From: Capnocytophaga bilenii
Lineage (GTDB): Bacteria; Bacteroidota; Bacteroidia; Flavobacteriales; Flavobacteriaceae
Assembly (NCBI RefSeq): GCF_017565765.1
Contig: NZ_JAGDYP010000010.1
Span: 1-63,886 of the forward strand
Length of the DNA stretch: 63,886 nucleotides
Direction: 5' to 3'
Shown here: one piece after another, positions 1 to 63,886 of the stretch
Layout: every line of letters begins with the position of its first letter
Position numbering within the stretch: position 1 is the first letter of the stretch
Position numbers and translations under genes: made by a program
Notes under the pieces: generated by a model
What the model was told of the DNA's origin: nothing
Databases searched by the model: none
Seen by the model: only the letters and a program-made list of their open reading frames with translations

Positions 1-126
1 GAATAACAATGAAATAATAGCTTAAATAAATTAGGCTATAGGTGGTGTTTTGGGCAAAAATTTGTTCTAAAATACAAAAAAAATCAAAAAAATACCTTTT
101 AAAATTTGGATATTAACATAGAATGT
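1..126 (+). mobile_element. Right end of a second IS110-family copy (partial)
   Basis: This stretch matches 33196-33322, the non-coding right end of the complete IS110 element, with three substitutions and one A-run length difference. The match stops after ATAGAATGT (118-126); beyond it both copies run into GGGAC-type repeat sequence. The transposase gene of this copy would lie just left of the window. The shared end point defines the right boundary of the element, with GT at 125-126 as the likely core dinucleotide. Confidence 0.85.
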
Positions 127-660
127 GGGACTTGGGAGAGGTGTGGGAGGTGTGGGTAAAAAAACTTTGGCAAACTTTGAAAGTTTGCCAAAATGTGTGG
201 CGCATTATTGTAGTGTTATCCTTCGTTACATACTCGGCTGCGCCAGCTCGCCGACTTTCCTTCGGTGCGAGCCGCACAGGCTTTTTATCCTTCGCTCATC
301 CTTCGCTGAAGGTTCGCTCAAGGTTCGGGGGAATTTTGATTTTTGAATTAGGCACAAGCTGCAAGCTTGCGCCAGCGGAAGTCCTCACCCCCGTTGAGGG
401 TGTCCGAAAAGTTTTGTTTCGTAAAGGCGATTTGCCAATCGCCCCTACAATGTGAATAAAAGTGATTGATTATCAGAGTAATTAACTTTGTCAAACTCTG
501 AAAGTTTGCCAAAGTGTGTGGCGTAATCGTGCTTTTAAAACTTTTCGGACACCCTCGCAGTGCGCAGGAATTTTGAATTTTGGATTGGGCACAAGCTGCA
601 AGCTTGCGCCAGCGGGGGAAATTTTGAATGTTGATAATTAATCATTGACAATTAAACATT
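127..660. repeat. Mosaic of intergenic repeats, no gene
   Basis: No credible gene. The stretch holds GGGAC/GTGGG-type sequence (127-157), a perfect 13+13 palindrome (166-192), module B (about 222-326: CTCGGCTGCGCCAGCTCGCC followed by TTCGCT repeats), and module A twice (331-378 and 568-618: GAATTTT repeats, then GGGCACAAGCTGCAAGCTTG and GCGCCAGCGG). A 20-base perfect inverted repeat (396-415 and 537-556) brackets the middle part, and a degenerate second copy of the palindrome lies at 485-513. Open frames here are by-products of the repeats. Confidence 0.8.
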
Positions 661-674
661 ATTTTGTACCTTTG
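645..674 (+). promoter_or_regulatory. Promoter of tgt
   Basis: TTG at 645-647, exactly 19 bases, then TACCTTTG at 667-674: a perfect fit to the Bacteroidota housekeeping promoter. Transcription would begin near 680. This rules out the in-frame TTG at 664 as the tgt start and supports ATG 733. Confidence 0.8.
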
Positions 675-732
675 CAACCTGCTAATCCCATTGGTAAATT
701 ACAAATGGTCATTTATTTTGTTTTCTGAAAAT

Positions 733-1863
733 ATGAATTTTGAACTAATAAAAACTGATACAGCTACTAAAGCACGTGCTGGAAAAATCACTACTGCTCA
801 CGGTGTGATTGAAACTCCTATATTTATGCCTGTAGGCACATTGGGAACGGTGAAAGGTATTCACCAACGCGAACTAAAAGAAGATATCAACCCTGATATT
901 ATCTTAGGTAATACTTATCACCTTTATTTGCGCCCCAGCACTGCTATCTTGGAAAAAGCAGGTGGATTACACCAATTTATGAATTGGGACAGGAATATTC
1001 TTACCGATAGCGGAGGGTATCAGGTCTATTCGCTGGCTGCCAACCGCAAAATTACGGAAGAAGGTGTGAAATTCAAAAGCCATATTGATGGTTCGGCTCA
1101 TTTTTTTTCACCCGAAAAAGTAATGGAAATAGAGCGTAGCATTGGGGCTGATATTATTATGGCTTTTGATGAATGTACCCCCTACCCTTGCGATTACTCA
1201 TACGCCAAAAAATCTCTAAAAATTACCCACCAATGGCTCGACCGCTGCGTGGCTCACTTGGATAAAGTGCCTGCTATGTATGGCTATGAGCAAAACCTAT
1301 TCCCGATAGTGCAAGGCTCTGTTTTTAAAGATTTACGAATACAATCGGCTGAATATATAGCAAGCAAAGGGGCTGCAGGCAATGCCATAGGAGGGCTCTC
1401 TGTGGGCGAACCTGTGGAACAAATGTACGAAATGACCGAGCTGGTGTGCGACATACTGCCTGCCGACAAGCCGCGTTACCTAATGGGTGTGGGTACCCCT
1501 ATCAACATTTTGGAAAACATTGCCTTGGGGGTAGATATGATGGATTGTGTGATGCCTACGCGCAATGCTCGCAACGGAATGCTCTTCACCTCGCAAGGGA
1601 CTATCAACATTAAAAACAAAAAGTGGGAAGATGATTTTTCGCCCATAGACCCCGATGGGCATACTTATGTGGATACCTATTACAGCAAAGCTTATTTGCG
1701 ACACTTATTTGCTGCCAACGAATTTTTAGGCAAACAAATTGCTTCAATACACAACTTAGGCTTCTATTTGTGGCTGGTGCGTGAGGCAAGACGACAAATA
1801 ACAGCAGGTACTTTCGCCGAATGGAAGACAATGATGGTAAAAAATATGTCGAACAGATTATAA
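733..1863 (+). CDS. tgt: Queuine/preQ1 tRNA-ribosyltransferase
   Basis: Exchanges guanine 34 of GUN-anticodon tRNAs for a queuosine precursor in the cytosol. The 376-residue protein has the family length. TDSGGYQVYS (about 91-100) carries the general-acid Asp, and GVDMMDCVMPTRNARNG (about 266-282) carries the nucleophilic Asp just before Cys. The usual zinc ligands are absent: where the E. coli enzyme has CxCxxC, this one reads DPDGHTYVDTYYSKAYL (about 306-322), while the later IHN His is kept. ATG 733 is chosen because a perfect promoter sits at 645-674. It is the first gene of a likely operon with the permease gene 13 bases downstream. Assignment is firm; loss of the metal site is seen directly. 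Confidence 0.95.
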   Translation: MNFELIKTDTATKARAGKITTAHGVIETPIFMPVGTLGTVKGIHQRELKEDINPDIILGNTYHLYLRPSTAILEKAGGLHQFMNWDRNILTDSGGYQVYSLAANRKITEEGVKFKSHIDGSAHFFSPEKVMEIERSIGADIIMAFDECTPYPCDYSYAKKSLKITHQWLDRCVAHLDKVPAMYGYEQNLFPIVQGSVFKDLRIQSAEYIASKGAAGNAIGGLSVGEPVEQMYEMTELVCDILPADKPRYLMGVGTPINILENIALGVDMMDCVMPTRNARNGMLFTSQGTINIKNKKWEDDFSPIDPDGHTYVDTYYSKAYLRHLFAANEFLGKQIASIHNLGFYLWLVREARRQITAGTFAEWKTMMVKNMSNRL

Positions 1864-1876
1864 AAAAGCAAAATAT

Positions 1877-2953
1877 ATGAAAATAATTGACTGGTATATA
1901 TTAAAGCGTTATCTGGTAACCTTTTTTATGATGATTATTTTGTTCATACCGATAGGTATTATTATAGATTTATCGGAAAAAGTAGACGAAATGATAGAAA
2001 GAAAAGCACCATTAAACGAAATATTGCTATATTACGTTAGCTTTATTATATATTTTGCCAACATATTGTTTCCCATACTCCTATTTTTGTCAATTATATG
2101 GTTTACTTCAAAATTAGCCAATAATACTGAGATTATAGCCATACAGAGTTCGGGCGTGTCGTATATGCGCTTTCTGCGACCTTACATTATAGGGGCTACG
2201 CTGATTTCGGTAATTGTGTTCTTTATGAGTATGTTTATCGTACCTGCGGCAAGTACTGTTTACAACGATTTTTGGAATAAATACATACGCTCGTCTAAGG
2301 TGGAAAGTGTAAGCGATTTGTACAATCAGTTTTCAGAAAATGATTATCTGTACGTAAGTTCCTTTAACTACGGCGAAAAGCGTGGGTACAATTTTTCGGT
2401 AGAGCATTTTGATGGTATTCGCCTTGTTGAGAAAATTAATGCCGAAACAATACAGTGGATTGATAGTACAAAAACCTATCAGCTCATCAATTACTCAAAG
2501 CGAAAAATAGGTGCCACTGACGATGTAATCATCAAAGGGGAACAGCTTGATACTATCTTCAAATTTAAGATAGACGATTTAATGCCGATGGAATATACGG
2601 CTGAAAACAAAAACTTATTTGAGCTGGACAAGTTTATAGAACGCGAACGTATGAAAGGCTCACCCAATCTGAATATGTATTTGCTGGTAAAATACAGGCG
2701 GTGGGGGGCTATCAGTACTGCCTTTATCCTTACGCTCATAGGGGTAGCGGTATCCTCAGTGAAAAAGCGGGGAGGTATGGGTATCAACGTGATGGTAGGG
2801 GTAGTAGTAGGTTTTAGCTTTGTGTTCTTTGACCGCGTATTTGGAACGCTGGCACAAACAGCCAACGGCTTATCGCCACTAATGGCTGTGGTTATCCCTA
2901 ATGCCATATTCCTGACATTGGCAATATGGCTGTTGAAAAGAGTAAGGAGTTAG
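1877..2953 (+). CDS. lptG: LptF/LptG-family lipopolysaccharide export permease
   Basis: Inner-membrane permease of the YjgP/YjgQ family, which with LptB extracts lipopolysaccharide from the inner membrane for transport to the cell surface. The 358 residues show the family layout: three N-terminal membrane segments (about 12-34, 48-75, 98-121), a large periplasmic domain (about 122-270) and three C-terminal segments (about 278-296, 304-322, 336-354). The N-terminus [15 protein letters not shown] is typical. It starts 13 bases after tgt and ends 4 bases before rsmA, so co-transcription is likely. LptF and LptG are hard to tell apart by eye, so the symbol is less certain than the family. Confidence 0.85.
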
Positions 2954-2957
2954 GTTT

Positions 2958-3722
2958 ATGGAATTAGTAAAAGCCAAAAAACACTTAGGGCAGCACTTTT
3001 TAAAAGATTTAAATATAGCTGCTAAAATAGCCGATACACTTTCGTACACCGGTTACGACAAGGTAGTAGAAATAGGCGCTGGTATGGGGGTGCTCACTCA
3101 GTTTTTGCTACAAAAAAACACTGAAGTATATGTAGTAGAAATAGATAAAGAGTCGGTTGCCTATTTGGAAGCGCATTACCCTGCTTTACGAGGTAGAATT
3201 ATAGGCGATGACTTTCTGAAATACGACATTGTAGGTCATATAGGCAGTCCTTTTGCTATTATAGGCAACTTTCCCTACAACATATCATCGCAAATTGTCT
3301 TTAAGATGCTTGAATTGCGCCAATATGTGCCTGAATTTAGCGGAATGTTCCAGAAAGAAGTTGCTGAACGTATTTGTGAGCCGCCAGGGAGTAAAACTTA
3401 TGGCATACTTTCGGTATTGGTACAAGCTTTTTACGAGGTTAATTATCTTTTTACAGTGTCGGAAACGGTGTTCAATCCCCCTCCTAAGGTAAAAAGCGGC
3501 GTGATAAAATTAGTGCGCAAAAAAGACTTCGGGTTGGCTTGCGATGAGGGCTTGTTTTTTGCAGTAGTAAAGGCGGCTTTCAACCAAAGACGCAAAACCC
3601 TCAGAAATAGTTTAAAAGCCTTGCTTGCAAATGCTTCTCATAAAGATAACCCTATTTTTGATAAACGCCCTGAACAATTGGGATGGCGAGAATTTGTAGA
3701 AATTTGCCTGATGATAGGCTAA
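2958..3722 (+). CDS. rsmA: 16S rRNA (adenine1518/1519-N6)-dimethyltransferase
   Basis: RsmA/KsgA dimethylates two adjacent adenines near the 3' end of 16S rRNA late in small-subunit assembly. The 254-residue protein shows [11 protein letters not shown] (7-17), the SAM-binding [12 protein letters not shown] (about 36-47), the catalytic NFPYNIS motif (about 102-108), FQKEVAERI, and the C-terminal [12 protein letters not shown]. It follows the permease gene by 4 bases and precedes mgtE by 28 bases. The tgt-permease-rsmA-mgtE order suggests one transcript. Confidence 0.96.
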
Positions 3723-3750
3723 CAAAATTCAATCATTAAAACATTACATT

Positions 3751-5106
3751 ATGGCTTCTTTCAAAATAAGTGATGAACTAATAGGGCGTATTGAAACGCT
3801 CATTGAAGAAAAAAACAACCACGAGCTCACACAGCTCTTGGGCGACCTTCACTATGCCGATATTGCCGAGATTATTCACGAACTCGCCATTAAAGACGGT
3901 GTTTATATCATTAGGCTTATTGATGCTGAAAAAACATCGGATGTACTAACGGAATTAGACGATGATTACCGCGATAAAATATTAGAAAACCTATCGGCTA
4001 AAGAAATTGCCGATGAGCTGATAGAACTTGATACCGATGATGCCGTAGATATTATCTCGGAACTGTCTGAAGAGCGAAAAACAGAAGTCATATCGTATAT
4101 AGAAGACGTAGAACACGCCAAAGATATAGTAGAGCTACTGCGCTATGACGATAACACGGCAGGGGGGCTTATGGCTAAAGAGTTGGTAAAAGTAAACGAA
4201 AACTGGAATGTACTGAAGTGCGTGAAAGAAATGCGTGAACAGGCGGCTTACGTTACCCGTGTGCATTCTATATATGTGGTTGATGACCACGATGTACTGA
4301 AAGGACGGCTCTCGCTAAAAGACTTGCTAACGACTTCTACACGCTCGGAAGTGAAAGATATTTATATTCCTAAAGTGGATTATGTGTACGTAACCGATAC
4401 GGCTGAAGAGGTAGCCCACATAATGTCTAAATACGACCTTGAGGCAATACCTGTAGTAGATGAAATGAAGCGACTTGTGGGGCGTATTACAATAGACGAC
4501 ATCGTGGATGTGATAAAAGAAGGTGCCGAAAAAGATTACCAATTGGCAGCGGGTATCACCAACGATGTAGAGGCTGACGATAGCGTTTGGAAACTAACAT
4601 TGGCGCGCTTGCCTTGGTTGCTAATAGGTATGTTTGGCGGATTGGGAGCGGCAAGTATCATCAATGGTTTTCAAGATGCAATGAACAAATACCCTATACT
4701 GCTAATATTCATTCCGCTTATTCAGGCAACCGCTGGGAATGTAGGGGTACAATCCTCGGCAATTGTGGTACAAGGGCTAGCTAATAACACTATTGATGGG
4801 GCTATCATCAAGCGACTGCTGAAAGAATTTTTGCTGGGGCTCATCAATGGAGGTACTATTGCAGGAATTGTCATATTAGTAAGCCATTTTGCTTTTCAGG
4901 CTGAATATTTGGTGAGCATAACGGTAGCTATTGCTTTAGTTACAGTAATTGTGAATGCAGCTGTTATAGGAACTTTTATCCCTATATTGCTACACAAACG
5001 AGGTATAGACCCTGCCGTAGCTACGGGACCGTTTATCACTACCAGCAACGATGTACTGGGTATATTGATTTACTTTTTTATAGCGAAGAACATTTTAGGC
5101 TTTTAA
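3751..5106 (+). CDS. mgtE: Magnesium transporter MgtE
   Basis: Mg2+ channel of the inner membrane, gated by cytosolic magnesium. The 451 residues follow the family order: an acidic helical N domain (about 1-130) with DxDD-rich repeats, two CBS domains (about 135-258), and five membrane segments (about 285-450). The pore-region sequence NVGVQSSAIVVQGLA is present at about 330. The gene ends inside the 3' end of the convergent rsmE, overlapping it by 29 bases. Confidence 0.95.
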   Translation: MASFKISDELIGRIETLIEEKNNHELTQLLGDLHYADIAEIIHELAIKDGVYIIRLIDAEKTSDVLTELDDDYRDKILENLSAKEIADELIELDTDDAVDIISELSEERKTEVISYIEDVEHAKDIVELLRYDDNTAGGLMAKELVKVNENWNVLKCVKEMREQAAYVTRVHSIYVVDDHDVLKGRLSLKDLLTTSTRSEVKDIYIPKVDYVYVTDTAEEVAHIMSKYDLEAIPVVDEMKRLVGRITIDDIVDVIKEGAEKDYQLAAGITNDVEADDSVWKLTLARLPWLLIGMFGGLGAASIINGFQDAMNKYPILLIFIPLIQATAGNVGVQSSAIVVQGLANNTIDGAIIKRLLKEFLLGLINGGTIAGIVILVSHFAFQAEYLVSITVAIALVTVIVNAAVIGTFIPILLHKRGIDPAVATGPFITTSNDVLGILIYFFIAKNILGF

Positions 5107-5809
5107 GTACAGCTATGGTGTGGCAGGCTACTATAGCAGCAGTTTCTGTACGCAACCTTGTATCGCCCAACGATATAGGCTGAAACTGTTGCGCAAGGGC
5201 TGTAGTAATTTCGTCAGGCGAAAAATCGCCCTCAGGCCCTATAAGTATCATAATGCGCTGGGCATCGTTAGGAAGTATATGGCTTAGCATTTGCTTGTGC
5301 GTATCCTCACAATGAGCGATAAACTTGGCAGTAGCATCAGGCTGCAATTGCTTGAAGAAATCGGAAGATTTTATAGGGGGATTCAGCTGTGGCAAATAAC
5401 ACTGCAACGATTGTTTCATTGCCGAAAGAATAATTTTTTGAAAGCGCTCTATCTTGAGGACAGTACGCTCAGAATGCTGGCAGATAATGGGGGTAATTTC
5501 ATCAACACCTATTTCGGTAGCTTTTTCTAAAAACCATTCGTAACGCTCATTCATCTTAGTAGGGGCTACTACCAAATGCAGATAATAGGGACGGCGTGGC
5601 TGAGGCGTGCATTGGGTAATAGTTACCTCGCACTGCTTGGGCGAAGCAAAAGTGAGTTGCCCCTGAAAAAGAAGTCCTTTGCCATTGGTAATATGAAGCG
5701 TATCACCTTGCTGCAAGCGAAGCACCTTAGCAATGTGCTGGCTTTCTTCTTTGTCAAAAAAGAAATGAGAGGTATTGTTATCCAATGATTTATGATAAAA
5801 TAATTGCAT
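5078..5809 (-). CDS. rsmE: 16S rRNA (uracil1498-N3)-methyltransferase
   Basis: SPOUT-class methyltransferase that modifies U1498 of 16S rRNA. The 243 residues have an N-terminal PUA-like part and a C-terminal trefoil-knot domain with GPEGDFSPDEI (about 189-199) and LGDTRLRTETAAI (about 212-224), the SAM-binding knot motifs. VAPTKMNERYEWFLEKATEIGVD is the typical mid-region. A TATTTTTG promoter element on the minus strand (5876-5883) lies about 70 bases upstream. Its last 29 bases overlap mgtE tail to tail. Confidence 0.94.
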   Translation of the reverse strand: MQLFYHKSLDNNTSHFFFDKEESQHIAKVLRLQQGDTLHITNGKGLLFQGQLTFASPKQCEVTITQCTPQPRRPYYLHLVVAPTKMNERYEWFLEKATEIGVDEITPIICQHSERTVLKIERFQKIILSAMKQSLQCYLPQLNPPIKSSDFFKQLQPDATAKFIAHCEDTHKQMLSHILPNDAQRIMILIGPEGDFSPDEITTALAQQFQPISLGDTRLRTETAAIVACHTIAVLKSLKCSSL

Positions 5810-5988
5810 CTTAGTACTTAGTTATTAAGAGGTGAAAAAAATATATAGTATATTGGTTATTAGTTTTTTAGAGTGCAAAAATAGTAAATAAAGAGCAAGG
5901 AGAAAAAAAATATTTGAAAAAAAAAAACTTTTTTGCTTTGTAATTATAAAAAATGCCTTACATTAGCACCCGAAAAAGAGTAATATTT

Positions 5989-6291
5989 ATGAAACGAATA
6001 ATAGTAGACTACAACAAGCTTACCAGTGAGATACTTGCAATGCTGGTAGAAAAATACCCTGACGGATATACCGACTCGGATGTTATCCGTTTTAAAAACG
6101 CTAAAAATGAAACGGTAGATGCCTTAGAAGTACGCACTGATGATACTATTTATTTGGTAAAAGTGAGTACACGCTTGGCTGATACTATGGAAAATTATGA
6201 CGAAGACGACTACTTTATGAATAATCAAGAAGAGGAGATATCGTCTAACACGGTAGACATTCCCGATGAGTCGTCATTAGATGAAGATTAA
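5989..6291 (+). CDS. Small acidic conserved hypothetical protein
   Basis: A 100-residue protein when started at ATG 5989; an upstream ATG at 5953 would add 12 residues (PYISTRKRVIF) that look unlike the rest. The N-terminal half, KRIIVDYNKLTSEILAMLVE, looks like a small alpha/beta fold; the C-terminal 30 residues are very acidic (YDEDDYF, then EEEISS) and probably disordered. No catalytic motif or membrane segment is visible. It lies 20 bases before bshC and is probably co-transcribed with it. I recognise the general type as a flavobacterial conserved protein but cannot assign a function. Confidence 0.7.
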   Translation: MKRIIVDYNKLTSEILAMLVEKYPDGYTDSDVIRFKNAKNETVDALEVRTDDTIYLVKVSTRLADTMENYDEDDYFMNNQEEEISSNTVDIPDESSLDED

Positions 6292-6311
6292 TATTTAAAA
6301 TCCTTTGGAAT

Positions 6312-7913
6312 ATGATAACAACGTATATTCCTTATCACGACATTCGCTTTTTTTCAAAACTTATCTGTGATTATATAGGGGAGCGGGAAGAAGTGCAAGC
6401 TTTTTATCACCATTTTCCAAAAATAGAAGAGTTTAAGCTTCAAATAGAGGAAAAGAAGGAGAGTTTTAGCAAAGAAAGTCGTGAAATATTAGTAAAAAGC
6501 CTACAAAATCAGTACTCAGAGTTAAAAACAAGTCCTAAAGTACTGAAAAATATTGTGCGATTGGGCGATAGTAATACTTTTACAGTTACTACAGGACACC
6601 AATTGAGCTTATTTACAGGGCATTTGTACTTTATTTTTAAGATTATCTCGGTTATCAATACTACTAAACAATTATCGGAAGCATATCCCGACTGTCATTT
6701 TGTGCCTGTATATTGGATGGCTACTGAAGACCACGACTTCGAGGAGATAAACCACTTTCATTTGAGCAATCGCACACTTTGCTGGAACTCTGAACAAACA
6801 GGAGCTACAGGGGCTTTTGATACCAAAGAGCTAACAGCCGTATTCAATACTTTTAGCAAGGCTATTGGCACCAGCAAAGATGCTGAAACACTAAAAAGAC
6901 TCTTTGAAAATAGTTACCTAAAACACGGCACTTTAGCTGAAGCTACACGCTACTTGGTGAATGAGCTTTTTGAAGATTATGGCGTAGTAATTATTGACGG
7001 TAATGATGCTTCCTTAAAACAACAGCTGATACCTCATATAAAAAACGACCTGCTACATCAAACGGCTCATAATGAGGTAAACCGCACTATCGCTGCATTA
7101 CAAGTCGTAGATAAATTGTACCCTGTGCAAGTAAATCCGCGTGAGATAAATGTGTTTTACTTAGCAAAGGGACTTCGCGAACGTATTGTGCGTACTGAAG
7201 AAGGATTTGAGGTGCATAATACAGCTATCAAATTCACCGAAGAAGCACTATTAAAAGAGCTACAAGCGCATCCCGAACGCTTTTCACCCAATGTGATACT
7301 TCGCCCCTTGTATCAGGAAGTAATATTGCCCAATTTAGCTTATATAGGCGGAGGTGGTGAAATAGCCTATTGGTTGGAGTTAAAGGGCTTTTTTGAGAAA
7401 GAAAATGTGCCGTTCCCAATGCTAATGTTGCGTAACTCGGCAATGTTGGTTTCGGAAAGGCAATTAGAGAAAATAAAGAAGCTATCACTTTCACTCACCG
7501 ATGTATTCCTAAAACCCGAAGATTTAAAAAACCTAAAGGTAAAGCAGTTATCTGAATTTCCTATTGATTTTAGCCCCCAAAAAGAAACTCTGAAGGCACA
7601 ATTTGCCCATTTATATACTTTGGCTGAAAGAACAGATATTACCTTTAAGAACGCAGTAAAAGCACAGGAAGTACGGCAGCTAAAAGGATTAGAAAAATTA
7701 GAAGCGCGCCTACTAAAAGCACAAAAGCGCAAATACGATGTGCAATTGGAGCAAATAGTAGTATTACAGAGCGAACTCTTCCCCAATAACATCCTACAAG
7801 AGCGCTTTTCCAACTTCACCGATTTTTACTTAGTAAAAGGTGAACAGCTGATAAGCGAGTTGGTAAATGATTTTAACCCCTTTGATTTTCGGTTTGTAGT
7901 GATACAATACTAA
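6312..7913 (+). CDS. bshC: Bacillithiol biosynthesis cysteine-adding enzyme
   Basis: BshC joins cysteine to glucosaminyl-malate in the last step of bacillithiol synthesis, the low-molecular-weight thiol used in place of glutathione. The 533 residues match the family length. Recognisable segments are TVTTGHQLSLFTGHLYFIFK (about 94-113), PVYWMATEDHDFEEINHF (about 136-153), PNVILRPLYQEVILPNLAYI near 325-345, and a C-terminal coiled coil. No bshA or bshB lies nearby. A 19-bp hairpin terminator follows at 7941-7985. Confidence 0.92.
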   Translation: MITTYIPYHDIRFFSKLICDYIGEREEVQAFYHHFPKIEEFKLQIEEKKESFSKESREILVKSLQNQYSELKTSPKVLKNIVRLGDSNTFTVTTGHQLSLFTGHLYFIFKIISVINTTKQLSEAYPDCHFVPVYWMATEDHDFEEINHFHLSNRTLCWNSEQTGATGAFDTKELTAVFNTFSKAIGTSKDAETLKRLFENSYLKHGTLAEATRYLVNELFEDYGVVIIDGNDASLKQQLIPHIKNDLLHQTAHNEVNRTIAALQVVDKLYPVQVNPREINVFYLAKGLRERIVRTEEGFEVHNTAIKFTEEALLKELQAHPERFSPNVILRPLYQEVILPNLAYIGGGGEIAYWLELKGFFEKENVPFPMLMLRNSAMLVSERQLEKIKKLSLSLTDVFLKPEDLKNLKVKQLSEFPIDFSPQKETLKAQFAHLYTLAERTDITFKNAVKAQEVRQLKGLEKLEARLLKAQKRKYDVQLEQIVVLQSELFPNNILQERFSNFTDFYLVKGEQLISELVNDFNPFDFRFVVIQY

Positions 7914-7940
7914 GCTAAATCATAAAAAATGTATAATATA

Positions 7941-7990
7941 AAACTGTGTAAATATACCTTTCGCATAGGTATAATTACACAGTTTATTTT
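7941..7990 (+). terminator. Strong hairpin terminator after bshC
   Basis: Arms at 7941-7959 and 7967-7985 pair over 19 bases with one mismatch around a 7-base loop (TTCGCAT), followed by a T-rich stretch. Confidence 0.8.
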
Positions 7991-8210
7991 ATTAGTACTG
8001 CCAGCAGAAGGAGCTTACACACAAACTTCATATTGATAATGAAATAGTTATAAAAACAATAGCAAAATAATAAAGTTTGGCACGGAATTTTCAATATAGT
8101 AATCAGAAATAAGGTTGTTTGTTTTGACAATATAAAACAAAAACTTATGTAAAAAACTTTATTACTTCTTATAGTAATATATTTCTGATTTTCTTCATAT
8201 CTTTGGAGTT

Positions 8211-8275
8211 AGTAGTAGTATTTATATGCATTGTGAAAAGAGGCTCTCTAATTAGTTTTAGAGAGCCTTTTTTTA
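8211..8275 (+). ncRNA. Possible small RNA (promoter element to terminator)
   Basis: TATCTTTG (8198-8205) is a good -7 element, though no TTG lies 19 bases upstream. About 35 bases after it comes the hairpin AGGCTCTCT/AGAGAGCCT (8241-8249 and 8260-8268) with a run of seven T. A transcript of roughly 65 bases could be made. The hairpin could instead only terminate wbqC, which ends at 8280 on the other strand, so this is a weak call. Confidence 0.25.
8241..8274. terminator. Hairpin terminator between bshC and wbqC regions
   Basis: Nine-base perfect stem with a 10-base loop and a T run on the plus strand. It lies directly after the wbqC stop codon on the minus strand, so it may act in both directions. 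Confidence 0.65.
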
Positions 8276-8279
8276 TGCA

Positions 8280-8900
8280 TTATAATATCACTTTAGTAAG
8301 GTAATCGCCTGTATTAGGCCCTTCGTGGAAGAGTAAATCTAAAACCGACAGATTAGGTATAAACCCGTGCTTATCGGCAAATATTTGGTGGTACTCAGGC
8401 ATCGTAACGGGGTATTGTTTTTTGGCACTACTCAAGTAACGATAATCAGCAATTGATGGAGCCGCTTCGTATATTTCGGTTTTATCAAAGTTCACATCTG
8501 CTTGCAGGCAAGCCAATAGCGTTTCTATCGTATCTATATTTACATCTAATAAGAAAGTATAAGACTTTTCAAAAATACGCACCAAATCATCTTCGTAATA
8601 CTCAAAATAAGGCGAAGTGCGATAAGCTGTTTCTAAACTCTTCCAATGCAATCGTTGCCAAGCAAAATGGTCTTCTACTTTCACATCTCGGAATAGTTGC
8701 CTACCAGTATCGCCGCCCACGTGCTTTATAGGCAGGTTGAGTGCCTGCTTGCCATTAGCCCCATATATATAGGTACGATTGCGGAGGGTTTGTTTTTGGT
8801 AGTTATCCGATACCTCAAGCACACAAGGATTGCACCATATAAGATGAAATTGTGCTATAGATGGAAAATAAGTGGGGTGTAATAATACTTGTTCTATCAT
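8280..8900 (-). CDS. WbqC-like family protein
   Basis: A 206-residue cytosolic protein whose N-terminus (LLHPTYFPSIAQFHLI) and core segment (NRTYIYGANGKQALNLPI) are those of the WbqC-like family. Some members are linked to polysaccharide or glycan modification clusters, but the flavobacterial version has no assigned reaction. The gene starts in the stop codon of lepB (1-base overlap), so the two are probably translated in a coupled way. No membrane segment or signal peptide is visible. Confidence 0.75.
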   Translation of the reverse strand: MIEQVLLHPTYFPSIAQFHLIWCNPCVLEVSDNYQKQTLRNRTYIYGANGKQALNLPIKHVGGDTGRQLFRDVKVEDHFAWQRLHWKSLETAYRTSPYFEYYEDDLVRIFEKSYTFLLDVNIDTIETLLACLQADVNFDKTEIYEAAPSIADYRYLSSAKKQYPVTMPEYHQIFADKHGFIPNLSVLDLLFHEGPNTGDYLTKVIL

Positions 8901-10462
8901 TATTCTTTTACTTTCTTCTTTTTAAAGGTACTATACAAAAACCACAAAGCCAACGCTCCAAGCACATAATACAAGTATGATTTAGGCTCTCCATCTCCAT
9001 TAATAGTAGTAATAAGCCGTTCCCAACGTATCTTTTTAAAGCCCGATTGGTGTTTATCCAAGCTCATCCATATCAGTACAGGCTTACCCACTATATGGTC
9101 TTCGGGTACAAAGCCCCAAAAGCGGCTATCCTCAGAGTTATGGCGGTTATCCCCCATCATCCAATAGTAGTTTTGAGCAAAAGTATATTCTGTAGCCTTA
9201 TTACCATTGATAAATATATCATTCCCCTTCACCTCCAATGTATTATGCTCATAATCTTTGATAATACGCTTATACAAAGGCAAGTTTTCTACGTTTAGCG
9301 GCACTTTAGTTCCTTTTGCAGGAATGGTAATAGGACCATAGTTATCTTCATTCCACGCATATTGAGGCGAATGAGGGAATACTAACGGGTTATATACTCC
9401 CGCTTTGTTAATTTGTGGTATTACCGATTCTATATTGGGGTTATTTTTCAAATATTGAGCTACTTCTTGTGTAAGAGAGCTAAACATATAAGTATTTTCT
9501 ATAGGCTTACCTGTAGCATCTTCAAGTTGCCCAAAGGGGTCGGTTACGCCAAATTGTTGATACATCAGTTGTGGGGTAAGAACTATATGAGGTTTGGTAA
9601 CCACATAATACGATGTTTGGAGCTTAGCACGCACAGGATATACCTCTTTAGCTCCGTTTATCCACACATCGCCGTTTTTTATTTCCAAAACATCACCAGC
9701 TACTGCTACGGTGCGCTTCACATAGTTAGATTTTTTGTCAATAGGCTTATCAATATGTATTTTAGATTTATCCCTAAAAAATCGCACCGTATCGGTAGGC
9801 CAGTTGAATACAGTAATATCGTTGCGCTCTATTTTTTGCAGAGCAGGCAAACGAAAATAAGGTAGCTGTGGCACTTTAATATATGACCTTGTGCCTACCA
9901 ATGGAATCGAGTCGTGTACCATTGGTAATGATAGAGGTGTCATCGGGATACGCACTCCGTAATGAAATTTACTCACAAAGAGAAAATCGCCTACCAATAA
10001 GGTTTTTTCTAATGATGAAGTAGGAATCATATAAGGCTGAATAAAGTAGCTATGGATAACTGAGGCAGCTACTACAGCAAAGAGTACGGCATTCACCCAA
10101 GGCGATACGTTCTTTTTAATAACCTCATTATCTTTACCCAAATACTCTGTTTTAGGAAGATACATTACATAGGCAGTATAAAGCCCCAAAGTAAGAACAG
10201 AATACAGCGTATAGCGTTTTTTGCGGTAGCCAAACACGTGCAGCCATTCATAGGTCATTACTACATACATAATATTGCCTATCACAGGCATATATAGCAA
10301 GAAAAGCCACCACCAAGGGCGTCCTATAATTTTCAGGAATATCACCGTATTATAAAAAGGCACAAAAGCCTGCCAAGCTGCATAACCTGCCTTCTGATAG
10401 CCTTTCCAAAGAAAAAGCCCATTTAGTAATTGTGCTACGATTAAAATATATATGTACAACAT
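8900..10462 (-). CDS. lepB: Signal peptidase I, long Bacteroidota form
   Basis: Removes signal peptides from exported proteins at the outer face of the inner membrane. At 520 residues it is far longer than the E. coli enzyme: an N-terminal region of about 100 residues with three or four membrane segments, then a segment at 121-142 leading into the catalytic domain. IPTSSLEKTLLVGD holds the catalytic Ser near 150; SNYVKRTVAVAGD holds the catalytic Lys near 249; YWMMGDNRHNSEDSRFWG near 440-460 is the conserved C-terminal box. The insert between Lys and this box is unusually long. It lies 16 bases after the HAD gene and overlaps wbqC. Confidence 0.94.
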   Translation of the reverse strand: MLYIYILIVAQLLNGLFLWKGYQKAGYAAWQAFVPFYNTVIFLKIIGRPWWWLFLLYMPVIGNIMYVVMTYEWLHVFGYRKKRYTLYSVLTLGLYTAYVMYLPKTEYLGKDNEVIKKNVSPWVNAVLFAVVAASVIHSYFIQPYMIPTSSLEKTLLVGDFLFVSKFHYGVRIPMTPLSLPMVHDSIPLVGTRSYIKVPQLPYFRLPALQKIERNDITVFNWPTDTVRFFRDKSKIHIDKPIDKKSNYVKRTVAVAGDVLEIKNGDVWINGAKEVYPVRAKLQTSYYVVTKPHIVLTPQLMYQQFGVTDPFGQLEDATGKPIENTYMFSSLTQEVAQYLKNNPNIESVIPQINKAGVYNPLVFPHSPQYAWNEDNYGPITIPAKGTKVPLNVENLPLYKRIIKDYEHNTLEVKGNDIFINGNKATEYTFAQNYYWMMGDNRHNSEDSRFWGFVPEDHIVGKPVLIWMSLDKHQSGFKKIRWERLITTINGDGEPKSYLYYVLGALALWFLYSTFKKKKVKE

Positions 10463-10478
10463 TTTCTTTATTTTAGTA

Positions 10479-11294
10479 TTATTTGTTTATTTGTTTTTTA
10501 AGAAATTCTGCTACCCCATCTTCTTTGTGATGCAAGGTAACGTATTTAGCTATCTGTTTCACCTCTTCACGAGCATTGGCTACAGCTACACCGCAACCTA
10601 CCCCTTGTAGCATCTCCAAATCGTTGTAGTTATCACCAAAGGCTAATGCCTCTTCTAAGGAAAAATGATATATTTCATCCAAAATCACCTTTATCCCTGT
10701 TAGTTTAGATACACTCTTGTCCGAAAGCTCTATATAAGTTTCTTTTCCCCTATATATTTGCATCGCATCGGCAAATTGTTTGTTTAGCAAAGCAAACATT
10801 TTGCTTATGAGCTGTTCTTCTCCCATCAGCATTAGCTTGTGAGCCCCTTTTTGGGTAGGCTGCCATTGGGTAAGCACTTCGCGATTGGGTAGCACTTCTG
10901 GTTTCACCAAAGTATTGTTTTCCTCACGCTGTGCCCATTGGTCATATTCAGGCACATACCACTCGTTGTTGTTATAAAAACTGATGTGAATCTTCCCTTG
11001 AAAATACTGCTCATTTAGGGCAACTACTTTCTCTAAAACAGCAAACGGAATCGTTGTCGAGTGCAAAATACGTTCGCCGTTAGTTACCAGTCCGCCATTA
11101 TAGGCTATAAGCGGCAAACCATTGATACCCAAATCATTTTGCAAGTGGTACATTTGGCGCGGCATACGCGATGATACCAATATAAAAGGAATCTTTCCTG
11201 CGAGTTTTTTTACCTCGTTAATTGTGTTATTTGATAGCGCACGCAAGCCATTTAGCAACGTACCATCAATATCTGAAAAGATGATTTTATACAT
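10479..11294 (-). CDS. HAD-superfamily hydrolase, Cof type
   Basis: A 271-residue phosphatase-like protein of the Cof/YbjI subgroup. Motif I is FSDIDGTLLNG (6-16) with the nucleophilic Asp8 and acid Asp10; motif II is ILVSSRMPRQ (about 38-47); the C-terminal box AFGDNYNDLEMLQ (about 219-231) holds the metal-binding acids. Relatives dephosphorylate sugar phosphates or flavin intermediates; the substrate cannot be read from sequence. A minus-strand TATCTTTG (11334-11341) lies about 40 bases upstream, so it likely leads the HAD-lepB-wbqC transcript. Confidence 0.88.
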   Translation of the reverse strand: MYKIIFSDIDGTLLNGLRALSNNTINEVKKLAGKIPFILVSSRMPRQMYHLQNDLGINGLPLIAYNGGLVTNGERILHSTTIPFAVLEKVVALNEQYFQGKIHISFYNNNEWYVPEYDQWAQREENNTLVKPEVLPNREVLTQWQPTQKGAHKLMLMGEEQLISKMFALLNKQFADAMQIYRGKETYIELSDKSVSKLTGIKVILDEIYHFSLEEALAFGDNYNDLEMLQGVGCGVAVANAREEVKQIAKYVTLHHKEDGVAEFLKKQINK

Positions 11295-11375
11295 CGTTTT
11301 TATATTTTATTTTTTTTATTTCTATTTTGAGTGCAAAGATAATACCATTTTTTTATTTATTGGCTACAAATTCAA

Positions 11376-12077
11376 TTATATCCCTAACACTTCTTGCATT
11401 GTATGCACTCCTTTTTTGTTTACTAACCATTCAGCAGCTATTACCGCACCAAGAGCAAAGCCCGTACGGCTGTGGGCTGTGTGTTTAATCTCAATCGTAT
11501 CCACCTCGCTTTCGTAGGTAATAATGTGTGTCCCTGGGGTAGTGCCTATGCGTTTTGCCTCTATTGGGATAATCTTTTCATCGGCAGTAGCTCCCAGTTG
11601 CCAAGCGGTTTTATCGGTTTCTGCTATGATACCTTCTGCCAAAGTGATAGCTGTACCACTAGGGGCATCAAGTTTTTGGGTATGGTGTATTTCCTCTATA
11701 TGCACGTTATAGTTATGCAGGGGTGCCATTAGTTTGGCTAACGTTTTGTTCAGGGCAAAGAAGATATTCACCCCCACGCTGAAGTTAGAAGCGTACAGAA
11801 AAGCCGTATGATGCTCTTCACACACCTTTACAGCCTCGTCATAGTGAGCCAACCATCCCGTTGTACCAGCCACCACCGGCACACCTTGCGAAAGACTATG
11901 GGTTATATTCTGGTAGGCACTTTGTGGGGTGCTAAACTCAATTGCTATATCGGCAAGGGTGATATCGTAATCCGTATGAGGGCTATCTATTTTCAAAACA
12001 ATCTCGTGTCCGCGTTGGGTAGCTATTTGTTCAATAGCTTTTCCCATCTTGCCATAACCAAGTAATGCTATTTTCAT
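11376..12077 (-). CDS. dapB: 4-hydroxy-tetrahydrodipicolinate reductase
   Basis: Reduces hydroxy-tetrahydrodipicolinate in lysine and diaminopimelate synthesis. The 233 residues match the short Bacteroidota form. Visible motifs are the nucleotide-binding LLGYGKMGKAIE (4-15), DIAIEFSTPQSA, VAGTTGW (about 70-76), and the substrate box EEIHHTQKLDAPSGTAITL (about 128-146). It begins 6 bases after the NlpC/P60-like gene and ends before the HAD promoter. Confidence 0.95.
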   Translation of the reverse strand: MKIALLGYGKMGKAIEQIATQRGHEIVLKIDSPHTDYDITLADIAIEFSTPQSAYQNITHSLSQGVPVVAGTTGWLAHYDEAVKVCEEHHTAFLYASNFSVGVNIFFALNKTLAKLMAPLHNYNVHIEEIHHTQKLDAPSGTAITLAEGIIAETDKTAWQLGATADEKIIPIEAKRIGTTPGTHIITYESEVDTIEIKHTAHSRTGFALGAVIAAEWLVNKKGVHTMQEVLGI

Positions 12078-12083
12078 CTGTTG

Positions 12084-12845
12084 TTAAATGTCTATTTTTC
12101 TTAATAATCTAAGCTGATGTGTGTAGTTGCGCAGTTCGTTATTGAAGATACCTATATGGTCTAATCGGTCTATACGCACCTTGCCATACGAATGTATAAT
12201 TTTATTGTCGCCTAATAAAATACCTACGTGAATGATATTTCCTTCTTCGTCATCAAAAAAAGCCAAATCGCCTGCTTTGCTTTCTTCCAAAAAACTTATA
12301 GACGAGCCACAAGATGCCTGTGCTTGCGCCGTACGTGGCAAATGTACCCCACATAGTTTGAAAACAATTTGTACTAAGCCTGCCGCATCTATGCCAAAGG
12401 GTGTCCTACCTCCTGCCAAAAAAGGAACATTGATGTATTCTTTGGCAGTTGCTACTACACTTGGGTGGGGGGCTCGCTGGGTAGATTGCGAGGTGTGCAA
12501 CAAATGATTATGCGAAAAAGTAGCGCCTTTGGGTATGTGCAAGTAAAGGTCAGCGCCCGTTTTCAAGCGCAATTTTGTAAGCCATTTGTGTGCGTATTTC
12601 TCTTTCTTTTTCAGCGCTTTTTTATAATCTTTATCACTAATTTCGGTAAACTGATTAGTAGCTACCCACCCCTCACTATTGTCGTATAGCAAGCGTATCA
12701 AGCACCAATTATCGTGTTTTTCGGTTACCTGCAAAAGTTCGCCAAAAAGCAACTGAGTGCACATTTCGGCACTCTCGCAAGGCGATACCCGTACGGGTAC
12801 TACACTCAAATGACATATTCCATAAGGCGTTTCTAATATCTTCAT
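12084..12845 (-). CDS. NlpC/P60-fold protein lacking the catalytic Cys
   Basis: A 253-residue protein with an N-terminal SH3-like region (about 1-70) and a C-terminal NlpC/P60 domain (about 125-250). Active members are cysteine peptidases that cut peptidoglycan peptides. The usual active-site signature GIDCSG reads FGIDAAGLVQ here, so Ala154 (codon GCG) replaces the nucleophile; the common YLWGG is also changed to FLAGG. The His positions are kept (IIHVGI, His206; IIHSYGKVRID, His218). No signal peptide is evident. It lies between priA and dapB in one run. I infer a non-catalytic binding role, or an enzyme that has lost activity. Confidence 0.85.
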   Translation of the reverse strand: MKILETPYGICHLSVVPVRVSPCESAEMCTQLLFGELLQVTEKHDNWCLIRLLYDNSEGWVATNQFTEISDKDYKKALKKKEKYAHKWLTKLRLKTGADLYLHIPKGATFSHNHLLHTSQSTQRAPHPSVVATAKEYINVPFLAGGRTPFGIDAAGLVQIVFKLCGVHLPRTAQAQASCGSSISFLEESKAGDLAFFDDEEGNIIHVGILLGDNKIIHSYGKVRIDRLDHIGIFNNELRNYTHQLRLLRKIDI

Positions 12846-12869
12846 ATACTTTTTATTAGTACGAATTTT

Positions 12870-15326
12870 CTATTCTACAAAATACGACAAACGTATGGCT
12901 CTGAAATTGCCTATACTCTGAAAACTAACTTCTATGCGTTTTATTTGCTGTCTGGCTTGCTGAAATACAGCGTTTCGCAAGGGCAATTTCAGCAAAATCT
13001 CTTTTATATACTCATTCCTGATACGCGAAATAAGCGGAAATTCAGGACCCAACACTTCTATTTCAGAGCCGTTAGCAAAGGTTTCACGCAAGGCATTTGC
13101 CAGCCAAGCCGCTCCTTCGTTGATACGATTGAAATCGGAGTGCTTGAGCGTTATTTTTATCATCTGTACAAAAGGCGGATAGCGAAACGCTTGCCGTTCT
13201 TCTATTTGGTACTGATACATTGCTCTAAAATCGTGTCGCAATACTTGCTGAATCACAAAGTGCTGGGGGTTGTAGGTTTGTATCAGCACCTTCCCCTGCC
13301 TATCGCTTCTGCCTGCTCGCCCCGATACCTGCAAAAACAGCTGAAAACTGCGCTCGTAAGCCCTATAATCGGGGTAGTGAATAGAGGCATCGGCGTTCAT
13401 CACTCCCACAAGTCCTACATTGGCAAAGTCTAAGCCTTTGGTAATCATCTGTGTACCTACTAATATTTGTGTTTCCTGTTGCTCAAATTTTGCCAATATT
13501 TTTTCGTAACCATACTTGCCATTGGTAGTATCCTGATCCATACGGTCGGCAACCACATTGGGGAACAGCAAGTTCAGTTCGTCTGTTATTTGTTCGGTGC
13601 CAAATCCTTTGGTTTTCAAATCCACACTACCGCAAGCCACACAAGTTTTAGGCATCGGTATTACATAGCCGCAATAGTGGCAACGCAACTGCTGACTGCT
13701 TTGGTGATAGGTAAGACTCACATCGCAATGCGGACATTGGGGCACGGTACCACAATGCATACATTGCACTACAGGCGCATAACCTCGCTTGTTTTGGAAA
13801 AGCAGCACCTGCCTCCCCTCCCCTATTGTACGATTGACCTCTTCAATAAGCACATCCGAGAAATGCCCCGTCATTCGCTTTCTATGATGTTTGTCTTTAA
13901 TATCTATAAGAACCATTTCGGGGGGCAAAAAGCTCCCATAACGCTTTGCTAAATACACATAGCCATATTTTTCCTTCTTAACGTTGTGCATCGTTTCTAT
14001 TGAAGGGGTTGCTGTGCCTAATAGCGTTTTAGCATTCCATTGGCTAGCAAGCATTATAGCGGTGTCGCGCGCTTGCAAGTGTGGGGCTGGGTCAAACTGG
14101 CGATACGAATTGTCGTGCTCCTCATCTATAATCACCAATCCCAAATGAGTGTAAGGTAAAAATACTGCCGACCGCACCCCTACTATCAGTTGGGCTTTAG
14201 GCTTATTAGCAAGTACATTCTGCCATACCTCTACCCGCTCGTTGATGCTGTATTTAGAATGATATACCGATAGGTTTTTGCCAAAATGCTGCTTTAGCCT
14301 ATTGATAAGATGCACAGTAATAGCTATTTCAGGCAACAAATACAGCACCTGCTTGCCTTGTTGCAAATAGGCATCAATAAGCTCTATGTATATTTCGGTT
14401 TTCCCCGAAGCGGTTACTCCGTGCAGCAAAACCGTATTTTTGTGTTCTAATTGTAGTTTTATATGCTTTAATGCCTCCTGCTGAGCCTCTGTAAGGTTAT
14501 TTTTCTTGTCGGTTTGGTCTTCGGCAAAGCTAATTCGGTCTTTTTGAAGGTAATATTCTTCAAAAATTCCTTTATCTACTACTGCCTTTAGTATTGCAGG
14601 CGTTACTTCGGCTTTTTCTATCAAGGTTTCAGCCTTTAGGGGGGCTTTCTCTCGATTGATATAATCAAAATAAGCCATTAGCAGTTGTTTTTGCTTTACA
14701 GCCTTGTTCAGCAATGCCAACGCTTGCTGCAATCCCTCTTGCGATTGATAGGCTTCTGCCAAGCGAATGTATTTTATGAGTTTAGGCACATAGCGTTCGC
14801 GTAACTTTTCCGATAGTTTAGCAGCTCCCTTATCTACCAAGTTAGCAAGTACTTTCAGCGCCTTGCGTTTGGGGAGCAGCTGGTGTACTTCGCTCACTTT
14901 CAGTGCCGATTTGTAGTGCAGTGCCTCATACACCTGCCATTCATCATCGGTAAAACGCTCGGTAGGGAGGTCTTTTTCAGCCAATTCTATTACGGTTTCA
15001 CTTTCCAGCAAAAAAGCCACAGGCATAGCCGTTTTAAGCACTTCACCCAGCGAACACATATAAAAATTGGCTATCCATTGCCAATGCTCAAGCTGTTGAG
15101 GAGTAACAATAGGCTGCTCGTCTAGTATATAAGCAATTTCTTTGGTTTCGTAATTAGGCTCTTGGGTATGCACGGTATGTACTAAAGCTGTGTATATCTT
15201 TGCTTTGCCAAAAGGCACTGCCACACGCATCCCTTGTTGTAAGAAATGTGCTTCTTCCTCATTTACTTGGTAAGTGAACAACTTTGGCAACGACAAAGGC
15301 AAGATTACATCTACATAGTACATCAT
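12870..15326 (-). CDS. priA: Primosomal replication restart helicase PriA
   Basis: Superfamily 2 helicase that reloads the replisome at stalled forks. The 818 residues contain a DNA-binding N domain, Walker A LLHGVTASGKTEIYI (about 300-314), the DEEH box VIIDEEHDNSY (about 398-408), the paired zinc-binding region with CMHCG, CPHC, CHYCG and CVACG (about 525-575), and the helicase C motifs ILVGTQMITKGLDFANV and QVSGRAGRSDRQG. The start codon overlaps the brkB stop (ATGA), so the genes are translationally coupled. ATG 15323 is an alternative start. Confidence 0.97.
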   Translation of the reverse strand: MMYYVDVILPLSLPKLFTYQVNEEEAHFLQQGMRVAVPFGKAKIYTALVHTVHTQEPNYETKEIAYILDEQPIVTPQQLEHWQWIANFYMCSLGEVLKTAMPVAFLLESETVIELAEKDLPTERFTDDEWQVYEALHYKSALKVSEVHQLLPKRKALKVLANLVDKGAAKLSEKLRERYVPKLIKYIRLAEAYQSQEGLQQALALLNKAVKQKQLLMAYFDYINREKAPLKAETLIEKAEVTPAILKAVVDKGIFEEYYLQKDRISFAEDQTDKKNNLTEAQQEALKHIKLQLEHKNTVLLHGVTASGKTEIYIELIDAYLQQGKQVLYLLPEIAITVHLINRLKQHFGKNLSVYHSKYSINERVEVWQNVLANKPKAQLIVGVRSAVFLPYTHLGLVIIDEEHDNSYRQFDPAPHLQARDTAIMLASQWNAKTLLGTATPSIETMHNVKKEKYGYVYLAKRYGSFLPPEMVLIDIKDKHHRKRMTGHFSDVLIEEVNRTIGEGRQVLLFQNKRGYAPVVQCMHCGTVPQCPHCDVSLTYHQSSQQLRCHYCGYVIPMPKTCVACGSVDLKTKGFGTEQITDELNLLFPNVVADRMDQDTTNGKYGYEKILAKFEQQETQILVGTQMITKGLDFANVGLVGVMNADASIHYPDYRAYERSFQLFLQVSGRAGRSDRQGKVLIQTYNPQHFVIQQVLRHDFRAMYQYQIEERQAFRYPPFVQMIKITLKHSDFNRINEGAAWLANALRETFANGSEIEVLGPEFPLISRIRNEYIKEILLKLPLRNAVFQQARQQIKRIEVSFQSIGNFRAIRLSYFVE

Positions 15327-16234
15327 TCATTCTTTTTAAGTTGCATAAGAGCAGCATTAAGTTCAAAACCAAGTAGTAATATATTAGCATTCAGCCATAT
15401 ATACAACAAAAATATCAGCAATGCACCAATAGAGCCATAAAGTTGGTTATATTGTGAGAAATTTTCTATATAAATACCAAAAAGATAGGTAGTTAAACCA
15501 AACAGAAGCATTGTAAGCACCGAACCAGGAGAAAAGAACTTGCCTTGTTGCCCCTCAATAGTGCCAAAGTAAAACAATATTGATGTACCAAAATAGGTGA
15601 TAAGGGCTACAAAGCCTATTTTTGAAATTTGTAAAAGAGTTTCGTTGGTAGTAAGGAAATTAATTTTATCTAAGTAAGGCACTAAGTACACCTCGTAGTA
15701 AATAAACATAACTACAACAAAAAGTATGAGCAGTGCCAAAATGATAGCCACCATTAGGGCGTAGAGGTATTGCTTTATGTAAGTGCGTGTAATATGAATG
15801 TGATAAGAGAATTCAAAGCCTCCAAATATAGCCACAATGCCATTGGTCATCAAGAAAATAGAAAGAAAGAACACCGAAGAGAGCAAGCCACCGCGTTTTT
15901 TTTCGGCAATATCAAAGAAAATATTTGAAAAAAAATCGTGAGTACCTGGTGGCAACAAATCGTTGATAAACGACCAAAAATCCACCTGAAAGTTTTCTAT
16001 AGGGATATAAGGAATGAGGTTCAGTATAAAAAGGAGAAAAGGAAATATAGCCAAAAAGAAACTATAAGAAATAGCACTTGCGCGCGTAGTAACTGTCCCT
16101 TTGATTATACCTACGATATAAAGATGCAGCAAGTCATAAAGTGAGAAAGCATTTTTGGAGAGCCTCACGCTTTTAAGTAGTGCAACAAGCTGTTTCACAA
16201 TAGGAAGACTAATGAGCTTATCTTTTAAAATCAT
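15323..16234 (-). CDS. YihY/BrkB family inner-membrane protein
   Basis: A 303-residue membrane protein of the YihY (formerly RNase BN-like) family, whose function is unsettled. TTRASAISYSFFLAIFPFLLF (about 54-74, the RASAISYSFF signature) opens the first of about six membrane segments; the last ends in NANILLLGFELNAAL. A cytosolic N-terminus of about 45 residues precedes them. It follows a 46-codon frame by 14 bases and overlaps priA by four bases. Confidence 0.88.
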   Translation of the reverse strand: MILKDKLISLPIVKQLVALLKSVRLSKNAFSLYDLLHLYIVGIIKGTVTTRASAISYSFFLAIFPFLLFILNLIPYIPIENFQVDFWSFINDLLPPGTHDFFSNIFFDIAEKKRGGLLSSVFFLSIFLMTNGIVAIFGGFEFSYHIHITRTYIKQYLYALMVAIILALLILFVVVMFIYYEVYLVPYLDKINFLTTNETLLQISKIGFVALITYFGTSILFYFGTIEGQQGKFFSPGSVLTMLLFGLTTYLFGIYIENFSQYNQLYGSIGALLIFLLYIWLNANILLLGFELNAALMQLKKNE

Positions 16235-16248
16235 TGGTTATTAATTTG

Positions 16249-16389
16249 TTACGTTTTTTTTATATGTGAAATAAGAGAGCGTATGCCCCAATAAGGCAAG
16301 AGCACACAAAGCAACAAAAGCAGCCAAAATCCTATAAGAAAAATGGCTGTAAATAGCAAAAAACCTAAGTATTGAACTATTGGTAACAT
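16249..16389 (-). CDS. Putative 46-residue membrane protein
   Basis: Starts at ATG 16387-16389 and reads MLPIVQYLGFLLFTAIFLIG, followed by WLLLLLCVLLPYWG and a basic tail (ISHIKKT): one long or two short membrane segments. A perfect minus-strand promoter at 16411-16440 places the transcript start about 15 bases upstream, and brkB follows 14 bases downstream. The frame stays open further upstream through repeat sequence, but that part lies upstream of the promoter. It could be a real small protein or only the leader of the brkB transcript. Confidence 0.45.
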   Translation of the reverse strand: MLPIVQYLGFLLFTAIFLIGFWLLLLLCVLLPYWGIRSLISHIKKT

Positions 16390-16410
16390 ATAGGTTTGAT
16401 TATCACGGTG

Positions 16411-16440
16411 CAAATATAATAAAAAACAAGTAATTACCAA
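16411..16440 (-). promoter_or_regulatory. Promoter for the brkB-priA transcript
   Basis: On the minus strand, TTG (16438-16440), 19 bases, TATATTTG (16411-16418): an exact match to the Bacteroidota consensus. Confidence 0.75.
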
Positions 16441-16914
16441 ATTTTTTATTTTTATATACACCGCTGGCGCAAGCTTGTAGCTTGTACCCAATTCAAAATT
16501 CTTCTCAGCGAAGGATGAGCGAAGGTTGAGCGAAGGTTGAGCGAAGGATAAGCGAAGGATAAAAGCCTGTGCGGCTCGCACCGAGCTGGCGCAGCCGAGT
16601 ATGTGAAGCCTATACAGCGCCCCCCGCTGACGCCCAATTCAGAATTCAAAATTCAAAATTCAAAATTCTTCTCACCGAAGAATAAAGCACCAAAACTAAT
16701 AAATAATGAATATAAACTAACGATTGAAGACTTAAAATTATTAACTAAAAACTAAGTGTTATTTTTTGATGATAGCTCAAAAAACGAGGGTGTTTTTTAG
16801 CAAGTATGCAAAAAACACCCTCTCAAAAAGACCGTTTTTTAAAAGAATCTCAAAAACAAAAAAAATAGATTTTCTAAGAAAAATGTTAAATTTTATATTT
16901 TTTACATCAAAAAC
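16441..16914. repeat. Intergenic repeats and hairpin upstream of susC
   Basis: Contains module A in reverse (16461-16505), a TTCGCT/module B stretch in reverse (about 16510-16612), a run of GAATTTT-type heptamers in reverse (about 16637-16673), then AT-rich sequence with a perfect 13-bp hairpin (16786-16798 and 16810-16822, loop 11). A U run follows the hairpin only in the minus-strand direction. No gene is supported; a 62-codon frame at 16766 is low-complexity. Confidence 0.7.
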
Positions 16915-16945
16915 TTGCATATTACGAAACTTAACAATAATTTTG
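16915..16945 (+). promoter_or_regulatory. Promoter of susC/susD
   Basis: TTG (16915-16917), 20 bases, TAATTTTG (16938-16945); the expected transcript start is about 15 bases before the susC ATG. Confidence 0.6.
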
Positions 16946-16966
16946 CGACATTAAAACGAAACAATA

Positions 16967-19900
16967 ATGATTAGTAGAAAAAAAATTATTTTGCTCCTCT
17001 TGTTGCCTCTGTGTTCTTTATGGACGATGGCGCAAGAACTTACCGTAAAAGGTACTGTAAAAGATGACTCTGGGCTTGAACTATTAGGTGCTTCAATAGT
17101 GGTGAAAGGAACCACTAAAGGGGTAGCTGCCGATGGAGAGGGTCATTATGAAATAAAAGTAAAAAATGGAGATATACTGGTGTTCTCAAGTATGGGATAT
17201 ACCTCACAAGAACGAAAAGTAACCAAAGCAGGTACTATCAATATTGTATTAAGTTCTGATGTACAGCAATTGGAAGGTACTGATGTAGTAGCAGTGGCTT
17301 ATGGTACTACCGATAAAAAGTCTTTCACAGGCTCTATGGCTACCATAAAAGCTGAAAATATCACACAACGCCAAAGTGCCGATGTGGCTAAAACCTTAGA
17401 AGGGGCTGTTTCAGGGGTACAAATTTCTAATAGTTCTGGCGACCCTGGAGCTGGTAGTGCCATCCGCATACGTGGGATTGGCTCTATTTACGGCTCAAGT
17501 GCCCCGCTTATTATCTTAGATGGTGCTCCTTATCACGGCAGCCTAAACTCTATCAACAACAGCGATATCGAAAGCCTCAACGTACTAAAAGACGCTTCAT
17601 CAGCAGCACTTTACGGGGCTCGTGGGGCAAATGGGGTGATTATTATCACTACCAAAAGTGGTAAAAGAGACAAGCTCTCTATTACTGTAGATGCCCGCAC
17701 AGGCTTCAACACGCGTGGCATACCCGAATATGACAAAATAAGCTCTACCAGCGAATATTACGAAACTTTGTACAACTCTTTGTACAACAAATCATACTTC
17801 ACTCAAACTACTACCAACACTACCGAACGTTACAACACAGCTACCGCTTGGGCTGCCGATAACTTGATAAAAAACGTAGGGAATGGCTATAATATCTATG
17901 ATGTACCCGATGACCAATTGGTACTCCCTAACGGAAAACTAAACCCTAATGCCAAACTTAAGTACAAAGATGCCAATTTTAACGATTGGGAAAAAGCACT
18001 CTTCAAACCTGGCATACGCGATGAGTACAACCTTAGCCTTACCAAGGGCAACGAAAGCAATAGTTTTTACTTCTCTTTCGGGTATTTAGGTGATGAGGGG
18101 TATAACCTCAACTCCTATTTTAATCGCTACTCCTCTCGCTTTTCGTATAAAGGCGACGTTACCCAATGGCTAAAAGCTAATGCCTCTACAATGCTCACTT
18201 ATACCGAAAAACAAGGTACTGAGTATTCAGGCACTAATAACCCCTTTGAATGGACGCGCTTTATCGCTCCTATATACCCTATTTTTGAACACGATGCCAA
18301 TGGGTACCCTACTAATAAATACGACTTTGGCGGCGCACGTAAATTCAACGGAAATACCAATCCTGTCGCTACCCAAAAACACGACATTCTATTTTCTAAA
18401 AATTACTACCTGAACCAGTCCTTATCATTAGATATCAACTTACTGAAGAACTTAACCTTCAGCACTTCAGGCAACTTCTATGCTAATTTTTACAACAGCA
18501 ATGAGTTTACTACTCCTTTGGGAGGCTATGGCAAAGACAGCAATGGTATAGGCAGCCGCTATAGTACCCACGATGTGATTATGACATTCAACCAATTGCT
18601 AAAATACAACCAAAGCTGGGGCAACTATAGCTTTGACGTTTTGTTAGGTCACGAAAGCAACAAAGAAAGATATGCTTCATTGTCAGGAGGTAAAAAGAAC
18701 TTTTTAGACCCTCTAAACTCTGAGTTTGACAATGCAGCTGTAACCACCTCATTAGGCTCTTCCACTACAGGGTATTTTGTAGAAGGGTATTTTGGGCAGC
18801 TAAATATGAATTACGATTATAAGTATTTTCTTTCTGCCAGCTTGCGCCGCGATGCTTCATCAGTGTTCGCACCTGAAAATCGCTGGGGTACTTTCTGGTC
18901 AGTGGGTGGCTCTTGGCTGGTAAATCGTGAGAAGTTTTTAGAAAAAGTAAGCTTTATCAACAGCTTAAAGCTTAAAGCTAGCTACGGAATACAAGGAAAT
19001 GACTATTTATTCTTGCCTGGCGGTGGGCGTTCTTACGCTCCTTATCTAAACTTGTATTACGTTACTACCGATGGTACCAAACCAGGTTTGCAAGCGGGCT
19101 ACAAAGGCAATCGCAAAATCACTTGGGAAGAGAGTGGCAACTTCAATACTGGTATAGAAGCCGACTTGTGGGACAACCGCTTGAGCATAGAAGCCGACTT
19201 CTTTGTAAAAACTACCAAAAATATGTTGTTCAATATGCCGCTTCCTGCCTCTACAGGATTCCCTTCTGAACCTCGCAACGTGGCTGATATGCAAAATAAA
19301 GGGGTTGAGTTCTCTATATCGGTAACCCCCGTGCGAACTGAAAATGTAGAATGGCAAGTAACTGCTAATGGAATGTGGTATAACAACAAAGTGCTAAAAT
19401 TGCCTGAAGAACTACGTGAAAAAGGACTTGCTTGGGGCGGACAACAAATTATCAAAGAAGGAGGTAGTATTTATGACTTCTATATGGTAAAATATGGTGG
19501 TGTTGACCCTGAAACAGGAGATGCTCTATTCTGGACTTATACTAAAACAACCTCCAGCGATGCCCAAGAAAGCTGGAACTTATTGGGCAGCGACAAGTAT
19601 AATTACGAAAAGAGCAAGCAATTTGTAGGAACTTCTATCCCCGACTTGCAAGGTGGCTTTGGCACTTCACTACGTGTGTACAACATAGACCTTTCGGTAC
19701 AATTCTCTTACCAAATAGGAGGTAAGTTCTATGACAACCAATATTCTTCGTTAATGGGTACCGGCGACTTAGGACGCAATTGGCATACCGATATACGCAA
19801 GCGATGGACACCCGAAAACCGAAATACAGATGTACCTCGTTTAGAGTTTGCAGGACTACAAGGAAGCTCATCCGACCGCTTTTTGGTGAGTGCAAGTTAC

Positions 19901-20122
19901 CTATCATTGCGCAACGTGAGCATAGGCTACAACGTACCCCAAGAGGCTGCCGAAAAACTAAAACTTAGCAGCATACGATACTATGTTACAGGTGATAACC
20001 TTTACTTGTGGAGCTATCGCAAAGGATTAGACCCTCGCGCAAGCCTTAGCGGTAATGGCTCTGACCGCGCAAGTTACTCACCTATACGCACCATATCGAT
20101 GGGATTAACACTCAATTTTTAA
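16967..20122 (+). CDS. SusC/RagA-type TonB-linked outer-membrane transporter
   Basis: Large outer-membrane barrel that imports oligosaccharides or peptides with energy from TonB. The 1051 residues start with a signal peptide (cleaved after about MAQ, residue 23), then a carboxypeptidase-regulatory-like domain (LTVKGTVKDDSGLELLGASI, about 25-44), a plug domain with GVQISNSSGDPGAGSAIRIR and SAPLIILDGAPYHG, DASSAALYGARGANGVIIIT, and a long beta-barrel. The substrate is unknown: no glycosidase or peptidase gene is attached to the pair. susD follows 11 bases downstream. No sigma/anti-sigma regulator pair is next to it. Confidence 0.95.
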   Translation: MISRKKIILLLLLPLCSLWTMAQELTVKGTVKDDSGLELLGASIVVKGTTKGVAADGEGHYEIKVKNGDILVFSSMGYTSQERKVTKAGTINIVLSSDVQQLEGTDVVAVAYGTTDKKSFTGSMATIKAENITQRQSADVAKTLEGAVSGVQISNSSGDPGAGSAIRIRGIGSIYGSSAPLIILDGAPYHGSLNSINNSDIESLNVLKDASSAALYGARGANGVIIITTKSGKRDKLSITVDARTGFNTRGIPEYDKISSTSEYYETLYNSLYNKSYFTQTTTNTTERYNTATAWAADNLIKNVGNGYNIYDVPDDQLVLPNGKLNPNAKLKYKDANFNDWEKALFKPGIRDEYNLSLTKGNESNSFYFSFGYLGDEGYNLNSYFNRYSSRFSYKGDVTQWLKANASTMLTYTEKQGTEYSGTNNPFEWTRFIAPIYPIFEHDANGYPTNKYDFGGARKFNGNTNPVATQKHDILFSKNYYLNQSLSLDINLLKNLTFSTSGNFYANFYNSNEFTTPLGGYGKDSNGIGSRYSTHDVIMTFNQLLKYNQSWGNYSFDVLLGHESNKERYASLSGGKKNFLDPLNSEFDNAAVTTSLGSSTTGYFVEGYFGQLNMNYDYKYFLSASLRRDASSVFAPENRWGTFWSVGGSWLVNREKFLEKVSFINSLKLKASYGIQGNDYLFLPGGGRSYAPYLNLYYVTTDGTKPGLQAGYKGNRKITWEESGNFNTGIEADLWDNRLSIEADFFVKTTKNMLFNMPLPASTGFPSEPRNVADMQNKGVEFSISVTPVRTENVEWQVTANGMWYNNKVLKLPEELREKGLAWGGQQIIKEGGSIYDFYMVKYGGVDPETGDALFWTYTKTTSSDAQESWNLLGSDKYNYEKSKQFVGTSIPDLQGGFGTSLRVYNIDLSVQFSYQIGGKFYDNQYSSLMGTGDLGRNWHTDIRKRWTPENRNTDVPRLEFAGLQGSSSDRFLVSASYLSLRNVSIGYNVPQEAAEKLKLSSIRYYVTGDNLYLWSYRKGLDPRASLSGNGSDRASYSPIRTISMGLTLNF

Positions 20123-20133
20123 AACTTACTACG

Positions 20134-21612
20134 ATGAATACATATAAAAAAATCATATTCGCATCGCTCCTTACCTTTCTTTTGGTGGGTTGTTCTAAAG
20201 ATAATTTTGACCCTCAGCTCACGGGCTACATTTCCGAAGAGCGATTGGAAGAACTGAAACAAAACCCCGAACAAAAAGCCAAACTCATAGATATTGAGCT
20301 AAACGGGATTTATAACAGTAATGCCAACTCTACCGATGCTATCAACTTTGGTATCAAATCTATTGACCTGCGCTTAGACCATATGGGATTAGACCTCGTG
20401 ATGCCTTCCTACCATTGGTTAGGCTACGACTATAACTTTACGGCTGGGCTTTCAAGTGATTATTACAGTAATTCCTATGTATGGAGCTTTTTGTATAGCC
20501 AAATTAGTAGTATCAATACTATTTTGAAAAAGTACTTCCCCAATGGGGTAAATACCTCTACTGATCAAAAAGAATTTCAAAAATATGCTGAGCTAAAATC
20601 ATTGCGCGCTATTTATTATTTCTACTTAGTAAATATCTATCAGGCTACTTATAAAGGCAACGAAAACACCCCAGGTGTACCTTTGCTATTGGTGCCCACT
20701 ACCGAAAAATTTGCGCGCTCTACCGTAGAAGAGGTGTACCAGCAAATCCTTAGCGACTTTTCTGTAGTAGATGATGCTCGTTTTCAAATCACTACCTCAA
20801 AACACGATGTAGATAAAGTAGTGGCGTTGGCTTACCTCTCAAAAGCTTATGCACAACGCGAAGAGTGGAGCCGAGTGAAACAGTATGCCAAAATGATAGT
20901 AGATAACGGCAGTATCACCCTTACAAGTGCTGCCGAAGTGGCTTCTAAAGATTGGGATATAAGCAGCAGTTCGTGGCTATGGGGGTATGATATTACAAAC
21001 CTAACTTCAGGTACGTGGCAGTCGTTCTATTCTTATATAGACAATACGTTGCCTGTGGGCTTTGCACAATATACTCCTAAAGCAATGTTCAGCTTGCTTT
21101 ATGACAAAATAGGTAATAATGATATACGAAAAAAGCTGTATATCAACCAAACTCTATTCCCCGATATCGCTGCTGAATACGAAATGGACGACTATTCTAG
21201 CCTGAAATACGTTACCAAAAAAGATGCTACAGGCGATTATTGTTTTATTCGCAAAGAAGACCCTTATTTGCTATATGTAGAGGCTTTAGTGGAATTGGGT
21301 GAACTTACTGAAGCAAAAGCAAAACTAACAGATTTGGTAAAAATTTACCGCAACGATACAGCTTACGATATTAGTAGCCTAAATCAAGCTCAGCTACGCG
21401 AAGAAGTACGCACCCAACGCCGCATTGAGTTATGGGCTGAAGGTAGTTCTTTCTTCGATTTCAAACGTTGGCGAATGGGTGCTGATAGAACAGTAACTAA
21501 CTCCAACCATAGCAACAAAATAAACGTACCTGCCAACGACCCAAGATGGATATACCAAATCCCTGATGACGAAATGCAAAATAATACAAAAATGGTTCAG
21601 AATAACAGATAG
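20134..21612 (+). CDS. SusD/RagB family surface lipoprotein
   Basis: Lid protein that caps the SusC barrel and captures substrate. The 492 residues begin with a lipoprotein signal (LLTFLLVGC, lipid-bearing Cys at 20). The residues after it, SKDNFD, resemble the K-D/E surface-export signal described for Capnocytophaga lipoproteins, so a cell-surface location is expected. Helical TPR-like segments follow, including LKSLRAIYYFYLVNIYQATY and DKVVALAYLSKAYAQREEW; the C-terminal REEVRTQRRIELWAEGSSFF and FDFKRW box is characteristic. A terminator follows at 21653. Confidence 0.94.
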   Translation: MNTYKKIIFASLLTFLLVGCSKDNFDPQLTGYISEERLEELKQNPEQKAKLIDIELNGIYNSNANSTDAINFGIKSIDLRLDHMGLDLVMPSYHWLGYDYNFTAGLSSDYYSNSYVWSFLYSQISSINTILKKYFPNGVNTSTDQKEFQKYAELKSLRAIYYFYLVNIYQATYKGNENTPGVPLLLVPTTEKFARSTVEEVYQQILSDFSVVDDARFQITTSKHDVDKVVALAYLSKAYAQREEWSRVKQYAKMIVDNGSITLTSAAEVASKDWDISSSSWLWGYDITNLTSGTWQSFYSYIDNTLPVGFAQYTPKAMFSLLYDKIGNNDIRKKLYINQTLFPDIAAEYEMDDYSSLKYVTKKDATGDYCFIRKEDPYLLYVEALVELGELTEAKAKLTDLVKIYRNDTAYDISSLNQAQLREEVRTQRRIELWAEGSSFFDFKRWRMGADRTVTNSNHSNKINVPANDPRWIYQIPDDEMQNNTKMVQNNR

Positions 21613-21652
21613 TAACTCTTTTCCATAAAAAGTTGGTTTTTATTTGACAGAG

Positions 21653-21699
21653 AAATCTTGCTAAAGTTTTTATAGCTTTGGCAAGATTTACTTTTTTTT
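21653..21699 (+). terminator. Terminator after susD
   Basis: Arms 21653-21666 and 21676-21689 pair over 14 bases with one G-U pair; a run of eight T follows. Confidence 0.8.
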
Positions 21700-21709
21700 A
21701 CTATCTTTG
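21678..21709 (+). promoter_or_regulatory. Promoter of the ABC ATPase gene
   Basis: TATCTTTG at 21702-21709 with a TTG at 21678-21680 (21-base spacing, two longer than ideal). It lies against the susD terminator. Confidence 0.55.
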
Positions 21710-21738
21710 CAAATGATATAACACAAGATACTTGTATA

Positions 21739-22896
21739 ATGACTAAACATCAAGAGCGCGTAGCCGAAACCCTACAGTGTTTTCAGAATAATGACACTGC
21801 TATTGCCTTCAGAAAACTGCTGGATTGTGTAGCCGATACGCAACGAATGGAGTTTTACCAAAAGGCTATTACTTTGGTGGAATGGAAAGAGCAACACCCC
21901 AACGAAGTAACTACACTTGCCGAAAAAGCTACCGAACTACTTGAGCAGGTAGCCAAATGCTCGGTGAAAGAAGTAGCTACACAACACCCTGTGCTAAAGG
22001 CTGAAAACTTACAAAAAAAATATGGTGCTTTCTTCTCATTAGGTCCTATTTCGCTTACGATTCGCAAGGGTCAGGTATATGGCTTAGTGGGCGAAAACGG
22101 CAATGGTAAAACAACTTTGTTAAGACTTTTAGCCTATGATTTAGCTTATGATAGTGGCAAACTTACCTACTACTTCCTGCGAGCTCCTAAAAACGACTAC
22201 GAGCTGCGCACTAAGTTGGCTTATATACCTCAGCGCACCGAACGATGGTATGGTAGTTTAAAGGATAATCTCAAATTTGCATTGGCTAACTATGGTGTTC
22301 CTGCTGAAGAAAATGAGCTGCGCACCCTCTTAATGATTGCACGCTTAGGCTTATGGCAATATAAGCACCTCACTTGGGATGCGCTTTCATCAGGGTATAA
22401 AATGCGTTTTGAGCTAGCGCGTACCTTATTGCGCCAGCCTGAATTACTGCTATTAGACGAGCCTTTAGGAAACTTAGACGTTTTGGCACAGCAAACTATA
22501 TTGCAAGACCTAAAGATGATTGCCAACTCGGTTGCTAACCCAATAGCATTGATACTGAGTTCACAACAGTTATTTGAGGTAGAAAAAGTATCTGATAAAG
22601 TAATTTTCTTGCGAAAAGGAGAATATAAAGAAAATAGGGACGAGAATCTCAATGAGAGCACTCCAACACAATTGATTGTAGAAATAGAAACTCCTAATAG
22701 CCGAGAAGAATTATTGGCAGTATTCAAAAGTTTTGCTCTTGAAAAGCTGCAGTACAATGGAGGTAACTATGTAGCCTATTTCCGCCCCAATACTGATTTT
22801 TCGCAACTACTACAGGCTCTTGGCAATGCAGGTATCACGCTTACTTATATACGTAACATATCGTCTTCTACAAGGCGTTTCTTTATGAACCAATAG
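21739..22896 (+). CDS. ABC transporter ATP-binding protein with N-terminal helical extension
   Basis: The 385 residues have an unusual N-terminal helical region (about 1-95) before a standard nucleotide-binding domain: Walker A GLVGENGNGKTTLLRLL (about 115-131), signature LSSGYKMRFELARTLL (about 216-231), Walker B ELLLLDEPLGNLD (about 235-247). A C-terminal domain of about 90 residues follows. The next gene, 4 bases downstream, encodes a polytopic membrane protein that is probably its permease. The substrate is not evident. Confidence 0.85.
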   Translation: MTKHQERVAETLQCFQNNDTAIAFRKLLDCVADTQRMEFYQKAITLVEWKEQHPNEVTTLAEKATELLEQVAKCSVKEVATQHPVLKAENLQKKYGAFFSLGPISLTIRKGQVYGLVGENGNGKTTLLRLLAYDLAYDSGKLTYYFLRAPKNDYELRTKLAYIPQRTERWYGSLKDNLKFALANYGVPAEENELRTLLMIARLGLWQYKHLTWDALSSGYKMRFELARTLLRQPELLLLDEPLGNLDVLAQQTILQDLKMIANSVANPIALILSSQQLFEVEKVSDKVIFLRKGEYKENRDENLNESTPTQLIVEIETPNSREELLAVFKSFALEKLQYNGGNYVAYFRPNTDFSQLLQALGNAGITLTYIRNISSSTRRFFMNQ

Positions 22897-22900
22897 AAAA

Positions 22901-23890
22901 ATGAAAAAAATAAATCAATATCTTTTAGAGCGTTATCCATCAATTTGGAATACTAAATTGGTATGGATGATAAGTGCTGCAGCAGTAATACATTTGCTGT
23001 TCTTCGTAATAGGCTTTTTCAGCATAAATGAGCAAGAATTAAAAACGAGCTACTTTAGGATTTTTGGTAGTTATTTTGGATATCCCTTTTTGCTAAATCT
23101 TGTTTTTAGTATACTCTTATTAGTGGGGTGGCTCACTCAACTAAATAAAAACAATGCTTTTAAGCACTTCTACCCTAGCAATCCGCATAAGCTCTTTGGG
23201 CAGTTTGTTCAATACTTTGTAATTATATTTGCCTCTACTACTTTCTTTATATCGTTTGTAATGGGCGAAAAAGTATCTATCCGGCTTAAATACCCCGAAA
23301 GCTATATAACTGAGCTAAAAAGCAATTATTTAGAAGAAGAAAAAGAGGCTGATGAAGATAGTTATTACGATGATATGTGGGGCTCAGACCATTACCTTAT
23401 AAAAAATGTAGAAGATGCCTATGAAGATGCTTTAATACTCTCACCTTTCCTATTAGGAAACTATTTCTTATTACCTACCTTATTTGTAGCACTTATAGTG
23501 TTTTGCGTGCGTGTTACGAGCCTACGGGCGTTCCTACTAGGAATTGTATTCTCACACGTATTGGCACTGGTTTTGGCTTTCTTTTCAGTGTTTATATCTA
23601 TTATAACAAGCTACGATGCTATAGGGTATTTGTATATATTTACAGCCTTTGCTGTAATAGCCCTCACCACAGTTTCATTAGGAAAACTACCTAAAAACTT
23701 TATAGCTATAGGTATTAACTTTTCTCTGATTGTATTTGCCCCTGCATTATTTTCGCTATTATTATTGTTTGAATCAAAACAACTGCTTCCTACAGCTACT
23801 CCCGTGAGTTACGTGATGCTGTTAGGTACCTTAGCTTTTGTGTATGGCTATTCTAAATTCATACACCAATGGAAAGCAACTCCCGAATAA
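22901..23890 (+). CDS. Polytopic membrane protein, likely partner of the ABC ATPase
   Basis: A 329-residue protein with about seven or eight hydrophobic segments (about 22-42, 58-80, 103-122, 183-205, 210-235, 240-260, 270-290, 300-318). A very acidic soluble loop (EEEKEADEDSYYDDMWGSD, about 147-165) lies between the third and fourth. I recognise no named family, but its position 4 bases after the ATPase gene and its topology fit an ABC permease subunit. The assignment as permease is inference. Confidence 0.7.
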   Translation: MKKINQYLLERYPSIWNTKLVWMISAAAVIHLLFFVIGFFSINEQELKTSYFRIFGSYFGYPFLLNLVFSILLLVGWLTQLNKNNAFKHFYPSNPHKLFGQFVQYFVIIFASTTFFISFVMGEKVSIRLKYPESYITELKSNYLEEEKEADEDSYYDDMWGSDHYLIKNVEDAYEDALILSPFLLGNYFLLPTLFVALIVFCVRVTSLRAFLLGIVFSHVLALVLAFFSVFISIITSYDAIGYLYIFTAFAVIALTTVSLGKLPKNFIAIGINFSLIVFAPALFSLLLLFESKQLLPTATPVSYVMLLGTLAFVYGYSKFIHQWKATPE

Positions 23891-23914
23891 AACTTCTTTT
23901 CAACTATAAAAATA

Positions 23915-24847
23915 ATGAAGAAAATATTACTTTTTGCTGCAATGCTATCTATAGGAAGTGTGATAGCACAAAGCACCGATGCTACTTATATTTTTTATCA
24001 TCAGCACGCCAATTTGGTAAACCCTGCGGTAGTGGGGTTGGAAATGGGGCATACTGTATCTGTAGATATTCGCAATCAGTTTCGCGATATGATAGAAGCG
24101 CCTCTTACACAAACCTTCTTTACTACTCACAAGCTGTCGCAACGTGTAGGATTGGGCGTTTCTATAGCCAATAACAAAGTGTTTATACAAAAACAAGCGG
24201 GTATTTATGCTGACTTATCGTATGCTATCCCTATTACCTACAATTCTAACCTTATAGGCGGCGTAAAATTTGGTGGTGATGTTTTTAATATTGATGGTAG
24301 CGAAATGGGGCATTACAACCAATTATACAATTCATACTACCCCAATGGCAATCGTATGCACCCCACATATTATTACAACTCTTATTTGCAGACTATTTCA
24401 GGAGAGTTTCAAACTAATTTTGGAACAGGACTATATTATGACCATCCTAATTTTTATATAGGATTTTCAATGCCTAATATGTTATCTTCTAAACACGTGC
24501 ATATTGATAATGAAGTAATGACTTCAATGGCTGAAACTACTTACTATTATATTATGGGAGGATATTTTTGGCGCGTCGCTCCTGATTTCACTATCAAACC
24601 ACGCTTACAGATGTGTTTAGCTGAAGGTCGTACTCCTTCTACCGACCTTACCATTGCTGCTAATTTTGTAGAACGTGCTGAATTGGGAATTACCTACCGT
24701 ACTGCCAAAGCTGCAAGTATCTACCTACTATTCAACCTTCCTGATTACTATGTTTCCATAGGGTATGGTTTTGAAAGCTATTTCCAAACTCACCTCAATT
24801 TACAATCACGTAATTCACACGAATTTTTGGTACAATTCAAGTGGTAG
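23915..24847 (+). CDS. PorP/SprF family type IX secretion-associated membrane protein
   Basis: A 310-residue outer-membrane protein with a signal peptide (IGSVIAQS, cleaved near 19) and the family opening STDATYIFYHQHANLVNPA. Later short hydrophobic strands and IGYGFESYFQTHLN suggest a beta-barrel. PorP/SprF proteins work with the type IX secretion system, often with a partner that anchors secreted proteins to the surface. No SprB-like adhesin or other type IX gene is in the window; instead it lies 24 bases after the ABC pair, so the three may share a transcript. Confidence 0.85.
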   Translation: MKKILLFAAMLSIGSVIAQSTDATYIFYHQHANLVNPAVVGLEMGHTVSVDIRNQFRDMIEAPLTQTFFTTHKLSQRVGLGVSIANNKVFIQKQAGIYADLSYAIPITYNSNLIGGVKFGGDVFNIDGSEMGHYNQLYNSYYPNGNRMHPTYYYNSYLQTISGEFQTNFGTGLYYDHPNFYIGFSMPNMLSSKHVHIDNEVMTSMAETTYYYIMGGYFWRVAPDFTIKPRLQMCLAEGRTPSTDLTIAANFVERAELGITYRTAKAASIYLLFNLPDYYVSIGYGFESYFQTHLNLQSRNSHEFLVQFKW

Positions 24848-24881
24848 TTAGTTTCCTACCTTATAACATATATAAAAAAAA

Positions 24882-24910
24882 GAAAGCTCTCCTTAAAAAG
24901 GAAAGCTTTC
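24882..24910. terminator. Bidirectional terminator after porP-like gene
   Basis: GAAAGCT (24882-24888) pairs with AGCTTTC (24904-24910), extended by inner TCCTT/AAGGA pairing. An A run precedes it, so it can serve the tRNA gene on the minus strand. Confidence 0.65.
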
Positions 24911-24973
24911 ATCGGTTTACTATAAACCCGTGTAAAAATATTTACACAAAACAACACAACTAAATTTTAATTG

Positions 24974-25047
24974 CGGTCTGGACGGGACTCGAACCCGCGA
25001 CCCCATGCGTGACAGGCATGTATTCTAACCAACTGAACTACCAGACC
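24974..25047 (-). tRNA. tRNA-Asp (GTC)
   Basis: Reads 5'-GGTCTGG at 25047-25041 and pairs with CCAGACC at 24981-24975, discriminator G at 24974. The anticodon stem CATGC/GCATG encloses the loop CTGTCAC, giving anticodon GTC. The T arm has GGTTCGAGTCC. CCA is not encoded. 74 bases. Confidence 0.97.
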
Positions 25048-25083
25048 CATTAAACTGTGCAATTCATTTCTTCATTGCGGTTG

Positions 25084-25113
25084 CAAAGGTACTACTTTTT
25101 TCATTACCTGCAA
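25084..25113 (-). promoter_or_regulatory. Promoter of tRNA-Asp
   Basis: Minus strand: TTG (25111-25113), 19 bases, TACCTTTG (25084-25091), an exact consensus match about 37 bases upstream of the tRNA. Confidence 0.8.
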
Positions 25114-25185
25114 ATTTTTTGACAACTTTTTTTTATTTTTTTTTCATTTTTACAACACTACAACTGATTATCAACAACTTACATT

Positions 25186-26529
25186 TTAAATATTTTTACT
25201 ACTACTTGCTGTTTTTAGGTGCAATTCTACTGCTTTGCTATCGGTAAGACTTGCAATATAGCAGGTTATTGCCATCACTTTTTGATATAATGTACCTTTT
25301 TGATGATATTTTTCAGGTAGTTTTTTAAGTAATAATTTATCAAATGAGGTAACTTTTCCTTTTTCTTCATTGATAATTGCGGTAAAAAATATATCTAACA
25401 AGTGCTGTAAAATTACATAACCCTGCACTTCCTTTTCTACAACCTCATCTGATTGATAAATATGTTGTACACTATAACTAATGATTTTGTCAATTTGTGC
25501 TTTATACTGGCTTAATTTCAAAAGTGACTGATGAAAATCTCCCTGTAAAATAGCCGCTTCATTGGCTAAGAAAATATCTGTAGCTTCTTGTATAAGCGTA
25601 CCTATAGCTACAGCGCGCAAATAAGCTATTCGTTCCTCTTTAGTTTGTAGTTGCTCGTATTTGTTGCGATTTATTCGCTCCTGAATAATACCCTCCATAT
25701 ATTCTAAAGCTAAAGATTCGGGTATTAGTCCTAAATTGATACCATCTTCAAAATCAATAATAGTATAGCATATATCATCGGCTGCTTCTACTAAAAATGC
25801 TAATGGATGCCGTGCATAGCGCAAATCCTCATTATTGCTATTCGATTTGAGACCTAAACTTTCGGCAACCTCCTTAAAGAACGCTTTATCCTCTTGAAAA
25901 AATCCATATTTTTTATCCTCTACATTATCAGTAGGCTGCACAGGCAATGATTCTTTAGGATACTTGGTAAAAGCACCTAAAGTAGCATACGTAAGGCGCA
26001 AACCACCTTCTACTCCCATACGTGTTTCATTCAATATTCTAAAGCCATTGGCGTTCCCTTCAAAGTTACACAAGTCGGCGTATTGTTTTGCTGTAAGCAG
26101 ACTTTTAAGGTCGGCTCCTTTTTTATACTGAAAGAACTCACCTATGGCTTTTTCGCCACTATGCCCGAAGGGTGGATTACCAATATCGTGAGCTACCGCA
26201 GCGGCTGCTACAATAGCTCCAAAATCGTTAGTTTGATAGCCTAATTCGCGCAAGTGAGGGTATTTAGCAAGCAAATGCTTTCCTACGCTACGTCCTAAAC
26301 TACGCCCTACTACTGATACTTCAATACTATGCGTTAGGCGTGTATGAACAAAACCCGTTTTGGAAAGCGGGATTACTTGTGTTTTATCTTGCAAGCTGCG
26401 GAAAGCACTTGAAAACACCACCCTATCGTAGTCCATATCAAAGCTAAGGCGCGTTTCATCTTCTTTAAGGCGAGGTCGTGTGGTAGTGTCGCCGTATTTA
26501 TTGAGTGAAAGTAAGTTCTCCCAAATCAT
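25186..26529 (-). CDS. dgt: Deoxyguanosinetriphosphate triphosphohydrolase-like protein
   Basis: HD-domain enzyme that removes triphosphate from dGTP (or other dNTPs), helping control dNTP pools. Started at ATG 26529 it has 447 residues; the frame extends to a TTG at 26541, which is less likely. Visible metal-binding parts are LTHSIEVSVVGRSLG (first His) and AAAVAHDIGNPPFGHSGEKA (HD pair), about 65-125, and the later DDICYTIIDFEDG. Relatives open with MxWExLLS, as here (MIWENLLSLNKYGDT). Confidence 0.93.
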   Translation of the reverse strand: MIWENLLSLNKYGDTTTRPRLKEDETRLSFDMDYDRVVFSSAFRSLQDKTQVIPLSKTGFVHTRLTHSIEVSVVGRSLGRSVGKHLLAKYPHLRELGYQTNDFGAIVAAAAVAHDIGNPPFGHSGEKAIGEFFQYKKGADLKSLLTAKQYADLCNFEGNANGFRILNETRMGVEGGLRLTYATLGAFTKYPKESLPVQPTDNVEDKKYGFFQEDKAFFKEVAESLGLKSNSNNEDLRYARHPLAFLVEAADDICYTIIDFEDGINLGLIPESLALEYMEGIIQERINRNKYEQLQTKEERIAYLRAVAIGTLIQEATDIFLANEAAILQGDFHQSLLKLSQYKAQIDKIISYSVQHIYQSDEVVEKEVQGYVILQHLLDIFFTAIINEEKGKVTSFDKLLLKKLPEKYHQKGTLYQKVMAITCYIASLTDSKAVELHLKTASSSKNI

Positions 26530-26568
26530 ATTTTTCTTCAATTAGTAAATTGTATCTATTTATTGCCA

Positions 26569-26778
26569 CTAAGGTACAGGGTCGTAACCACTTCCGCCCC
26601 AAGGGTGGCAGCTACTGATGCGTTTTATAGCCAGCCAGCCTCCTTTAAAAGCACCATATTTTTTAAGAGCTTCAAGGGCGTATTGCGAACAGGTAGGGGT
26701 ATAACGACAAGAAGGTGGTTTCAGAGGAGAAACCACCACTTGATAAAAACGTACCAAAAAAATCAAAAGATATTTCAT
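26569..26778 (-). CDS. yidD: Membrane protein insertion efficiency factor YidD
   Basis: A 69-residue protein that assists YidC-dependent membrane insertion. The family signature [19 protein letters not shown] (about 24-42), with its Cys residues, and the ending [12 protein letters not shown] are present; the hydrophobic N-terminus would sit at the inner membrane. It lies 22 bases downstream of fabI and upstream of dgt on the same strand. Confidence 0.95.
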
Positions 26779-26800
26779 TGGTAAATTGTCTGTTAGCCAA

Positions 26801-27607
26801 TTAGCTAAAACGTTGAATAACCTCGTTGCTTACTCCAGTGTTGGAGAAACCACCATCGTGGTAAAGATTTTGCATAGTTACCTTACGAGTAAGGTCGGAG
26901 AAGAGGCTAACGGTATAATCGGCGCAATCTTGAGCTGAAGCGTTTCCTAATGGCGACATAGCATCGGCATAGGCAATAAAGCCGCTAAATCCTTTCACTC
27001 CTTGCCCAGCAGTAGTAGGCGTAGGTGATTGCGAAATGGTGTTTACACGCACCTTTTTATCTTTACCGAAGAAGTAGCCAAAACTACGCGCTACAGACTC
27101 TAAATAAGCCTTGTTATCAGCCATATCGTTATAGTCGGGGAAAGTGCGTTGTGCAGCCATATAAGTAAGAGCTACGATGCTTCCCCACTCATTCATCGCA
27201 TCATTTCTGTAAAGCACTTGACATACTTTGTGGAATGAAAGTGCTGATACGTCCCAACCTTTTTCGGTATTTACGTAGTTGGATTCGGTGTAAGGAATGT
27301 TTTTGCGCACATTTACCGACATACCGATAGAGTGCAATACAAAATCTAACTTACCGCCCAATATTTCCATAGCTTTGGTTACCAAGTTTTCTAAATCTTC
27401 CATATTGGTAGCATCGGCAGGGATAATTTCAGAGCCTGTTTTTTCGGCTAAGTTTTTTATTTGCCCCATACGCATTGCCACAGGAGCATTAGTAAGCACA
27501 AACTTACCACCTTCTTCGTGTACACGTTCGGCGGTTTTCGAAGCTATTGAGTTTTCGTCTAAAGCGCCGAAGATAATACCTTTTTTTCCTTTTAATAAAT
27601 TATACAT
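26801..27607 (-). CDS. fabI: Enoyl-[acyl-carrier-protein] reductase (NADH)
   Basis: Catalyses the last reduction of each fatty acid elongation cycle. The 268-residue short-chain dehydrogenase has the FabI nucleotide site [18 protein letters not shown] (about 10-27, in place of GxxxGxG), [29 protein letters not shown] with the catalytic Tyr region, and Lys in [31 protein letters not shown] near 200 is the substrate loop. A TATCTTTG element on the minus strand (27643-27650) lies 36 bases upstream. Confidence 0.95.
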
Positions 27608-27642
27608 CTTTTTAAAATTAATGTTTTACGTTTTTCTGATGG

Positions 27643-27650
27643 CAAAGATA
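27643..27650 (-). promoter_or_regulatory. -7 element upstream of fabI
   Basis: TATCTTTG on the minus strand; the -33 position reads TCA rather than TTG, so only half of the consensus is met. The surrounding sequence resembles the tgt promoter region. Confidence 0.5.
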
Positions 27651-27712
27651 TAAAATAATGTTTAATTATTGATGGTTAATGGTTAAAAATAGTGATTAGG
27701 AGGTTGCATAAA

Positions 27713-27744
27713 AAGCACAAGCAACAAGCTTGCACCAGCGGGGC
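27713..27744 (+). repeat. Short copy of intergenic module A
   Basis: GCACAAGCAACAAGCTTGCA followed by CCAGCGGGG, a diverged copy of module A just beyond the rocD stop codon. Confidence 0.7.
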
Positions 27745-27746
27745 AA

Positions 27747-28991
27747 CTAAGCCTCAAATTCTTTTAGGGTACTGATGATAATAGATAGGCAGTCTTTTAG
27801 CTGCTGTTCATTCATTACTAATGGAGGTGCAAACCTGATAATATTGCCGTGAGTAGGTTTGGCAAGCAAGCCTTTATCGCGCATTCTTAGGCAGATATTC
27901 CACGCTGTATCACTATCTTCGGTATCGTTGATAACTACAGCATTCAGCAATCCTTTACCTCGTACTAAAGTAGCGACATTAGAAGTTTTGATATAATCAC
28001 TGAGTTCTTTGCGGAAAATTTCGCCCAAACGTGCTGCGTTTTCGGCTAACTGCTCATCTTTTACTACTTGCAAGGCTTCTATAGCCACTGCTGCAGCTAA
28101 TGGATTTCCGCCAAAGGTACTACCGTGTTGTCCTGCTTTTATAACGTGCATAATGCTATTATCGGCGAGAACGGCACTCACTGGGTATACGCCCCCACTA
28201 AGAGCTTTACCAAGAACTAAAATATCGGGTTTTACGTTTTCGTGGTCTACGGCTAAACGTTTTCCTGTACGCGCTACGCCTGTTTGTACTTCATCGGCTA
28301 TGAAAAGAGCGTTGTACTTTTCGCACAAGGCTTTAGCTTTGCTTAGGTAACCTTCAGAAGGCACATATACGCCCGCTTCTCCTTGTATAGGCTCTACCAA
28401 AAAGCCCGCTACAGTGGTAGGATTTTCGGCAAGTACTTTTTCTAAGGCGGGCAGGTTGTTATAGGGTACGGATACGAAACCAGGTGTGTAAGGTCCGAAG
28501 TTAGAACGAGCATTCTTATCCGATGAAAAAGAAACTACTGTAGTGGTGCGCCCGTGGAAGTTTTGGTCGCATACGATGATAATAGCCGCACTTTCGGGCA
28601 CTCCTTTTTGTTCGTATGCCCATTTGCGACATATTTTGATGGCTGTTTCTACTGCTTCGGCTCCTGTATTCATTGGCAATACTTTCTCAAAACCGAAATA
28701 TTCGGTAATATACTTTTCGTAGAGTCCAAGCTTATCGTTGTAGAAAGCACGTGAGGTAAGTGTAAGTGTTTGAGCTTGCTCGGTAAGTGCTTTGATAATA
28801 CGCGGGTGGCAATGCCCTTGATTGACTGCGGAGTAGGAAGATAGAAAATCGTAATAGCGTTTGCCTTCTACGTCCCACACGTATACCCCTTGTCCTTTGC
28901 TAAGCACTACTGGCAGCGGATGATAGTTATGAGCTCCGTACTTATCTTCAAGAGCCATAGCTTGTTCTGAGGTTAATGTATTTTTTGTCAT
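27747..28991 (-). CDS. rocD: Ornithine aminotransferase
   Basis: Pyridoxal-phosphate enzyme that moves the delta-amino group of ornithine to 2-oxoglutarate, linking arginine and proline metabolism. The 414 residues show the class III order: [17 protein letters not shown] (about 47-63), [13 protein letters not shown] (about 108-120), [16 protein letters not shown] (about 232-247) and [17 protein letters not shown] (about 262-278) with the cofactor Lys. It lies between fabI and the PIN locus, apparently on its own. Confidence 0.93.
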
Positions 28992-29003
28992 ATAATTAAT
29001 TTG

Positions 29004-29176
29004 TTAATTTGTTCTGTACATTGAAAGGAATTGTTCGGGGGTTAGTACCGATATATCATCTACTACAAAATCCTTTACATTGCGTGTTACTACAATAGGA
29101 ATACCGTATTCTTTAGCAGTAAAGTATTGATACCCATCTTCTATATCTTTAAAATTGGAATAGAGTGCGTTTTCAA
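29004..29176. repeat. 173-bp direct repeat, copy 1 (3' end of PIN gene)
   Basis: Matches 29788-29960 with about five substitutions and no length change. It covers the last 57 codons of the PIN gene with its stop codon. Confidence 0.9.
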
Positions 29177-29417
29177 GTGCTTGCTTACTAAAAGGTAAAG
29201 CTCTAAAAATTTGATAAAGATATTTCAATATATTTACACACTCTTTTTGGTTATATTCTTTTGAAAGTTGATAGGTAATAATAGCAAATGAAAGTGTTGA
29301 TAAATAAGATTTTATTTTTCTTTCTTCGGTTAATGAAAATATCATTTGCGCATTTTTGTAATACTTTCTTTTTAGCAACATATCTAATACAACATTCGCA
29401 TCTACAAAAATTTTCAT
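29004..29417 (-). CDS. PIN-domain toxin (VapC-like ribonuclease)
   Basis: A 137-residue PIN-fold protein. Conserved acids are visible as FVDANVVLDML (Asp6), the KDIEDGYQYF region (Asp91, Asp94) and TRNVKDF (Asp116), the expected metal-binding set. PIN toxins of this kind usually cleave tRNA or other RNA and are held inactive by the partner gene. The upstream neighbour (29421-29753) ends 3 bases away and is the likely antitoxin. The last 173 bases are duplicated almost exactly at 29788-29960. Confidence 0.85.
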   Translation of the reverse strand: MKIFVDANVVLDMLLKRKYYKNAQMIFSLTEERKIKSYLSTLSFAIITYQLSKEYNQKECVNILKYLYQIFRALPFSKQALENALYSNFKDIEDGYQYFTAKEYGIPIVVTRNVKDFVVDDISVLTPEQFLSMYRTN

Positions 29418-29420
29418 ATT

Positions 29421-29753
29421 TTATTTTCTTAAATGATATATGTAATATTCCTTTTTCCAATCCTCATCATCAGAGGCTTTTATTTTTTGAATAAGCTCTT
29501 CTTCAGTACCTAAAATACCTGTTAGCATTTTTGCAAGCGGTGTAATTTCTATATCATACTCTTCTTTTTCAACAGACTGAGCATCGGTTATAACTGATAT
29601 ATCTCGCTTTTCAGTATTGTCAGTAGAGTTTCTTGTTAAAATACCCGTTAGCATTTTAGCAAGTGGCGTAATTTCTATATCGTCTATATCAAGTTTTTCT
29701 TGATATGCGATATTATCTTCTACTAAGGTAGTATTTAATTCTACTATATTCAT
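29421..29753 (-). CDS. Probable antitoxin with internal repeat
   Basis: A 110-residue acidic protein just upstream of the PIN gene. DIEITPLAKMLTGIL occurs twice (25-39 and 67-81), spaced 42 residues, so a 126-base segment has been duplicated inside the gene. The ending, DEDWKKEYYIYHL, resembles that of the second antitoxin-like gene (NEDDWKNDICKGIL). Its position and length fit an antitoxin of a PIN pair; no DNA-binding fold is clear. Confidence 0.65.
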   Translation of the reverse strand: MNIVELNTTLVEDNIAYQEKLDIDDIEITPLAKMLTGILTRNSTDNTEKRDISVITDAQSVEKEEYDIEITPLAKMLTGILGTEEELIQKIKASDDEDWKKEYYIYHLRK

Positions 29754-29787
29754 TTTTCTATTTTACAATCTAATGATTAGGCAATAT

Positions 29788-29960
29788 TTAATTTGTTCTG
29801 TACATTGAAAGGAATTGTTCGGGGGTTAGTACCGATATATCATCTACTACAAAATCCTTTACGTTGCGCGTTACTACAATAGGAATATCGTATTCTTTAG
29901 CAGTAAAGTATTGATAACCATCTTCTTTATCTTTAAAATTGGAATAGAGTGCGTTTTCAA
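29788..29960. repeat. 173-bp direct repeat, copy 2
   Basis: Second copy of 29004-29176; it forms the 3' part of the truncated PIN gene. Confidence 0.9.
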
Positions 29961-30006
29961 ATAGTAAATCTAAAGCTATATTAGTATCAATAAATATCTT
30001 CTTCAT
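29788..30006 (-). pseudogene. Truncated, hybrid PIN-domain gene
   Basis: Only 72 codons, against 137 in its neighbour. The first 15 residues (MKKIFIDTNIALDLL) are a PIN start that differs from the neighbour's; from FENALYSNFK on it is nearly identical to the neighbour's C-terminus. The middle of the fold, about 65 residues, is missing, so ribonuclease activity is unlikely. It looks like a second PIN gene whose 3' part was replaced by a copy of the first through recombination. Confidence 0.8.
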
Positions 30007-30205
30007 AATACTTTTCTAATATTCCTTTACATATATCATTTTTCCAATCATCTTCATTTAAAGTATTCAATTTTTGAAGAAATTCTTTTGGTGTTCCTAA
30101 AGCTCCGCTCAAATTTTCTATTGCTGTTAAAAACTCATCATTTCCTTCAGTATTGGTAACTGTTGGTATAGGTATTTCTTCTGTAGTAACAACTCTTGCA
30201 TTCAT
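29987..30205 (-). CDS. Probable second antitoxin
   Basis: A 72-residue acidic protein overlapping the start of the truncated PIN gene by 20 bases. ENLSGALGTPKEFLQKLN and LNEDDWKNDICKGILEKYYE correspond in position to MLTGILGTEEELIQKIK and DDEDWKKEYYIYHL of the first antitoxin. It may be an orphan now that its toxin partner is broken. Confidence 0.6.
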   Translation of the reverse strand: MNARVVTTEEIPIPTVTNTEGNDEFLTAIENLSGALGTPKEFLQKLNTLNEDDWKNDICKGILEKYYEEDIY

Positions 30206-30254
30206 TTTTCTATTTTACTATTTGATATTTAGGTAATTATATGCTACAAAAATA

Positions 30255-31493
30255 TTATTGTAGCATTAGGGCTCCTACGGTGGCGTTGCTGGTTTCGTCT
30301 ATCAGTATGGCACTTCCCATAGGTGGATTTTCGGCAAAGGGGTCGTATACTAAAGGGGCTGCTGCTTTTAGGCGTATTTTGGCTATTTCGTTGAGTTTTA
30401 TACTTTCTGCTTCGTCTTGTTGCTGAAGTGTATTTACATCTATCTTGTAAATAATTTCTTTTACAATAACTCTCACCAAGCGGCTGCGCTGTTGCAATAG
30501 GTATTTGTTGCCTTCGCTAAGGGAGCGTTTATCCATCCAGCATACTATGGCTTCTACTTCTTGATTTTGAACAGGCTGAGTGGCTTCACTCACGAGGTAA
30601 TCTCCTCTCGAAATATCGATATCGTCATCAATATGTATTACTACGGGGGTTCCTGCCTTCGCCTCTGACACCTCTTTACCATTATGCTCTATCTTGCTGA
30701 TAGTGGTACTAATACCTTCGGGAAGTACTACAATGGCATCGCCTTTACGATAAGTGCCTGAAATGATTTCGCCTGCATAGCCTCGATAGTCGTGGAGGGC
30801 TTCTGTTTGAGGGCGTATGACGTATTGCACTTGAAAGCGAGGCTGTGTATAGCTATGAGGGTTGATTTCTACTGTTTCTAAGAAATCTAAAAGTGATTTT
30901 CCCTTATACCAAGCCATTGCTTGGGTTGTATTGACGATATTATCGCCTACAAAAGCTGAAATAGGGAAGTAATGAACACTTTTAAGCCCTAAATGTGTTG
31001 CGATTTGTTGATATTCGTTTTTAATTGAGTTGAAAGTTTCTTCTGAATAGCCTACTAAATCCATTTTATTGACAGCTACTACTACTTCGGGGATATTGAG
31101 CAGTGAAGCGATAATGGAATGACGGCGTGTTTGCTCGGTAATACCATTGCGGGCATCTACTAAAATGACAATAAGCTGCGAATTGGAAGCTCCTGTTATC
31201 ATATTTCGGGTATACTGGGTATGCCCAGGTGCATCGGCAATGATAAATTTGCGTTTTGGGGTTGCAAAATAGCGATAAGCTACATCAATGGTAATGCCTT
31301 GTTCTCGTTCGGCACGGAGCCCATCGGTGAGGATGGCAAGGTCTATCCCATCTTCATTTTTGTTTTTAGATTGTTGTTCAAGAGCTTCTAACTGGTCGGC
31401 TAAGATACTTTTGCTATCATAGAGTAATCGCCCTATAAGAGTACTTTTACCGTCATCTACGCTTCCTGCTGTAATAAATCGTAATATATTCAT
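30255..31493 (-). CDS. cysN: Sulfate adenylyltransferase subunit 1 (GTPase)
   Basis: GTP-driven regulatory subunit of ATP sulfurylase, which activates sulfate to APS. The 412 residues hold G1 AGSVDDGKSTLIGRL (about 8-22), G2 EQGITIDVAYRYF, G3 IADAPGHTQYTRNM, G4 VVAVNKMDLV and the two elongation-factor-like beta domains. CysN works only with CysD, whose gene normally precedes it; here the upstream side holds a promoter-like TATCTTTG (31533-31540), repeats and the IS110 element. No cysD, cysC or cysH lies in the window. Confidence 0.92.
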   Translation of the reverse strand: MNILRFITAGSVDDGKSTLIGRLLYDSKSILADQLEALEQQSKNKNEDGIDLAILTDGLRAEREQGITIDVAYRYFATPKRKFIIADAPGHTQYTRNMITGASNSQLIVILVDARNGITEQTRRHSIIASLLNIPEVVVAVNKMDLVGYSEETFNSIKNEYQQIATHLGLKSVHYFPISAFVGDNIVNTTQAMAWYKGKSLLDFLETVEINPHSYTQPRFQVQYVIRPQTEALHDYRGYAGEIISGTYRKGDAIVVLPEGISTTISKIEHNGKEVSEAKAGTPVVIHIDDDIDISRGDYLVSEATQPVQNQEVEAIVCWMDKRSLSEGNKYLLQQRSRLVRVIVKEIIYKIDVNTLQQQDEAESIKLNEIAKIRLKAAAPLVYDPFAENPPMGSAILIDETSNATVGALMLQ

Positions 31494-31548
31494 TTTCTAT
31501 TATTCGTTATTGCTGTTAGTGATTAAACTCTGCAAAGATATGAAATAA

Positions 31549-31737
31549 TTTTGAATTATGAATTATGAATTGTGTTTTTCTTGCTGGGAGGCTTTTATCC
31601 TTCGCTAAACCTTCGTCACATACTCGGCTGTGCCAGCTCGCCGACTTTCCTTCGCTTATCCTTCGCTCATCCTTCGCTAAACCTTCGCTGAGAAGAATTT
31701 TGAATTTTGAATTTTGAATTTTGAATTGGTGGGACGG
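31549..31737. repeat. Mosaic repeats left of the IS110 element
   Basis: TTCGCT/CTTCGCTCATCC-type sequence with part of module B (about 31595-31690), then four GAATTTT heptamers (about 31695-31725) and GGTGGGACGG. The last part belongs to the GGGAC repeat into which the IS appears to have inserted. Confidence 0.75.
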
Positions 31738-31749
31738 GTCTTTACTTTG
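31721..31749 (+). promoter_or_regulatory. Possible promoter spanning the left IS boundary
   Basis: TTG (31721-31723) in the flank, 18 bases, TTACTTTG (31742-31749) in the IS left end; one mismatch to TAnnTTTG. In a circular IS the right end would supply a TTG 20 bases before the same element. Confidence 0.4.
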
Positions 31750-31759
31750 CACCCTGAAA

Positions 31760-31890
31760 ATAAGAAGTTATTTTCAAAGAAAAGCAGAGGAGAATAAAAG
31801 TCTGTTCATTCTGCCTCTGCCCGTTCTTTGAATACCCTGATTTTCAAAATAGAATGGTAAAATAAAGACTTGAACAATCAGGGCTGGAAT
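31760..31890 (+). ncRNA. Bridge-RNA-like unit A
   Basis: Predicted stems: TTCAAAGAA/TTCTTTGAA (31773-31781, 31824-31832); GCAGAGG/CCTCTGC (31784-31790, 31814-31820) around a 23-base loop; CCCTGATT/AATCAGGG (31835-31842, 31876-31883) around a loop with ATAGAATG (31849-31856) and TAAAGAC (31863-31869). The first matches the IS right end; the second is the reverse complement of GTCTTTA at the left end. The second loop thus fits a donor-binding loop. The short first loop shows no recognisable target guide. Confidence 0.6.
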
Positions 31891-31894
31891 TGAT

Positions 31895-31923
31895 TTGAAA
31901 TGCAAAGTTATAAAATATTTTTG
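31895..31923 (+). promoter_or_regulatory. Possible promoter of bridge-RNA-like unit B
   Basis: TTG (31895-31897), 18 bases, TATTTTTG (31916-31923). It lies between units A and B, so unit B could be transcribed separately. Confidence 0.45.
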
Positions 31924-31929
31924 AATATA

Positions 31930-32125
31930 ATATCCTATATATAAAAGAAAAATAGTATTTTTATATTTCAAAGAAGCAACAGAGGTGAACTAGGAGGACG
32001 GGTTAAGATAACGTCTTATGTCGCACATTAGTCCTCTGCCAATTCTTTGATTTAAAGCCTTATTTTTAAATAGAATGGTAGACGTTAGGGTCTAATAAAG
32101 ACTTTAGAAGCAAAGGCTTATTTTT
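31930..32125 (+). ncRNA. Bridge-RNA-like unit B (next to transposase)
   Basis: Same architecture as unit A: TCAAAGAA/TTCTTTGA (31968-31975, 32043-32050), CAGAGG/CCTCTG (31980-31985, 32033-32038) around a 47-base loop, and AAGCCTT/AAGGCTT (32055-32061, 32113-32119). The last stem differs in sequence from unit A's but still pairs. Its loop repeats ATAGAATG (32070-32077) and TAAAGAC (32096-32102), with an extra hairpin TAGAC/GTCTA between them. The first loop carries GGACGGGT (31996-32003), identical to the target left flank plus GT, then an apical TAAGA/TCTTA hairpin and GTCGCAC as a candidate right guide. Confidence 0.7.
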
Positions 32126-32149
32126 AATATCAATAATCATATTTAGAAA

Positions 32150-33160
32150 ATGAAAAACTATGTTCTTTTTACAGGGATCGATGTATCCAAAGACAAATTA
32201 GATATTTGTTATGTGGATAAAAATGGCAATGTATTAGGTTCAAAAGTAATTGACTATAAACCTAAAAACATTAAATCTATTGTGAAGGATTTGGAAAGGT
32301 TAGGTTATAACCTGACTCAAACGCTTATTTGTTTTGAAAATACAGGGGTGTATTCAATCAAATTAGGTGAAGTGCTCTCTGAGCTAAATGCTTATTATAG
32401 TGAGGTTTCAGCTCTTGAAATCAATAAATCTAAAGGTATTACTAGAGGTAAAGATGACAAAACCGATGCTAAAATGATTGCTCTTTATGCCTTGAGAAAT
32501 ATTGATAAAATAGTGCTTTCAAAGGTAACGGATGAAGCCATACAGGAACTTAAACTTCTCTTTGCTGAAAGGGAAAAAATACAAAAGTCAATAACAAGTT
32601 TGAAAATGACCCAAGAGAATGAAGGACGGGTAAATAGCAAGGCTTATGAGAGTGTTCAAAAAATAAATCAACAAACAAGAGTTGCTCTTAAAAATAGTCT
32701 AAAAGCTATTGAAAATGAAATAGAAAGGGTTTTTAAAGAGCATCCTGAATTGAAAAAGAATCGCGATTTATTGAAGAGTATAAAGGGAATTGGTACTATA
32801 ATTTCGGCTTATTTAGTAATGATTACTCATAACTTTACTAAATTTAAAAATAGCCGTAAATTTGCTTGCTATTCGGGAATAGCGCCCTTTGAACATAGCT
32901 CGGGAAAGTCGGTAAGAGGAAAGACTCAAGTAAATCATTTTGCAAATAAAAAAGTTAAGGCTTTGCTGAGTATGGCGGTTCAGTCGGCTAAAAAATATAA
33001 CTCTCAAATAAAGGCATATTTTGAGAAGAAGAAAGAGCAAGGGAAGCATATTTTGCTGATAAGCAATAACATAAAGTTTAAACTTGTAAATATTGCTTTT
33101 GCAGTAATCAAGAGAGGAACCCCTTATGTAGACATATATAAATATGCTACCATAGCATAG
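32150..33160 (+). CDS. IS110-family transposase (DEDD recombinase)
   Basis: A 336-residue recombinase. The N-terminal RuvC-like domain shows GIDVSKDKLDICYVD (Asp11), LICFENTGVYS with the Glu, and GKDDKTDAKMIALYAL with the last two acids near 103-106. A coiled region follows, then the C-terminal domain with KSIKGIGTIISAYLVM and ACYSGIAPFEHSSGKSVRGK, which includes the serine region. The bridge-RNA-like units lie upstream, the position reported for the IS110 subgroup. The protein is full length and without frameshift, so the element may be active. A hairpin follows at 33168-33187. Confidence 0.95.
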   Translation: MKNYVLFTGIDVSKDKLDICYVDKNGNVLGSKVIDYKPKNIKSIVKDLERLGYNLTQTLICFENTGVYSIKLGEVLSELNAYYSEVSALEINKSKGITRGKDDKTDAKMIALYALRNIDKIVLSKVTDEAIQELKLLFAEREKIQKSITSLKMTQENEGRVNSKAYESVQKINQQTRVALKNSLKAIENEIERVFKEHPELKKNRDLLKSIKGIGTIISAYLVMITHNFTKFKNSRKFACYSGIAPFEHSSGKSVRGKTQVNHFANKKVKALLSMAVQSAKKYNSQIKAYFEKKKEQGKHILLISNNIKFKLVNIAFAVIKRGTPYVDIYKYATIA

Positions 33161-33512
33161 GAGAAAAAAGAGTGTATTAATACTCTTAAATATTTGAATA
33201 ACAATGAAATAATAGCTTAAATAAATTAGGCTATAGGTGATGTTTTGCTCAAAAATTTGTTCTAAAATACAAAAAAAAATCAAAAAAATACCTTTTAAAA
33301 TTTGGATATTAACATAGAATGTAGGTCTTGTGAGACTTTTGGGACGGGTAGGACTTGTGGGAGTGGTGAGTGAATTTTGAATTTTGAATTTTGAATTGGG
33401 CACAAGCTGCAAGCTTGCGCCAGCGGATAAAAAGAGATACAGACTTCGCTAGAAAGATATTATCAGCGAAACTATAGTTAATAATTGAACTTTATTTTGT
33501 ACCTTTGCGGCT
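33161..33512. other. IS right end, target repeat and module A
   Basis: 33161-33322 is the IS non-coding right end, with a small hairpin (AAGAGT/ACTCTT, 33168-33187). 33323-33370 is GGGAC-type repeat, including GGGACGGGTAGGACTTGTGG at 33341-33360. 33372-33426 is module A. The rest is AT-rich sequence leading to the dnaB promoter element. Confidence 0.75.
33500..33507 (+). promoter_or_regulatory. -7 element of dnaB
   Basis: TACCTTTG ends only five bases before ATG 33513; no TTG stands 19 bases upstream. If used, the mRNA would start at or next to that ATG. Confidence 0.5.
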
Positions 33513-35093
33513 ATGAATGAGACTAACAACATTGCTAATGTACCGAGCTTAGTACCTATGAATGAGCGTACTAACAATTTTACACCTACCACTACACCTA
33601 CCATTGAGCGTGGTAAAATACCTCCGCAGGATATTGATACTGAGGAGGTAATACTGGGCGCTATGCTAATTGACAAAAAGGGGGTAGATGATGTGATTGA
33701 TATCCTTAACCCTGAGGTGTTTTACACTAAAGCGCATCAGCTTATTTATCAGGCTATGTTTGAGCTTTTCACACAATCGGAGGCTATTGACTTGCGGACG
33801 GTAACAAACCAATTGCGCAAGATGGGTAACTTGGAGGCTGTGGGGGGTGAACTTTACCTTATCAACCTTACGCAACGGGTATCGTCATCGGCTCACGTGC
33901 AGTTTCACGCGCGTATTGTGCTGCAAAAATTCATCAAACGGAAATTGATTGAAATTGCTGCTAATATTATTGAGGAGGCGTATGACGACACTGTGGATGT
34001 GTTTGACTCGTTGGATAACGCTGAACAGAAGCTGTATGAAGTTACACAGGGTAACCTGAAACGTTCAAGCGAATCGGCTAGTGATTTGGTTACTAAAGCT
34101 TTGAAGAAGATTCAGGATTTGGCAAACAAGACTGATGGTTTCAGTGGTATACAAACGGGCTTTACGAAGCTGGACTTGCTAACATCGGGCTGGCAGGCGA
34201 GTGACCTTATTATAATTGCAGCGCGCCCTGCGATGGGGAAAACGGCGCTGACACTTACTATGGCGCGCAATATTGCGGTGGGACAACAGATTCCTGTGGC
34301 TTTCTTTTCGCTGGAAATGTCGTCAGTACAGCTAATTACTCGTTTGATATCTTCGGAAACGGGACTTACTTCGGAGAAATTGCGTACGGGGAAACTGGAG
34401 GATGCTGAGTGGGAAATTTTGAGCAACCGAGTGAAGGATTTGCAGAAAGCGCCTTTGTATATAGATGATACACCTTCTATTTCTATTTTTGACCTTCGTG
34501 CTAAGGCGAGACGTCTTTCAACACAATTTGGTATCAAACTTATTATTATAGATTATTTGCAGCTAATGACAGCTGGTAGTAAGGGTGTTGGGAATAGGGA
34601 ACAGGAGATTTCTACGATTTCGCGTAACTTGAAGGCTTTGGCTAAGGAGCTTGATATTCCTGTAATTGCGCTTTCGCAGTTGTCGCGTGGTGTGGAAACG
34701 CGCCAAAGTAGCGGTCATAAACGTCCGCAATTGTCGGATTTGCGAGAATCGGGGGCTATAGAGCAGGACGCTGATATTGTTTCGTTTATTTATCGTCCTG
34801 AATATTACAAGATAGAGGTTTGGGATGATGAGTCGCAAACACCTACTTCGGGACAGGCTGAATTTATAGTGGCGAAACACCGTAATGGAGGTTTGGATAA
34901 TATTCGCTTGAAATTTGAGGGGGCATTGGGTAAATTCTCTAATTTGGATGAATTTACGGCATTGCCTTATGCTACGCAAGAGTTTGGTTCGCGTATGAAT
35001 ACGGGTAGTGGTGAGGTAAATTTTGCACCATTACCTACAGGGTCGCCACAGGAGGCTTTTGGGGGCAATAGTGATGATGATGTACCTTATTAA
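33513..35093 (+). CDS. dnaB: Replicative DNA helicase DnaB
   Basis: Hexameric helicase of the replication fork. The 526 residues have the N-terminal helical domain (about 40-150, IPPQDIDTEEVILGAMLID), then the RecA-like domain: Walker A IIAARPAMGKTALTL (about 231-245), LKLIIIDYLQLM-type Walker B at about 340-350, IALSQLSRGVETR, and LRESGAIEQDADIV. The first 35 residues are Asn/Thr/Pro-rich and variable. A second start, ATG 33558 (residue 16), would give a 45-base leader from the TACCTTTG element; ATG 33513 would be nearly leaderless. No intein is seen. Confidence 0.96.
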   Translation: MNETNNIANVPSLVPMNERTNNFTPTTTPTIERGKIPPQDIDTEEVILGAMLIDKKGVDDVIDILNPEVFYTKAHQLIYQAMFELFTQSEAIDLRTVTNQLRKMGNLEAVGGELYLINLTQRVSSSAHVQFHARIVLQKFIKRKLIEIAANIIEEAYDDTVDVFDSLDNAEQKLYEVTQGNLKRSSESASDLVTKALKKIQDLANKTDGFSGIQTGFTKLDLLTSGWQASDLIIIAARPAMGKTALTLTMARNIAVGQQIPVAFFSLEMSSVQLITRLISSETGLTSEKLRTGKLEDAEWEILSNRVKDLQKAPLYIDDTPSISIFDLRAKARRLSTQFGIKLIIIDYLQLMTAGSKGVGNREQEISTISRNLKALAKELDIPVIALSQLSRGVETRQSSGHKRPQLSDLRESGAIEQDADIVSFIYRPEYYKIEVWDDESQTPTSGQAEFIVAKHRNGGLDNIRLKFEGALGKFSNLDEFTALPYATQEFGSRMNTGSGEVNFAPLPTGSPQEAFGGNSDDDVPY

Positions 35094-35236
35094 TGGTTAT
35101 TGTTAAGGGTTAAATTCTAACTAATAACAGCTATAAACAACTGATAGTAAGAGTTTTAACTTACTACTGATGGTTTTTTTCAAAAAAAAGTTGAAAAGTT
35201 TTTTGTAAAAAGTATGTTTATTTGTAAAAAATTACT

Positions 35237-35244
35237 TACTTTTG
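35237..35244 (+). promoter_or_regulatory. -7 element upstream of the first PAS gene
   Basis: TACTTTTG about 32 bases before the ATG; the -33 position is not a clear TTG. Confidence 0.45.
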
Positions 35245-35276
35245 TGCGATAAATAACCAAAAAATAAATTTTTGCA

Positions 35277-35960
35277 ATGATTAGAGATTATAGAGACATT
35301 GAGCTCACAGTAGAGCGTCCTACGCCTATTGACAAAGAGGTTTCTTGGGATAAGAGTAAGGTGATTATCAGTGAGACTGACGTTTATGGTCGTATTACCG
35401 ATGCTAATGATGTGTTTTGTACAGTGTGTGGTTATAGCCGTGAGGAGCTAATAGGTCAGCCTCATAACATTATTCGTCACCCTGATATGCCAAAGATTAC
35501 ATTCAAATTGCTTTGGGATAACTTGAAGTTGGGCAATAACTTTGCAGGTGTAGTAAAGAATTTGGCTAAGAACGGTGAATATTATTGGGTTATTACAGAC
35601 TTTGAAATGCGCCGTGACTCTATGGGTAACATTACGCACTATATAGCTCGCCGTAAATCAGTGCCTAAAGGTGTGATAGACAACTATGTAACGCCTTTGT
35701 ACCAAACCCTTTTGAAATTGGAAAAGGTGGGGGGTATGGACTTGAGTGCTCGTTTCTTCAAAAACTACTTGGACAAACAAGGTAAGGACTATATAGACTT
35801 TATCATTGATGTGATGAACGAGAACCGTGAAAATGTTGCTTTCCAAGAGATACCTATGGGCAATGTAGATACAAGTGCGGTTGTATCGGACGACATCGTA
35901 ACTGTAAGCGATGCTATGAACGAAAAACGCAAAAGTTTCTTTGGTAGATTATTTTCATAA
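35277..35960 (+). CDS. Stand-alone PAS-domain protein, copy 1
   Basis: A 227-residue cytosolic protein. An Aer-type PAS domain occupies about 25-125: ISETDVYGRITDANDVFCTV, GYSREELIGQPHNIIRHPDM, and NGEYYWVITDFEMRRDSMG. In Aer this fold binds FAD and senses redox state. The C-terminal 100 residues are helical (FFKNYLDKQGKDYIDFIIDV) and end in NEKRKSFFGRLFS; there is no kinase, cyclase, methyl-accepting or DNA-binding domain. A paralogue follows 50 bases downstream. Role unknown; a sensor acting through protein contact is an inference. Confidence 0.8.
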   Translation: MIRDYRDIELTVERPTPIDKEVSWDKSKVIISETDVYGRITDANDVFCTVCGYSREELIGQPHNIIRHPDMPKITFKLLWDNLKLGNNFAGVVKNLAKNGEYYWVITDFEMRRDSMGNITHYIARRKSVPKGVIDNYVTPLYQTLLKLEKVGGMDLSARFFKNYLDKQGKDYIDFIIDVMNENRENVAFQEIPMGNVDTSAVVSDDIVTVSDAMNEKRKSFFGRLFS

Positions 35961-36010
35961 TGACTTGGGATAAAGAGTTATTACTTTCAACAATTAAAAA
36001 CTAATTATAT

Positions 36011-36688
36011 ATGTCGAATTTTATAAATCCTGTACCTACAATTCAGCGACCTACCCCTATTGACCGCGAAGTGCAATGGGATAAGAGTAAGGTGCTTATC
36101 AGCGAAACAGATGTCGCTGGTACTATTACCAAGGTGAATGATGTGTTCTGTAATGTATCACACTACACAGAAAGCGAGCTTATAGGACAACCACATAACC
36201 TTATACGCCACCCTGATATGCCACGCCTTGTATTCAAACTACTATGGGACAACTTGAAAATAGGTAACAACTTTGTGGGTGTTATTAAAAACTTGGCTAA
36301 AACGGGTGAATACTATTGGGTAGTAACAGACTTTGAAATGCGCCGTGATGGAATGGGTAATATTACTCATTATATAGGTCGCCGTAAGGCTGTTCCACAA
36401 GGTGCTATTGATAATTATTTGGCTCCTTTTTATGAATCGTTGCTAAAAATGGAGAAAATAGGTGGTGTAGAACTTAGTAGCCGTTTCTTTAAAAACTACT
36501 TATCTAAACAAGGTAAGGACTATATAGACTTTGTGATAAGCGTAATGTCGGAATCACAAAGTGCCTTTACCGCTGATAGTGTAAGCAATGTGGATAGCAG
36601 TAACGCTACAGTTTCTGACGATATTTACCACGTGGATAATTCAATGAACGAAAAACGTAAAAACTTTTTTGAGCGTTTGTTTACTTAA
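36011..36688 (+). CDS. Stand-alone PAS-domain protein, copy 2
   Basis: A 225-residue paralogue of the preceding gene, very similar through the PAS domain (VTDFEMRRDGMGNITHYIGR, RHPDMPRLVFKLLWDNLKIG) and the C-terminal end (NEKRKNFFERLFT), with a variable Ser/Asp-rich linker at about 180-205. It again lacks an output domain. The close similarity and tandem position show a gene duplication, and both are probably on one mRNA ending at the 36715 hairpin. Confidence 0.8.
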   Translation: MSNFINPVPTIQRPTPIDREVQWDKSKVLISETDVAGTITKVNDVFCNVSHYTESELIGQPHNLIRHPDMPRLVFKLLWDNLKIGNNFVGVIKNLAKTGEYYWVVTDFEMRRDGMGNITHYIGRRKAVPQGAIDNYLAPFYESLLKMEKIGGVELSSRFFKNYLSKQGKDYIDFVISVMSESQSAFTADSVSNVDSSNATVSDDIYHVDNSMNEKRKNFFERLFT

Positions 36689-36714
36689 TTGTAGTCATAT
36701 TGATAATAGAAAAA

Positions 36715-36747
36715 TCCCTGCGTATGGTATATGCGGGGATTTTTTTT
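36715..36747 (+). terminator. Terminator after the PAS genes
   Basis: AATCCCTGCGTA pairs with TGCGGGGATT around a short loop, followed by a run of eight T. Confidence 0.8.
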
Positions 36748-36761
36748 GAGTTTAAATTTCT

Positions 36762-39617
36762 ATGTTTCTTTTTTTTGATTTTACTTTTCACCCTACTATA
36801 GAGCTGGTACTCCCTAATGCATATATTGCTGAGGAGCGAAATGGTTATTGTGTATTTTACAAAAGAGCAAACCAAGAGGTGCTACAGAGCTTGCCTAACT
36901 GGCAACTATCGGTAGTGGAACGACAGGCGTTGGCTATTGCTAATGAGTTGTTGCCTAATGTGTTATACCAAAAGCTACTAAAAAAAGGGGATACTTTTGA
37001 AAAGGCTTACCAAAACAAACAGACAAAAAAACACATTGAAGAGTACATTGAAAAAAAAACGGCTGAGCTACTACAACTAATTGCTGATAATGAGCTGTTT
37101 ATCACTACTAACTACACTCATAAAGACGAATTGGTAAAGAAGCAATTGCAGGCGCAAAAGACGCTTGTAGTGCCTTTACTGGAATTTACAAAGACAGATG
37201 AGGGTATTGAATACCGCTTGCTACTAAAGGATGGTGCTGCAAGTATTATCCCTTCGCAACACTCTATTGAACTGCTAAACAACTTGTATGGTTGGATTGT
37301 GATTGACCACAAAGTAGTAAGGGTGGAACACTTTAAGGGGTCATACTTAACTCCTTTTTTGAATAAGGAAACTATTCATATACCGAAGCGCAATTTTCCT
37401 GAATACTTTGAGAAATTCTTGAAAAAGCTGCTAAAACATACTGAAATAGACCCTAAGGGATTTGAAATTATTAAAAAAAATGATATTGTAGCTACTGAAA
37501 TTGAATTGGTATATGATTTTTTTGCTAATCATTACAAATTACAGCTAAATTTTGACTATGATGGTTATATATTTGGCAGTCATCAGCGTAAAGAGGTACA
37601 ATCGGAGTTGAAAATATACGATGATGGGGGTATTGTTATCTATCAATACAAGCGAAATAAAGAAGAGGAGGCTAAAAAATACAATTTTTTGACTGCTATA
37701 GGCTTTAATGAGGAAGCAGGGAGCTTTTGGGTGAAAGATGAGAATCCTTTTGGCAGTTACTTTCTGTTGGTTGCTCATAAAGATGAACTTGAGAGGTCGG
37801 GGTTTAGTTTCAAAAAATTTGTAATAGAGGGAGATAAGGAGGTTGGTTTTGGGGATAGTAGGCTTATTTTTGGGGATACTCAAGGGGATAATGATTGGTT
37901 TGATTTATCTATTAGGGTAGCGCAAGGCGATGAGGAGTTTGCTTTTAAGGATTTGATAGAGAATATAAAGGCGGGGAACCCTGTATATGATTTGGGGAAT
38001 GGGAAAGTGTTTATCATTCCGCAGGAATGGTTTAGTAGGTTTCATTCGATTGCTAAATATGCGAGGGTAACACAAGAAAAGTTGCAATTGCCTAAAAGTA
38101 ACTATGCCCTATTGGAGTCGGTACCAGAAATAAAACCTCAGACATTAGTAGAGAATGTGGTTTATACGGCTTCTCCTAATTTGAAAGCTACTTTACGTCC
38201 GTACCAAATAGAGGGGGTTACGTGGCTTTTGCAGCATTATTACAATGGTGTAGGGGCTTGCCTTGCAGATGATATGGGACTGGGGAAGACCTTGCAAACG
38301 ATTGCTCTTTTGGTGCATATACACGATAGCTTGCCTGAAAAACTGGGTGAAGGGGGTGATTTATTTTCGGGAATAACATCGCAAAAAGAGCCGCTACGGG
38401 CTTTGGTGATATTGCCTTCATCGTTGATATTCAATTGGTATGATGAGACCAAGCGCTTTGCTCCGCATTTGAAATGTACCCAATATGTGGGCAATACGGC
38501 TGAACGCAAGCGCAAAGTGCGCCGCCTTGTAAATTACGATATTATTTTCAGTAGTTATCCGATAGTGGAACGGGATAGTAAAGAGCTGCAACAGCTTGAT
38601 TTTAGGTATATTATACTGGACGAGAGCCAGCGTATAAAGAATAAAAATTCTAAGACTTTTAAGGCTATCAATGGGTTGCAGGGGGTGCATAGGATTGCGC
38701 TAAGTGGTACGCCTATAGAAAATTCATTGAGCGATTTATGGTCGCAGATGCAATTTATCAATCCTAATATTCTGAAAAGTTATGCGGCTTTTCACAAGAA
38801 CTATGAGGTGGCGATTAGCAAAAATAAGGATACGCAGGCTCTGGAAGAGCTAAAAACAATCATTAGTCCGTTTTTGCTAAGGCGTACTAAGGAACAGGTG
38901 CTGGACGACTTGCCTGAAATGGAGAGCCAGATAGCTTATTGTGAGATGAGTGAGGAACAAAAGAAGTGGTATGAGAGTGAAAAATCTAAGGTGAGAAATC
39001 AGCTATTGGAGATAGATGCGCCACTGACGGAGTTCAACGCTCTGAATATGCTTACGAAATTGCGACAGATAAGCAATCACCCTAAATTGGTGGACAAAGA
39101 AAGTGCCATAGCTTCGGGCAAATACGAAGAGGTAGTGCATTGTATGGAAGAATTGCTACAAGCATCGCATAAGGCACTTATATTCAGTAGTTTTGTATCG
39201 CACTTAGCTCTTTACGAACAATGGTGCGATGCTCACAAAATAAAATATGCAAAACTGACGGGAAGCACGCCTACTGAGGAGCGCAAGAATGAAGTAGCTT
39301 TATTTCAGCAACAAGCTGATGTGCCTTTCTTTTTTATATCGCTAAAAGCTGGCGAGGTGGGGCTGAACCTTACTGCGGCTTCCTATGTGTTGCTGTTAGA
39401 CCCTTGGTGGAATCCTTTTTCGGAACGACAGGCTATTGCGAGAGCACATCGTATAGGACAACGCAACAAGGTGAATGTAGTGCGATTTGTGAGCAAAGAT
39501 ACTGTAGAAGAGAAGATTATCAGGCTGCAACAGGCAAAGACGAGCTTATTTGAAGATGTAGTGGGCGAGGATAATTTCATCAGGGAAGTGATTGATAATA
39601 TTGAAGAATTGCTATAA
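36762..39617 (+). CDS. SNF2-family DEAD/DEAH-box helicase
   Basis: A 951-residue protein with a long N-terminal region (about 1-450, no clear domain to my eye) and a C-terminal Swi2/Snf2 ATPase: ADDMGLGKTLQTIALL (about 500-515), ILPSSLIFNWYDE, ILDESQRIKNKNSKTF (DESQ box, about 615), ALSGTPIENSLSDLWSQMQF, FFISLKAGEVGLNLTAASYV and IARAHRIGQRNKVNVVRFV. Such proteins move along double-stranded DNA and remodel protein-DNA complexes; the bacterial substrate is unclear. It starts right after the PAS terminator. No restriction, methylase or defence partner is adjacent. Confidence 0.88.
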   Translation: MFLFFDFTFHPTIELVLPNAYIAEERNGYCVFYKRANQEVLQSLPNWQLSVVERQALAIANELLPNVLYQKLLKKGDTFEKAYQNKQTKKHIEEYIEKKTAELLQLIADNELFITTNYTHKDELVKKQLQAQKTLVVPLLEFTKTDEGIEYRLLLKDGAASIIPSQHSIELLNNLYGWIVIDHKVVRVEHFKGSYLTPFLNKETIHIPKRNFPEYFEKFLKKLLKHTEIDPKGFEIIKKNDIVATEIELVYDFFANHYKLQLNFDYDGYIFGSHQRKEVQSELKIYDDGGIVIYQYKRNKEEEAKKYNFLTAIGFNEEAGSFWVKDENPFGSYFLLVAHKDELERSGFSFKKFVIEGDKEVGFGDSRLIFGDTQGDNDWFDLSIRVAQGDEEFAFKDLIENIKAGNPVYDLGNGKVFIIPQEWFSRFHSIAKYARVTQEKLQLPKSNYALLESVPEIKPQTLVENVVYTASPNLKATLRPYQIEGVTWLLQHYYNGVGACLADDMGLGKTLQTIALLVHIHDSLPEKLGEGGDLFSGITSQKEPLRALVILPSSLIFNWYDETKRFAPHLKCTQYVGNTAERKRKVRRLVNYDIIFSSYPIVERDSKELQQLDFRYIILDESQRIKNKNSKTFKAINGLQGVHRIALSGTPIENSLSDLWSQMQFINPNILKSYAAFHKNYEVAISKNKDTQALEELKTIISPFLLRRTKEQVLDDLPEMESQIAYCEMSEEQKKWYESEKSKVRNQLLEIDAPLTEFNALNMLTKLRQISNHPKLVDKESAIASGKYEEVVHCMEELLQASHKALIFSSFVSHLALYEQWCDAHKIKYAKLTGSTPTEERKNEVALFQQQADVPFFFISLKAGEVGLNLTAASYVLLLDPWWNPFSERQAIARAHRIGQRNKVNVVRFVSKDTVEEKIIRLQQAKTSLFEDVVGEDNFIREVIDNIEELL

Positions 39618-39690
39618 CGAGGGATTATGAGGTAGCTTTGTGGCGTGAGAAAAATTCATCATTCATTATTCATTATTCAAAATTAATTTG

Positions 39691-39698
39691 TATCTTTG
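39691..39698 (+). promoter_or_regulatory. -7 element of the 39706 gene
   Basis: TATCTTTG seven bases before ATG 39706, so the transcript may have almost no leader. No TTG at the -33 position. Confidence 0.45.
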
Positions 39699-39705
39699 CA
39701 TCATT

Positions 39706-39996
39706 ATGAAGATAAAACTATTTAAATTACCGAAGAATAAACGCTTTAATTATACGCCACGTTATTACGAGGGGAAAGAAGCTGGAAATGCTTTTGAGAT
39801 GGGCTCTCGCATTAGAAAAGATAGAGAGACAGTAAGCAACCACTTTACGGAACAATGGCGGAAAATACGCAGCGAAAGTAGAAATAAGAAAAATAGGGAG
39901 TTTAACAAGGTTTTTTGGATTGTATTGGTGGTGTTGTTACTGATAACGCTCTATTTTTTTGATTTTGATTTATCAATTTTCACGGCAAAGCGTTAA
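39706..39996 (+). CDS. Small basic protein with one C-terminal membrane segment
   Basis: 96 residues from ATG 39706; the frame extends to a TTG at 39688, but that part coincides with the promoter element. The first 60 residues are highly basic (KIKLFKLPKNKRFNYTPRYY, then SRNKKNREFNK); one hydrophobic segment (FWIVLVVLLLITLYFF) lies near the C-terminus. It is probably an inner-membrane protein with its basic part in the cytosol. I recognise it only as a flavobacterial conserved hypothetical. The next gene begins 33 bases later. Confidence 0.65.
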   Translation: MKIKLFKLPKNKRFNYTPRYYEGKEAGNAFEMGSRIRKDRETVSNHFTEQWRKIRSESRNKKNREFNKVFWIVLVVLLLITLYFFDFDLSIFTAKR

Positions 39997-40038
39997 GCTG
40001 CCCGAGCGTGCTTTGCCCTTACAATAAATATGAATATT

Positions 40039-40551
40039 ATGGCTATGAGAATAAAAAAAATAGGGTGGATAGTATTATTTTTGCTACTAACGATAAGCGG
40101 GCGAGCACAGGCTTTTTTTGATAAATTGGAGGCTCATAAAGAGATAACAAGTGCTACTGTAACACAAAAGATGTTCCAAATGCTTGCCAAAATAGCGAGT
40201 GAAGGAGGAGAATCTAAAGAATATGTAGCTTTTGTATCGAAACTAAAGAGTATGAGGGTATTTACTACCGAAAACCAACAAGCAGGGGCTTTGCTAAAAA
40301 GTGAGGCTTTGCAGTATGTGAAAGCGGCATCACTATCGGAGGTGCGTATGAAAACGCAAACACAAAATACAAAATTCTATGCTAAAGAAAATGGTTCGGA
40401 TAAAATAAGTGAGTTGCTTATATTCGTAGATTCTAATGATCATAGCAAAAAGACGGTTTTGCTGTCGCTCATAGGAGATATAGAACTTAGCCAAATAGGG
40501 ACCTTAACAAAGAATATGAATCTTCCAAACGAAGTAAAAGATATAAAATAG
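40039..40551 (+). CDS. DUF4252-type secreted protein
   Basis: A protein of about 170 residues with a signal peptide (IKKIGWIVLFLLLTISGRAQ) and the arrangement of DUF4252 proteins: AFFDKLEAHKEITSATVTQK, KLKSMRVFTT, then a C-terminal half with LLIFVDSNDHSKKTVLLSLI and GDIELSQIGTL. ATGs at 40030, 40039 and 40045 are all possible; 40039 is taken as a compromise. Function unknown; export to periplasm or surface is inferred. It ends two bases before the E2 gene. Confidence 0.75.
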   Translation: MAMRIKKIGWIVLFLLLTISGRAQAFFDKLEAHKEITSATVTQKMFQMLAKIASEGGESKEYVAFVSKLKSMRVFTTENQQAGALLKSEALQYVKAASLSEVRMKTQTQNTKFYAKENGSDKISELLIFVDSNDHSKKTVLLSLIGDIELSQIGTLTKNMNLPNEVKDIK

Positions 40552-40553
40552 CA

Positions 40554-41846
40554 ATGGCGAGATTTGAATTTAAATTACCAGCAATGGGCGAAAGTGTAGC
40601 AGAGGCTACTATCACTCATTGGCTAAAAAAAGTTGGCGACCGTGTAGAAGCCGAAGAAACTATTGTGGAAGTGGCTACTGATAAAGTAGACTCGGAAGTG
40701 CCGTGTGAGGTAACGGGCGTAGTAGCCGAAATACTTTTTGATGTGGATGCTGTAGTACAGGTGGGTCAGGTAATGGCTATCATAGAAACTGAAGGTGATA
40801 GTGCAGTAGTGGCTGAAGAATTGCCTCCTACAGTGGCACAAGTGGCAGAAAACTTGACTGCTGATATTGCTACTATCAAGGAAACAACGCTTGCAGTTGG
40901 TGATTTTAGCAATGCTGATAGGTTTTATTCGCCTTTAGTGAAGAGTATTGCACAAAAAGAGGGAATTGGACTGGAGGAAATGAGCCGCGTGAAGGGTACG
41001 GGCTTGAATAATAGGGTTACCAAAGATGATATTCTTAATTATGTAGCTCAACGTAGTAATAAAGCTGCGGCTACATTATCAGCTCCTCCTGCAAGCAATA
41101 CAAATACACCTACAGTAGAACGTACTTACAGCCAGCGTGGTGAGGAACGCATTGAGATGAGCCGTATGGGCAAACTCATAGCAGAACATATGAGCCATAG
41201 TAAGCATACCTCAGCACACGTACAAAGCTTTAGTGAGGTGGATGTAACACGTATTTGGCAGTGGCGTAACAAGGTAAAGAAAGCTTTTGAAGCACGTGAA
41301 GGCGAAAAGTTTACTTTTACACCTATCTTTATGGAAGCTGTAGCTAAAGCATTGGTTGATTTTCCGCTAATGAATATTTCAGTGGAGGGAAATACTATCA
41401 TTAAGAAGAAAAATATCAATATAGGTATGGCTACAGCGCTACCTGATGGTAACTTGATAGTTCCTGTTATAAAAAATGCTGATGAACTGAGTTTGCGAGG
41501 TATGACCAAAGTAGTAAATGACCTTGCTAATAGGGCTCGTTTGGGGCAATTAAAACCTGATGAAGTGAAAGATGGTACTTATACTGTTACCAATATAGGG
41601 TCGTTTGGGAATGTGTTTGGCACACCTATTATCAATCAACCACAAGTGGGTATTCTGGCAATAGGAGCTATACGAAAAGTACCTGCAGTAATTGAGACAG
41701 CTGAAGGTGATATGATAGGTATCCGCTATAAAATGATGCTTTCGCATAGTTATGATCACAGAGTTGTGAACGGAGCTTTAGGAGGTATGTTTGTACAACG
41801 TGTAGCTGAGTACCTTGAGCAATGGGATGTGAATAGAACATTATAA
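40554..41846 (+). CDS. 2-oxoacid dehydrogenase E2 (dihydrolipoyl acyltransferase)
   Basis: Core subunit of a 2-oxoacid dehydrogenase complex, probably the branched-chain type. The 430 residues have a lipoyl domain with the lipoate Lys in VEVATDKVDSEVP (Lys44), a peripheral-subunit-binding domain (SPLVKSIAQKEGIGLEEMSR, about 129-148) and the C-terminal acyltransferase domain. The active-site motif, HxxxDG in most relatives, reads SYDHRVVNG here: His402 is present and Asn406 replaces Asp. No E1 or E3 gene lies next to it. A hairpin terminator follows. Confidence 0.88.
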   Translation: MARFEFKLPAMGESVAEATITHWLKKVGDRVEAEETIVEVATDKVDSEVPCEVTGVVAEILFDVDAVVQVGQVMAIIETEGDSAVVAEELPPTVAQVAENLTADIATIKETTLAVGDFSNADRFYSPLVKSIAQKEGIGLEEMSRVKGTGLNNRVTKDDILNYVAQRSNKAAATLSAPPASNTNTPTVERTYSQRGEERIEMSRMGKLIAEHMSHSKHTSAHVQSFSEVDVTRIWQWRNKVKKAFEAREGEKFTFTPIFMEAVAKALVDFPLMNISVEGNTIIKKKNINIGMATALPDGNLIVPVIKNADELSLRGMTKVVNDLANRARLGQLKPDEVKDGTYTVTNIGSFGNVFGTPIINQPQVGILAIGAIRKVPAVIETAEGDMIGIRYKMMLSHSYDHRVVNGALGGMFVQRVAEYLEQWDVNRTL

Positions 41847-41870
41847 GAAGTTAATTTTATATGTATATAA

Positions 41871-41907
41871 AAAAACTGAAAGCCTTTGAGACTTTCAGTT
41901 TTTTTAT
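41871..41907. terminator. Bidirectional terminator between E2 and ftsZ
   Basis: AAAAACTGAAAG pairs perfectly with CTTTCAGTTTTT around an 8-9 base loop, with A and T runs on the two sides. Confidence 0.85.
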
Positions 41908-41927
41908 GTGCATATAATACAAAGGTA

Positions 41928-43682
41928 TTAATCAGCTCTGTCGTGTAAATAAGAGTTATTCTTTCGTAATTGAGTATCACCAGCGCTATCTTTAGCTACT
42001 GAAGTACGTGATTGGGCAACACTACTCCCAAAAGTGTGATTATACTTTGAGAGGTAACCTGAACGGTTGTTATTAAGCACTTGGTCTATAGTAGCATTTT
42101 CAGGGGTAGGTTTTATACCTCCTAATAGTTCTTCTTCATCAAACATAGTCATCTGAACAGGTGCTGAAGGTTGTTGTTGCTTTGTTTCAACACGATGTAT
42201 AGTGATTTCGCTTTTATTAGCTTCTTTGTTTTCTGAAAAAGGCACGGGCTTAGCATCACGTAGTGTTCTTTCAAACTCCATATATTCATTATATGAATAT
42301 TGTGGTGTAAGTACTGCTTTATTAGTAGGTGAAAGCTGATTAGCTGATTTATTATCGTTAGACACTTGGCGAGCTACTGCTGCTTCGGTAGTAATATGAC
42401 GTTGGTTACTTGATGATTCCTGTATTGAGACTCCTTGGTTAGGAGTCGAAGGCTTTGGGGGCGTTTTATCTACTATTATAAAGCTATCGTCAGCTGTTAC
42501 ATATTCGCAATCTGTCCAAATATTAAACAAGTCGGAAAGTGAAGGTTCTTTTTTAATTTCGGGTACAGCAGGAATTGGGTAAGATGATTGTACTACTGCA
42601 GCTTTAGGTTCAGTAAAATCACGCTCAATGATAGTTTGGTTTTCACCAAGTACGTGGTTAATACGTTTAGGTTCAGCATTCACTATCAATTGTTGTTGTT
42701 CAGTAGTAAAGCCTGTAGCAGTAACCGTTACTGTAATAGCTCCTTTAGGTACGGTATCATCTTCGCCCATACCAATAAAGATATCAAGTTCGCCTCCTGC
42801 TTGTTCTTGGATATAGTTAGTGATAATTTCCATTTCTTCAGGAGTAATCTCATCTTCTGTATTGAACACTACCAATAATAAAGATTTTTTAGCTCCTGTA
42901 ATTTTGTTATCATTAAGCAAAGGTGAGTTCAATGCCGCTGTAACAGCTTTAATAGCACGGTCTTCACCATCAGCTGTTGCTGAGCCCATAATAGCTGTAC
43001 CACCATCTTTAAGCACCGAACGAGCATCCTCCATATCTATATTTACCATATAGTTAGCACTCACCAATTCGGCAATACCCTTAGCTCCTTTTAGTAATAT
43101 TTCATTAGCTTTAGCAAGGCTTTCTGAAATCTTCATTTTACCATATACTTCAGTGATTTTATTATTATTAATAATAATCAAAGAGTCTACAGCTTCTTGA
43201 AGTTTTCTAATTCCTTCTTTAGCTTGTCGTGAGCGTACAGGACCTTCATATGAGAAAGGTGTAGTAACGATTCCCACAGTAAGGATTCCCTTATCTTTTG
43301 CTATTTTAGCAATTACGGGAGCAGCACCTGTACCTGTACCACCACCCATACCAGCAGTTATAAAAACCATCTCGGTATCATCGCCAATAGCTTCCTCTAT
43401 TTCTTTAGAACTTTCAAGAGCAGCAGCTTCACCTACCGCTGGTTTAGCTCCTACTCCAAGTCCTTTAGTAAGTGCAAGACCCAATTGTACTTTGTTAGGT
43501 ACAGGGCTATTTTCAAGGTCTTGTTTATCTGTATTACATACAATATAATCTACTCCTTTTATGCCCTGATTGAACATATAATTGACGGCATTACCTCCGC
43601 CACCTCCAACTCCTATAATCTTAATATAGTTGCTGTTATTTTTTGGTAAATTAAACTGAACTACTTGCTGTTCCATATCCAT
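41928..43682 (-). CDS. ftsZ: Cell division protein FtsZ
   Basis: Tubulin-like GTPase of the division ring. The 584 residues have the GTPase core (about 15-330) with GVGGGGGNAVNYM, the signature GGGTGTGAAPVIAKI (about 113-127) and NVDxxD-type helper residues (MVNIDMEDARSVL). A linker of over 200 residues follows, rich in Gln, Ser, Pro and Thr, ending in LRKNNSYLHDRAD, the flavobacterial C-terminal peptide. The start may be Met1 or Met3. It lies 47 bases after ftsA. Confidence 0.96.
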   Translation of the reverse strand: MDMEQQVVQFNLPKNNSNYIKIIGVGGGGGNAVNYMFNQGIKGVDYIVCNTDKQDLENSPVPNKVQLGLALTKGLGVGAKPAVGEAAALESSKEIEEAIGDDTEMVFITAGMGGGTGTGAAPVIAKIAKDKGILTVGIVTTPFSYEGPVRSRQAKEGIRKLQEAVDSLIIINNNKITEVYGKMKISESLAKANEILLKGAKGIAELVSANYMVNIDMEDARSVLKDGGTAIMGSATADGEDRAIKAVTAALNSPLLNDNKITGAKKSLLLVVFNTEDEITPEEMEIITNYIQEQAGGELDIFIGMGEDDTVPKGAITVTVTATGFTTEQQQLIVNAEPKRINHVLGENQTIIERDFTEPKAAVVQSSYPIPAVPEIKKEPSLSDLFNIWTDCEYVTADDSFIIVDKTPPKPSTPNQGVSIQESSSNQRHITTEAAVARQVSNDNKSANQLSPTNKAVLTPQYSYNEYMEFERTLRDAKPVPFSENKEANKSEITIHRVETKQQQPSAPVQMTMFDEEELLGGIKPTPENATIDQVLNNNRSGYLSKYNHTFGSSVAQSRTSVAKDSAGDTQLRKNNSYLHDRAD

Positions 43683-43729
43683 TATAATTTATTTTTTTTC
43701 ACTATACGACTTCTTCCCATATTACTTTA

Positions 43730-45202
43730 TTATTCATCCTCTTCATCATCATCCTCATCTTTTTTGTTGAATGTGTTTAAATATCCTTTTATTTTATTTC
43801 CTAATGATCTTATTGTAATAGAAATACCTTTTTTCTTTTCTTTTTTGTCATCCTCTTCATCATCTTCCTCATAATCATCATCATTATTCTTTTCTTTTGC
43901 CTTAATCTCGTGTTTTAATTGCTGTTCTTTTTCTGTCTCTTCATTTTGCTGTCTCAAAAAATCTTCTTGTTGTTTTTTCAAACGCTCCTCTTCGTCTTTT
44001 TTCTTCTGTTTTTCTGCTAACAGCTTTTTTATCTGTTCTTCTTTTTCCTTTTCAATAGCACACATTACAAGCCCTATAGAAGTAGCGTATGTAGGTACTC
44101 TCAATTCCTCTCTATTATTATCTAATACTAAATATTCATCGGGGTAGCCCACACGCGTATTCATACCCGTAATATATTTCACTAAGTGTACAATATGTTG
44201 CATTTGGCTTCCGCCTCCTGTAAGTACAATCCCCTCGTGTAGCTTGTTCTTTACATCTTCGTGACCATAGCTTTTTATCACATTATGCACCAAGTTGATA
44301 ATCTCACTCACACGTGAATGAATAATTTTCGACAAGCTTTTCAGAGAAATCTCTTTAGAATTTTTCCCAGGTATAGTTATTATTTCATTTTCGGGTATTT
44401 CTCCAGGCCAAGCCGAACCAAAAGTAACTTTCACTTCTTCGGCATATTTAGCATTAATACCATATGCCGATTGTATATCTTCAGTTATGATAGCACCTCC
44501 AAAAGGAATTACTGCAGCGTGGCGAATAATACCTTCTTTAAATATAGCCACATCGGTCGTACCACCTCCTATATCCACAAGCACTACTCCACCTTCTTTT
44601 TCATCATCTGTAAGAACAGCTTCTGCCGAAGCTATAGGCTCTAAGGTAATATCAATAGCCTTTAGATTTGCCATTTCGATAGTGCGGTTCACATTGTTGA
44701 TAGCACTTGTTTGTCCTATTACCAAATGATAAGTAGCGTCTAAACGCCCACCTACCATTCCTATAGGGTCTTTAATATCACTTGTGCTATCTACTTTGTA
44801 ATACTGAGGAAGTGCGTGAATGATTCTCTCACCAGCTCCTAAAGTAATCGCATTCACTTGTGATTTTAAGCGTTCTAAATCATCTACATCTATTAACTTC
44901 TCTGGCGAAATACGCGATATATAATCACTATGTGTACGAGTGCTTATATTCTGCCCCGATATCCCTACCATTACCTCTTTTATATCAACATCTGCACTTC
45001 TTCTTGCCAGGTCTGTCGCCTGCATCACTGCAGTTGCTGTCTTTGATAGGCTCATAGCCACCCCTTTACTGATCTTCTCCTGAGGTTTAGAGACTCCATA
45101 ACCCAAAATCTGTATCTTCCCATTTCTATTAGTCGTCCCCACCATCGCTACAACTTTTGTTGTACCTATATCTAACCCCACATAAATTTTATTACTTTCC
45201 AT
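43730..45202 (-). CDS. ftsA: Cell division protein FtsA
   Basis: Actin-like protein that ties FtsZ to the membrane. The 490 residues carry the nucleotide-binding motifs VGLDIGTTKVVAMVG (8-22), VLVDIGGGTTDVAIF (about 204-218) and GIVLTGGGSQMQHI (about 325-338). After residue 400 comes a Lys/Glu/Gln-rich coiled region, a block of Asp/Glu (NNDDDYEEDDEEDDKK), the likely membrane-binding amphipathic helix (ISITIRSLGNKIKGYLNTF), and a last acidic tail (KKDEDDDEEDE). The acid-rich extension is unusual. A TACTTTTG element (45319-45326, minus) lies about 115 bases upstream. ftsQ and murC are not next to it. Confidence 0.95.
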   Translation of the reverse strand: MESNKIYVGLDIGTTKVVAMVGTTNRNGKIQILGYGVSKPQEKISKGVAMSLSKTATAVMQATDLARRSADVDIKEVMVGISGQNISTRTHSDYISRISPEKLIDVDDLERLKSQVNAITLGAGERIIHALPQYYKVDSTSDIKDPIGMVGGRLDATYHLVIGQTSAINNVNRTIEMANLKAIDITLEPIASAEAVLTDDEKEGGVVLVDIGGGTTDVAIFKEGIIRHAAVIPFGGAIITEDIQSAYGINAKYAEEVKVTFGSAWPGEIPENEIITIPGKNSKEISLKSLSKIIHSRVSEIINLVHNVIKSYGHEDVKNKLHEGIVLTGGGSQMQHIVHLVKYITGMNTRVGYPDEYLVLDNNREELRVPTYATSIGLVMCAIEKEKEEQIKKLLAEKQKKKDEEERLKKQQEDFLRQQNEETEKEQQLKHEIKAKEKNNDDDYEEDDEEDDKKEKKKGISITIRSLGNKIKGYLNTFNKKDEDDDEEDE

Positions 45203-45418
45203 ACTTTACTCGTTTTTGTTTATCTAACTCTATCATTTTCACTTTTTTTATTGTCATATATTTAAAAAATTAGGAAATTTATTGTTATTATCGTTTTATA
45301 TGACTTCTTTTCACGTAGCAAAAGTAATTAATTTTTTTCAACCTTACATTATCTTTTTATAAATAAGTTATTAACAATTTTATAAACAATTGATAATCAT
45401 TTATCAATGATAACAACT

Positions 45419-46165
45419 TTAACATTTCGTAAACTCCAAGCTGTATTTTTCTCTTGCAGCTACCAAATCTGCCTCTGTATCTATCCCTATACTACCTATT
45501 TCGGTAACAGCAAGGCGCAGTTTATAACCATTCTCTAAATACCTCAGCTGCTCCAATTTTTCTACCTCTTCTAATGAAGAAACAGGTAAATGTGTAAATT
45601 CTTGCAAAGCCTCCTTTCGGTAAGCATAAATACCTATATGTTTGTAATACAAAGCTTTACTTTTTTCATCACGCATAAAAGGTATTGCCGCACGCGAAAA
45701 ATACAATGCATCATTATCTTTATTCATCACCACCTTTACATTGTTAGGATTGCCAATATCTTCGGGAGTAGTAATACGTTCTACCAAACTTGCCACCGAT
45801 ACATTCCTTTCGCTATCCTCTCGGAAAATAGCAATTAGTTTTTGTAAATTCTGCTTAGCCGTAAAAGGCTCATCTCCTTGTACATTTACAATTATATCTA
45901 CATTTAAATTCTCTGAAGCCTCAGCCAAGCGGTCGCTGCCACTATTGTGTTCTTTTTGGCTCCTAATCACACTGCCACCTGCCGCCTCTATCACTTGTGC
46001 TATGCGGTCGTCATCGGTAACCACATACACTTCTTCAAATAATTCTGTACGTACCACAGCCTCATAAGTACGCACTATCACAGGTGCCCCACAAAGGTCT
46101 TGCATCAGTTTAGCAGGAAAACGAGTAGCACCATAACGTGCAGGAATCATTGCTATTATTTTCAT
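45419..46165 (-). CDS. kdsB: 3-deoxy-manno-octulosonate cytidylyltransferase
   Basis: Makes CMP-Kdo, the activated sugar for the inner core of lipopolysaccharide. The 248 residues match the family: IPARYGATRFPAKLMQDLCG (7-26), VVTDDDRI, HNSGSDRLAEA (about 93-103) and VNVQGDEPF (about 113-121). It lies between the ftsA leader and a terminator, apparently as a single gene. Confidence 0.95.
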   Translation of the reverse strand: MKIIAMIPARYGATRFPAKLMQDLCGAPVIVRTYEAVVRTELFEEVYVVTDDDRIAQVIEAAGGSVIRSQKEHNSGSDRLAEASENLNVDIIVNVQGDEPFTAKQNLQKLIAIFREDSERNVSVASLVERITTPEDIGNPNNVKVVMNKDNDALYFSRAAIPFMRDEKSKALYYKHIGIYAYRKEALQEFTHLPVSSLEEVEKLEQLRYLENGYKLRLAVTEIGSIGIDTEADLVAAREKYSLEFTKC

Positions 46166-46191
46166 ATATCAAAATATCATTATACCATATA

Positions 46192-46225
46192 AAAGGGACT
46201 ATCTCTTTTTCAAGACAGTCCCTTT
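46192..46225. terminator. Terminator between accC and kdsB
   Basis: AAAGGGACT (46192-46200) and AGTCCCTTT (46217-46225) form a perfect 9-bp stem beyond the accC stop. Confidence 0.7.
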
Positions 46226-46243
46226 CGCCATATATTTTTTCTA

Positions 46244-47596
46244 TTATCCTTCTACTTGTGGCTTCATTTTGAAGTCTTCCATAAACTTGGTCGTATAATT
46301 ACCCGCCAAGTAGTTAGGGTCATCCATCAATTGCAAATGGAAGGGTATAGTTGTTTTTACACCTTCTACTACAAACTCATCCAATGCTCGGCGCATTTTA
46401 GCTATCGCCTCCTCGCGTGTTTGAGCTGTCGTTATAAGCTTTGCTATCATCGAGTCGTAGTTCGGCGGAATTACATAACCACTATACACGTGCGTATCCA
46501 AACGAACACCGTGCCCACCAGGAGCGTGAAGTGTTGTTATCTTACCCGGTGAAGGACGAAAATCATTATAAGGATCTTCTGCATTGATGCGGCATTCTAT
46601 AGCGTGTAATTTAGGAGTATAATTCTTCCCTGATAAAGGCACCCCCGAAGCCACCAATATTTGTTCCCTGATAAGGTCATAATCAATTACTTGTTCTGTA
46701 ATAGGGTGTTCCACTTGAATACGAGTGTTCATCTCCATAAAGTAAAAGTTTCTATCCTTATCCACCAAAAATTCTATTGTTCCAGCACCTTCATATTTTA
46801 TAAATTCAGCAGCTTTCACAGCAGCCTCACCCATACGCTTACGCAAATCTTCAGTCATAAAAGGTGAAGGAGTTTCCTCAGTAAGCTTTTGGTGACGGCG
46901 TTGTATAGAGCAATCGCGTTCCGATAAGTGGCAAGCCTTACCATATTGGTCGCCTACAATTTGAATTTCTATGTGGCGAGGGTCTACGATCAGTTTCTCC
47001 ATATACATAGCATCATTACCAAAAGCAGCTCCCGCCTCCTGCATTGCGCTATCAAGAGCTTTTTCAAGATCCTCCTCTTTCCACACATCACGCATACCAC
47101 GTCCCCCGCCTCCAGCCGTAGCTTTTAGCATTACAGGGTATCCTATTTCGGCAGCAGTTTTTTTAGCGTGTTCCAACGATTGTATTAAACCGTCAGAGCC
47201 AGGAACTGTAGGTACGCCAGCTGCTTTCATTGTAGCCTTAGCAGAAGCCTTATCACCCATTTTTTCTATCATTTCAGGTGAAGCACCTATAAATTTGATA
47301 CCGTGTTCAGCACAAATTTTAGAAAACTTAGCATTTTCGCTCAAGAACCCATATCCTGGGTGAATAGCATCTGCATTTGTAATTTCGGCAGCAGCTATTA
47401 TATTAGGTATTTTCAAATAGGAATCCTTGCTTGGTGGAGGTCCTATACATACAGCCTCATCAGCAAAACGAACGTGTAAACTATCGGCATCAGCGGTAGA
47501 ATATACAGCTACCGATTTGATGCCCATCTCGCGGCAAGTGCGTATTACGCGCAATGCTATCTCTCCTCGATTGGCTATTAATATTTTTTTGAACAT
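46244..47596 (-). CDS. accC: Biotin carboxylase subunit of acetyl-CoA carboxylase
   Basis: Carboxylates the biotin on AccB with ATP and bicarbonate, the first step of fatty acid synthesis. The 450 residues show [19 protein letters not shown] (6-24), the ATP-grasp glycine-rich loop [14 protein letters not shown] (about 158-171), [29 protein letters not shown] and [15 protein letters not shown] (about 286-300). It follows accB by 12 bases in a fabH-accB-accC operon. Confidence 0.96.
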
Positions 47597-47608
47597 ACTT
47601 GCTTTTTG

Positions 47609-48118
47609 TTATGAAGGATCTACCAAAAATAGTGGTTGGTCAAACTCTACAGGTGTAGAATCTTCTACCAATATCTTCACTATTTTTCCTGATATCTCCG
47701 ATTCTATTTCATTAAAAAGTTTCATCGCCTCTATAATGCATATCACACTACCTTTGGCTACTGTCGAACCTACTTCTACAAAAAGTGGCTTATCAGGACC
47801 AGGACGGCGATAAAAAGTACCTATCATAGGCGATTTGATGGTTATGTATTTGCTATCTTCACTGTCAGCCGCAGGTTTTGCAGGCGCTGCTTCATTGCCT
47901 GTTGGCACTATAGGTAGTGTTTGTAAGGCTTGTTGTGGTTGGATAGACAACTGTGGTAGCTGCTGAGCTACAGGTAATTGCTGCACATATACTTCTCTGT
48001 TGGTCTCATCAGGGTTTGTTTTTATGGTAATCTTTACATCATCCATCTCCAACTTCACCTCACTCGCACCTGACTTTGCAACAAATTTAATCAAATTTTG
48101 AATGTCTCTTAAATCCAT
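47609..48118 (-). CDS. accB: Biotin carboxyl carrier protein
   Basis: Carries biotin between the carboxylase and transferase halves of acetyl-CoA carboxylase. The 169 residues have an N-terminal helix, a Gln/Pro/Ala-rich linker (about 45-88) and a C-terminal biotinyl domain with IIEAMKLFNEIES; Lys133 is the biotin site. The thumb-like PGPDKPLFVEVG is present. It lies 44 bases after fabH and 12 before accC. Confidence 0.96.
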   Translation of the reverse strand: MDLRDIQNLIKFVAKSGASEVKLEMDDVKITIKTNPDETNREVYVQQLPVAQQLPQLSIQPQQALQTLPIVPTGNEAAPAKPAADSEDSKYITIKSPMIGTFYRRPGPDKPLFVEVGSTVAKGSVICIIEAMKLFNEIESEISGKIVKILVEDSTPVEFDQPLFLVDPS

Positions 48119-48162
48119 AGTGTTTATCTATTTTGCTCAATCGTTGTTTTTATGTTATATAT

Positions 48163-49158
48163 TTAGCTGTTGTAAGCCCATTTCAAGTAAAGTGCTCCCC
48201 AAGTAAAGCCACCACCAAAGGCAGCCATTACTATGTTATCACCTTTTTTTAGTTGTTTTTCGTAATCATTAAGGGCAAGAATGATAGTTGCCGAAGTAGT
48301 ATTACCATATTTGTATATATTCAGCATCACCCTTTCCGCAGGTAGCCCCATTCTATCAGCAGTAGCATCTATAATACGTTTGTTAGCCTGATGTGGCACC
48401 AACCATTGCACATCGTCTTTAGTCAACCTATTGCGCTTTATAAGCTCTTCTGCTACATCTGCCATACCCGTAACTGCGTATTTAAATACTGTTTTTCCAT
48501 CCTGAAACACAAAGTGTTCCTTGGCAGCTACCGTTTCGGCAGTAGTAGGGTGCAACGAACCACCCGCTTTTATATATAAGTGGTTACGCCCTATGCCATC
48601 ACTTTTTAGCAATTCATCTTGTACCCCTAAGCCTTCGTGATTAGGTTCAAAAAGTGCAGCACCAGCCCCATCGCCAAATATAATACAAGTAGCCCTATCT
48701 GTATAATCAATGATTGACGACATTTTATCAGCACCCACTAAAAGTACTTTTTTATAACGTCCCGATTCTATATATTTGGCTGCTAATGATACCCCAAACA
48801 AAAAGCTAGAACAAGCCGCTTGCAAGTCAAACGCAAAAGCGTTGGTAGCACCTATTTGTGTAGCTACATAAGGACCTGTGAGTGCTACAGGCATATCGGG
48901 AGTAGCTGTTGCCAATATAAGTAAATCAATTTCTTTAGGGTCTATTCCCTTTTTGTTTATCAAGTCTTTAGCTGCCTGAATAGCCAAAAACGAAGTCCCT
49001 TTATTAGGGTCTTTCAGTATACGTCTTTCTTTTATGCCCGTACGTGTGTATATCCATTCGTCATTGGTATCTACCATCTTTTCCAACATAGCGTTGGTAA
49101 GCACATCTTCAGGGACGTAGCCTCCTACACCCGTAATGGCAGCAGTTATTTTATTCAT
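48163..49158 (-). CDS. fabH: Beta-ketoacyl-ACP synthase III
   Basis: Condenses a CoA-bound primer with malonyl-ACP to start fatty acid chains. The 331 residues show DEWIYTRTGIKERRI (33-47), the nucleophile region FDLQAACSSFLFG (Cys116), the VPHQANKRIID His box and the KYGNTTSATI Asn box. The leader holds a TATTTTTG element on the minus strand (49243-49250). The genes rpmF and DUF177, common upstream neighbours, are absent within 200 bases. Confidence 0.96.
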   Translation of the reverse strand: MNKITAAITGVGGYVPEDVLTNAMLEKMVDTNDEWIYTRTGIKERRILKDPNKGTSFLAIQAAKDLINKKGIDPKEIDLLILATATPDMPVALTGPYVATQIGATNAFAFDLQAACSSFLFGVSLAAKYIESGRYKKVLLVGADKMSSIIDYTDRATCIIFGDGAGAALFEPNHEGLGVQDELLKSDGIGRNHLYIKAGGSLHPTTAETVAAKEHFVFQDGKTVFKYAVTGMADVAEELIKRNRLTKDDVQWLVPHQANKRIIDATADRMGLPAERVMLNIYKYGNTTSATIILALNDYEKQLKKGDNIVMAAFGGGFTWGALYLKWAYNS

Positions 49159-49360
49159 TACTAACTAATTTTTATGTACGTTTTTTGCGCTGTTCGCTCT
49201 ATGATAAAAAGCAATCACTGCGCAACCATACAAATTTTGGCGCAAAAATACATAATTATTTTTGATTTACTACAAAAAAATTATTTTTTTAACACGATTG
49301 TCTATTTCGCTCTTTATTATTCATAGGTAATTACCTACTTAAATTTTGGTGAATCTATAG

Positions 49361-51778
49361 TTATTTGTCCTTGTCTTTAGCAGTGTATTTATTGTAAAGG
49401 AAGGAGGCTATCATTAGTAGTACGCCCAACAATACAAATACCACCGTTTTGCGCAAAGTATCCAAATGAGTAATATCGTAAAAGAATAACTTCAGCACAC
49501 AAAAGCTAATAAGTATAATCCCCGATAGTCGCAGGTATTTTTTGCTGTTGAATATCCCTATAACTATCAGTAGTACAGCATAAGCCCCCCACAAAATTGT
49601 GAGACCCAGCTTATAATTAGCTGTAGCATCATATAGTTCCGTCCAATGCAAAAGCTCGCTACTACCTATCCACAAGCACACCAAGTGGAATAGCAGCTCC
49701 AATACTTTCTTGGGTTGCTCTTTAAATTCCAAATATTGTTGCAAACGATAGATTGTATAACACAGCACCGCAAAGGCTGCAATCCCTATATAACGCACGT
49801 TTAAGAACCACCACGAAAGTTGATATACATTATAAAACGCAATATAACGCCCACGCAATTCGCTGAAATTGTACAAGCCAAGCGTTATAAAAACTGTTCC
49901 TATAAGAAAAGCAGCTACTATTTGTATTTCGGCAAGCAGTTTGCTTTTCATATATCGTCTATTTATCCAGCTGTAGAGCCCCACAAAGAGTAAGGTATAT
50001 ATAATTATTGATGATTGTTTAAAGAGTTCAGCATCATTGTGTAGCACATTATCAAACACACCATTATTAAATTGCAAAGCTCTCAATTCCCAAAGCAAGT
50101 TTATTTGTCTTGTAAAGGTATCGTAAAATGGTATTACCGAAAGCGCATTGAAAACCACTGCTAAAGTGTTGTAATCCTTATCTGTTTTATGACGATAATG
50201 GGTATATGCCACCCAGCCCATAGCAACACTATAAAGCAATGAATTAATAAATAATGAATTAGCAAAAGGTACTGTATAGTCAAAAGTTGATATATCTATC
50301 ACCCAGCTTATGGTGGCTAAGGTCATCACTGCATAACTGATGCGTTCATACAGTATCAGTTTTTTTGTTCTTCCAAACCAAAAAAGCAGTGCTGCCTCTA
50401 CACTCCATAATAAAGTTATCCACGTACCTTCAAATTGTATCGGGATTACCAAGGTAGCAAAAGATAACGCCAATACTAGCACCAAGTATTTGAGGTTTGT
50501 ATGCACTTGCTTGTGGTGAAAATAACTTGCTATAGCAAAGTGTAAAAGAGCATTAGCAAGGGTAAAGAGTGCTATAGGAGTACGTGCAGGGTTGTACTGC
50601 TCGTTTAGCAGCCAAGCTCCTATGCTGTAAAACAACAAGCTATTAGCTAAAAATACAGTTACATCTATACTGCTAAGCACTGCCCCTTTTTGTATTTTCT
50701 GAGCAATAAACGAAGCGTAAAACGTTAAGAATGTAACGATACTGAAACTAAAAAATGCCCCGAAGTGTTCAGGCTGATAGGCAAGCCCCCACATAGAGAG
50801 CAGTAATAGCCAAGTGATTAAAAATGCTGAAACAAACAGCGACCTCCATTGCTTGTAGAAGGAAATTACTATCACTCCCACATTGATAATAGCTGTATAG
50901 ATAAATAGGATATCTACACGCCCCGAATTGTTACTCAGCAAGAAAGGTACTGCATAGCTACCCACAAGCCCTATAATGGCAATCACTACTTGGTTATAAT
51001 TAAGAGCTGCTGCTATGGTGAAAGCGGTGAAGAGAAACATTAGTCCAAAAGTAACCTCTTGCCCAAAGTAGCCAAACATTGAGTAAGCCACAAAGGTAAC
51101 AAAATAGAATATAGCCATTGCACCGCTCACCAATACAGCGCTAAAGCTAGTGTATTTTTTCTTGAGTATAGCTCCAAAAACAAAGAGCCCTACGCCTGTA
51201 AGATAGCCTAAAGCGAGGCGCATTGCAGGGCTGATAAGGTTATGGTCTATAGAGTATTTTACCCCTATAAACACACCTATTAGTATAATAGCAATTCCTA
51301 TTTTGCTAAACAGGTTTTCACCTATAAAACGCTCCCAATCCCAATCGGTTTTTAGCCCCATCATATCACCTATAGATTTTTCAAAGGCTGGTGCTTCTGC
51401 TTTCTTAGGTTCTTCTATTATTTGAGGAGCTTCGGGTATTACTTCTTCTGCCGCAGGAGATATTTCGGCTTCTGTCTCTTCTACGATAGGAGGCACTTCA
51501 GTTACTACCTCTTCTGCAACAGAAGGTACTTCAGCCACTACTTCTTCTACAGTAGGAGCCTCAGCTACCACTTCTTCTGTAGCAGGAACTGTCATAGGAG
51601 CTTCAACTACCTCTTCTGTTGCCACTACTTCAGGGCGAGCGGTAGCTCTCAGTTCCCATATTGTTTGCTTGATGCCTTTCATTTCTTTGATGAAGCTGTA
51701 TTGTTTATCAACCACTTCATCTACTTTATTGAGCAAGGCTTCTAAATCTTTTTCAGTAACCATAGGCGTAATCCTCAT
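49361..51778 (-). CDS. DUF2339 multi-spanning membrane protein
   Basis: An 805-residue protein. The N-terminus (1-45) is helical; about 55-130 is a low-complexity stretch of Val/Glu/Ala/Pro repeats (TEEVV, APTVEEVVAEVP and similar); then, after DWERFIGENLFSKIGIAIIL (about 150-169), come more than 20 short hydrophobic segments to the end. This layout is that of DUF2339 membrane proteins, whose function is unknown. A minus-strand TATATTTG lies about 11 bases before the ATG, so the leader is very short. Confidence 0.82.
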   Translation of the reverse strand: MRITPMVTEKDLEALLNKVDEVVDKQYSFIKEMKGIKQTIWELRATARPEVVATEEVVEAPMTVPATEEVVAEAPTVEEVVAEVPSVAEEVVTEVPPIVEETEAEISPAAEEVIPEAPQIIEEPKKAEAPAFEKSIGDMMGLKTDWDWERFIGENLFSKIGIAIILIGVFIGVKYSIDHNLISPAMRLALGYLTGVGLFVFGAILKKKYTSFSAVLVSGAMAIFYFVTFVAYSMFGYFGQEVTFGLMFLFTAFTIAAALNYNQVVIAIIGLVGSYAVPFLLSNNSGRVDILFIYTAIINVGVIVISFYKQWRSLFVSAFLITWLLLLSMWGLAYQPEHFGAFFSFSIVTFLTFYASFIAQKIQKGAVLSSIDVTVFLANSLLFYSIGAWLLNEQYNPARTPIALFTLANALLHFAIASYFHHKQVHTNLKYLVLVLALSFATLVIPIQFEGTWITLLWSVEAALLFWFGRTKKLILYERISYAVMTLATISWVIDISTFDYTVPFANSLFINSLLYSVAMGWVAYTHYRHKTDKDYNTLAVVFNALSVIPFYDTFTRQINLLWELRALQFNNGVFDNVLHNDAELFKQSSIIIYTLLFVGLYSWINRRYMKSKLLAEIQIVAAFLIGTVFITLGLYNFSELRGRYIAFYNVYQLSWWFLNVRYIGIAAFAVLCYTIYRLQQYLEFKEQPKKVLELLFHLVCLWIGSSELLHWTELYDATANYKLGLTILWGAYAVLLIVIGIFNSKKYLRLSGIILISFCVLKLFFYDITHLDTLRKTVVFVLLGVLLMIASFLYNKYTAKDKDK

Positions 51779-51827
51779 ATTTAGAGTACAAATATACGTT
51801 ATTTTTTTTAATTACACACTATATTAG

Positions 51828-51868
51828 AAAAAAAAACTTTGCCAAAGGTTTTAGTTCCTTTGGCAAAG
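51828..51868 (-). terminator. Strong terminator after the TonB gene
   Basis: CTTTGCCAAAGG and CCTTTGGCAAAG (51837-51848, 51857-51868) pair perfectly over 12 bases; a run of about nine U follows on the minus strand. It closes the nine-gene run that begins at 59689. Confidence 0.85.
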
Positions 51869-51888
51869 CGCATATATGTATTTTTGTT

Positions 51889-52626
51889 TTAAGACTGAAG
51901 TCTGAAGTTGATAGGATAAGCAAAAGTAACTGGTGTAGGTTTGCCACGTTGCTTACCAGGTATCAATTTAGGGAGTTTTTCTATAATACGTTTAGCTTCG
52001 TTTTCAAGTAATTTATCGGTACCACGTACGCCAAGCACTGTAATAGAACCATCGGTATTGATACGGAAACTTACGTTTACTTTACCTTGAATACCCATTT
52101 CGAGTGCTGCAGGGGGATAAACAAAGTTTTTGCTAACGTGCTTATCAAGGTTTTCTTTGAAGCATTGAAATTGTTTGTCTTTAGGAACGTTTTTGCAAGC
52201 TTCAAACATAGGTTTGTCCTCAATAATTGTAAAAGGCACATCAATAGGCACATCTTCTACAGCTGTATCTGTAGATTGAATTGTGCTAACGTCAGCCACT
52301 TTATCTTCTTTTTTAGTTTCAGTAGTAGCAATTTGAGCTTCCTCAATCTTAGCGTCGTTTTCAACGATTTTCACATCTTCTACTACTGCTGGTGGCGGTG
52401 GTGGCGGTGGTGGCGGAGGCGTATCAGGAGCTTCCATTACGAAGTTCTCTTGTTCCTCATCAAGCTGCTTATTCATCTCGCTCTGGCGGTCGTCTTTTAC
52501 AGTTTTGTCATACACCTTAGCTTCAAACCCCCACAAGGTAAGCCCAGAAACTATAGCAAAACCAATCGCAAAGAACAACCCACTACTTTTTGCCAAATCG
52601 GCTTTCGGATTTTTTTTAGGTTGCAT
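51889..52626 (-). CDS. TonB-family energy transducer
   Basis: Spans the periplasm to power outer-membrane transporters such as the SusC protein. Started at ATG 52626 it has 245 residues; the frame reaches a TTG at 52671, which is less likely. One membrane anchor (SSGLFFAIGFAIVSGLTLWG, about 14-33), a linker with ten prolines in a row, an acidic/Thr-rich spacer, and the C-terminal TonB domain with NFVYPPAALEMGIQGKVNVS and VTFAYPINFRL. No exbB or exbD is next to it. Confidence 0.9.
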   Translation of the reverse strand: MQPKKNPKADLAKSSGLFFAIGFAIVSGLTLWGFEAKVYDKTVKDDRQSEMNKQLDEEQENFVMEAPDTPPPPPPPPPPAVVEDVKIVENDAKIEEAQIATTETKKEDKVADVSTIQSTDTAVEDVPIDVPFTIIEDKPMFEACKNVPKDKQFQCFKENLDKHVSKNFVYPPAALEMGIQGKVNVSFRINTDGSITVLGVRGTDKLLENEAKRIIEKLPKLIPGKQRGKPTPVTFAYPINFRLQS

Positions 52627-52671
52627 AATGATGATTTTTAAAAAAGTTATTAAATATTTCCCTCTTGACAA

Positions 52672-53049
52672 TTACCTAAAGAGCACTCGGAATCTTGTCA
52701 TAAAACATAAAGCAACAATTGTGCCAAAAGTGTTAAAAAACACATCCATAATATCGCCACTGCGATTTACGGTTAAGGAACCTTGCAATAGCTCTATCAG
52801 TCCGCCCAAAATTACAGCGGTTATAAAAGCCCATAAGAAGCATTTTTTTGCGCTGTGAAAACGTTTTGTTTCGTTGTAAAACGCTGCTATAAATAGGCAA
52901 GTGTAACCAAAATAGAACCCAAAATGGGCAATTTTATCTAAATAAGGAATGCGAGGCGCATCAGGCACTTGGGGCGGCGAAATAAAGCAGAGTGTAACGA
53001 TAATTATCACCCACACTGCCCATAGAATAGTGTATTTATACTTGAGCAT
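52672..53049 (-). CDS. VanZ-like membrane protein
   Basis: A 125-residue protein with four hydrophobic segments (about 7-25, 40-60, 70-92, 103-121) and the VanZ-family residues PYLDKIAHFGFYFGY and GGLIELLQGSLTVNRSGDIMD. Function in this lineage is unknown. Its start overlaps the gcvH 3' end by 14 bases. Confidence 0.82.
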   Translation of the reverse strand: MLKYKYTILWAVWVIIIVTLCFISPPQVPDAPRIPYLDKIAHFGFYFGYTCLFIAAFYNETKRFHSAKKCFLWAFITAVILGGLIELLQGSLTVNRSGDIMDVFFNTFGTIVALCFMTRFRVLFR

Positions 53050-53401
53050 ATAATTCGTTATATTCTTCTTCCGATAGTAAAAGGTCGTATTCTTGCGGTT
53101 GGGTAGGTTTTATTTTAATAATCCAACCTTCGGTATAAGGGTGTTTATTTACTTTTTCAGGATGCTGAAGTAATGCTTCGTTGAAGGCTACAACTTCGCC
53201 TGCAATAGGCATAAAAAGATCCGAGACAGTTTTAATAGCTTCAATAGTGCCAAAGATAGCATCTTGCGCCAGAGTACTACCTACGCTTTCCACATCCACA
53301 TAAACAATGTCGCCCAACTGCTGTTGTGCAAAATGTGAGATACCCACAGTAGCGGTATCTCCTTCAATAGTTACCCAAGTGTGTTCTTTACTGTATTTCA
53401 T
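53036..53401 (-). CDS. gcvH: Glycine cleavage system H protein
   Basis: Lipoyl carrier of the glycine cleavage complex. The 121-residue protein has YSKEHTWVTIEGDTATVGIS (3-22) and the lipoate site IFGTIEAIKTVSDLFMP (Lys57). It overlaps the GH3 gene by 4 bases and the vanZ-like gene by 14, so it is tightly embedded in the operon. gcvT and gcvP are not in the window. Confidence 0.95.
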   Translation of the reverse strand: MKYSKEHTWVTIEGDTATVGISHFAQQQLGDIVYVDVESVGSTLAQDAIFGTIEAIKTVSDLFMPIAGEVVAFNEALLQHPEKVNKHPYTEGWIIKIKPTQPQEYDLLLSEEEYNELYAQV

Positions 53402-54882
53402 AGTTTTAATTGTTTTACTACGCTTCTATCATTAGCCAAACGTTGTATTTTGTTTTGTCCGCCCAATTTACCTTGCGCTTTCATATAGGCAGCAAAACCA
53501 CCCGTTGGCACTTTAGTGATTTTGAGGGGTTGTAGTACTTTGCCTTGTATAAGGTCGTAATAATACATATTTTGTTTTTGTAGCGCCTCGTCTATAAGTC
53601 GGGCAAAAGTTTTCATATGTTTAGGCATTGTTTCAAACTCTACAAACCATTCGTGATAGGGCAATTCACCTTGTGCAGGGTTCACTTGGGGGGCCACCGT
53701 AAATTCAGTAATGCGAGCCCCTGTAGCTTCCAAAGCTACCTGCATAGCTTCTTCCACTTCTTTAGCAATCACGTGTTCGCCAAAAGCCGAAATAAAATGT
53801 TTAATACGCCCCGTAACTACGATGCGGTAAGGCGCCAATGAGGTAAATTGGACAGTGTCGCCTATATTATAGCCCCACAAACCTGCATTGGTAGAAATAA
53901 TAAGTGCATAATTCACCCCCAGCTGTACCTCTTTCAGTGGAATACGCTTTGGCTGTTCTGTAAAGAAACTATCAGCTTCTATAAACTCATAGAATATCCC
54001 CGAATTGAGTTGCAAAAGCATTCCTTTTTCAGTTTGCGAATCTTGGTAGGCAAAAAAGCCTTCACTGGCAGGGTACAGCTCTATGCTATCCACTTTTCGC
54101 CCTATAAGGTGTTCAAACTTTTGCCTATAAGGTTCGTAATTAACGCCCCCGTAAATAAAAAGATTAAAATTAGGAAACAATTTGCCTACTTTTATGCCCG
54201 CACGACTGTAAAGACGCTCAAAGTACATCAGTACCCACGAAGGAATACCACTAATGAGGGTCATATCTTGAGAAAAAGTTTCTGTTACAATAGCTTCTAC
54301 TTTTGTTTCCCAATCTTCAATACAATTTGTTTTATAAGAAGGCATACGGTTTCGCTGCAGATAAGCAGGTACGTAGTGGGCTACAATACCCGAAAGGCGA
54401 CCTACTTTGATGCCATTCTTTTCGCTAAGTATAGGGCTACCTTGCAGAAATATCATTTTGCCATTTACAAAATCGGCTTTTTTGGTTTCGTGTATGTAGC
54501 ACAATATGGCATTGCGGGCGTTCTGTATGTGGTGTGGCATAGAATCTTTGGTAATAGGGATATACTTAGCCCCACTGGTAGTACCTGATGTTTTAGCAAA
54601 ATAAAGCGGCTTGCCACGCCATAGCACATTTTTTTCGCCCTCCACTACCCTATCTATATAAGGGCGCAGTGCCTCGTAATCGCGTACAGGCACACGCGCT
54701 ACAAAATCTTCATAAGTTTTAATCTCGGCAAACTGGTGAGCTTTGCCAAAAGCTGTGTTTTGGGCATCGGTAATGAGCTTTTCAAACACTTTTTGTTGTG
54801 TTTCTATTGGTTTTTTTGCCCAACTATCTATCTGTTTTTTTACGATAGAAGCAAATATTTTGGACAGCAATGATTTTATCAT
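53398..54882 (-). CDS. GH3-family (auxin-responsive-like) acyl-adenylating protein
   Basis: A 494-residue protein of the GH3 superfamily; plant members join amino acids to hormone acids by adenylation. Visible here are PLYFAKTSGTTSGAKYIPIT (about 91-110, the ATP loop), LYPASEGFFAYQ (about 268-279) and YALIISTNAGLWGYNIGDTV (about 329-348). The bacterial substrate is unknown. It overlaps gcvH and msrA by 4 bases each. Confidence 0.88.
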   Translation of the reverse strand: MIKSLLSKIFASIVKKQIDSWAKKPIETQQKVFEKLITDAQNTAFGKAHQFAEIKTYEDFVARVPVRDYEALRPYIDRVVEGEKNVLWRGKPLYFAKTSGTTSGAKYIPITKDSMPHHIQNARNAILCYIHETKKADFVNGKMIFLQGSPILSEKNGIKVGRLSGIVAHYVPAYLQRNRMPSYKTNCIEDWETKVEAIVTETFSQDMTLISGIPSWVLMYFERLYSRAGIKVGKLFPNFNLFIYGGVNYEPYRQKFEHLIGRKVDSIELYPASEGFFAYQDSQTEKGMLLQLNSGIFYEFIEADSFFTEQPKRIPLKEVQLGVNYALIISTNAGLWGYNIGDTVQFTSLAPYRIVVTGRIKHFISAFGEHVIAKEVEEAMQVALEATGARITEFTVAPQVNPAQGELPYHEWFVEFETMPKHMKTFARLIDEALQKQNMYYYDLIQGKVLQPLKITKVPTGGFAAYMKAQGKLGGQNKIQRLANDRSVVKQLKL

Positions 54883-55487
54883 AACTTCTTGCGCATTTTT
54901 CTGATACTATGCCGTTTTCCTGATAAGCGAATAGGATTTGCCATTTTAGCATTTGCCAGCACATCTGGGGCTATATGGCATTCGGCATTTGGAAATTTAT
55001 CTAAATAGTCATTTTGCCAACTCTCAACAGGATAGAAAGCGCGAAAAGGTTCGCACTCCACCACAATAGGCTGTGTATAGCTTTTTGCCAAACGCTTGAG
55101 GGCATTTTGGGCAATTTGCTGTTGCTGCGTATCTATATAATAGATGCCTGTGCGATATTGAGTTCCCACATCATCACCCTGTTTGTTGAGGCTCGTGGGG
55201 TCTATAGTTTTAAAAAAAAGAGTTAGTATTTTCTTGAATGACAGAATTGTAGGGTCGTAAGTAAGAGCAACGCATTCGGCATAGCCTGTAGTGCCTGTAC
55301 TTACCTGCTTGTAGGTAGGGTTGGGGGTATGCCCATTCACAAACCCCGATTGTGCTTTTATAACACCGCGTACTTGTTTAAAAAAATGTTCAGTACCCCA
55401 AAAGCAACCTCCTGCTAAATAAACTATAGCCGAAAGAGTTTGGGGTTGTTTTTCTATTTTCTTTTTCGCTTGTTTTTTCTTTTTCAT
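54879..55487 (-). CDS. msrA: Peptide-methionine (S)-S-oxide reductase
   Basis: Repairs oxidised methionine. The 202 residues have the active-site loop YLAGGCFWGTEHFFKQVRGV (23-42, Cys28), GYAECVALTYDP, and DVGTQYRTGIYY (about 105-116). The C-terminus (LSGKRHSIRKMRKKL) and N-terminus (KKKKQAKKKIEKQ) are basic; the latter replaces a signal peptide, so a cytosolic place is likely. It starts 20 bases after prmC. Confidence 0.94.
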   Translation of the reverse strand: MKKKKQAKKKIEKQPQTLSAIVYLAGGCFWGTEHFFKQVRGVIKAQSGFVNGHTPNPTYKQVSTGTTGYAECVALTYDPTILSFKKILTLFFKTIDPTSLNKQGDDVGTQYRTGIYYIDTQQQQIAQNALKRLAKSYTQPIVVECEPFRAFYPVESWQNDYLDKFPNAECHIAPDVLANAKMANPIRLSGKRHSIRKMRKKL

Positions 55488-55507
55488 TCCTAAATTCTAC
55501 CTAAAAA

Positions 55508-56356
55508 TCAGCGTTTTGCTAATATCATTCTGTCATTTCCTGATAAATCTTTTCTTATTTCTACCTTGCTAAATCCTTTTTGTAAAAGCATCGCCTTCAT
55601 TGGCACCCCTAAATATTGATTTATTTCAAAAAACAGTCTCCCGTTTTCTTTAAGAGCTGTGTGTGCCAAAGAGGCTATTTGCTCATAAAATACCAAAGGT
55701 TGCTCATCGCCAACAAATAGTGCTGTATGGGGTTCGTAGTTGAGAACATTGGCGCTCATCTGTACTTTTTCAGACTCACGTACATAAGGGGGATTAGATA
55801 CAATTACATCATATTGTCCTATAAGTGAAGGCGTAGCGAGTATATCCTGCTGCTGCCAGCGAATAGTTACCCCATTATTAGCAGCATTAGTTTGAGCTAC
55901 TGCAAGGGCTTCGCCCGAAATATCAATAGCTGTTACTGAAGCCTGTGGCAGTGCTTTAGCCAGCGATATGGCAATACAACCACTACCGGTACCTATATCT
56001 AGAATACTTAGGGGGTGTTTTTCTGTTTTCAATTCGTTTAGCACCCAGTCTACCAATTCTTCGGTTTCGGGGCGCGGTATTAGTACCGCTTTATTGACGA
56101 TAAACTTATGTGAATAAAACTCCGTTTCGCCCAATATGTATTGTATAGGTACATATTCTTTAAGAGCTTCAACAGCTTTTTTTATAAGCACCAAACTATT
56201 GGCTGCAACCATAGTATCAGGTGCTGCCAATAGTTCTGTTTTTGTATATTTTCCGTAATGAGTAAGCAGTAAAAAGTAGAATGCCTGTATTTCCGCAGGG
56301 TCGTAGAGGCTATTCAGGGATTGGTAAATAAAGTTTTTTAAGGCTGAAAATGTCAT
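55508..56356 (-). CDS. prmC: Release factor glutamine methyltransferase
   Basis: Methylates the GGQ glutamine of peptide release factors. The 282 residues have an N-terminal helical domain, LIPRPETEELVDWVL (about 112-126), the SAM site ILDIGTGSGCIAISLAK (about 138-154) and the catalytic NPPY in VIVSNPPYVRESE (about 205-217). Its start overlaps the previous gene's stop by 1 base. Confidence 0.95.
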   Translation of the reverse strand: MTFSALKNFIYQSLNSLYDPAEIQAFYFLLLTHYGKYTKTELLAAPDTMVAANSLVLIKKAVEALKEYVPIQYILGETEFYSHKFIVNKAVLIPRPETEELVDWVLNELKTEKHPLSILDIGTGSGCIAISLAKALPQASVTAIDISGEALAVAQTNAANNGVTIRWQQQDILATPSLIGQYDVIVSNPPYVRESEKVQMSANVLNYEPHTALFVGDEQPLVFYEQIASLAHTALKENGRLFFEINQYLGVPMKAMLLQKGFSKVEIRKDLSGNDRMILAKR

Positions 56357-57501
56357 TAATTGATGCGTATTTGTTGCCCTACGCGCAAGTTACTACTTGA
56401 TAGGTCGTCTAAATTATTGAGTTTCATCAATTGTTTTACCGGCACTTGCTGCTCGCGGGCTATTTTATAAAGCGTGTCGCCTGTTTGCACCTCATAGTAA
56501 TCTTTTACGGCAGGAGGGGGGGTAACAGCTACCTCTGTTTTTTTAGGAGGTAGATTTTTAGACGATTCTTGCTTTTGTGGTTGCTGTTTAGGGGGTTCTT
56601 TTCGTTCTATAGTTTTAGCAATTTCTTTTTCAGTAGGTTTAGGAGTTTCCTTCACCTCTGTTTTTGGGGTTGTGTTGCGTGTTACTGTTTTTTTGGCAAT
56701 AGCAGTATCATCGGGTTCTGGGGTTGTGGTGTTTTGCGGCAATTTGGGGGTGGGTGTAGAAACAATATCAGAGCCAAAGGTGAGGCTTGATTGTTTCATT
56801 TCGGCAACCACTTGCAAATCGTATTGGTGCAAGTTGAATTTTTGTATAAGGGCTATGAGTTTTCTTGCATAGGCAGGGTCGGTAGCATATCCTGCTTTTT
56901 TAAGACCGTGCGCCCAAGCCTCATAGTCGGTAATAAGCAAATCAAACAAAAAAGAATATCTACCTCGTTTGTTGAGGAATGTAGAGTGGTCTTCAAACGA
57001 CTGTTCTTCGTTGTCGTATTTTCTGAAGCACTCGCGCTTTTCATCGTCATCGTGAGTGATAGTTTTTCCGTTCCAAGTAGCGTGGCATTTTATACCAAAA
57101 TGGTTTTTGCCGTGTCGTGCTAATCGCCCTTGTCCGGAGGCACTTTCTAAAATACCTTGTGCTAAAGTGATGCTTGCTGGGATTTTGTAGCGCATCATCT
57201 CAATCATAGCAATGTCTTTATACTTTTGGATATATTCCTTAGTAACCGACTCGGTAACCCTCATAGGTGGAGGCACCTCGTGGAAATCGTCTTCGGTGAA
57301 ATCTTTCTGAATGCTTTGTGCTTCTACCAAAGCTTTAGTGCGTTGTGTTAGTTCTATGTGTGTGGGTTTCTTAGTTTCTACAACAGTACGTTGCCCTCGG
57401 TAGGAAACCGTGTGAGGGTTGTTCTTACTCTTGTAATACTTATCAGAACACGATGAAAAAACAAACAGATATAGCAATAGCAAACTAAATCGTCTCATCA
57501 T
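56356..57501 (-). CDS. Lipoprotein glucosaminidase with LysM domain
   Basis: Cell-wall hydrolase of 381 residues. A lipoprotein signal (LLLLYLFVFSSC, Cys near 18) is followed by a glucosaminidase domain (about 85-215): IPASITLAQGILESASGQGR with the catalytic Glu, and HGKNHFGIKC. A linker rich in Pro, Thr and Lys (about 235-330) leads to a LysM domain, YEVQTGDTLYKIAREQQVPV, at the C-terminus that would bind peptidoglycan. It overlaps its upstream neighbour by 17 bases. Confidence 0.9.
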   Translation of the reverse strand: MMRRFSLLLLYLFVFSSCSDKYYKSKNNPHTVSYRGQRTVVETKKPTHIELTQRTKALVEAQSIQKDFTEDDFHEVPPPMRVTESVTKEYIQKYKDIAMIEMMRYKIPASITLAQGILESASGQGRLARHGKNHFGIKCHATWNGKTITHDDDEKRECFRKYDNEEQSFEDHSTFLNKRGRYSFLFDLLITDYEAWAHGLKKAGYATDPAYARKLIALIQKFNLHQYDLQVVAEMKQSSLTFGSDIVSTPTPKLPQNTTTPEPDDTAIAKKTVTRNTTPKTEVKETPKPTEKEIAKTIERKEPPKQQPQKQESSKNLPPKKTEVAVTPPPAVKDYYEVQTGDTLYKIAREQQVPVKQLMKLNNLDDLSSSNLRVGQQIRIN

Positions 57502-58426
57502 AATTCAAAATAATTTTTTGTTTTGCTTTTCTTTTTTTATTAATTCCTTTTATACCTTGCAAGCCTCCAGTATGTATTGCCAATATTTTGGTATTGGGTG
57601 CAAAATATCCTTTACTTGCGAGGGCAAAGATAGCAAAAATCATTTTACCTACATATATAGGGTCTAACGGGATACCCGTTGAATTGTTAAAATCATTTAA
57701 AAAATCTATGAGTTCGTCATTCACTTTGGCATAGCCGCCAAAGTTGTAATCATACACCAAATGCCAATTGGTTTTATAGGTGTATTGCCTGATGACATTT
57801 TCAAGGAAATCAGCGCCTTTTAGGGCTGGAAAGCCTATAACTGTTTGGTGTGGCTCACTTGCCTCAATTATTCCTGCTATAGTGCCGCCTGTACCTACAG
57901 CGGTGCATATCACATCAAAAGTGCTATCTTGGGGGGTAAGAATCTCGGCAGTGCCTTTTACTGCTAAAGCGTTGGTACCGCCTTCGGGAGCTATGTAAAT
58001 ATTTGAACCAAAACGATTTACAAGCATTTCTAAAAACTGAGGCGAGGTTTTGTTACGATAATCACTACGCGAGACAAAGAAGAGCTGCATACCACAACTT
58101 TTGCAAAACTTTAACGTGGGATTAACGTCAATTTCACATTCTAATTCGTCTCCGCGTATCACTCCGATGGTTTTTATCCCCATTAAATTGCCTGCAGCTG
58201 CAGTAGCTGCGATATGATTGGAGTAAGCACCACCAAAAGTAAGAATAGTATCTTTGCCTTCAGCCAATGCTTGTTGTATGTTGTATTTTAGCTTTCGCAA
58301 CTTATTGCCCGATACCAATGGGTGGTTCTTATCCTCCCGCTTGATAGTGAGCTGAATGCCATCGGGAAGAGGGAGGTGTACCTGTTGGTTTTCTATCTGT
58401 AAATTGTCAAATCGCAATGTCTCCAT
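57485..58426 (-). CDS. PLP-dependent ACC deaminase/D-cysteine desulfhydrase family protein
   Basis: A 313-residue fold-type II pyridoxal-phosphate enzyme. PLVSGNKLRKLKYNIQQA (about 36-53) holds the cofactor Lys, LTFGGAYSNHIAATAAAG (about 63-80) the catalytic Ser-Asn-His segment, and AVGTGGTIAGII (about 191-202) the phosphate loop. In bacteria with this form, D-cysteine desulfhydrase is more usual than ACC deaminase, but sequence alone does not settle it. Confidence 0.85.
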   Translation of the reverse strand: METLRFDNLQIENQQVHLPLPDGIQLTIKREDKNHPLVSGNKLRKLKYNIQQALAEGKDTILTFGGAYSNHIAATAAAGNLMGIKTIGVIRGDELECEIDVNPTLKFCKSCGMQLFFVSRSDYRNKTSPQFLEMLVNRFGSNIYIAPEGGTNALAVKGTAEILTPQDSTFDVICTAVGTGGTIAGIIEASEPHQTVIGFPALKGADFLENVIRQYTYKTNWHLVYDYNFGGYAKVNDELIDFLNDFNNSTGIPLDPIYVGKMIFAIFALASKGYFAPNTKILAIHTGGLQGIKGINKKRKAKQKIILNYDETI

Positions 58427-58447
58427 TCGTATTTATAATTCAAAAAA

Positions 58448-59689
58448 CTATTCGTACCTAAGTGCCTCTACAGGGTTTAACTTTGAAGCTTTGATTGCCG
58501 GATACAAGCCCGATACTACAGCTACTACCAGCGCAATAACAATGGCAATGAGTATCACTCCCCAAGGTATTACAAACTGAAATTGAACAGCTTGTGCAAT
58601 TACATAACCTAAACCGACACCCAACACGATACCCGTAAAAGCACCTAGTAATGCTATCATTAGTGTTTCGGTGAAAAATTGCAAGGTGATGAGCTTACGT
58701 TTGGCTCCTAAAGCCTTGCGGATACCTATCTCACGAGTGCGTTCGGTTACCGATACGAGCATTATATTCAACAGGGCTATAGAAGAGCCTAAAATGGTAA
58801 TCAGCCCGATGAGAAAGCCCGCAATGGTGAGTACATTGGTAATCTCGCCCAATCGTTGCAGAAGGTCATCACTGCGTTCTATCCCAAAATTGTTTTCTTG
58901 CAAGGGCGACAAGCCTCGCAGGCTGCGCATTGTAAGTACGGCATCATTCACAGCTAAATCCATTTGGGCTTTGGTAGGGACGCTTACTTTTAGCTGGTAA
59001 TCTAAATTGGTTATAGGGAATATATTCCGTGCGAGTTGTAAGGGTATTAGTACCTGAAAATTTTCGTAATTACCAAATGAGGAGGCTTGCTCTTTGAGAA
59101 CGCCAATAATGCGCAAGGGGGTACCTCGCACTGAAATAATTTTGCCTATAGGGTTTACACCTTTGAGGAGTGTAGTGGTAAAATCAACTCCTATTACGCA
59201 TACATTTACATTGTTTTGTATATCAAAATCGCTGAAGCCTCTGCCTTGCTCTATAGTGAGATTGGAATTCGCTATATAGTATTCATCTACCCCCACTACA
59301 CGTGCCAGCGGGTCGGTTTTTTTGTTTTCGTATTTTACCTCGAGTGAAGAAGCTGCATCTACCGAGATACTTATCTTGGCAAAAGGCAAGCTCAATTGTT
59401 CTTTAAAGTTTTTAGCATCGTTATAAGTGATGAGGGGGTGCGGTTTTTGGGTAGTGCCACTGCCTTCGGCTCGTTGTGAATACTGATAGCGGGTAATGAG
59501 AAAAGTATTGGCACCCATAGAAGAAAAATTACCTTCGAGGGTGTTGCTAAGGGCTGTAATCACACTGAGAATACCTACTAAAGCAGTAATACCGATAGCG
59601 ATAATCACCACGGTGAGTATCGTGCGCAAAAACTGTGCTTTGATAGCACTGATAGCAATTTTTATATTTTCTAATACTACAACGAACAC
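58448..59689 (-). CDS. MacB-like ABC transporter permease
   Basis: A 413-residue protein with one N-terminal membrane segment (about 20-42), a large periplasmic MacB-core domain (about 45-285) and three C-terminal segments (about 285-310, 335-360, 378-400). Between them is the FtsX-type box SVTERTREIGIRKALGAKRK (about 312-331). The start is a GTG at 59689, since no ATG lies upstream in frame. No ATPase gene is adjacent; the periplasmic partner is also missing. It begins the operon running to 51889; a TACCTTTG element (59713-59720, minus) lies upstream. Confidence 0.88.
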   Translation of the reverse strand: MFVVVLENIKIAISAIKAQFLRTILTVVIIAIGITALVGILSVITALSNTLEGNFSSMGANTFLITRYQYSQRAEGSGTTQKPHPLITYNDAKNFKEQLSLPFAKISISVDAASSLEVKYENKKTDPLARVVGVDEYYIANSNLTIEQGRGFSDFDIQNNVNVCVIGVDFTTTLLKGVNPIGKIISVRGTPLRIIGVLKEQASSFGNYENFQVLIPLQLARNIFPITNLDYQLKVSVPTKAQMDLAVNDAVLTMRSLRGLSPLQENNFGIERSDDLLQRLGEITNVLTIAGFLIGLITILGSSIALLNIMLVSVTERTREIGIRKALGAKRKLITLQFFTETLMIALLGAFTGIVLGVGLGYVIAQAVQFQFVIPWGVILIAIVIALVVAVVSGLYPAIKASKLNPVEALRYE

Positions 59690-59720
59690 TTGATAAGTTT
59701 GCTTGTTTTCGGCAAAGGTA

Positions 59721-60012
59721 CAAAAATAATTATTAATGGTTGATGATTGATGATTATTTTTTAATGTGGTAGTGCCTTGAAAAAAGTGCGAGCCGCACTG
59801 GCTTTACATACTCGGCTGTGCCAGCTCGCCGACTTTCCTTCGGTGCGAGCCGCACTGGCTTTTATCCTTCGTCACATACTCGGCTGCGCCAGCTCGCCGA
59901 CTTTCCTTCGCTCATCCTTCGCTCATCCTTCGCTGAACCTTCGCTGAGAAGAATTTTGAATTTTGAATTCTGAATTTTGAATTGGCGTTATGGGTGCTTT
60001 GAACATTAATCA
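59721..60012. repeat. Mosaic repeats (modules B and GAATTTT)
   Basis: Two copies of the CTCGGCTG(T/C)GCCAGCTCGCC module (about 59810-59840 and 59877-59908), the GTGCGAGCCGCACTGGC segment twice, then TTCGCTCATCC repeats and GAATTTT heptamers (about 59950-59985). No gene. Confidence 0.8.
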
Positions 60013-60042
60013 TTGATAATTAAACATTTTTTTGTATTTTTG
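60013..60042 (+). promoter_or_regulatory. Promoter of the 60083 gene
   Basis: TTG (60013-60015), 19 bases, TATTTTTG (60035-60042): exact consensus. The sequence around it is close to that of the tgt promoter. Confidence 0.8.
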
Positions 60043-60082
60043 CGGCAACAAATTTAGTTATTAACTTTTCAAAAGAACAAAA

Positions 60083-60682
60083 ATGAAAAAATCAATTCTT
60101 TTTGGTATACTGCTATGGTGTAGTGCAGTATCCTTTTCGCAAAACATTGAAGATAAAGTGGAGGCAGCTCTGCAAAAATCATACGATAGCCACAATGCTG
60201 CAGCAGTAGAAACTTTTTTGTACGACAATGCCTCTGAACTAAGCGACTACTGGAAAGCATACATTAAATACCGCGAAGCTAGCAAAATAGCTATGGTTGA
60301 ATCAGAAAAAAAAGAATATATCAACGAGGCTATCAAATTACTAGAACATAGTGCTAAAGATGCTGAAGACTATATACTGCTGGCTTTGGCGCAAAATTAC
60401 GCTCTGCAATTTGTTCCCAATAGCGAGATTTATAACAAAGTAACTCAAGTGATTAGTACGCTGCAAAAAGCTGAGAAATTAGACCCTGAAAATGCGCGTT
60501 TGTACTTAGTAAAAGCTATTCAGGATATGTATACTCCTGCAAAATACGGCGGTGGTAAGAATGCAGAATTGTATTTTAACTTGTCGTTATCTCTTTTTGA
60601 AAACCCTCCTGCTCATAACAAACTAAAATGGGGCAAAGAGGATGCTAGGATTATGCTGGGTATCTTTAGAAATGGGAGATAA
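60083..60682 (+). CDS. Secreted TPR-like protein
   Basis: A 199-residue protein with a signal peptide (ILFGILLWCSAVSFSQ, cleaved near 19) and mature helices that resemble tetratricopeptide pairs (WKAYIKYREASKIAMVESEK, AEKLDPENARLYLVKAIQDM). It probably sits in the periplasm. No catalytic motif is visible. A perfect promoter precedes it by about 40 bases. Confidence 0.75.
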   Translation: MKKSILFGILLWCSAVSFSQNIEDKVEAALQKSYDSHNAAAVETFLYDNASELSDYWKAYIKYREASKIAMVESEKKEYINEAIKLLEHSAKDAEDYILLALAQNYALQFVPNSEIYNKVTQVISTLQKAEKLDPENARLYLVKAIQDMYTPAKYGGGKNAELYFNLSLSLFENPPAHNKLKWGKEDARIMLGIFRNGR

Positions 60683-60795
60683 TTAGGTGCGAGCCGCACA
60701 GGCAATTTTAGATGTTAGGGGAATTAGTAAATGAGGGAATTAGCAAATTTGGGAATTAGGTGTTAGTGGTTGGTATTAAAAAGTAACAATAGGAA

Positions 60796-61584
60796 ATGAA
60801 AAAAATAATCGTATTTTTATGTTTATTAGGCTTTGTTATAGGCTGTAAACAAACTGACAACATAGAAACTCTTACTGCAAAAGCGGAAAAAGGAGATGCA
60901 GAAGCTCAATATAATTTAGCTAAATGTTATTATGATGGTAAAGAGGTGGAACAATCTTTTGAAAAAGCGGTTGAATGGTATGAAAAAGCGGCTAAACAAG
61001 GATATGCTAAGGCTCAGAACGCTTTAGGAGTTTGTTATCATAAAGGAGAAGGGATAGAGGAATCTCTTGAAAAAGCGGTGGAATGGTTTGAAAAATCTGC
61101 TAAACAAGGAGATTCAGAGGGGCAGGTTCTTTTAGGACTTTCTTATTGTATGGGTACTGGAGTGGAACAATCTTTTAAAAAAGCTGCGGAGTGGTTTGAG
61201 AAAGCTGCCAAACAAGGAGATGCAGAGGGACAATGTGCTTTAGGGGAATGTTATAGTAATGGAGAGGGCGTGGAACAATCTTTTGAAAAAGCTGCTGAAT
61301 GGTTTGAGAAAGCTGCCCAGCAAGGAGATGCAGGAGCTCAATATTCTTTGGCGTATTGTTACCATAATGGAGAAGGGGTAGAACAATCTGATTCTAAAGC
61401 GGCTGAATGGCTTATGAAATCTGCCCAACAAGGATATGCAAAAGCTCAATACTTTTTGGGGCTTTGTTATGATAAAGGGGAAGGAGTAGAAATATCAAAA
61501 GAAAAAGCCTTGTATTGGTTTATAAAATCTTGTGATAATTCCTATGAGCCTGCTTGTGAATTGCTAAATAAAATTAAAGATTAG
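60796..61584 (+). CDS. Sel1-repeat lipoprotein
   Basis: 262 residues: a lipoprotein signal (FLCLLGFVIGC, Cys17) and six Sel1-like repeats of 36 residues filling about 32-250 (pattern AQYNLAKCYYDGKEVEQSFE, then KAxEWYEKAAKQG). Sel1 arrays form curved protein-binding solenoids. The repeats are also close in DNA sequence (period 108 bases), so copy number could change by recombination. A second Sel1 gene follows 23 bases on. Confidence 0.88.
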   Translation: MKKIIVFLCLLGFVIGCKQTDNIETLTAKAEKGDAEAQYNLAKCYYDGKEVEQSFEKAVEWYEKAAKQGYAKAQNALGVCYHKGEGIEESLEKAVEWFEKSAKQGDSEGQVLLGLSYCMGTGVEQSFKKAAEWFEKAAKQGDAEGQCALGECYSNGEGVEQSFEKAAEWFEKAAQQGDAGAQYSLAYCYHNGEGVEQSDSKAAEWLMKSAQQGYAKAQYFLGLCYDKGEGVEISKEKALYWFIKSCDNSYEPACELLNKIKD

Positions 61585-61607
61585 GCAACTAAACGTTTAA
61601 ACTAACG

Positions 61608-62180
61608 ATGAAAAGATTTTTTATATTTATATGTATGTTTGGTTTTGTTTGGGGTTATTCTCAAACACAAGACATTAAAACACTTATTGCAAAAGCAGAA
61701 AAAGGGGATGCAAAAGCTCAATATGATTTGGGAATTTGTTATTATAACGGAAAAGGGGTGGAACGTTCTTATCCTAAAGCTGTTGAATGGTATGAAAAAG
61801 CTGCAAACCAAGGACTCGCAGATGCTCAATATAATTTGGGAGATTGTTACTATAATGGGTTGGGCATTGAAGAATCTTTTGAAAAAGCAGCTGAATGGTA
61901 TGAAAAAGCAGCAAAACAAGGGCACGCAGCTGCTCAGTTTGAATTGGGTATTGGCTATCATAAGGGAATAGGGGTTGAGCAATCTTTTGAGAAAGCTATT
62001 GAATGGCTTGAAAAATCTGCCAAACAAGGATATGCTGCGGCTCAATATAATTTAGGATATTGCTATTACAATGGACAAGGGGTGGAACAATCTAAAACTC
62101 AAGCTATTTTTTGGTTTAAAAAAGCCTGCAAAAATGGTGATAATGTGGCTTGTGACATTGTAGATACTATTAATAACTAA
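61608..62180 (+). CDS. Secreted Sel1-repeat protein
   Basis: 190 residues with a signal peptide (FIFICMFGFVWGYSQ, no lipobox) and four 36-residue Sel1 repeats (about 32-177), ending in KKACKNGDNVACDIVDTI. It is a shorter paralogue of the gene before it, likely from duplication with a change in repeat number, and lacks the lipid-anchor Cys. Confidence 0.87.
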   Translation: MKRFFIFICMFGFVWGYSQTQDIKTLIAKAEKGDAKAQYDLGICYYNGKGVERSYPKAVEWYEKAANQGLADAQYNLGDCYYNGLGIEESFEKAAEWYEKAAKQGHAAAQFELGIGYHKGIGVEQSFEKAIEWLEKSAKQGYAAAQYNLGYCYYNGQGVEQSKTQAIFWFKKACKNGDNVACDIVDTINN

Positions 62181-62209
62181 ATACAAATGAGTTAGAAAGA
62201 ACTGCCCTA

Positions 62210-62257
62210 CTATTTCCTTTTACCCACCATAGAAATAAGCGTTTTTTAAGCCTATAA
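62210..62257. repeat. 48-bp direct repeat D, copy 1
   Basis: Matches 63036-63083 at 45 of 48 positions. Each copy stands at the left edge of an array of modules A and C that precedes a small gene. Confidence 0.85.
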
Positions 62258-62260
62258 TGC

Positions 62261-62563
62261 GAGTGGGAATTTTGAATTGTGAATTTTGAATTGGGCACAA
62301 GCTGCAAGCTTGCGCCAGCGGGGGATATGAGCCACACGGGCGATTATGGGACTTGTAGGACGAGTGGGACGAGTGGGACAAGTAGGATGGGGAGAGAATT
62401 GTGAATTGGGCACAAGCTACAAGCTTGCGCCAGCGGGGGGTGTGAGCCACACGGGCGATTATGGGACTTGTAGGACGAGTGGGACAAATGGGACAGGTAG
62501 GACGGGGGAGAGAATTTTGAATTGTGAATTGGGCACAAGCTGCAAGCTTCCGCCAGCGGGGGG
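62261..62563. repeat. Array of modules A and C, array 1
   Basis: Module A at about 62268-62324, 62397-62440 and 62513-62563, alternating with GTGAGCCACACGGGCGATTA and the GGGACTTGTAGGACGAGTGG module (about 62346-62392 and 62460-62510). The frames read across this array on both strands are not genes. Confidence 0.85.
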
Positions 62564-62564
62564 A

Positions 62565-62642
62565 GGTACTTTTGTAAAAGATAAAAATGGTAATCTTGTT
62601 GATGTATCACAAGTAGCAACACAAATAATTAGAATGAAATAA
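62565..62642 (+). pseudogene. 3' remnant of a coding gene cut by repeats
   Basis: Directly after module A the frame reads GTFVKDKNGNLVDVSQVA then TQIIRMK and a stop: 25 codons of protein-like sequence with no start of its own. It looks like the C-terminus of a lost gene whose 5' part has been replaced by the repeat array. The next gene starts 7 bases later, as in a pair that was once translated together. Confidence 0.5.
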
Positions 62643-62649
62643 ATAAAAT

Positions 62650-62979
62650 ATGAAAGATATAGTATTATTAAATGTAAGGATACTAGCAGGAGCATATATA
62701 AGACAAGTTGATAAGGACAATACACTTATTGCTTGTAGAAACTTGCTTCAACTTAGCTATAAAAAAGGGCTCTTACATAAAAATCCTTTTGATGAAGAAG
62801 GTAATTTAAACATTGACACAGTGATCAAAGAAAGTGATTTAACAAACTTAGGTAAACGATTATTTGATGATTTAGCTGATAAGTGGTTTACTTACACAGA
62901 TCGTACTCAAAAATATGACAACATTACAATATTAGAAAAGTACTTTAATAATTTGAACAATATTGGTAATGTGTCATAG
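62650..62979 (+). CDS. Small hypothetical protein (immunity-like size and setting)
   Basis: A 109-residue cytosolic protein (KDIVLLNVRILAGAYIRQVD, CRNLLQLSYKKGLLHKNPFD, FDDLADKWFTYTDRTQKYDN), predicted helical, with no family I recognise. It follows a truncated gene end by 7 bases and is flanked by repeat arrays. Orphan immunity genes of toxin systems often look like this, but nothing in the sequence proves it. Confidence 0.6.
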   Translation: MKDIVLLNVRILAGAYIRQVDKDNTLIACRNLLQLSYKKGLLHKNPFDEEGNLNIDTVIKESDLTNLGKRLFDDLADKWFTYTDRTQKYDNITILEKYFNNLNNIGNVS

Positions 62980-63035
62980 GTGTTGTTAAAATTCCAACAA
63001 CCTACTAATCAATACAATACAAAATAATTAAAGCC

Positions 63036-63083
63036 CTATTTCCTTTTACCCACCATAGAGATAGGTGTTTTTTAAGCCTATAA
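63036..63083. repeat. 48-bp direct repeat D, copy 2
   Basis: Second copy of 62210-62257 with three substitutions, again just left of an A/C array. Confidence 0.85.
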
Positions 63084-63114
63084 AGCACTCTAAATAGTGC
63101 GAGGGGAATTGGCT

Positions 63115-63545
63115 AATTATGAATTTTGAATTCTGAATTTTGAATTGGGCATAAGCTGCAAGCTTGCGCCAGCGGGGGTGTGAGCCACACAGGCGATTAT
63201 GCGACTTGTAGGACGAGTGGGACAAATGGGACAAATGGGACGGGGAGAGAATGACGAATTGTGAATTGGGCACAAGCTACAAGCTCGCACCAGCGGGGGG
63301 TGTGAGCCACACAGGCAATTATGCGACTTGTAGGACGAGTGGGACAAATGGGACAAATGGGACGGGGAGAGAATTTTGAATTGTGAATTGGGCACAAGCT
63401 GCAGGAATTCTGAATTTTGAATTCTGAATTTTGAATTGGGGAGTAATGGGAGCAATGGGAGTAATGGGATTGGTGAGAGTGCGGGCGGCAAAGGGAATTT
63501 TGAATTTTGAATTGGGCACAAGCTGCAAGCTTGCGCCAGCGGGGG
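63115..63545. repeat. Array of modules A and C, array 2
   Basis: Module A at about 63120-63178, 63250-63300, 63374-63406 (shortened) and 63495-63545; module C at about 63200-63248 and 63323-63370; a GGGAGTAATGGGAGCAATGG variant at about 63440-63480; and GAATTTT/GAATTCT heptamers. No gene. Confidence 0.85.
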
Positions 63546-63603
63546 TAAACAATAGTGATGTTAAAAATATAAAAACTCGAAAAATTGATAGAAACAAAGT
63601 AAA

Positions 63604-63886
63604 ATGCAAAACATAAATAAATTAAAAACATCTTATTCTCCGTGGAATTTTAATTTTTGTGATGAAATAGATGGTTTTAAAATAGAATATAAGAATATTA
63701 TTGAATTTAGTCAGGGTTCTCCTTTGATAGGAAATTTATATGTAAACAATAAAGAATTGTTAAAAAATAATTTTTTTAGTAGTCCATATTTATATTTTGA
63801 AAGGTATTTATACATTCCGATGTTTATAAAGCGTTTTTGTTTATCTGGTTTTATTATTACAAAAATAAATTTAGATACATTAGAAA
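63604..63886 (+). CDS. Hypothetical protein, runs off the window end
   Basis: ATG 63604 opens a frame of at least 94 codons with no stop before the end. It reads MQNINKLKTSYSPWNFNFCD, then DGFKIEYKNIIEFSQGSPLI, and is rich in Asn, Phe, Tyr and Ile. The style is that of small cytosolic immunity-like proteins of Bacteroidota, but I recognise no family. It follows repeat array 2 by about 58 bases. Confidence 0.65.
   Translation, partial: MQNINKLKTSYSPWNFNFCDEIDGFKIEYKNIIEFSQGSPLIGNLYVNNKELLKNNFFSSPYLYFERYLYIPMFIKRFCLSGFIITKINLDTLE

What the first reader, a model, noticed from the sequence alone, without database searches (positions are those of the whole stretch)
31740..32149. IS110 element with two tandem bridge-RNA-like units that share donor guides but differ in the target loop
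Seen directly: units A (31760-31890) and B (31930-32125) share a frame of three stems (TTCAAAGAA/TTCTTTGAA; CAGAGG/CCTCTG; a third stem). The third stem is CCCTGATT/AATCAGGG in A and AAGCCTT/AAGGCTT in B, so pairing is kept though sequence changed, which argues for a selected RNA. Both second loops hold ATAGAATG (same as the IS right end, 33314-33321) and TAAAGAC (complement of GTCTTTA, 31738-31744). The first loops are unrelated: 23 bases in A, 47 in B. Known: IS110 bridge RNAs pair one loop with donor ends and one with target. Inference: one transposon encodes two guides for the same donor but different targets, or A is a decayed or regulatory copy. I know of no described IS110 with tandem bridge RNAs.
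Basis: partly seen in the sequence, partly recalled or inferred. Interest (0 to 1): 0.92.

Follow-up and report, generated by a model that had tools for sequence, protein, structure and literature searches.

The report
IS110 with a target-less duplicate bridge RNA
A bacterial jumping gene carries two side-by-side versions of the RNA that tells it where to land; only the second can choose landing sites, while the first has lost its target-reading part but keeps the part that recognises the jumping gene itself, and may be a leftover or a regulator.

Summary
An IS110 element (31738-33321) carries two bridge-RNA-like units before its recombinase gene. All seven left ends found in the genome start outside unit A, so A travels with the element. 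Unit B is a complete, canonical bridge RNA: its guides match 6 of 7 left flanks (8-9 of 10 bases; 0.4% of controls) and 4 of 5 right flanks (7-9 of 10; 2.8% of controls). A matches none. A's target loop is 23 nt against 44-49 nt in 13 canonical loops; it lacks target guides and both inner hairpins but keeps the stems and exact donor guides. 'Two guides, two targets' is therefore not supported; 'decayed or regulatory copy' is. Seven near relatives have one unit each (the nearest that could be measured is 48% identical in recombinase). A lies where theirs does: 26 nt after A comes their gene-start context with ATG turned ATA (25-27 nt to ATG in the seven). So A looks like the ancestral guide with a dead start codon, B like the second copy. 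The spacer holds a host-type promoter motif pointing left, antisense to A. Most likely A is a target-blind fossil; an antisense regulator or donor-only helper is not excluded. One other element (G633) has a duplicated target loop.

The parts
31738..33321 (+). whole IS110 element with its GT core (left core 31738-31739, right core 33321-33322)
   Evidence: shared span of three complete copies with different flanks
31742..31749 (+). left-end -7-like box TTACTTTG, candidate sense promoter completed by the right end in the circle
   Evidence: CTTTACTTT in 6 of 6 relatives tabulated, TTG at a fixed place in their right ends; sigma-A -7 consensus TAnnTTTG from PMC9723704 (passages); one mismatch; activity not shown
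31756..31883 (+). unit A: 5' hairpin 31756-31775, stem I 31773-31781/31824-31832, stem II 31785-31790/31814-31819, short first loop 31791-31813, stem III 31835-31842/31876-31883
   Evidence: weak scores against canonical loop models (14.9 and 6.5 bits)
31849..31856 (+). unit A left donor guide ATAGAATG (same as right end)
31863..31869 (+). unit A right donor guide TAAAGAC (complement of left end GTCTTTA)
31902..31926 (-). host-type promoter motif (-7 box TAACTTTG, 31910-31903) pointing left over A; also holds CAAAGTTATA, the dead form of the relatives' CAAAGTTATG gene start
31916..31923 (+). weak rightward box TATTTTTG, possible promoter of B
   Evidence: 7 such patterns in the window, 2.7 expected
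31945..32119 (+). unit B, canonical bridge RNA: stem II 31980-31985/32033-32038, stem III 32055-32061/32113-32119, inner donor hairpin 32079-32094
   Evidence: 61 bits; 46.2 bits
31994..32003 (+). B left target guide GAGGACGGGT
   Evidence: 6 of 7 left flanks match 8-9 of 10 in this register
32017..32026 (+). B right target guide TATGTCGCAC
   Evidence: 4 of 5 right flanks complementary at 7-9 of 10 in this register
32070..32077 (+). B left donor guide ATAGAATG
32096..32102 (+). B right donor guide TAAAGAC
32150..33160 (+). IS110 recombinase, 336 aa
33314..33321 (+). right end ATAGAATG
1..125 (+). right end of another copy of the same element at the window start

Best explanation
The element moves with unit B as its bridge RNA: B's first loop reads GGACGGGT on the left of the site and the complement of GTGCGACA on the right, and its second loop reads the joined element ends. 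Unit A descends from the ancestral bridge RNA at the left end and is followed by the dead start codon of an ancestral gene copy. It arose by duplication of the stretch 'bridge RNA plus gene start', or by deletion between two tandem copies, and has lost its target guides and inner hairpins. A is target-blind and does not direct insertion. Shown by computation: anatomy, flank matching, collinearity with relatives, copy boundaries. Inferred: that A is mainly a passive leftover, kept beside the essential left end. A regulatory role is the main alternative. The confidence given is for the assignment of roles (B guides, A is target-blind); within it I give the passive fossil about 0.5-0.6.
For: Guide-flank matches for B and none for A, with controls. 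A's loop 23 nt against 44-49 nt and without the invariant loop ends. Model scores 61 against 14.9 and 46.2 against 6.5 bits. Single units of 181-192 nt in seven near relatives. Stem III to start: 26 nt after A, 25-27 nt in 7 of 7 relatives; alignment of A's downstream stretch to relatives' gene starts better than most shuffles in 8 of 10. 7 of 7 left ends outside A.
Against: A still has perfect stems, a good fold and donor guides identical to B's over 13 and 11 nt, more than a long-dead relic need keep; it may be recent. The spacer also resembles host promoter regions, which weakens the fossil-start reading. One left flank (C18) and the window copy's own right flank fit B poorly. No transcript or activity data.
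Confidence: 0.8

Rival explanations
1. A is an 'anti-bridge' regulator. The spacer promoter makes a leftward RNA whose open loop is complementary to the donor guides; it pairs with B's donor loop and limits transposition when integrated copies accumulate, much as the antisense RNA of IS10 limits its transposase mRNA (IS10 is recalled, not looked up).
For: Host-type promoter motif in the right place and direction: 34 genome matches (3 of them in this element's copies), none in the reversed control; 19 of 20 fetched instances have an open frame 20-44 bases downstream in that direction, 3 of 20 in the other. Predicted loop:B duplex -25.5 kcal/mol against a best of -24.4 and a mean of -14.8 in 200 shuffled loops. 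It would explain why donor guides stay and target guides go.
Against: No RNA data. I made the motif pattern from this site and one other, so its perfect match here is by construction. The better fold of A's minus strand is no support: single-unit relatives show the same. The promoter may simply read outward into flanking DNA.
Confidence: 0.2
2. A is a donor-only half guide. It supplies donor loops while B supplies target loops, so that two RNAs share one synaptic complex.
For: In IS621 the target and donor loops of a complex appear to come from two bridge RNA molecules, and separate loop RNAs support recombination in vitro (PMC11208158, passages). A keeps donor guides and stems. Another element has an extra target-only loop.
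Against: A lacks the inner donor hairpin; in IS621 replacing part of that hairpin reduced activity. B already has a full donor loop. A scores only 6.5 bits against the donor-loop model.
Confidence: 0.12
3. A is a working second guide with a different target.
For: Intact donor guides and stems.
Against: Loop half the canonical length, no conserved loop ends, no flank match in 7 left and 5 right flanks.
Confidence: 0.04
4. A belongs to another element or the tandem is an assembly artefact.
For: The assembly breaks at copies of this element: 5 of 6 partial copies lie at contig ends.
Against: Three complete copies on three contigs with different flanks hold both units at about 98% identity; four more left ends start at A's side.
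Confidence: 0.02

Closest known systems
IS621 and other IS110-group bridge RNA systems (PMC11208160, PMC11208158)
   Same: DEDD/serine recombinase, guide RNA in the left end, 5' hairpin plus target and donor loops, left and right guides, core dinucleotide, junction promoter (motif only here)
   Different: Two units instead of one; the first lacks target guides and inner hairpins; an antisense-directed host-type promoter motif between them
IS110 seekRNA of ISEc21 (PMC11187229, passages)
   Same: A short target-reading RNA from the upstream non-coding region guides insertion; there a 58-nt form sufficed
   Different: Here the extra unit is the opposite: donor guides without target guides
TIGR-Tas arrays (PMC12045711, passages)
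   Same: Several guide units in a row, served by a protein structurally related to IS110; that paper calls IS110 bridge RNAs a single two-stem unit
   Different: Only two unequal units, no array, full recombinase; the TIGR-Tas model reaches 33.6 bits against a cut-off of 100
Single-unit relatives: Chryseobacterium sp. SNU WT5 plasmid element (L042) and L047, L049-L053
   Same: Same loop consensus, same end sequences, unit at the left end
   Different: One unit only

Membership tests
IS110 family element | DEDD/serine recombinase with catalytic residues | tested here: met
   Pfam, NCBIfam (156 against 140 bits) and IS621 alignment; residues D11, E63, D103, D106, S251 by counting along the alignment, catalytic residues of IS621
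IS110 family element | Ends joined around a core dinucleotide, no long terminal repeats | tested here: met
   GT at 7 left and 5 right ends; relatives have equal cores at both ends in 5 of 6
IS110 family element | Circular intermediate and junction promoter | tested here: inconclusive
   Promoter-like motif only; no circle or transcript data
Bridge RNA: unit B | Target loop with two guides matching the insertion flanks | tested here: met
   6 of 7 left, 4 of 5 right flanks
Bridge RNA: unit B | Donor loop with guides matching both element ends | tested here: met
   ATAGAATG and TAAAGAC
Bridge RNA: unit A | Target loop with two guides matching the insertion flanks | tested here: not met
   0 of 7 left and 0 of 5 right flanks above the control mean by more than one base; loop 23 nt
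Bridge RNA: unit A | Donor loop with guides matching both element ends | tested here: met
   same guides as B
Bridge RNA: unit A | Inner hairpin of the donor loop | tested here: not met
   absent in A; two inner pairs kept in 8 of 8 canonical donor loops (B and seven relatives)
Bridge RNA (both units) | Binds the recombinase and supports recombination | not testable with these tools
   needs experiment
TIGR-Tas | Array of short guide units with a Tas protein | tested here: not met
   two unequal units only; TIGR-Tas model below its cut-off

The most novel reading that the evidence does not exclude
A duplicated bridge RNA has been turned into an antisense regulator: a host-type promoter in the spacer makes an RNA complementary to the donor guides, so integrated copies restrain the guide RNA of newly made circles. 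This would be copy-number control of an RNA-guided transposon through its own guide RNA.
Probability: 0.2. Interest if true: 0.82.

Novelty: new variant of a known kind. Interest (0 to 1): 0.55.

Why it matters
The IS110 papers consulted describe one bridge RNA per element. Here the RNA has been duplicated and the copies have diverged in what they can read, and another element shows an independent duplication of the target loop. That shows how guide RNAs of RNA-guided recombinases can be copied, moved away from the element end and trimmed into half units, and offers a natural test of whether target and donor loops can come from different RNAs. If A is regulatory, it would make testable how these transposons limit themselves.

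Tried and rejected
Second guide for another target: rejected on loop anatomy and flanks. A as part of a neighbouring element or an assembly error: rejected, 7 of 7 left ends found and 3 of 3 complete copies.

Strand asymmetry of folding as evidence for an antisense RNA: A's minus strand folds better than its plus strand (1 of 200 shuffles reach the difference), but so do the single-unit relatives L049, L051, L052 and L053 (0, 2, 1 and 4 of 200; L010 9, L050 22, L046 71, L047 87), so it was discarded. A's short loop contains AGTCT and CATTCT, pieces like the element's own ends; these are short and partly explained by its closing stem, so nothing is claimed.

Rfam at gathering scores: only a tRNA in the window. 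Close DNA relatives of the element: none in plasmids beyond one 99-base coding match, none in phages, none in viral contigs, and in the other 19 genomes of the genus only matches of 26-71 bases. The one scan of genome contigs returned one distant locus.

Limits: models R1 and R2 do not report A itself at default settings, so units as worn as A elsewhere would be missed. For the near relatives the short left ends (181-192 nt) leave no room for one. Rows dropped: L046 was lost to a name clash with an alignment row (L042, the same element, was counted). In one search seven of nine relatives' start contexts were not found, for the same reason; one search repeated them from locus files only. L048 shows no unit upstream of its gene, L043, L044 and L069 gave no frame to my detector, L054 and L062 are partial; none was used for the single-unit count.

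Full report
What is there. The window holds a complete IS110 element from 31738 to 33321. Its 336-aa product matches Pfam DEDD_Tnp_IS110 and Transposase_20, passes the NCBIfam IS110 'RNA-guided transposase' cut-off (156 against 140 bits) and aligns over residues 4-326 with IS621 and ISCro4 in the PDB. Counting along the IS621 alignment, the five catalytic residues named in PMC11208158 (passage) are kept as D11, E63, D103, D106 and S251.

Boundaries. By DNA search the genome shows three complete copies, four further left-end pieces and two further right-end pieces, five of the six pieces at contig ends. One right-end piece is window 1-125. All seven left ends begin GT|CTTTACTTTGC, outside A; all five right ends finish ATAGAAT|GT. 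The three complete copies have both units and are about 98% alike. So A is part of what moves. Contigs C1 and C4 share an AT-rich repeat at the left flank, so the seven left flanks are not all independent. The C14 piece keeps 68 bases of the left end and breaks inside A's first loop.

Which unit guides. [quoted passage not shown] B fits. Its left guide GAGGACGGGT matches 6 of 7 left flanks at 8 or 9 of 10 bases in one register; the seventh (C18) reaches 7 of 10 only in another register. Its right guide is complementary to 4 of 5 right flanks at 7, 7, 8 and 9 of 10 in one register; the window copy's own right flank does not fit (5 of 10). Among 3375 control 10-mers of the window with GT at the same place, 0.4% reach 8 on the left and 2.8% reach 7 on the right in those fixed registers; in any register 2.3% (left) reach 8 and 17% (right) reach 7. 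A's loop gives 4 to 6 for the left and 4 to 5 for the right flanks, no better than the control means of 5.6 and 5.4.

Anatomy of A against canonical units. Thirteen canonical target loops (B and twelve relatives) have 44-49 nt between the stem II arms and share GAAC near the start and AT.AG near the end; A has 23 nt and neither. A covariance model of these loops scores B 61 and A 14.9 bits; a donor-loop model scores B 46.2 and A 6.5 (models; scores; B was among the sequences both models were built from). A keeps stem I, stem II and an 8-bp stem III of its own sequence, and its two donor-guide blocks (13 and 11 nt) are identical to B's. Stem III differs in sequence but pairs fully in the 14 units whose arms I wrote out by eye. 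A folds well (z -4.9).

Relatives. The nearest named relative is on a Chryseobacterium plasmid (48% identical). A search of 395 genomes of the order gave 27, own genome included, with recombinases at E 1e-60 or better. Seven near ones with readable left ends (L046, L047, L049-L053; L042, L070 and L071 repeat two of them) each show one unit, at the very left end, 181-192 nt from the end to stem III. The target-loop model gave hits at E 0.1 or better in 32 of 395 genomes of the order and 34 of 395 of the class, own genome included in both. In only one genome, G633, do two hits lie within 1 kb: they start 119 nt apart. There the upstream copy is a target loop for which I saw no donor loop, with almost the same left guide as the full unit behind it; its own fold is not remarkable (-20.4 against -17.2, sd 3.1, in simple shuffles). 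The donor-loop model gave hits in 16 of 395 genomes and no close pair. Neither model would see a unit as worn as A.

Origin. In 7 of 7 near relatives the gene's ATG lies 25-27 nt after stem III; after A's stem III there are 26 nt to an ATA, in CAAAGTTATA where six of the seven have CAAAGTTATG. Local alignment of A's downstream stretch to relatives' start contexts is matched by only 0-7 of 300 shuffles in 8 of 10 relatives, but by 187 (L046) and 33 (L064) in the others. CAAAGNTATG occurs in 7 of 28 distinct recombinase start contexts and in 0 of 80 other open frames of the same loci. So A and the spacer are laid out like the ancestral guide plus gene start with its start codon lost; B with the present gene follows. 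A tandem duplication inside one element and a deletion between two tandem copies would both give this. The same spacer aligns even better with host intergenic stretches (0 of 200 shuffles as good in 3 of 3), so its sequence has two overlapping explanations.

Promoters. CTTTACTTT at the left end with TTG at a fixed place in the right end recurs in 6 of 6 relatives tabulated, which fits a junction promoter of the flavobacterial TAnnTTTG type (PMC9723704, passages) just before A. In the spacer, GCAAAGTTATAAAATATTTTTGAAT is a form of a motif found 34 times in the genome with up to two mismatches (three of these in copies of this element) and not in the reversed control. I made the pattern from this site and one other, so their perfect match is by construction. 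I fetched 20 other instances: 19 of 20 have an open frame starting 20-44 bases downstream in the TAnCTTTGC direction and 3 of 20 in the other. In the element that direction is leftward, antisense to A, and also outward. A rightward TTTG-N18-TATTTTTG lies in the same place, but such patterns are not rare (7 found, 2.7 expected).

What A does. A cannot choose a target in the known way. In the seekRNA work target bases in the flanks were needed for circle formation too (PMC11187229, passages), so A should not direct excision either (inference). Three roles remain: a fossil, a donor-only helper, or the template of an antisense RNA whose loop is complementary to B's donor guides. The helper idea draws on IS621, where the loops of one complex appear to come from different RNA molecules and separate loops work in vitro, but where the inner donor hairpin, which A lacks, mattered. 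The antisense idea rests on the promoter motif and on complementarity (duplex -25.5 kcal/mol; 200 shuffled loops at best -24.4, mean -14.8); that complementarity follows from A and B sharing donor guides. A tempting support, the better fold of A's minus strand, failed its control in four relatives. I judge the fossil most likely and the antisense regulator the most interesting reading not excluded.

Novelty. Searches of the held papers for IS110 with bridge RNA (19 papers), seekRNA (9), IS110 with bRNA (4), IS110 with tandem and bridge RNA (6), bridge recombinase or donor-binding loop (13) and IS110 with antisense, transposase and guide RNA (5) showed no tandem or target-less bridge RNA in the titles and abstract starts listed. 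The word 'tandem' does not occur in the main text of PMC11208160, PMC11187229 or PMC11208158. [quoted passage not shown] Most subscription papers and all bioRxiv preprints are outside the library, so this is not proof of absence.

Noticed in passing
L057 (G633, minus strand), target loops at 2575-2632 and 2694-2752: An IS110 element of another genus with two target loops in tandem; the upstream one has no donor loop that I could see and nearly the same left guide (GCGACGGC).
   Followed up: partly
starts of recombinase genes in L047, L049-L053, L056, L063, L064, L067: CAAAGTTATG at the gene start, read on the other strand, is a TAnnTTTG box pointing back over the bridge RNA; a conserved antisense promoter in relatives would be worth testing.
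   Followed up: partly
bridge RNA regions of L049, L051, L052, L053: The minus strand folds better than the plus strand beyond shuffles, in single-unit relatives as well as in A; cause unknown.
   Followed up: partly
window 31540, 27650, 59720 (minus); 667, 33500, 39691 (plus), and 20 fetched genome sites: Host promoter motif, AT-rich then TAnCTTTGC, followed by an open frame close downstream in 19 of 20 fetched instances.
   Followed up: yes
G000 C14:158040-158107 (L041): A copy cut down to 68 bases of the left end, broken inside A's first loop and followed by other sequence.
   Followed up: no
window 29004-29417 and 29788-30006, minus strand: Two open frames share an identical C-terminal stretch (YQYFTAKEYxIPIVVTRNVKDFVVDDISVLTPEQFLSMYRTN), a full and a shortened copy side by side; by recall PIN-like, not searched.
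   Followed up: no
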